Notes under the pieces: model-generated
Database searches by the model: none
What the model was told of the DNA's origin: nothing
What the model saw: only the letters and a program-made list of their open reading frames with translations
Made by a program: the position numbers and the translations under genes
Shown here: one piece after another, positions 1 through 23,329 of the stretch
Position numbering within the stretch: position 1 is the first letter of the stretch
Layout of the letters: the number at the start of each line of letters is the position of its first letter
Origin: a virus
DNA: 23,329 nucleotides
Reading direction: 5' to 3' (one strand)
IMG/VR virus record: IMGVR_UViG_3300022752_000407
Location: 1 to 23,329 of that record

Positions 1-179
1 GTATTATACTTCCAGCAACTTCTGGAATTATTTCATTAGCATTAACTGCAAATCAAACAACAACATTGACTCCAGGAAGATATGTTTATGATGTAAAAGT
101 AACTTATGACAATAGTGGGGAAAATGTGTTTAAAGTTGTAGAGGGATCTGCATTAGTTAGATCTGGAGTGTCAATATAA
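1..179 (+). CDS. Partial BppU-like virion protein, copy 1 (C-terminal end)
   Basis: Only the last 58 codons lie in the window; the first full codon begins at base 3 and the TAA stop is at 177-179. The sequence is beta-rich and almost the same as the end of the next gene, with only a few residue changes (for example F for V in the ENVFKVV stretch). It is therefore the truncated first member of a tandem gene pair. The stop overlaps the next ATG by one base (TAATG), which points to translational coupling. By family resemblance it is a small Ig-like virion protein of the kind found among baseplate and fibre genes in marine T4-like phages. Function is inferred from similarity and context only. Confidence 0.7.
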   Translation, partial: IILPATSGIISLALTANQTTTLTPGRYVYDVKVTYDNSGENVFKVVEGSALVRSGVSI

Positions 180-271
180 TGCCAAATATATCAGATAGTA
201 TTGGATCCGAAAATGTAATTAAAGTTTTATCACAAACTACATCGGTTTCTGGAAAGTTAATTTATATAACT
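1..271 (+). repeat. Tandem direct repeat, copy 1
   Basis: Bases 1-271 match 435-705 at a constant offset of 434 bases with about 10 mismatches by eye. The repeat covers the end of one gene, the TAATG junction and the first 31 codons of the next gene. The 5' limit is unknown because it runs off the window edge. Confidence 0.9.
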
Positions 272-613
272 AAATATTTATCTAACATAGTAATTGAACA
301 AGGATTTTCATTTAAAACTTTCTTTCATTTAATTAATCCAAAAACAGATTCTGAACTTGATTTGACAGGTAGTTCAGTAGAATCAAAGATTAGAAAAAAA
401 TACGGAAATTCGACATATGTATCATTTGCATCTAGTATTATACTTCCAGCAACTTCTGGAATTATTTCATTAGCATTAACTGCAAATCAAACAACAACAT
501 TGACTCCAGGAAGATATGTTTATGATGTAAAAGTAACTTATGACAATAGTGGGGAAAATGTAGTTAAAGTTGTAGAGGGATCGGCATTAGTTAGATCCGG
601 AGTGACAATATAA
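179..613 (+). CDS. Small BppU-like Ig-fold virion protein, copy 2
   Basis: This 144-residue protein has two parts. Residues 1-31 form a module (starting MPNISDSIGS, ending GKLIYIT) that also begins the next gene. Residues about 40-144 form a compact beta domain with the landmarks INPKTDSELDLTG, ESKIRKKYG, LTPGRYVYDV and VVEGSALV. That pattern (a described term followed by DLTG, then a GRYVYDV strand) resembles the Ig-like N-terminal domain of phage upper-baseplate BppU proteins and small structural proteins of cyanophages. The gene starts on the upstream stop codon and its own TAA overlaps the next ATG, so the three genes are probably co-translated. A virion surface or baseplate/fibre attachment role is inferred from context. 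No enzymatic motif is visible. Confidence 0.65.
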   Translation: MPNISDSIGSENVIKVLSQTTSVSGKLIYITKYLSNIVIEQGFSFKTFFHLINPKTDSELDLTGSSVESKIRKKYGNSTYVSFASSIILPATSGIISLALTANQTTTLTPGRYVYDVKVTYDNSGENVVKVVEGSALVRSGVTI

Positions 614-705
614 TGCCAAATATATCAGATAGTATTGGATCCAGAAATGTAATTAAAGTTTTATCACAAACTACATCTGTTTCTGGAAAATTAATTTATC
701 TAACT
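435..705 (+). repeat. Tandem direct repeat, copy 2
   Basis: This is the second copy of the repeat at 1-271. It includes the 3' part of the gene at 179-613 and the 5' module of the gene at 613-1629. Similarity stops abruptly at about codon 31 of the downstream gene, so the duplication joined the same N-terminal module to an unrelated C-terminal body. Confidence 0.9.
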
Positions 706-1629
706 GATTTAAATAAACAATTACAAGATAAAGATGGAATGATTCTTGTTTGGGATCTTGGATCCCAAACTTTTATTATGACTAGTGTAATTGATACATA
801 TACACAATCAACAATACCATCAAATGGAGCATTAGTTGTTAATGGTGGTGTTGGTATTGGAAGAAATTTAAATGTTGGAGAGTCTTTAGTAGTATCTGGA
901 ATTTCTACATTTAATTCAAATATAGATATTAATTCTTCTGTTGATATTTCAAATAATCTTACAGTTGGAACTCTTGGAGTATTAGGTTTATCCACAACAA
1001 AAAATCTTAAGGTTACTGGTGTTGCTACGATTGGAAATATAAAAATTGATACTAATACGGTTTCTACCACAACTGGAAATCTTATTTTAGACTCAAATGC
1101 AGGAACAACTCAAATTAATGATGCACTTTATATTAATGATGCAACACAATCAACAACTAAAGATACTGGATCCATTATTACTGAAGGTGGTGTTGGAATT
1201 GAAGGTAATCTTAATGTTGGTGGAAATGTAGATATTAATTTAGATTTAAATGTTGATGGTGGAGATATAACCACAAATCTAACAGAATTTAATCTACTAA
1301 ATGCAAATGCAACAACAGTTAATGCTTTTGGTGCTGGTACTAATATTGTAATTGGTGCTACATCTGGTATTTCAACCATTCGTAATGCGAATATAAGTGT
1401 TCCAAATGCGACCACATTAAATCTTGGCGCAACATCTTCTGAAACAAGTGTTAATTTTCAAAGCACTCCAAACACTTCTTTTGTTTCTATTGCCGCAACT
1501 ACAAAAGCAACAAATAAAACGACTGGTGCATTAAGAGTTGCCGGTGGTGTTGGAATTGTAAGTGATGTTTATATTGGCGGAAACCTTCAAGTTGATGGTT
1601 CTATTATTTTGGACGGAGGAACTTTTTAG
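613..1629 (+). CDS. Fibre-like virion protein with GGVGI repeats
   Basis: The product has 338 residues, is rich in Gly, Asn, Thr and Val, and lacks Cys. Residues 1-31 repeat the N-terminal module of the preceding gene. The body holds three imperfect copies of a motif of about 29 residues, near 66-94, 180-208 and 298-326. Each has the core GALxVxGGVGI followed by a GNLNVGG-like strand; copy 3 is the most diverged. This motif is common in tail-fibre and virion structural proteins of T4-like cyanophages and probably forms trimeric beta structure. The protein ends soon after the third repeat (ILDGGTF) with no recognisable receptor-binding or self-cleaving chaperone domain. A fibre or whisker-like virion role is inferred. 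It overlaps the upstream stop by one base. Confidence 0.6.
   Translation: MPNISDSIGSRNVIKVLSQTTSVSGKLIYLTDLNKQLQDKDGMILVWDLGSQTFIMTSVIDTYTQSTIPSNGALVVNGGVGIGRNLNVGESLVVSGISTFNSNIDINSSVDISNNLTVGTLGVLGLSTTKNLKVTGVATIGNIKIDTNTVSTTTGNLILDSNAGTTQINDALYINDATQSTTKDTGSIITEGGVGIEGNLNVGGNVDINLDLNVDGGDITTNLTEFNLLNANATTVNAFGAGTNIVIGATSGISTIRNANISVPNATTLNLGATSSETSVNFQSTPNTSFVSIAATTKATNKTTGALRVAGGVGIVSDVYIGGNLQVDGSIILDGGTF
808..1590 (+). repeat. Three protein-level GGVGI repeats in the fibre-like gene
   Basis: Approximate units are 808-894, 1150-1236 and 1504-1590. They share the encoded pattern GxxxxxGGVGIxxxxxVGG with a spacing of about 114-118 codons. Nucleotide identity between units is low, so these are old repeats and not a recent duplication. 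Confidence 0.6.
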
Positions 1630-1631
1630 AT

Positions 1632-1827
1632 ATGGATAGACAAGTTGATGACAATATATTAATTAGTATATATTCAAAAAATTTAAGTATTGAAAAATCA
1701 AAATATTTTATTAGAAGCAAAATTTCAATCACCGACAAAAGATTTTGAAGAACAAAAAAATGTTTCATTAACATAAAATTTAAATCTTCAAAATAAATAT
1801 GACGAATTTAAAAATTGTAAAAAATAG
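1632..1827 (+). pseudogene. Broken small coiled-coil gene (frameshift plus in-frame stop)
   Basis: The 210-base gap before gp13 contains gene-like remains. From ATG at 1632, frame 0 encodes MDRQVDDNILISIYSKN and then runs to a stop at 1746-1748. From about 1696, the +1 frame encodes VLKNQNILLEAKF, a Gln/Glu/Lys-rich, coiled-coil-like stretch. It is interrupted by TAA at 1774-1776 and continues in the same frame as NLNLQNKYDEFKNCKK to TAG at 1825-1827. Joined together these resemble the small coiled-coil proteins (an N-terminal MDxQVD start, then LxNQNxxLEAK) found beside structural genes in cyanophages; that comparison is from memory. One +1 shift near the TTTAAG at 1682-1687 and one nonsense codon would explain it. 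A sequencing error is possible for the shift, but less easily for both lesions. Confidence 0.45.
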
Positions 1828-1839
1828 AAAAATAGAACC

Positions 1840-2685
1840 ATGACAAAACCATCAACTCGACAAGGACTTATAGATTACTGCCTAAGGCGTCTAGGTGCCC
1901 CTGTATTAGAGATTAACATTGGTGATGAACAAGTAGATGACTTAGTCGATGATGCCCTTCAGTACTTCAATGAGCGCCACTTTGATGGTGTCGAAAGAAT
2001 GTATTTAAAGTATAAAATAAGTCAGGATGATATTAATAGGGGAAGTGCAAAAAATACTAATGGTGTTGGAATTGTCACAACAACAGGAACTTCTAATATA
2101 ACAGGATATGGAACTACTACAACATTTAATTTTTACGAAACTTCAAATTATATTCAAGTTCCAGATTCAGTTATTGGGATAGAAAAAATATTTAGATTTG
2201 ATACTAGTTCAATTTCTAAAGGAATGTTCAGTATTAAATATCAGTTATTTTTAAATGATTTATATTATTTTAATTCAGTTGAACTTTTACAATATTCAAT
2301 GGTTAAGAGTTATTTGGAAGATATTGATTTTTTACTCACAACAGATAAACAAATCAGATTTAATAAAAGACAAGATAGATTATATTTGGATATTGATTGG
2401 GGTTCACAATCTGTTGGAAATTTTATAGTTTTAGACTGTTATAGGGCACTAGATCCAGGATCATTTTCACAGGTTTATAATGACAGTTTTGTTAAAAGAT
2501 ATTTAACGGCACTTATCAAAAGACAATGGGGTCAAAATTTGATCAAATTTAGAGGAGTTAAACTTCCAGGAGGAATTGAATTAAATGGTAGAGAACTCTA
2601 TGAAGATGCTCAAAGAGAACTTGATGAAATTCAAAAAAGAATGGCAATGGACTACGAACTTCCCCCATACGATTTTATTGGATAA
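1840..2685 (+). CDS. 13: Neck protein gp13
   Basis: This 281-residue protein is recognised as T4-type gp13, one of the two neck proteins that close the filled head and form the joining site for the tail. T4 gp13 is 309 residues, so this one is slightly short. The N-terminus (STRQGLIDYCLRRLGAP, then the acidic run DEQVDDLVDDALQYFNERH) is typical of the marine T4-like version. A short Gly/Thr-rich insert lies near residues 70-100. Its stop shares one base with the gp14 start (TAATG), and the order gp13-gp14-gp15 follows T4. No strong Shine-Dalgarno sequence is visible before ATG 1840. An AATAAATA box at 1792-1799 could be a weak late promoter. Confidence 0.88.
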   Translation: MTKPSTRQGLIDYCLRRLGAPVLEINIGDEQVDDLVDDALQYFNERHFDGVERMYLKYKISQDDINRGSAKNTNGVGIVTTTGTSNITGYGTTTTFNFYETSNYIQVPDSVIGIEKIFRFDTSSISKGMFSIKYQLFLNDLYYFNSVELLQYSMVKSYLEDIDFLLTTDKQIRFNKRQDRLYLDIDWGSQSVGNFIVLDCYRALDPGSFSQVYNDSFVKRYLTALIKRQWGQNLIKFRGVKLPGGIELNGRELYEDAQRELDEIQKRMAMDYELPPYDFIG

Positions 2686-4139
2686 TGGCACTCAATTCTT
2701 TCTTTTTACATGGAACTTCATCTGAACAAAGATTAGTTCAAGATCTTATAAATGAACAATTAAGAATGTATGGTGTCGAAGTTGTTTATATCCCAAGAAA
2801 GTTTGTAAATAAAAAAACAATCATTGAAGAAGTTACTTCCTCAAGATTTGATGATAACTTTGAAATTGAGGCATATGTAAATAATTATGATGGATATAGT
2901 GGTCAGGGAGATATTCTCACAAAATTTGGAGTAAGTCTAAAGGACGAATTATTAATCACAATTTCAAAAGAAAGATTTGAAGATTTTATTTCACCATTTT
3001 TAAGTGTATTAGATGATGGAACAGAAGAAAGTGATATTATACTTTCAACTAGACCAAGAGAAGGAGATTTAATATATTTCCCACTGGGAGAAAGACTTTT
3101 TGAGATTAAATTTGTAGAGCACGAAAATCCATTTTATCAGTTGGGGAGAAATTATATTTATGAATTAAAGTGTGAATTATTTGAATACGAGGATGAAATT
3201 ATTTCTACATCTATTGAAGAAATTGATACTCAAGTCAAAGAAGAAGGGTATATTACAACACTTAATTTAATTGGTACTGGTGTAACAGCAACAGCATCAG
3301 CATCAATTTCAGGTTCAGTAATTTCTGGTTATGTAAAAGAAATTTTTATAAACAATGATGGTAGTAATTATACATCAACTCCTGTTGTTACCATAAGCAG
3401 TTCTCCAACAAATCTAATTGGTGATAGAGCAACAGCAGTGGCAATCACAACAGTTAGGGGAGGTATTCATTCTGTTGAAAGAATTTATTTGACAAATGCC
3501 GGTGCGGGATATGTAACTCCTCCAAGCATAACAATTTCTGGTGGGGGTGGAGTTGGTGCTGCTGCAACTTGTTCGATTGAAACCACATATAAAGGTGTGG
3601 TTAAATTTACAATTTCAGATGGTGGAGTCGGATACGGAACAGCACCGATTGTTACGGTCTCTGCGCCAGGAGAACTTGCAATCAATGGAGTCGGTCAAAC
3701 TGCTGTTGGTATTGCATTAATTGGGTATGATGGATTGAATGTAAGTCCCTCAGTAAAGTCAATTTATGTATCCAATCCAGGATTTGGATATACCACAACT
3801 CCAACTGTTACGATTTCCAGTCCAGAAACAATCACCGGATTTGGAACATATTTATTTAATGAAATTGTAATTGGATCCAGATCAAAAACAAGAGCCAGAG
3901 TTAAGAATTGGGACAAGGATAATTCTATTCTTAAGATCTCGAATGTTGGGATTGGTGTCACACAACTTGGATTTTTTCCAGGAGAAACAATTACGGGAAC
4001 AGAATCTGGAGCACTATATACGGTCGAAACTTTTGATAAAATGGATACATATAATAAATATAATCAAAATGATGAGATTGAAGAGGAATCCGATCTCATT
4101 TTAGATTTTTCAGAATCAAATCCATTTGGAAATTACTGA
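2685..4139 (+). CDS. 14: Neck protein gp14 with inserted repeat array
   Basis: Residues 1-185 (MALNSFFLHG start, LINEQLRMYG, PREGDLIYFPLGERLFEIKFVEHENPFYQLG) and the acidic C-terminus (DEIEEESDLILDFSESNPFG) match T4 gp14, a neck protein needed for head completion and tail attachment. T4 gp14 is about 256 residues and this one is 484. The extra length lies between: residues about 217-381 hold four copies of a beta motif (YTSTPVVTI, YVTPPSITI, YGTAPIVTV, YTTTPTVTI). Residues about 382-448 then form a second beta module with the landmark FFPGETITGTESGA. Such modules recur in virion proteins of cyanophages and probably decorate the neck. The gene overlaps gp13 and gp15 by one base at each end. 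Confidence 0.85.
   Translation: MALNSFFLHGTSSEQRLVQDLINEQLRMYGVEVVYIPRKFVNKKTIIEEVTSSRFDDNFEIEAYVNNYDGYSGQGDILTKFGVSLKDELLITISKERFEDFISPFLSVLDDGTEESDIILSTRPREGDLIYFPLGERLFEIKFVEHENPFYQLGRNYIYELKCELFEYEDEIISTSIEEIDTQVKEEGYITTLNLIGTGVTATASASISGSVISGYVKEIFINNDGSNYTSTPVVTISSSPTNLIGDRATAVAITTVRGGIHSVERIYLTNAGAGYVTPPSITISGGGGVGAAATCSIETTYKGVVKFTISDGGVGYGTAPIVTVSAPGELAINGVGQTAVGIALIGYDGLNVSPSVKSIYVSNPGFGYTTTPTVTISSPETITGFGTYLFNEIVIGSRSKTRARVKNWDKDNSILKISNVGIGVTQLGFFPGETITGTESGALYTVETFDKMDTYNKYNQNDEIEEESDLILDFSESNPFGNY
3333..3827 (+). repeat. Four-unit beta repeat inside gp14
   Basis: The encoded units at gp14 residues about 217-241, 264-290, 306-331 and 357-381 each read roughly V-x-x-I-x-(L/V/I)-x-N-x-G-x-G-Y-x-(S/T)-x-P-x-V-T-I. 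Their spacing is 42-51 residues. The copies are well diverged in DNA sequence. Confidence 0.75.
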
Positions 4140-4939
4140 TGTTAGGAAATTACTATTATCACGAGATCATAAGAAAGACTATTATTTCTTTTGGAACTTT
4201 ATTTAATCAAATTCATATTCGCCATTCTGAGAAAAATCAAAATAATAATAATGAAATTAGAGTTCCAATTTCATATGGTCCAAAACAAAAGTTTTTAGCA
4301 AGAATTCAACAACAACCAGAATTAAATAAGGCAACTCAAATTTCATTACCGAGAATGTCATTTGAGATGAACTCTATTACATATGATCCAACTCGAAAAT
4401 CAAGCATAGTTCAAACTTTTAAGACTTGTGATAATGGGAATAATATTAAGAAAGTTTTTATGCCTGTTCCATATAATATTGGATTTCAACTTAATATTTT
4501 ATGTAAATTAAATGATGATGCACTACAAATTATAGAACAAATTTTACCTTATTTCCAACCAGCATTTAATGTCACGGTTGATTTAGTTGAATCTATTGGA
4601 GAAAAAAGAGATATTCCAATGATTTTAGAAAATATTTCATTTCAGGATGATTATGAGGGAGATTTCTCAACAAGAAGAGCACTAATTTATACTCTCACTT
4701 TCACAGCAAAAACATACCTATTTGGTCCTGTTGCAGACAGCACCGATGGTCTTATCAGAAAAGTTCAGGTCGATTATTATACAGGAACCGATACATCAAT
4801 TGCAAAACGAGAAATGAGATATACATTAACTCCAGATCCATATGATACAGATCCTGATGATAATTTTGGATTTAATGAAACATTTGAAATTTTTTCTGAT
4901 AGTAAAACTTATAGTCCGACTCAACAAAAAGATATTTAA
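4139..4939 (+). CDS. 15: Tail completion / proximal sheath stabiliser gp15
   Basis: This 266-residue protein has almost the length of T4 gp15 (272). gp15 forms the hexameric ring that caps the tail and joins it to the neck. Matching landmarks are the start (YYYHEIIRKTIISFGTLF), RVPISYGPKQKFLARI near 41-57, the strongly conserved QIIEQILPYFQPAFN near 130-144, and the SxRRAxxYTLTF strand near 180-190. The C-terminal DPYDTDPDDNFGFNETF stretch also follows the family. Its start overlaps the gp14 stop (TGATG), which suggests translational coupling. Confidence 0.9.
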   Translation: MLGNYYYHEIIRKTIISFGTLFNQIHIRHSEKNQNNNNEIRVPISYGPKQKFLARIQQQPELNKATQISLPRMSFEMNSITYDPTRKSSIVQTFKTCDNGNNIKKVFMPVPYNIGFQLNILCKLNDDALQIIEQILPYFQPAFNVTVDLVESIGEKRDIPMILENISFQDDYEGDFSTRRALIYTLTFTAKTYLFGPVADSTDGLIRKVQVDYYTGTDTSIAKREMRYTLTPDPYDTDPDDNFGFNETFEIFSDSKTYSPTQQKDI

Positions 4940-4945
4940 TATAAG

Positions 4946-5368
4946 ATGAAAACTAATTATGAAGATTTAGATAGTGCATTAAATATCGAAAGTAGTATTG
5001 TAGAGGTTGAAAAAGATGTTACATCAATTGATATTGTTCCTTCTCAACCTGATGATATAAAAAAAGATTATGAATATACGAGAGCAAATTTATATTCACT
5101 AATCGAAAAGGGTCAAGAGGCAATTAATGGAATTATGGATCTTGCGAGTGAAGGAGGTAGTCCAAGAGCCTATGAGGTTGCCGGACAATTGATTAAAAGT
5201 GTTGCAGACACAACTGATAAACTGATTGATTTGCAGAAAAAAATTAAAGATGTTCAGGAAAATAATACTAAGATTTCCAATAATGTTACTAATAATGCCG
5301 TGTTTGTTGGTTCAACCTCTGAATTATCAAAAATACTCAAACAAGGTTTTCTAAATAATAAAGAATAA
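4946..5368 (+). CDS. 16: Small terminase subunit gp16
   Basis: The 140-residue acidic, helical protein sits between gp15 and the large terminase, as in T4 (gp16, 164 residues). The central segment, residues about 50-105 (YTRANLYSLIEKGQEAINGI, then SPRAYEVAGQLIKSVADTTDKLIDLQKK), is predicted coiled coil and matches the core of the gp16 ring subunit. This subunit recognises DNA and stimulates the gp17 packaging ATPase. Six bases separate it from gp15. Unlike in T4, it is not next to gp17: a 472-residue gene intervenes. Confidence 0.85.
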   Translation: MKTNYEDLDSALNIESSIVEVEKDVTSIDIVPSQPDDIKKDYEYTRANLYSLIEKGQEAINGIMDLASEGGSPRAYEVAGQLIKSVADTTDKLIDLQKKIKDVQENNTKISNNVTNNAVFVGSTSELSKILKQGFLNNKE

Positions 5369-5382
5369 AACATATTTTATAA

Positions 5383-6801
5383 ATGGGTTCTCTTCATAGA
5401 TGGTTTAAGGGATCAAAATCAGTTGATGAAATACCTGGTTGGGTTGAAGTTATTTCTGGAGAACCTTGTGCTCGTGAAGAAGATGATAAAGATGAAACTC
5501 CAAAATGTGTTTCTTCCGATAAAAGAGCAAGTATGTCTAAATCAGAAAGAATATCTGCACAGAGAAGAAAAAGTGCTGCCGATCCAAATCAATCAGAAAA
5601 ATCTGATGCATCAAAACCAACTTATGTTTCAACGGATAAACCAAAAATGAACGAAGAATCGGATATTAAAGGTAAGGGTAGTGGAAAAAAAGATGCCTGT
5701 TACACAAAAGTAAAGTCAAGATATGATGTTTGGCCTTCTGCCTATGCATCTGGGGCACTTGTAAAATGTCGTAAGGTTGGTGCTGCTAATTGGGGAACAA
5801 AAAGTGAAGCAGTAAATCCTGCTCAACAAGCAGCGATTGCAATTTCTATGAAAAAGAAAGGAATTAAACCAAAAGAAATGAAAGAAGAAACTGGAATGAT
5901 TAGGTACTGTGCTAAATGTGAAAAAAATGAAACCAGAGATGAATGTAAATATGGACCCAAATATTGGGATATGTTTTCAACACCTTCCAGTCTTTCTCAA
6001 AATCAAATGAAGTTTAGTATTGCTCAAGTTCATCCTGCTAATGAGTCCAAAGAATACAAACAAATAAAAGAGAATCACAAAGAGATTCAAAGTGGTAAGG
6101 AAAAGGACGATGAAGGATATATGGCAAGAAGCGAATTTGACACGATTATGAAGGCAGTTTCTTTATTGAGAAAAAATATAAAAAAAGGAAATCAACAACT
6201 TCCTGCCTGGGTTCAATCAAAAATAACAAAGGCAACAGATTATATCGATACTGCCTCAGATTATCTAGATAGCGATGAAACGAATGTGGATGAGGCATGT
6301 TGGGACGGATATACTGCAAAAGGTATGAAGAAAAAGGGTAAAAAAATGGTTCCAAATTGTGTTCCTGTAAATGAGCAAGTAAGTGATACATCTACTCCTC
6401 AAGAAAAGTTTAACAGTCGAGTTAATGCCGCAAATGCACCTGGATTATCACAAAATCTTAAAGTAATAGTTCTTTCATCTGCCGCAAAACTTCATCCGGC
6501 AGCAAAAAAAACCTTCGAGTCCTTTATGATTGAGGCATCGGCTGCTTGGCAAAGAAAGGAAGGAAAAAATCCTAAAGGTGGATTGAATGCAGCAGGAGTG
6601 GTATCTTATAGGGAACAAAATCCAGGATCAAAATTACAAACAGCAGTTACTACTAAACCGTCAAAATTAAAACCAGGTTCAAAGGATGCAAAAAGAAGAA
6701 AGTCTTTCTGTGCTCGTATGAGTGGAATGCCTGGTCCAATGAAAGATAAAAAGGAACGCCCAACTAGAAAGGCACTTTCATTGAAAAGGTGGAATTGTTA
6801 G
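5383..6801 (+). CDS. Mosaic Cys/Lys-rich phage protein between terminase subunits
   Basis: The 472-residue, very Lys-rich product is built of modules known from T4-like cyanophages, but its function is unknown. Residues 1-60 carry W20-V with C29 and C42. Residues 101-140 (KKDACYTKVKSRYDVWPSAY, ALVKCRKVG) resemble the phage family I remember as DUF5872. A C176/C179/C188 cluster follows. Residues 245-300 form a helical module with LPAWVQSKITKATDYIDTA. Residues 304-327 hold a CWDGYTAKGMKKKG...PNC motif. Residues 375-472 (KKTFESFMIEASAAWQRK, then KRRKSFCARMSGM and a final RKALSLKRWNC) resemble a DUF6321-type domain, again from memory. The paired Cys residues and basic charge suggest nucleic-acid binding or a virion-internal role, which is inference. 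KTFESFMIEA at 376-385 resembles a capsid-targeting peptide; see findings. Confidence 0.75.
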   Translation: MGSLHRWFKGSKSVDEIPGWVEVISGEPCAREEDDKDETPKCVSSDKRASMSKSERISAQRRKSAADPNQSEKSDASKPTYVSTDKPKMNEESDIKGKGSGKKDACYTKVKSRYDVWPSAYASGALVKCRKVGAANWGTKSEAVNPAQQAAIAISMKKKGIKPKEMKEETGMIRYCAKCEKNETRDECKYGPKYWDMFSTPSSLSQNQMKFSIAQVHPANESKEYKQIKENHKEIQSGKEKDDEGYMARSEFDTIMKAVSLLRKNIKKGNQQLPAWVQSKITKATDYIDTASDYLDSDETNVDEACWDGYTAKGMKKKGKKMVPNCVPVNEQVSDTSTPQEKFNSRVNAANAPGLSQNLKVIVLSSAAKLHPAAKKTFESFMIEASAAWQRKEGKNPKGGLNAAGVVSYREQNPGSKLQTAVTTKPSKLKPGSKDAKRRKSFCARMSGMPGPMKDKKERPTRKALSLKRWNC

Positions 6802-6802
6802 T

Positions 6803-8530
6803 ATGGAAATTGAAGATATTATTTTAAAAGAAGGTGATGCATATCTATCTAATCCAAATTTAAAAAGAGCGAATACATCAATTCAATTTACAGAAGAACA
6901 AATTATTGAGTTCTTAAATTGTAAAGATGATCCTGTTTATTTTGCAAAGAAATACATTAAAATAGTCAATGTCGATGATGGTCTTATTGGATTTAATATG
7001 TGGCCTTTTCAGGAAAAATTAGTTGATAATTTTCATAAGAATAGATTTAATATCTGTAAAATGCCGAGGCAAGTTGGAAAGACAACAACGGTAATATCAT
7101 ACTTATTACACTATATTTTATTTAATGATAATGTTAATGTTGGAATTCTTGCAAATAAGGCAACAACATCAAGAGAAATATTAGGAAGATTGCAATTATC
7201 ATACGAAAATCTTCCAAAATGGTTACAGCAAGGCGTTATAGTTTGGAATAGAGGATCTTTAGAATTAGAAAACGGATCAAAAATTATTGCCGCGTCCACC
7301 TCTGCCTCTGCGGTTAGAGGTATGTCTTTTAATATTATTTTCTTAGACGAATTTGCATTCGTTCCAAATCATATTGCAGATGATTTCTTTGCATCAGTTT
7401 ATCCTACAATTTCTTCTGGTAAAAAATCAAAAGTAATTATCGTATCCACACCAAAGGGTATGAATCACTTTTATCGTATGTGGCACGATGCAGAAAGAAA
7501 AAAGAGTGAATTTGTTGCCACAGAAGTTCATTGGTCAGAAGTTCCAGGAAGAGATGAGCAGTGGAAGGCAACAACAATTTCAAATACTAGTGAAGAACAA
7601 TTCAGAGCAGAGCATCTTTGTGAATTTCTAGGTTCTGTAGGAACTTTAATTAATCCAAGCAAACTTAAAATATTAGTATATGATGATGCATTAAAAAGAA
7701 GTAAAGGACTTGATATTTATGAAAATCCAAAAGAAGAACAAAATTATCTAATTACTGTTGATGTTGCTCGTGGAATTGGAAATGACTATTCGGCATTTGT
7801 TGTTTTCGACATCACAGACATTCCTTACAAAGTCGTTGCAAAATATAAAAATAATGAAATTAAACCGATGTTATTTCCAGCAATTATTAATGAAGTTGCA
7901 AAGGCATATAATAATTCTTGGTTATTAATTGAAGTAAATGATATTGGTGATCAAGTTGCCAATATTCTTCACTTTGATTTAGAGTATGACAATATGTTAA
8001 TGTGTGCTATGAAAGGTCGTGCTGGGCAAGTTGTAGGATCTGGATTTAGTGGTAAAAAATCTCAACTTGGAGTTCGAACAACTTCATCTGTTAAAAAGTT
8101 AGGGTGTTCTAATTTAAAATTATTGATTGAAGATGATAAATTATTCATTACTGATTATGATATTATCAGTGAATTAACAACATTTGCACAGAAGCATAAT
8201 TCCTTTGAGGCAGAAGAAGGGTGTAATGATGATTTGGTAATGTGTTTAGTCATTTTTTCTTGGTTAGTTGCTCAAGAATATTTTAAAGAAATGACTGATA
8301 ATGATATTCGAAAAAGACTATATGAAGAGCACAAAAATCAAATCGAACAAGATATGTCTCCTTTTGGATTTATATCAGATGGTTTAGATGATTTTGAAGA
8401 TTTTATTGAAGAAAAATCGGGAGACAGATGGTTGATTGCATCATCTAGAGAAAATGACAAACCAATCGAAGTTTGGAATGTTGATGAATATGGTGATGTA
8501 TCAAGTGAATGGGACTACATGTCAAATTAA
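6803..8530 (+). CDS. 17: Large terminase subunit gp17 (packaging ATPase/nuclease)
   Basis: This 575-residue protein is the T4-type DNA packaging motor (T4 gp17, 610 residues). It docks on the gp20 portal, drives DNA into the prohead and cuts headful lengths. The ATPase domain has Walker A MPRQVGKTT at 87-95 and Walker B IIFLDEF at 178-184 with catalytic E183. STPKG at 215-219 is the coupling motif. The RNase H-like nuclease domain has D320 in TVDVARG, E378 in LIEVND and the D477/D478 pair in CNDDLVM, matching the acidic triad of T4 gp17 (D401, E458, D542). All key residues are present. The gene starts one base after the upstream stop. Confidence 0.96.
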   Translation: MEIEDIILKEGDAYLSNPNLKRANTSIQFTEEQIIEFLNCKDDPVYFAKKYIKIVNVDDGLIGFNMWPFQEKLVDNFHKNRFNICKMPRQVGKTTTVISYLLHYILFNDNVNVGILANKATTSREILGRLQLSYENLPKWLQQGVIVWNRGSLELENGSKIIAASTSASAVRGMSFNIIFLDEFAFVPNHIADDFFASVYPTISSGKKSKVIIVSTPKGMNHFYRMWHDAERKKSEFVATEVHWSEVPGRDEQWKATTISNTSEEQFRAEHLCEFLGSVGTLINPSKLKILVYDDALKRSKGLDIYENPKEEQNYLITVDVARGIGNDYSAFVVFDITDIPYKVVAKYKNNEIKPMLFPAIINEVAKAYNNSWLLIEVNDIGDQVANILHFDLEYDNMLMCAMKGRAGQVVGSGFSGKKSQLGVRTTSSVKKLGCSNLKLLIEDDKLFITDYDIISELTTFAQKHNSFEAEEGCNDDLVMCLVIFSWLVAQEYFKEMTDNDIRKRLYEEHKNQIEQDMSPFGFISDGLDDFEDFIEEKSGDRWLIASSRENDKPIEVWNVDEYGDVSSEWDYMSN

Positions 8531-8557
8531 CAATGAGAATTCAAAAGAGAAGATTTT

Positions 8558-8565
8558 TATAAATA
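8558..8565 (+). promoter_or_regulatory. Late promoter TATAAATA upstream of gp18
   Basis: A perfect match to the T4 late promoter octamer, recognised by gp55-loaded polymerase, lies 35 bases before the gp18 start in the 69-base gap after gp17. It should drive sheath and tube genes late in infection. Confidence 0.75.
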
Positions 8566-8599
8566 CTTTTATAATATTCTGGATAGTCGGAGAATCAAG

Positions 8600-10789
8600 A
8601 TGCCGCTAAATTTAGCATCTCCTGGAATTACAGTAAGGGAAGTTGATCTTACTCTAGGAAGAACTCAACCAGCTTCAGATAAAATTGGAGCAGTTGTGGC
8701 ACCTTTTGCGAAGGGACCGGTAGATTTACCAATTTTAATTCAAAATGAAAACGAATTATTAAATAATTTTGGAGAACCATATGCTACAGATAAGCACTAT
8801 GAGCACTGGTTGAGTGCATCTTCTTATTTGGCATATGGTGGATCGATTAGAGTTGTAAGAGCAAATGATAATTCTTTAAGAAATGGATTTGTAGGAACCG
8901 CAAACGGAGTTAAAATTGATAGTTTAGATCATTATATTTCTTTGGGTTATGATAGTAATACTCTTACAGGTGTGACGGTTGCTGCAAAAAATCCAGGTTC
9001 TTGGTCTAATGGTATTAGTGTTGCTATTATAGATTCGAAGGTTGATCAAATATTAAGTGGTATTAATACTCTTGCCGGTGTTGGTGCCGCTTTACAGGTT
9101 GGATATGGAATTACACAATCTTTGGTTGGTAAAGTAGATATTGGTATAGGAGTAACTTCAGTATTGGATGGGTATCTTAAAGGAATTATTACTGAAATTG
9201 GATTGAACAAAATTGGAGTTAAAGTTTTAAGTCATGTTTCTGCAGCAGGAACAGAAACATTAAAAGACTATACACCATCTGGAGAATTTTCTTTTACCTC
9301 ATCTGGATCACTTGGTATTCATACATATTCTCAAACAACTTCATACGGAAGCACAGCATATACTTCGAGTGTAGATTGGTTTGATCAACAAACTATAAAA
9401 TTGACTGGTGTTGGACAAACAACAGGAACATCTATTAATTGGAATAATGTTGCACCAAGACCAGGAACTTCTTCATATGCATCTGCAAGAAATTCAAGAT
9501 TTGATGAAGTTCATTTAGTCGTAATTGACTCTGAAGGAAAAATTACAGGAAATTCCGGATCAATTCTAGAAAAACACTTGAGTCTTTCGAAAGCATCTGA
9601 TGCAGAATTTTCGGTGGGATCTTCTGCTTATTGGAGAAAGTATCTAGAAAATAATTCTGATTATATTTTTGGTCTCAATTCTCCAACTGGTATTGTAACT
9701 ACCGGATACAGTTCTGGATTTACTCTAAGTAGTAATGGTTCCTGGAATCAAGATGCCGAGCGTGTTATTTTTTCTGCATCAGGATCTTCAACAAATATTT
9801 TATCAGGAGGTCTTAATTATGGTGGAATATCAGATATATCCACAGCAGGATCTCTTATGGCAACTATTGCAGAACTATCTGACGGATATTCATTATTTAC
9901 AACTCCAGAAAATTATAAAGTAGATTTCTTGATTATGGGATCTGCCGCATATGCTAAAGCATCTGCACAATCACTGGCTCAAAAACTTATCGCTGTTGCA
10001 GAGATAAGAAAAGATGCAATTGCATTTATTTCTCCATATAGGGGAGCAGCACTGACTGATACATCATCTCAAACTTCGGCAACTATTAATTCCACAGATA
10101 CTATTACTGATAATGTAATTTCATTCTATTCACCACTCCAATCATCTTCTTATGCAGTCTTTGATTCTGGATATAAGTATATGTATGATAGATTTTCAGA
10201 CACCTTTAGATATGTCCCATTAAATGGTGATATAGCAGGTATTTGTGCCCGTAATGATATTAATAATTTCCCCTGGTATTCTCCGGCAGGAACCTCAAGG
10301 GGATCTATTCTAAATGCCGTTAAATTGGCATATAATCCATCAAAAACTGAAAGAGATCGTCTTTATTCAAATAGAATAAATTCAGTCATCTTCTCTCCTG
10401 GAGCTGGCATTATTCTATTTGGTGATAAGACAGGATTTGCAAAAGCATCGGCATTTGATCGAATTAATGTTCGTAGATTGTTTATTTACCTTGAGGAAAC
10501 AATTTCAAGAGCATCAAAAGATATATTATTCGAATTTAATGATGAACTTACAAGAACTAATTTTGTAAATACTATTGAACCTTTCTTGCGTGATGTTCAG
10601 GCAAAGAGAGGTATATTCGATTATGTTGTTGTTTGTGACGAAACAAATAACACGGCAGCAGTTATTGATGCCAATGAGTTTAGAGCGGACATTTACATTA
10701 AACCAGCAAGATCGATTAACTTCATTGGTCTTACATTTATTGCCACCAAGACTGGTGTTGATTTTGAAGAAGTAATCGGAAACTTTTAA
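8600..10789 (+). CDS. 18: Tail sheath protein gp18
   Basis: This 729-residue protein is the contractile sheath subunit (T4 gp18, 659 residues). The N-terminus has the family signature LASPGITVREVDLT, followed by AVVAPFAKGPVDLP and ENELLNNFGEP. The conserved C-terminal half is clear: WYSPAGTSRGSI near 568-579, the long stretch around INSVIFSPGAGIILFGDKT, NVRRLFIYLEETI, and the last strand INFIGLTFIATKTG. The middle region (about 200-400) is variable, Gly/Ser-rich and probably forms the surface domain. The gene lies between gp17 and gp19 as in T4, behind its own late promoter at 8558. Confidence 0.95.
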   Translation: MPLNLASPGITVREVDLTLGRTQPASDKIGAVVAPFAKGPVDLPILIQNENELLNNFGEPYATDKHYEHWLSASSYLAYGGSIRVVRANDNSLRNGFVGTANGVKIDSLDHYISLGYDSNTLTGVTVAAKNPGSWSNGISVAIIDSKVDQILSGINTLAGVGAALQVGYGITQSLVGKVDIGIGVTSVLDGYLKGIITEIGLNKIGVKVLSHVSAAGTETLKDYTPSGEFSFTSSGSLGIHTYSQTTSYGSTAYTSSVDWFDQQTIKLTGVGQTTGTSINWNNVAPRPGTSSYASARNSRFDEVHLVVIDSEGKITGNSGSILEKHLSLSKASDAEFSVGSSAYWRKYLENNSDYIFGLNSPTGIVTTGYSSGFTLSSNGSWNQDAERVIFSASGSSTNILSGGLNYGGISDISTAGSLMATIAELSDGYSLFTTPENYKVDFLIMGSAAYAKASAQSLAQKLIAVAEIRKDAIAFISPYRGAALTDTSSQTSATINSTDTITDNVISFYSPLQSSSYAVFDSGYKYMYDRFSDTFRYVPLNGDIAGICARNDINNFPWYSPAGTSRGSILNAVKLAYNPSKTERDRLYSNRINSVIFSPGAGIILFGDKTGFAKASAFDRINVRRLFIYLEETISRASKDILFEFNDELTRTNFVNTIEPFLRDVQAKRGIFDYVVVCDETNNTAAVIDANEFRADIYIKPARSINFIGLTFIATKTGVDFEEVIGNF

Positions 10790-10811
10790 TTAATCAAGAG
10801 GTTTTAAAACA

Positions 10812-11402
10812 ATGGCAACTAGAAATCAGTTAAATCCACCACCTAAAAGAAAAATTACAGACTTTAAGAGTAAGCTGTCTGGTGGTGGTGCCAGAAGTAA
10901 TCTCTTCGAGGTTGTTCTGTCTTTCCCCCAGGCTGCTCCTGCCGATACTAATGTCCTGGACAAATCAAGATTTTTGGTTAAAAGTGTCGCTATGCCAGCA
11001 TCAACCGTAACTCCATTACCGGTTGCCTTTAGAGGAAGAACTTTAAATGTTGCTGGAGACAGAACATTTGAAACTTGGACAATTACAATTATTAATGATA
11101 CCGATTTTTCAATTCGTTCTGCATTCGAAAACTGGATGAATGTAATGAACAAAGTCTCTGATAATACTGGTATTACTGATCCGGCACTTTATCAGGCAGA
11201 TGCCTTTGTTTATCAGTTAGATCGTGATGGTTCAACACTTAGAGCATATCATTTTTATGATTTGTTTCCAACTAATGTGTCTTCAATTCCTTTATCATAT
11301 GATACGGAATCAATTCAAGAATTTAACGTAGAAATGCAAGTTCTGTGGTGGGAAGCAATTAAAGGCGATTCTGCAAAAGCTGGTGGAATAGACATCAACT
11401 AA
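10812..11402 (+). CDS. 19: Tail tube protein gp19
   Basis: The 196-residue product is the tube subunit stacked inside the sheath (T4 gp19, 163 residues; marine relatives are often longer). Landmarks are a basic, proline-containing N-terminus (NPPPKRKITDFKSKL), SRFLVKSVAMPAST near 57-70, VAFRGRTLNVAGDRTFETW near 76-94, and FSIRSAFENWMN near 113-124. The final strand FNVEMQVLWWEA is also characteristic. An AGAGG Shine-Dalgarno at 10797-10801 lies 10 bases before the ATG, consistent with a highly made structural protein. Confidence 0.93.
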   Translation: MATRNQLNPPPKRKITDFKSKLSGGGARSNLFEVVLSFPQAAPADTNVLDKSRFLVKSVAMPASTVTPLPVAFRGRTLNVAGDRTFETWTITIINDTDFSIRSAFENWMNVMNKVSDNTGITDPALYQADAFVYQLDRDGSTLRAYHFYDLFPTNVSSIPLSYDTESIQEFNVEMQVLWWEAIKGDSAKAGGIDIN

Positions 11403-11433
11403 ATATAACATATCAAGAGTTTAATTATATAAG

Positions 11434-13104
11434 ATGGCAAAACTTTTTGGGTTTTCGATTGAAGATAATGAAAAAAAATCAAAATCAGTAGTCTCTCCCG
11501 TTCCTCCTAACAATGATGACGGGATTGATCATTATATACAATCTGGATTTTATGGTCAGACTATTGATATTGAGGGAGTTTATCGCACAGAATATGATTT
11601 AATCAAAAGATATCGCGAAATGTCACTTCATCCAGAATGTGAAAGAGCAATTGAAGATGTTGTGAATGAGGCAATTGTAAGTGATTTGTATGATTCTCCC
11701 ATAGAAATAGAATTATCAAATTTAAATGCAAGTGATAAACTTAAAAAAGTTATAAGAGAAGAATTTAAATATATCAAAGAAATTATGGACTTTGATAAAA
11801 AGTCTCACGAAATTTTTAGAAATTGGTATGTTGATGGTCGATTATTTTATCTAAAAGTAATTGATGTTAAAAAACCTGAAGATGGAATTAAAGATTTGAG
11901 ATATATTGATCCTATGAAAATGAAATATGTGAGACAAGAAAAGAAAACTAAAAATAATTTTGGCCCAAATATATCGATTCTTTCAAATTCAAACCAAATT
12001 GCATATCCTGAAATTGAAGAGTATTTCATTTATACTCCAACATCAACCTCAAACTATGCTCCAAGTATGCTTGGATCTTCAACCAAAGGTTCTGTAAAAA
12101 TTGCAAAAGATTCAATCACTTATTGCACATCAGGATTAGTTGATAGAAATAAAGGAACGGTTCTCTCATATCTACATAAAGCAATCAAAGCACTCAATCA
12201 ATTAAGAATGATTGAAGACTCTTTGGTCATTTATAGATTATCCCGTGCTCCAGAGCGTAGAATTTTCTATATTGATGTTGGTAATTTGCCAAAGGTTAAG
12301 GCAGAACAATATCTTAAAGAAGTGATGAGTCGCTATCGTAACAAACTTGTTTATGATGCGAATACTGGAGAAATTCGTGATGATCGTAAGTATATGGCGA
12401 TGCTTGAAGACTTTTGGCTTCCAAGAAGAGAAGGTGGTAGAGGAACTGAAATCACAACTCTTCCGGGTGGTCAAAATCTTGGAGAACTTGCTGATATTGA
12501 ATATTTCCAGAAAAAACTTTATAGAGCATTAGGAGTTCCAGAAACAAGAATTGCTGGTGGTGGAGATGGATTTAATCTAGGTCGTTCATCTGAAATTTTA
12601 AGAGATGAACTTAAGTTTTCAAAGTTTGTTGGAAGATTAAGAAAACGTTTTTCAAATATGTTTAATGATATTCTTCGCACTCAATTACTTTTAAAGAATA
12701 TTGTAAGTCCTGAAGATTGGGAGAAAATTAGAGATCATATTCAATATGACTTTTTATACGATAATCATTTCGCAGAACTTAAAGAATCCGAATTACTAAC
12801 AAACAGATTATCTATTGTTACATCTATGGAATCATATATTGGAAAATATTTTTCAACAGAATATGTTCGTAAGAAGATTCTTCGCCAAACTGATGTCGAA
12901 ATCATTGAAATTGATAAACAAATTGATGATGAAATACAAAAAGGAATTCTACCTGATCCAAATGCCGATGTAGGTAAAATGGAAAATCCAATTCCAGAAG
13001 GTGATCCAGGAGTTGCTCCTCCTAAAGATCCAGCACTCGGAGAAGTTCCAGAAGAACCTCTTGCTCCAGAACTTCCACCAGAACCCAAAGGTGGAAAGAT
13101 ATAA
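11434..13104 (+). CDS. 20: Portal vertex protein gp20
   Basis: The 556-residue product is the dodecameric portal (T4 gp20, 524 residues). It starts prohead assembly and is the channel for DNA entry and exit. Family signatures include YRTEYDLIKRYREMSLHPEC near 51-70 and AIEDVVNEAIV at 72-82. RAPERRIFYIDVGNLPKVKA lies near 270-289, the conserved EDFWLPRREGGRGTEITTLP segment near 325-344, and RALGVPETRI near 365-374. The C-terminus has a low-complexity tail rich in Pro, Glu and Gly (about residues 505-556, with ELPPEPKGG), longer than I would expect from T4. A CTAAATA sequence at 11399-11405 upstream may be a weak late promoter. Confidence 0.95.
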   Translation: MAKLFGFSIEDNEKKSKSVVSPVPPNNDDGIDHYIQSGFYGQTIDIEGVYRTEYDLIKRYREMSLHPECERAIEDVVNEAIVSDLYDSPIEIELSNLNASDKLKKVIREEFKYIKEIMDFDKKSHEIFRNWYVDGRLFYLKVIDVKKPEDGIKDLRYIDPMKMKYVRQEKKTKNNFGPNISILSNSNQIAYPEIEEYFIYTPTSTSNYAPSMLGSSTKGSVKIAKDSITYCTSGLVDRNKGTVLSYLHKAIKALNQLRMIEDSLVIYRLSRAPERRIFYIDVGNLPKVKAEQYLKEVMSRYRNKLVYDANTGEIRDDRKYMAMLEDFWLPRREGGRGTEITTLPGGQNLGELADIEYFQKKLYRALGVPETRIAGGGDGFNLGRSSEILRDELKFSKFVGRLRKRFSNMFNDILRTQLLLKNIVSPEDWEKIRDHIQYDFLYDNHFAELKESELLTNRLSIVTSMESYIGKYFSTEYVRKKILRQTDVEIIEIDKQIDDEIQKGILPDPNADVGKMENPIPEGDPGVAPPKDPALGEVPEEPLAPELPPEPKGGKI

Positions 13105-13107
13105 ATA
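13100..13107 (+). promoter_or_regulatory. Late promoter TATAAATA overlapping the gp20 stop
   Basis: A perfect late octamer spans the gp20 stop codon (TAA 13102-13104). It is placed to transcribe the gp67-like gene, the 175-residue virion protein and gp21. Confidence 0.65.
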
Positions 13108-13131
13108 ATCTTATAATAATAAATTATTTAA

Positions 13132-13285
13132 ATGGAAGAAATTATCGATTATTGCAACAGATGGTCCTGCATCTGAAATATCTGATAAAATTAAAGAAGT
13201 ATTGTTTGCAAAGGCAGGTGATCGCGTTATTGCTTTTAGACCATATGTTGCCGCATCAATGTTTGGTGATAATGAGGATCATTAA
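13132..13285 (+). pseudogene. 67: gp67-like prohead core gene with apparent frameshift
   Basis: The position directly after gp20 is where T4 encodes the small prohead core protein gp67. ATG 13132 reads MEEIIDYCNRW and stops at 13174-13176. The +1 frame, open to TAA 13283-13285, reads IATDGPASEISDKIKE, VLFAKAGDRVIAFRP and YVAASMFGDNEDH. Together (MEEIID joined to IATDG) they form about 50 residues resembling small prohead core proteins of marine T4-like phages, as I remember them. The break falls at GATTATTGC (13147-13155), where one extra or two missing bases would restore the frame. The second frame has no ATG, GTG or TTG start at its head. It could be a sequencing error, a real mutation or programmed +1 shifting. 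gp67 is essential in T4, so a true loss would be surprising. Confidence 0.55.
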
Positions 13286-13287
13286 TA

Positions 13288-13815
13288 ATGGCAATTAAGA
13301 TTGTTCAAAATGTAAATAAAATAACTGCAGTTGTTGGTTCCGCTACTACAAGCAATCCTATTGCCCTTAAGAGTGGATATTTGAGAGTGTCTACTGGATC
13401 AACTGCAATTTATGTTGAAACTGGTGGAAATCCAATTGCTACATCAAATTCTTTCCAAATAACACCAAATAGTAGTGAAATTTTAAAAGAAAGAATTGCC
13501 AGACAAAAAATTGTAGGAATTACCACCGGAACATCAACTCTGATTTCATTCGATAGTAATGCAGGAAATCCATTTTTGACTGGAGAATTTGTCACTATTC
13601 AAAATGCCGAACCATCAGAAATTAATACAGAACATAAGTTAGTGACTGGAATAACTGATAATTCAGTAACAATATCACACAATAGTTCATCTATTGTTGG
13701 AGTTATTACCACAACTAATGCAATTCTTTCCAGAAGTGTCAAGGTAAGTGTGATTTCAGCATCTGCTTCTCAAAATGTAAGTATTACAGAAATCGTCCAA
13801 CTAGTCACCGAATAA
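13288..13815 (+). CDS. Conserved virion protein in the gp68 position
   Basis: This 175-residue, beta-rich protein is high in Ser, Thr, Ile and Val and has no Cys or Trp. It starts two bases after the gp67-like stop and ends two bases before gp21. T4 has gp68, a prohead core protein, here, but this sequence does not look like a helical core protein. It begins MAIKIVQNVNKITAVVGSA and has a repeating pattern of short strands such as GYLRVSTGSTAIYVETGG and FVTIQN. Similar proteins occur at this place in T4-like cyanophages. Its location suggests a head-associated structural component, perhaps a capsid decoration protein. That role is inferred and no catalytic motif is seen. Confidence 0.6.
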   Translation: MAIKIVQNVNKITAVVGSATTSNPIALKSGYLRVSTGSTAIYVETGGNPIATSNSFQITPNSSEILKERIARQKIVGITTGTSTLISFDSNAGNPFLTGEFVTIQNAEPSEINTEHKLVTGITDNSVTISHNSSSIVGVITTTNAILSRSVKVSVISASASQNVSITEIVQLVTE

Positions 13816-13817
13816 AA

Positions 13818-14468
13818 ATGAAACTCATCACCGAAGACGTTCAGCAAGTTAAGTTTATTACTGAAGGTAAAGGACCATCTAAAAAAATGTTTATTGAAGG
13901 AGTTTTTCTTCAGGGTGATATCTGCAATCGAAATGGAAGAATGTATCCTATACAAACTTTAATGAAAGAGGTTAAAAGATATAATGAGGCATTTATTTGT
14001 AAGGGTCGTGCTCTTGGAGAACTTGGACACCCAGATGGTCCAACGGTCAATTTAGATAGAGTTTCTCATAAAATTATCAAACTAGAGCAAAGGGGAAATA
14101 ATTTTTTCGGTAAGGCGCAACTTCTTGAGACTCCGATGGGTAAGATTGCAAAAGCTCTTATTGCCGAAGGAGTTTGTCTTGGTGTCTCCTCTCGTGGTGT
14201 TGGATCACTTCAAGTTACTAATCAAGGACATAAAGTTGTTGGTGAAGATTTTATGTTGGCAACTGCGGCAGATCTTGTTGCAGATCCTTCTGCACCAGAT
14301 GCCTTTGTTCAGGGAATATTTGAAGGAAAGGAATGGGTTTTCTCGAATGGAAAACTAACAGAACAGTTAATTGAAAAAACAAATCGTAAAATTAACACTC
14401 TAGTTGATAGAAAATTATTGGAAGAATATAAAACTCAATTGTTTCAAGATTTTTTAGCAAATCTTTAA
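13818..14468 (+). CDS. 21: Prohead core protease gp21
   Basis: The 216-residue product is the T4-type prohead maturation protease (T4 gp21, 212 residues), a serine protease with a herpesvirus-assemblin-like fold. It cuts core and shell proteins after (L/I)-x-E. The catalytic His is H71 in ALGELGHPDG and the Ser lies in GVSSRGVGS (S124/S125). Downstream acidic residues are in the AADLVADPSAPDAF stretch. FIEGVFLQGDICNRNGRMYP at 25-44 also fits the family. The N-terminus MKLITED contains I-T-E, so self-cleavage is possible. Its presence makes the cleavage-site peptides elsewhere in this window meaningful. Confidence 0.94.
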   Translation: MKLITEDVQQVKFITEGKGPSKKMFIEGVFLQGDICNRNGRMYPIQTLMKEVKRYNEAFICKGRALGELGHPDGPTVNLDRVSHKIIKLEQRGNNFFGKAQLLETPMGKIAKALIAEGVCLGVSSRGVGSLQVTNQGHKVVGEDFMLATAADLVADPSAPDAFVQGIFEGKEWVFSNGKLTEQLIEKTNRKINTLVDRKLLEEYKTQLFQDFLANL

Positions 14469-14470
14469 AT

Positions 14471-14478
14471 TATAAATA
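14471..14478 (+). promoter_or_regulatory. Late promoter TATAAATA upstream of gp22
   Basis: A perfect late octamer 31 bases before the gp22 ATG, in the 41-base gap after gp21. It probably drives gp22 and reads on into gp23, since no octamer of this quality stands before gp23. Confidence 0.75.
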
Positions 14479-14509
14479 AATATAGATTATAACAAAAGAT
14501 CTAAAAAAA

Positions 14510-15712
14510 ATGTCCGTTGGTAGAAATTTACAAGAAATGGAAAACGTAGTAACCAAAGGCGCTTCACCTGCCGAACCAATGCAAAAGTCTTCTTTAATAA
14601 CTCCCGGTCAAACTGATAGTTGGGAAGATTTAGGTGGACCAACCCCCGAAAATTATCGCCCAGATGATAATTCGGCAAAACTCAAAGATCCTTCATTAAC
14701 TCTTGCTCAAGTAAAGAATGTTGTAAATGCCAAGGCATGTGCAGCAGATACTATGAAGAGTGTAAAAGAAGAAGCAGAAGAAGAGGAAGAAGATGCTGAA
14801 GAGGAAAAAGATGATGAGGAAGAAAATGAGTCTAAAGCAAAACCTAAGAAAAAAAAGGTAGCAGAATCTCGTCGCAGTAAGAAATCTAAAGAGGAAGATG
14901 ACGAGGAAGATGATGAAGAAAATGACGAGGAAGAAGATGACGAGGAAGAAGATGAAGATGGTAAAAAAATGAAGAAAGAAGAGTTTGATGTTGAAGAAGA
15001 CGTTCAAGCTCTTCTTGCCGGTGAGGAACTCTCAGAAGAGTTTCAAGAAAAGGCAAGAACAATCTTTGAGGCAGCAATTCGTTCGAAAATTGTTGACATC
15101 AAAGAAGAACTTCAATATTCCTACGAGAAGGCACTCTTAGAACAAATTGAAACAATCAAAGAAGGTCTTGAAGACCGTGTTGATTCGTATCTAGAATATG
15201 TTGCCGACGAGTGGGTTAATCAAAATGCACTCGTGATTGAGCAAGGTCTCAAGACTGAAATGACCGAATCATTTCTACAAGGAATGAAGAGTCTTTTTGA
15301 AGATCATTATGTATCAATCCCTGAAGAGAAATATGATGTAGTTGAGAGTATGGTAGATAAACTTGATGAAATGGAAGGAAAACTCAACGAGCAAATTGAA
15401 AGAAATGTTGCTCTAAACAGAAGACTAGCAGAGTCCGTTGCTGATGTAATTTTTGCAGATATCTCAGAAGGTCTTGCACTTTCTCAGAAGGATAAACTCT
15501 CTTCTCTTGCCGCGAATGTTGAGTTTGATAGTGAAGAAAACTATCGTGAGAAACTAGTAACCTTAAGGGAGTCTTATTTCCCACATAACGCTGGTGCTCA
15601 AAGAGATGACTCTGAAACTTTGACTGAAAGTACCGATGTTCAATCCAATCAACCACAAGTTGATGGAAGAATGGCATCATATCTTCAAACTTTAGGAAGA
15701 GTCGCAAAATAG
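14510..15712 (+). CDS. 22: Prohead scaffolding core protein gp22
   Basis: The 400-residue product sits between gp21 and gp23 and is the main scaffold, degraded by gp21 as the head matures. T4 gp22 is 269 residues. Residues about 165-320 form the helical core (LLAGEELSEEFQEKARTIFE, then AAIRSKIVDIKEELQYSYEK). T-I-F-E|A at 184-188 is a good gp21 site. Residues about 86-160 are an extreme charged tract of runs of Glu/Asp broken by KPKKKK and RRSKKSK, which accounts for much of the extra length. The C-terminus (VDGRMASYLQTLGRVAK) is basic like other gp22 ends. The acidic tract may keep space for DNA or bind basic internal proteins; this is inference. Confidence 0.9.
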   Translation: MSVGRNLQEMENVVTKGASPAEPMQKSSLITPGQTDSWEDLGGPTPENYRPDDNSAKLKDPSLTLAQVKNVVNAKACAADTMKSVKEEAEEEEEDAEEEKDDEEENESKAKPKKKKVAESRRSKKSKEEDDEEDDEENDEEEDDEEEDEDGKKMKKEEFDVEEDVQALLAGEELSEEFQEKARTIFEAAIRSKIVDIKEELQYSYEKALLEQIETIKEGLEDRVDSYLEYVADEWVNQNALVIEQGLKTEMTESFLQGMKSLFEDHYVSIPEEKYDVVESMVDKLDEMEGKLNEQIERNVALNRRLAESVADVIFADISEGLALSQKDKLSSLAANVEFDSEENYREKLVTLRESYFPHNAGAQRDDSETLTESTDVQSNQPQVDGRMASYLQTLGRVAK

Positions 15713-15763
15713 TGATTTTTAAATCATAAACAATCAAACACAAAATTTAAAGAGGTAAAAACA

Positions 15764-17182
15764 ATGCAAATGTTCAACACAGAATATTTGCAGGAGAAGT
15801 GGGCTCCAATTCTCGACTATTCGGGATTGGATCAAATCAAAGATTCTCATCGTAGATCTGTAACCGCTATCCTGCTAGAAAATCAAGAAAGAGAACTGCG
15901 CGAAGAAAGTGCTTTTCTTTACGAAACCCCATCAATGGCAACCGCTTCAAGTGCTGGTGCTGCCGGATTTGGTGGTAGTGCTCAAGGTTTTAGTGCTGGT
16001 CCTACTGCAGGTTTCGATCCAGTTCTGATCTCCCTGATCAGACGCTCAATGCCTAATTTGATCGCCTATGATCTTTGTGGCGTTCAACCAATGAACGGTC
16101 CTACTGGACTTATTTTTGCAATGCGTTCTCGCTATAGCAATCAGACTAGTGGAACAGAAGCATTCTATAACGAATCTAATTCAGCATTCTCTGGTCAGGA
16201 TGCAGGATTTGATGTAACAACCGGATTTACCGGCGCTTCCGTTGGTATGGGTACAACTGCTCAAGGTGGAAATAATCCTTCTATTCTTTCAGCTAACCAG
16301 GCAAACAATGCTGGAGTTGGTGATGATCAATATAACGTTGGTCAGGGTATGCGTACCGATAGCTCTGAAGCACTAGGAGATTCTTCAGGAAACAACTTCA
16401 ATGAAATGGCATTCTCGATTGAGAAAGTCACCGTAACTGCAAAGTCAAGAGCACTCAAGGCTGAGTACTCACTTGAGCTTGCTCAAGACCTCAAGGCAAT
16501 TCACGGTCTGAATGCGGAAGCTGAACTTGCCAACATTCTCTCTACAGAGATTCTTGCTGAAATTAACCGCGAAGTTATTCGTACCGTTTATAAGATTGCC
16601 AAGCCAGGTGCTCAGGCAAACACTGCAACTGCCGGTATTTTTGACCTCGATGTTGATTCCAACGGTCGTTGGTCTGTTGAGAAGTTCAAAGGTCTTATCT
16701 TCCAAATCGAGCGCGATGCTAACGCTATTGCTCAGCAAACTCGTAGAGGAAAAGGTAATATGATTCTTTGCTCCGCAGACGTTGCTTCGGCACTTGCGAT
16801 GGCAGGAGTTCTGGATTATACCCCTGCACTCAATGCAAACTTGAACGTTGATGATACTGGCAATACTTTCGCCGGAGTTCTTCAAGGAAAGTATAAGGTT
16901 TATATTGATCCTTATTCCGCAAACGTGTCTCCTAATCAGTTCTATGTTGTTGGTTATAAGGGTTCTTCTGCATATGATGCAGGTCTATTCTACTGCCCTT
17001 ATGTTCCTCTCCAAATGGTTCGCGCCGTTGGTGAGAACACCTTCCAACCAAAAATTGGATTTAAGACACGCTATGGAATGGTTGCCAATCCATTTGCTGA
17101 AGGTGCAACTGTAGGACAAGGAGCACTTACAACTAACTCTAACGTATATTACAGAAGAGTTAAAGTTGCCAACCTTATGTGA
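15764..17182 (+). CDS. 23: Major capsid protein gp23
   Basis: The 472-residue product is the T4-type hexamer capsid protein; T4 gp23 is 521 residues, and marine forms are typically near this length. The start (WAPILDYSGLDQIKDSHRR) and the HK97-fold body are clear. Landmarks are PVLISLIRRSMPNLIAYDLC near 85-104, the PMNGPTGLIFAMRSRY segment, EKVTVTAKSRALKAEYSLEL near 219-238, and the C-terminal PFAEGATVGQ. gp21 probably removes the first 50-60 residues; L-Y-E|T near 52-55 is one possible site. An AGAGG Shine-Dalgarno at 15751-15755 lies 8 bases before the ATG. Codons are noticeably richer in C-ending forms than in neighbouring genes, as expected for the most abundant protein. A strong terminator follows. 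Confidence 0.96.
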   Translation: MQMFNTEYLQEKWAPILDYSGLDQIKDSHRRSVTAILLENQERELREESAFLYETPSMATASSAGAAGFGGSAQGFSAGPTAGFDPVLISLIRRSMPNLIAYDLCGVQPMNGPTGLIFAMRSRYSNQTSGTEAFYNESNSAFSGQDAGFDVTTGFTGASVGMGTTAQGGNNPSILSANQANNAGVGDDQYNVGQGMRTDSSEALGDSSGNNFNEMAFSIEKVTVTAKSRALKAEYSLELAQDLKAIHGLNAEAELANILSTEILAEINREVIRTVYKIAKPGAQANTATAGIFDLDVDSNGRWSVEKFKGLIFQIERDANAIAQQTRRGKGNMILCSADVASALAMAGVLDYTPALNANLNVDDTGNTFAGVLQGKYKVYIDPYSANVSPNQFYVVGYKGSSAYDAGLFYCPYVPLQMVRAVGENTFQPKIGFKTRYGMVANPFAEGATVGQGALTTNSNVYYRRVKVANLM

Positions 17183-17202
17183 GTCTTTCTCACATATCTT
17201 TT

Positions 17203-17228
17203 AGGGGAACCTTCGGGTTCCCTTTTTT
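17203..17228 (+). terminator. Rho-independent terminator after gp23
   Basis: GGGAACC at 17205-17211 pairs with GGTTCCC at 17216-17222 around a TTCG tetraloop, with two further weaker pairs at the base. TTTTTT follows at 17223-17228. This is a textbook intrinsic terminator, 20 bases after the gp23 stop, separating capsid genes from the accessory and recombination block. Confidence 0.93.
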
Positions 17229-17252
17229 ATTCAAATAAATAAGATTAAAAAG

Positions 17253-17654
17253 ATGAAAACTTTCAATCAATTTATATTTGAAGCAAATAAGTTAGGTGTA
17301 ATTGTTTCCACAAGCTCATATGGACCAGGATTGTATGGAAATCCAACAGCATCTGGAGAAACCCTTACTCCATCTACCAGAGGAGTTGCACACAAAACTT
17401 TACCATTAGGAAGTAAAGTAAAAATTACAGATCCACAAACCAAAAAATCAGTAGAAACATCAGTAATTGATAGAGGTCCATATCACGGAAATCGTGAATA
17501 TGATTTAACTACAGGTACTACGAATGATATAGGATATAAAGATTATAGACAATTTGGAGTCAGAAATCTTGATGTCACACCAATTACAAATAAACCAAAA
17601 ATAGAAAAACAAAAAGTAACCAAAAGTAAAGGATTAATGTCCGGAAGGTATTGA
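17253..17654 (+). CDS. RlpA-like double-psi beta-barrel protein with capsid-targeting N-terminus
   Basis: This 133-residue protein has an RlpA-type double-psi beta-barrel at about residues 16-110, the fold of a peptidoglycan lytic transglycosylase. Landmarks are SSYGPGLYGNPTASGE, VAHKTLPLGSKVKI, VIDRGPYHG and EYDLT. E36, H47 and D73 fall at the same relative spacing as the conserved Glu, His and Asp that I recall from bacterial RlpA (Glu to Asp 37 residues apart), so the active site looks intact. There is no secretion signal. Instead it begins MKTFNQFIFEA, nearly the capsid-targeting peptide of T4 internal protein III (MKTYQEFIAEA), with I-F-E|A as the gp21 site. It is probably packaged in the head. 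The C-terminus is a Lys-rich tail (PKIEKQKVTKSKG). An AATAAATA box at 17234-17241 may be a weak late promoter. Confidence 0.8.
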   Translation: MKTFNQFIFEANKLGVIVSTSSYGPGLYGNPTASGETLTPSTRGVAHKTLPLGSKVKITDPQTKKSVETSVIDRGPYHGNREYDLTTGTTNDIGYKDYRQFGVRNLDVTPITNKPKIEKQKVTKSKGLMSGRY

Positions 17655-17655
17655 T

Positions 17656-18210
17656 ATGTCTTGCCCGTTTCCTGGACAAATTGATAATAGAAATTTCCTA
17701 TCTCCAGTAGGATTTAAATTTTCTTTGGCAAAAAACTTAAAAGTTTCATTTTTTTGTAATTCTACAAGAATACCAGAAATTGCACTTTCTTTGAATACGC
17801 AATCAACATACTTAAAAGATATCGATGTTCCTGGAGATAAACTTACATATGGTGACTTATCTTTAAGATTCTTGGTAGATGAGAATTTAGAAAATTATAT
17901 GGTAATTCATAACTGGTTGACTAGTCTTGGATTTCCAGAAACAACTCAACAATATGATGATTTAATTACAATTCCAAATGATCAAACACAACCTCAAGAC
18001 CCATTGAGAGGATTTAGTGATGGAAGTCTCTATATTTTGAATAGCAATTATAATACAACCGCAATTATAAAATTTAAAGATTTATTTCCAATATCATTAA
18101 CTTCTTTAAACTTTGATGCAACTCAAACAGATATTCAATATTTTACGGCAGATGTAACTTTTAAGTATACCGTGTATAATATCCTTGATAATAACAATCA
18201 ACCCTTATAA
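17656..18210 (+). CDS. 3: Tail completion / sheath stabiliser, gp3-like
   Basis: The 184-residue product has the marks of the tail-tube-related family in marine T4-like phages. These are NRNFLSPVGFKFSLAKNLKV near 12-31, the N-STRIPEIALSL segment, DVPGDKLTYGDLSLRFLVDE near 57-76, NYMVIHNWLTSLGFPETTQQ near 80-99, and a final Ile/Tyr-rich strand. In marine T4-like genomes a protein of this type close to gp23 and uvsY/uvsW is usually called gp3, which caps the tail tube end. The link to T4 gp3 is by position and memory, so another tube-like protein remains possible. It starts one base after the upstream stop, and its stop overlaps the uvsY start. Confidence 0.6.
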   Translation: MSCPFPGQIDNRNFLSPVGFKFSLAKNLKVSFFCNSTRIPEIALSLNTQSTYLKDIDVPGDKLTYGDLSLRFLVDENLENYMVIHNWLTSLGFPETTQQYDDLITIPNDQTQPQDPLRGFSDGSLYILNSNYNTTAIIKFKDLFPISLTSLNFDATQTDIQYFTADVTFKYTVYNILDNNNQPL

Positions 18211-18647
18211 TGTCAATTGACTTAGAAAAACTACAAGAAATGTGGCAGAAAGATTCTATCATAGACCCTGATAACTTACACGATGAATCTTTAAAAATTT
18301 CTCAACTTCACGCAAAATATTACACCATATACAATACAATAACTCTTCTTCGGGAAAAGGGAAGAGAAACTTATAATAAAGTTCGGTTAGAACGATATAA
18401 CTACTACACAGGAAAGGCACCAGCAGAGGTATATAATGAAGAACCATTTCCGTATAAGGTAAGGGAAAAGGATGCCATACAGAGGTATATGGACGCTGAT
18501 GAGAGACTTTCAAAAATAGATTTGAAAATAAAATACTATGATATTACTCTTAAGTTTTTAGAAGAAATAATCAAGATGATTTCGAATCGAAATTATTCCA
18601 TTAAAAATAGCATTGACTGGCACAAGTTCACGGCAGGATATAACTAA
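18210..18647 (+). CDS. uvsY: Recombination mediator UvsY
   Basis: The 145-residue product matches T4 UvsY (137 residues), which loads the UvsX recombinase on single-stranded DNA coated with gp32. The N-terminus DLEKLQEMWQKDSIID and the central AKYYTIYNTITLLREKGR stretch follow UvsY. So do the ERYNYYTGKAP motif near 60-70, which aligns with the T4 LDYYSG segment, and the C-terminal pattern NRNYSIKNSIDWHKFTAG. The protein is mostly helical and basic near the middle. The start overlaps the upstream stop (TAATG). Confidence 0.88.
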   Translation: MSIDLEKLQEMWQKDSIIDPDNLHDESLKISQLHAKYYTIYNTITLLREKGRETYNKVRLERYNYYTGKAPAEVYNEEPFPYKVREKDAIQRYMDADERLSKIDLKIKYYDITLKFLEEIIKMISNRNYSIKNSIDWHKFTAGYN

Positions 18648-18670
18648 ATAATAATAAACTATAAGTATAG

Positions 18671-19426
18671 ATGAAAACGTTTCGAGAATTTATTTTAGAA
18701 GCAAAAAATAAATATGGAATTCCAGATGAAGAATATTTAAAGTGGCAACAAGATAGAGCATCAGGAAAAGGTCCAGCACGAAAAATTTTTAATGGCATCG
18801 CATATGAGATGAGAAATAAAGCTGGTAAAGGAAACCCAAAAGTATGGGCAGTTAGTCCAGTTTTAGATAGAGAAGCATCATCTAGGAAAAGAAAAGAAGC
18901 AGAACAAAAATATGCACTCAGTCAAGATGAACTCCGTAACGCTGCAGGAGGAGAAGAAGAAAGAGTTGCTCTAGCAAAAGATACCGAAGAAACTGGAATT
19001 AAGAAGATAATAAAAAGAAGACAAAGAATTCAAAAAGCAACAGGAGTTAAACTGAGTTTAGGACACAAACAACCACTTCAACCAGATGATCCAAATTCAG
19101 AAGATCCTGGTCATTCATTGTCTAATGTTAACATAGAACCATTCAGTTCAAACGCATCGAAGAAAAACAGAAGACCTGAACCGGGAGAACCTGGATATGG
19201 TCTTACTAGAACACAAGCATCCCAAGATGCTCTAAGAAGAGGAGATAAATTAGGTAAAAATATAGATAGAGAAATTGAGTTACTGAGATCAGGAAGTCCA
19301 TCTAGATCTGCAAATTTATTAGCAAGGTTGAGAAGGTTAGGAAGACCAAAACCAAAAAATACTGGGGCAGCAGAAAGAATGTCTGCTGCATATGATGAAA
19401 AAATTGAAAAAGCATTAAATACTTAA
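18671..19426 (+). CDS. HNH-like protein with capsid-targeting N-terminus
   Basis: The 251-residue, strongly basic protein begins MKTFREFILEA, again close to the T4 internal-protein capsid-targeting peptide with I-L-E|A as a gp21 site. Residues about 111-170 resemble a minimal HNH/beta-beta-alpha-Me core. A basic helix (KKIIKRRQRIQKATG) is followed by L-G-H132-K-Q-P, then P-G-H148-S-L-S-N152, an E156, and S-N161-A-S-K-K-N-R. This corresponds to the H...N...N/H order of HNH nucleases with a final Asn. Residues 171-251 are basic and helical. No zinc Cys pairs are present. I infer a head-packaged protein, possibly a nuclease acting on DNA after injection. It could instead be an inactive DNA-binding internal protein. 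It lies between uvsY and uvsW, with CTAAATA at 18644-18650 as a possible weak late promoter. Confidence 0.65.
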   Translation: MKTFREFILEAKNKYGIPDEEYLKWQQDRASGKGPARKIFNGIAYEMRNKAGKGNPKVWAVSPVLDREASSRKRKEAEQKYALSQDELRNAAGGEEERVALAKDTEETGIKKIIKRRQRIQKATGVKLSLGHKQPLQPDDPNSEDPGHSLSNVNIEPFSSNASKKNRRPEPGEPGYGLTRTQASQDALRRGDKLGKNIDREIELLRSGSPSRSANLLARLRRLGRPKPKNTGAAERMSAAYDEKIEKALNT

Positions 19427-19474
19427 AACTATCTAAAATATATCAAATAAATATTCATAGATGATATTTTATGA

Positions 19475-20938
19475 ATGTCTCATTTGATTATATCGAAAAA
19501 GAATGAAGTATACCTAAAGATTGAAGCAGATCCGCATATCTATTACGAATTAAGAGATGCATTTCAATTTGAAGTGCCAAATGCTAAATTTTCCCCAGCT
19601 TATAAGAATAAGTGGTGGGATGGAAAAATTTATATGTTTAATGTTAATACTCAAGAAATCTATGTTGGTTTATTAGATCGAGTAATTCAATTCTGCAATG
19701 ATCATAACTATACTTACGAGTTTCGAAATAATAAGTATTATGGTCTTCCTTTTGAAGTCAATGAAATGATTTCAAAAGAAGGTGTAAAAGATTATATTAC
19801 TTCAATTAGTAAATATGAACCAAGAGATTATCAAATTGATGGAATATATCAAGCACTTAAACATAATAGAAAAGTCATAGTATCTCCAACTGCTTCTGGA
19901 AAATCTTTAATGATATATTCTTTGGTTAGATATTATTCATCAAAAAAAGATAACATTTTAATTCTTGTTCCTACAACTTCATTAGTTTCTCAACTTTATA
20001 AAGATTTTAAAGATTATGGGTGGGACTCCGAAAATCATTGCCATATGATATATTCTGGAAGAGAAAAAGATGATTCAAAAGAGGTTTATATCTCTACTTG
20101 GCAAGCATTGTATAAAATGCCAAAAAAATATTTTGAAAAATTTAATTGTGTTATTGTTGATGAGTGTCATACTGCAAAGGCTAAGAGTATTGTTTCAATA
20201 ATGACTAAATTATGTAATACAAAATATAGATTTGGATTTACTGGGACACTTGATGGTATTGAAGTTAATAAATGGGTTCTGGAAGGTTTATTTGGACCAT
20301 CATATAAAATTATAAAAACAGATGAACTAATGGAAAAAGGCCATCTAGCAAAATTAGATATTAAAGTTTTATTGCTTAAACATTTACCACAAAGATTTGA
20401 ATTATATGAAGATGAAATTCAATATTTAATTAATCATCAACAAAGAAATAATTTTATTAAAAAACTTGCTCTTGATCTTAAAGGTAATACACTTATTCTT
20501 TTTTCAAGAGTTGAGGGTCATGGGCAACATTTATATGAACTTATAAATAGTAGCAAGACTAATGATCGCCAAGTATTTTTTGTTCATGGTGGTGTGAATA
20601 CAGAAGAAAGAGAATTGGTTCGTGAAATTACAGAAAGAGAAAATAATGCAATTATTGTTGCATCTTATGGAACTTTTTCAACTGGAATTAACATTAAGAA
20701 TTTACATAATGTGATATTTGCATCTCCAAGTAAATCGAGAATAAGAAATCTTCAATCAATTGGGAGAGTCTTAAGAAAAGGTGATAAAAAAATAAAGGCA
20801 AAATTATATGATATTGCGGATGATATAAGTTATAAATCAAGAAAAAATTATACCTTAAATCATTTAGTTGAAAGAATTAAAATATATTCTGAAGAAAACT
20901 TTAATTACGACATTATAAACATACCGCTAAAAAACTAA
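19475..20938 (+). CDS. uvsW: RNA-DNA and DNA helicase UvsW
   Basis: The 487-residue superfamily 2 helicase matches T4 UvsW (about 500 residues). UvsW unwinds R-loops and branched DNA, and switches replication from origin-dependent to recombination-dependent. The N-terminal accessory domain is residues 1-110 (ELRDAFQFEVPNAKF, WWDGKIYMF). RecA-like domain 1 has Walker A SPTASGKS at 137-144, VPTTSLVSQ near 165-173, DECH at 229-232 and GFTGT at 254-258. Domain 2 has YGTFSTGINIKNL at 398-410 and motif VI QSIGRVLRKG at 427-436 with its arginine finger. All motifs appear intact. The stop overlaps the next ATG. Confidence 0.94.
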   Translation: MSHLIISKKNEVYLKIEADPHIYYELRDAFQFEVPNAKFSPAYKNKWWDGKIYMFNVNTQEIYVGLLDRVIQFCNDHNYTYEFRNNKYYGLPFEVNEMISKEGVKDYITSISKYEPRDYQIDGIYQALKHNRKVIVSPTASGKSLMIYSLVRYYSSKKDNILILVPTTSLVSQLYKDFKDYGWDSENHCHMIYSGREKDDSKEVYISTWQALYKMPKKYFEKFNCVIVDECHTAKAKSIVSIMTKLCNTKYRFGFTGTLDGIEVNKWVLEGLFGPSYKIIKTDELMEKGHLAKLDIKVLLLKHLPQRFELYEDEIQYLINHQQRNNFIKKLALDLKGNTLILFSRVEGHGQHLYELINSSKTNDRQVFFVHGGVNTEERELVREITERENNAIIVASYGTFSTGINIKNLHNVIFASPSKSRIRNLQSIGRVLRKGDKKIKAKLYDIADDISYKSRKNYTLNHLVERIKIYSEENFNYDIINIPLKN

Positions 20939-21339
20939 TGGAAGATGAGTTTTATTGTATTTTAAAATTAGTATCTGGTGAAGAAATTTTATCATTAATT
21001 ATGATAGATGAAAATAATGATGATCCAATTATTATTCTACAAAATCCAGTTATTATGAAACCATCAGTATCTTTTACTGGAAATTATTATGTCAAAATAA
21101 ATCCTTGGATGGAAATGACAAATGATGATATATTTTTTATTAAATTTGATAAGGTAATAACAATGACTGAAATAAAGGAAAGTAGATTAATTCAATTATA
21201 TGAGTATTATCTTAATAATTTGAATGAAGAAGTATATAAGTCATATGGTGAGGTAAATCCTTCAACAGTAAAAGGTTATGTCACTTCTGTAAAGGAAGCA
21301 AGAAAGAATTTGGAAAATCTCTTCAGAGATTGCAAATAA
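20938..21339 (+). CDS. Conserved small phage protein, possible Sm-like fold
   Basis: This 133-residue acidic protein has no catalytic motif that I recognise. The first 75 residues are beta-rich (YCILKLVSGEEILSLIMI, then PIIILQNPVIMKPS and a strand with INPWMEM), a pattern seen in small Sm/Hfq-like phage proteins that follow uvsW in cyanophages. The C-terminal 50 residues are helical and mixed-charge (VKEARKNLENLFRD). It starts on the uvsW stop codon, so it is translationally coupled to the helicase. RNA binding or a regulatory role would be guesswork from the fold impression alone. Confidence 0.55.
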   Translation: MEDEFYCILKLVSGEEILSLIMIDENNDDPIIILQNPVIMKPSVSFTGNYYVKINPWMEMTNDDIFFIKFDKVITMTEIKESRLIQLYEYYLNNLNEEVYKSYGEVNPSTVKGYVTSVKEARKNLENLFRDCK

Positions 21340-21394
21340 CTCTAATACTTACCCTTCAAAAGCAACAAACCTATTCTATACAGATTTCAAAGAT

Positions 21395-21424
21395 TTGTCA
21401 ATCCATATAAAGATATGTTATAAT
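21395..21424 (+). promoter_or_regulatory. Host sigma70-type promoter upstream of gp55
   Basis: TTGTCA at 21395-21400 (one mismatch from TTGACA) is separated by 18 bases from a perfect TATAAT at 21419-21424, giving a start near 21431. It lies in the 116-base gap between the Sm-like gene and gp55. It would allow early or middle transcription of gp55 by unmodified host polymerase. A near-late octamer TATAAATC at 21429-21436 overlaps the expected start region. Confidence 0.6.
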
Positions 21425-21455
21425 AAATTATAAATCATACAGCAAGTCCGATGCC

Positions 21456-21974
21456 ATGCCAAAAAAGAAATCAGAACATTATGTAAATAATAAAGATCTA
21501 CTGGAAGCTCTTATTGTTTATAAATCTAAATTAGAAAAGGCATCAGAGATATATTTTGAGAAGTATGATAAGTATCCACCTAAGTCTGGTGCATGGGAAG
21601 GAAAACCCAAAATTCCAAATTATCTTGGGGAATGTTTTTTAAAAATTGCCACACACCTTTCATATAAACCAAATTTTGTGAATTATATGTTTAGAGAGGA
21701 TATGTGCTCTGATGGAATTGAAAATTGTGTTCAATATATTCATAATTTTAATCCAGAAAGGTCTCAAAATCCATTTGCGTATTTTACTCAGATTATTCAC
21801 TATGCTTTTCTCCGTCGTATTCAGAAAGAAAAGAAGCAACTAGAAATTAAAACCAAAATCATCGAACGAACTGGTTTTGATGAGGTTATGACTGTTGATG
21901 ATGGATTACTTTCGGGGAACAATTCAGAGTTTAATAGTATGAAAGATAACATCCAATACAAACTCAATAGATGA
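21456..21974 (+). CDS. 55: Late transcription sigma factor gp55
   Basis: This 172-residue protein matches T4 gp55 (185 residues), the small sigma factor that directs host polymerase to TATAAATA late promoters. The sigma region 2-like part is residues about 55-130 (NYLGECFLKIATHLSYKPNF, RSQNPFAYFTQIIHYAFLRR, then IQKEKKQ). The C-terminus (SGNNSEFNSMKDNIQYKLNR) lacks the hydrophobic/acidic sliding-clamp-binding tail known from T4 gp55. The ATG at 21456 is chosen because the nearby ATG at 21451 opens a frame that closes within a few codons. The gene follows a sigma70-type promoter. It is in turn followed by a hairpin and an HNH gene. Confidence 0.87.
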   Translation: MPKKKSEHYVNNKDLLEALIVYKSKLEKASEIYFEKYDKYPPKSGAWEGKPKIPNYLGECFLKIATHLSYKPNFVNYMFREDMCSDGIENCVQYIHNFNPERSQNPFAYFTQIIHYAFLRRIQKEKKQLEIKTKIIERTGFDEVMTVDDGLLSGNNSEFNSMKDNIQYKLNR

Positions 21975-21977
21975 CTT

Positions 21978-22026
21978 TTTCTAACTCCAAAATATTATAA
22001 ATAATTATATACTTGGGAGTTAGAAA
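21978..22026 (+). promoter_or_regulatory. RBS-sequestering hairpin ahead of the HNH gene
   Basis: TTTCTAACTCC at 21978-21988 is the perfect reverse complement of GGAGTTAGAAA at 22016-22026. This gives an 11-bp stem with a 27-base loop. The 3' arm contains the GGAG Shine-Dalgarno-like sequence and ends 5 bases before the HNH ATG. In a transcript reading through from gp55, the stem would block ribosome binding. Confidence 0.8.
21996..22003 (+). promoter_or_regulatory. Late promoter TATAAATA in the hairpin loop
   Basis: A perfect late octamer lies in the loop of the 21978-22026 hairpin, 28 bases before the HNH ATG. A transcript starting a few bases downstream (about 22009) would lack the 5' arm and so leave the ribosome-binding site free. 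Confidence 0.78.
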
Positions 22027-22031
22027 TACTT

Positions 22032-22667
22032 ATGACTAAACCAAAATATACCCCCGAAGAAAGAAAACGGATAATGGGGGAAAATTTAAAAAGAAATAAA
22101 GAAAAGGCAAAGGCACAAGGATATACTCAAAAAAGTGTTGCTCGTGAAAATGCAATTAAAGAAGGTAAAAAAACTTATACAGGTTTTACTGCCTGCAAAC
22201 ATTGCGGTAGTTATGAAAAATATGTAAGCAGTTATAATTGTGTTTCTTGCACTATTAAAATTGGGTTAGAAAAACTTAATAATGAAGAGTTAATGAAACC
22301 TTATAGAACGAAAGAAAAGAAGCAACAATATTGTGAAAATAATAGAGATCTAGTTAATTCTATCAAAAGAAAATATGCTAAGTCCGAAAGAGGAAAAGCA
22401 GTAAATTGTGAAAAACAAAGAAGAAGATTTGCTAGATTAAAACAAGGAATACCAATAGACATTACTGAACAACAACTTCGCCAAATACAAGAAATATATC
22501 AAGAGGCGCAGCACTTGACTTTTACTACTGGGATGCAGTATGATATAGATCATATTGTTCCTTTATTTGAGGGTGGATTACATCATCCTAACAATCTCCA
22601 AATTATTACACATGAAGAACATCTTATGAAAACCGCAAAAGAAAATAGTAGGAGGCAGCAAAAGTGA
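22032..22667 (+). CDS. Free-standing HNH homing-type endonuclease
   Basis: The 211-residue, Lys-rich protein sits between gp55 and gp47. The N-terminal half is basic and helical, with a zinc-knuckle-like set C55-K-H-C58 and C70-V-S-C73. The C-terminal HNH core (about 168-205) reads QYDIDHIVPLFEGG, HHPNNLQIITHEEH, LMKTAKENSRR, with H174, N188 and H197 as the expected HNH residues. Such free-standing genes lie between essential phage genes and spread by cutting a homing site in phages that lack them. Expression seems limited to late infection by the hairpin and loop promoter upstream. Its last codons carry the AGGAGG of gp47, and the stop overlaps the gp47 GTG start by four bases (GTGA). Confidence 0.85.
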   Translation: MTKPKYTPEERKRIMGENLKRNKEKAKAQGYTQKSVARENAIKEGKKTYTGFTACKHCGSYEKYVSSYNCVSCTIKIGLEKLNNEELMKPYRTKEKKQQYCENNRDLVNSIKRKYAKSERGKAVNCEKQRRRFARLKQGIPIDITEQQLRQIQEIYQEAQHLTFTTGMQYDIDHIVPLFEGGLHHPNNLQIITHEEHLMKTAKENSRRQQK

Positions 22668-23329
22668 AGGTGGGTTTGCTTTGTGATACCCACTACGGGT
22701 GTAAAAAAGGTTCCAAGTATCTTCATGATTTTTTTGAGTTATTCTATAAAAATGTATTTTTTCCCACTCTGGAAGAACATGAAATAAAAACTGTTATTCA
22801 TATGGGAGATGTTTTTGATAGTCGTAAATCAATTGATTATCAAAGTTTAGAATGGGCAAAGAGAGTTGTATTTGATCCACTTAAAAAATATGAAGTTCAT
22901 ATGCTTGTGGGAAACCATGATTGTTATTTTAAAGATTCAAATCACGTCAATTCTCCTGAACTTCTTCTTCAGGATTATTCTAATATAAAAACTTATAGTT
23001 CTCCCACAAATACTAAAATTGGTGGAATTGATATAACTTTAATTCCCTGGATTTGTAGTGATAATTATGAAGAAACTTTAAAGGTAATTAAAAAATCTAA
23101 AGCAAAAGTTGCTATGGGGCATTTAGAACTCAAAGGATTTCGTGTCAATAAACATCTTATAATGGAGGATCATGGACTAGAAGCAAATCTTTTTCCAAAC
23201 TTCATAAAGGTATTTTCTGGTCATTACCATACTCGTTCTGATAATGGAACTGTGTTCTATCTCGGTAATCCTTATGAAATGTATTGGACTGATGTCAATG
23301 ATATTCGTGGATTTCATATTTTTGATACT
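22664..23329 (+). CDS. 47: Recombination nuclease subunit gp47 (SbcD/Mre11-like), 5' part
   Basis: The gene starts at GTG 22664 and runs off the window with 222 codons visible; T4 gp47 is 339 residues. It is a calcineurin-like metallophosphatase. Metal-binding motifs are in order: D8-T-H10, GDVFD at 48-52, GNHD at 83-86, MGHLE later, and SGHYHTR near the visible end. With the gp46 ATPase it forms the Mre11/Rad50-like complex that resects DNA ends for recombination-dependent replication. The GTG start is chosen because AGGAGG at 22650-22655 lies 8 bases upstream and the protein begins with the family pattern of a short strand followed by DTH. It overlaps the HNH stop by four bases. Confidence 0.93.
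   Translation, partial: MKVGLLCDTHYGCKKGSKYLHDFFELFYKNVFFPTLEEHEIKTVIHMGDVFDSRKSIDYQSLEWAKRVVFDPLKKYEVHMLVGNHDCYFKDSNHVNSPELLLQDYSNIKTYSSPTNTKIGGIDITLIPWICSDNYEETLKVIKKSKAKVAMGHLELKGFRVNKHLIMEDHGLEANLFPNFIKVFSGHYHTRSDNGTVFYLGNPYEMYWTDVNDIRGFHIFDT

Follow-up and report, generated by a model that had tools for sequence, protein, structure and literature searches.

A T4-type capsid-targeting peptide on an RlpA-type barrel of a cyanophage: a candidate head-stored, wall-acting protein

A small gene in the head gene cluster of a T4-type cyanophage encodes an RlpA-type double-psi beta-barrel which, to judge from its sequence, carries a T4-type capsid-targeting peptide (CTS) where other cyanophage RlpAs mostly have a secretion signal. 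We propose, at a probability of roughly 0.45, that the gene product is an internal head protein that is ejected at infection and acts on the host wall. Residues 1-10 would dock the protein in the prohead core, gp21 would cut after Glu10 and leave a basic 13-kDa barrel among the packaged DNA, the barrel would exit the head together with the DNA at infection, and it would then act on the glycan strands of peptidoglycan where the DNA enters or close by, Asp73 being the proposed catalyst. These steps are not equally strong. Prohead loading and trimming after Glu10 are likely, given the conservation, context and modularity of the tag, and ejection with the DNA is rather probable by analogy with the T4 internal proteins. 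Action on peptidoglycan with Asp73 as catalyst, which the fold suggests, is the weakest step and we put it forward tentatively, at somewhat below even odds.

The tagged gene, its neighbours and its relatives

The DNA analyzed, referred to here as the window, comprises 23,329 nt (positions 1-23,329 of IMGVR_UViG_3300022752_000407) and represents a 23-kb piece of the genome of a T4-type cyanophage of the cyanomyovirus type. S-SRM01, a freshwater Synechococcus phage, has a gp23 with 82.5% identity to that of the window, and the gp23 of P-SSM2 has 77% identity. The head genes and the parts of the tagged gene are located as follows.

13818-14468, plus strand: gp21 prohead protease, presumed to process the tagged protein (Peptidase_S77, E = 1.5e-34; phrog_207, E = 6e-77)
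14510-15712, plus strand: gp22 scaffold, by analogy with T4 the presumed docking partner of the tagged protein (T4_CASP, E = 2.9e-77)
15764-17182, plus strand: gp23 major capsid protein (Gp23, E = 2e-154)
17253-17654, plus strand: whole ORF of 133 aa with an ATG start, consisting of CTS, RlpA-type barrel and basic tail
17253-17282, plus strand: CTS MKTFNQFIFE, residues 1-10 (from conservation, selection and the T4 mutational map, PMC9026906)
17282/17283, plus strand: predicted site of gp21 cleavage (E10/A11)
17310-17585, plus strand: RlpA-type double-psi beta-barrel, residues about 20-111 (from Pfam, conservation and model)
17391-17393 and 17469-17471, plus strand: H47 and D73, both conserved; E36 at 17358-17360 is not
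17586-17651, plus strand: Lys-rich disordered tail, residues 112-133 (pLDDT about 36-53)

The 133-residue product opens with MKTFNQFIFEANKLGVIVSTSSYGPGLYGN, and its putative gp21 substrate sequence is MKTFNQFIFEANKLG. The gene is preceded immediately by gp21, gp22 and gp23, in this order, and followed immediately by gp3 and uvsY; the presence of gp21 in the same genome, stated in the initial annotation of this DNA, is thus borne out. Across 80 loci with a related gene, gp23 is the immediate 5' neighbour in 63 and gp3 the immediate 3' neighbour in 69, and all seven of the long contigs carrying the RlpA-type gene contain gp21. Because the same slot is occupied by unrelated genes in S-SRM01 and P-SSM2, we consider the gene accessory. 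A strong terminator-like hairpin with 9 pairs, a TTCG loop and a T run lies between gp23 and the RlpA-type gene, at 17203-17224. The sequence ATAAATA at 17235 was considered as a late promoter and dismissed, as its frequency in the window is at chance level. In one contig (L029/L241) the RlpA ORF runs on into gp3, an apparent deletion fusion.

Our first search for relatives was seeded with the whole protein, N-terminus included, and it was for this reason redone with the barrel alone. The barrel-only search kept 80 loci, whose 50 distinct sequences belong to a single clade, and left out 26 weaker matches. The N-terminal peptide that the initial annotation had proposed to look for in front of barrel domains is encoded at the DNA level in all 80 loci, in strict form in 69 (MK[TS]F..F[ILMV].EA, where M may be V with a GTG start), as a variant in 10 (for example FQEQ) and frame-shifted in one; with a single clade sampled and the weaker matches left aside, this means that the clade is uniformly tagged, and not every RlpA. 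A lack of the CTS in locus L266 was ruled out, as the tag is there, out of frame with the barrel.

Within the tag, K2, F7, E10 and A11 are invariant in the 49 distinct main-group sequences and F4 is present in 48 of them; position 8 is restricted to I, L, M and V, and the most variable position is 9 (P2). The tag codons have undergone synonymous changes, with amino-acid changes nearly nil at positions 2, 4, 7, 10 and 11, and simple pairwise counting over non-independent pairs put dN/dS at 0.08 in the tag and 0.10 in the barrel, compared with 0.28 in the linker. The CTS of T4 IPIII has 10 residues, and mutations map targeting to positions 4 and 7 and processing to positions 8 and 10 (PMC9026906). 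An E10D form of T4 IPIII is reported to be loaded and left uncut. Conservation of the cyanophage tag coincides with these four positions, P2 is free as the T4 map predicts, and the tag shows the T4-type pattern of hydrophobic or aromatic residues at 4, 7 and 8 and a Glu at 10. Hence, the claim that a T4-type capsid-targeting peptide precedes the barrel holds, as a non-chance match whose residues are conserved in relatives. The probable gp21 site in the gp23 of the window reads FLYE/T (FLSE/A in its S-SRM01 and P-SSM2 counterpart), so that an aromatic P2, as in FIFE/A, is plausible for the gp21 of this phage.

We also compared the N-termini of other RlpA-type proteins, with signal-peptide calls made by eye and hydropathy. 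The proteins of S-PM2, S-CREM1, B23, S-CRM01 and S-CBWM1 have signal-peptide-like hydrophobic N-termini, the phiM12 protein shows a lipobox-like start, and the S-CBP4 protein only a short hydrophobic N-terminus. None of these carries the tag, and it is absent from all 81 barrel domains taken from cellular loci. The tagged protein has neither a signal peptide nor a lipobox, with a hydropathy maximum of 1.4 compared to 1.8-2.4 in five secreted phage forms. In a tree, the tagged barrels make up one side of a branch with 100/100 support, the branch being long and based on few columns.

The same tag on other cargo and in virions

We scanned IMG/VR with a degenerate 32-base pattern encoding MK[TS]Fx[EQ]F(hydrophobic)xEA. 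The pattern occurs in at least 120 stretches, and its reversed form gave 0 matches. Among the matches listed, 121 tagged ORFs of at least 60 aa fall into at least 47 cargo clusters without similarity outside the tag at a blastp E of 1e-4, some of which might be merged by remote homology. Pfam matches of the cargo include a GNAT acetyltransferase (E = 5.6e-9), a cytidylyltransferase/NMNAT (E = 6.4e-6), DUF5661 and DUF6321. The ART-like cargo mostly matched no Pfam family, apart from one PARP match with an E of 4e-4, under the family cut-off. Two contigs (L092:3736-4529 and L186:9465-10408) have an adjacent pair of CTS genes, one ART-like with an HGT-type motif and the other GNAT acetyltransferase-like. 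A glucosaminidase (PF01832; GH73-type) follows the CTS in L175:6253-7065 (E = 3.8e-13) and L182:685-1323 (E = 1.1e-13). By sequence this would be a second wall-hydrolase family on the tag, and it independently hints at the usefulness of wall enzymes as cargo.

The window itself contains the tag three times, in the RlpA-type gene and at two other places.

6508-6537, plus strand: internal CTS-like KTFESFMIEA, residues 376-385 of the 5383-6801 protein
18671-19426, plus strand: second CTS ORF, starting MKTFREFILEA, basic and weakly endonuclease VII-like (phrog_1035, E = 0.004)

Contig L128 also encodes a homologue of the second CTS ORF; tblastn of this ORF against named phage records gave no match. 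In the 5383-6801 protein a C-terminal DUF6321 begins just after the internal peptide. As DUF6321 comes immediately behind an N-terminal CTS in contig L196, gp21 might free DUF6321 from the 5383-6801 protein. Of 20 long CTS contigs only 10 have Peptidase_S77 (gp21), which speaks against the reading; the other ten also lack gp23 and are possibly fragments. In this co-occurrence comparison phrog_20 proved to be a poor marker.

As one peptide recurs on dozens of proteins that are otherwise unrelated, it may serve generally to load proteins that are delivered with the DNA. The wider idea that T4-type phages of aquatic bacteria use the CTS to load a broad repertoire of exchangeable, injected effectors, with its at least 47 cargo clusters and with some members directed at the wall, is possible and still rather doubtful. 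If it is true, contractile-tailed phages would deliver RlpA-type barrels and glucosaminidases out of the head onto the wall of the host, and there would be a sequence rule predicting which unknown proteins of abundant ocean and lake phages ride in the particle and are the first to enter the host.

Published virion proteomes contain CTS-like proteins. The S-CREM2 virion list (PMC10665884) includes the gp6 SAM hydrolase (MKDFDSFLEE), gp13 (MKDLHSFLTE), the gp14 kinase (VKRFDAFLTE) and the gp154 cytidylyltransferase (MKNFSSFLTE); a text search of that paper for capsid targeting found no mention. S-SCSM1 virions (PMC9602691) yielded the NMNAT (MKSFLQFLKEA), and gp30, which has a good CTS, went undetected. 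In S-SZBM1 virions (PMC9146016) a cytidylyltransferase with the shifted form MRFRQFIIEA was detected, and gp191 (with a good CTS) and gp192 were undetected. S-SM1 has a homologue of T4-GC190 that starts MKKFSAFLNEA, and members of this family have been detected in the virions of that phage (PMC3037559).

With one motif definition, 5 of 8 CTS-like proteins were detected against 1.54 expected (P = 0.008), the motif having been tightened after the S-CREM2 data were seen; five definitions, each applied alike to three genomes, gave P values of 0.072, 0.051, 0.0081, 0.16 and 0.014. Since P varies with the motif definition and the 0.008 form is post hoc, the enrichment of CTS-like proteins among cyanophage virion proteins is suggestive only. 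The signal comes mostly from one phage, and the cytidylyltransferases are orthologous and therefore not independent cases. The strict family motif occurs in one protein only of the three proteome genomes, and this protein was detected. The comparison rests on phages that lack the RlpA-type CTS gene, and carry-over is considered possible by the authors of the S-CREM2 study (PMC10665884). A widespread family of ∼105 aa with the CTS-like start MKTFKQFMSESVNISGDFNG is found in S-SZBM1 (gp191), S-SCSM1 (gp30) and contigs L111, L171 and L207; undetected in two virion proteomes, it is a possible counter-example. Near the N-terminus of S-CREM2 (OR473000) gp12, a virion protein annotated as a Cas9 nuclease, there is an internal CTS-like stretch, RFASFMAEA; the start codon of gp12 may be misplaced. 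In published proteomes, proteins of the CTS-like kind are classed as hypothetical or as potential contaminants, and with the tag the question whether they are carried in the particle can be tested on existing data.

The barrel and its possible role

The RlpA double-psi barrel named in the initial annotation was recovered by each method used. Pfam matched DPBB_1 at residues 27-96 (E = 1.4e-8), and phmmer against the PDB matched 4avr (PA4485) with an E of 1.9e-10. An AlphaFold2 model with 32 family members as input showed the barrel at pLDDT >90, an N-terminal helix at residues 4-12 at moderate confidence, and a disordered, basic tail. The best structural match of the model was again 4avr (Foldseek E = 1.3e-8; VIA-align Z 15.6 over 94 residues at 1.8 A), so that the structure prediction against RlpA, which had been suggested as a check, returned a double-psi barrel. 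The RlpA-type domain of the baseplate hub of cyanophage A-1(L) (8kea) aligned with a Z of 14.3. DPBB_1 was the sole domain that Pfam found in the 133 aa, and there was no C-terminal SPOR domain.

The proposed active-site residues E36, H47 and D73 are all present in this protein, but E36 is no feature of the family. D73 is found in 49 of 49 distinct main-group relatives, H47 in 48 and E36 in 8; in 81 domains of the nearest cellular relatives, the equivalent of D73 is present in all 81, H47 in 56 and E36 in 4. We considered that Glu36 was lost by decay after a move to the head and rejected this, as the nearest cellular relatives are without Glu36 too. Hence, its absence is no sign of decay, and E36 merely drops out of the argument. 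Conservation concentrates on the enzyme-type motifs of the tagged barrels, and the glycan-cleft loops are, like Asp73 and His47, strongly conserved. An MltA-like enzyme relies on an Asp in its 3D domain (PMC10127604), so D73 alone may suffice. Of the earlier idea of a capsid-loaded, injected, peptidoglycan-active protein, the capsid targeting is well supported, by conservation at the T4-mapped residues, gp21 in the cluster, a tag in place of a signal peptide, the portability of this tag and, suggestively only, CTS-like proteins of other cyanophages in virions; the catalytic set originally given stands only in part.

T4 internal proteins enter the cytoplasm, a wall-free compartment. A wall enzyme delivered in this way would need release into the periplasm, as with T7 gp16, or would have another role. 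One such role is that of a cytoplasmic binder, directed for example against a host defence protein as is T4 IPI*. The T-even internal proteins are diverse defence proteins with only the CTS in common (PMC3012670), and a binder would be consistent with the many other cargo proteins that look intracellular (GNAT, NMNAT, ART-like, nuclease-like) and with the poor conservation of E36. We nevertheless regard it as unlikely, because Asp73, His47 and the glycan-cleft loops are so strongly conserved and because the same tag is present on a second wall-hydrolase family.

Alternatively, the protein could be structural, a basic part of the head associated with core or DNA like IPIII, in which the barrel provides stability or DNA contact. 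The mature, CTS-free protein has a pI of 9.8 and a Lys-rich tail, the adjacent gp22 is strongly acidic (pI 4.3), and the gene sits in the head gene cluster. Secreted cyanophage RlpAs are no less basic, which also makes a basic pI a weak sign of head storage; in addition, the gene is accessory, its slot being filled otherwise in S-SRM01 and P-SSM2, and the enzyme-type motifs are where conservation centres. A purely structural role thus appears quite improbable. That the N-terminus is a mere amphipathic helix and the protein a late lysis helper, which stays in the cytoplasm and reaches the wall after holin damage, is very unlikely: secreted RlpAs are common in cyanophages and residues 4-12 are modelled as a helix, but the tag is found on at least 47 unrelated cargo clusters, is under selection at the T4-mapped residues and occurs on virion-detected proteins.

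If the barrel is instead ejected from the head and acts on the wall, as we propose, there would be one more step in the way T4-type DNA crosses the cyanobacterial wall, a process of which little is understood.

Comparison with known systems

One tag with diverse cargo is a known principle of T-even phages (PMC3012670, PMC9026906). For the CTS in cyanophages, our literature search returned nothing beyond T4 reviews, and no report of RlpA-type or glucosaminidase cargo on a CTS was found in the literature covered, which included little subscription literature, so that the absence of an earlier report is provisional. The tagged protein resembles T4 IPI, IPII, IPIII and Alt in the key positions of the N-terminal tag, the presence of gp21 in the phage, the basic mature protein and the accessory, exchangeable cargo. 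It differs from the T4 internal proteins in that the cargo is an RlpA-type barrel and the phage a cyanomyovirus, and in that virion presence, cutting and injection are here predicted from sequence.

With the septal lytic transglycosylase RlpA of P. aeruginosa and with PA4485 (4avr), the tagged protein shares the double-psi fold, Asp73 and His47. In contrast to these, it has a CTS instead of signal peptide, lipobox and SPOR domain, and E36 is unconserved in its relatives; judged by the absence of signal peptide and SPOR domain, it is not an RlpA lipoprotein. The secreted cyanophage RlpAs (S-PM2 p158, S-CREM1 51, S-CRM01 109c and B23 360) have the same barrel and occur in the same kind of phage, but they possess signal-peptide-like N-termini, belong to a separate clade and have a different gene neighbourhood. 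The baseplate hub of A-1(L) likewise contains an RlpA-type barrel of a cyanophage, which is carried in the virion; there, however, it is a domain of a large tail hub, whereas here it is a free CTS-tagged ORF of 133 aa between gp23 and gp3.

The NMNAT/cytidylyltransferase, kinase and SAM hydrolase of S-SM1, S-SCSM1 and S-CREM2 virions are similar in having a CTS or CTS-like N-terminus and in being accessory, and differ in being enzymes of an intracellular type. A precedent for a capsid-stored wall enzyme is T7 gp16, which cuts the wall, is stored in the head and is ejected at infection (PMC8954989). It is a large podovirus protein with an SLT fold and no CTS, whereas the tagged protein has no SLT-type domain, DPBB_1 alone being found in its 133 aa, and would reach the head by means of its CTS.
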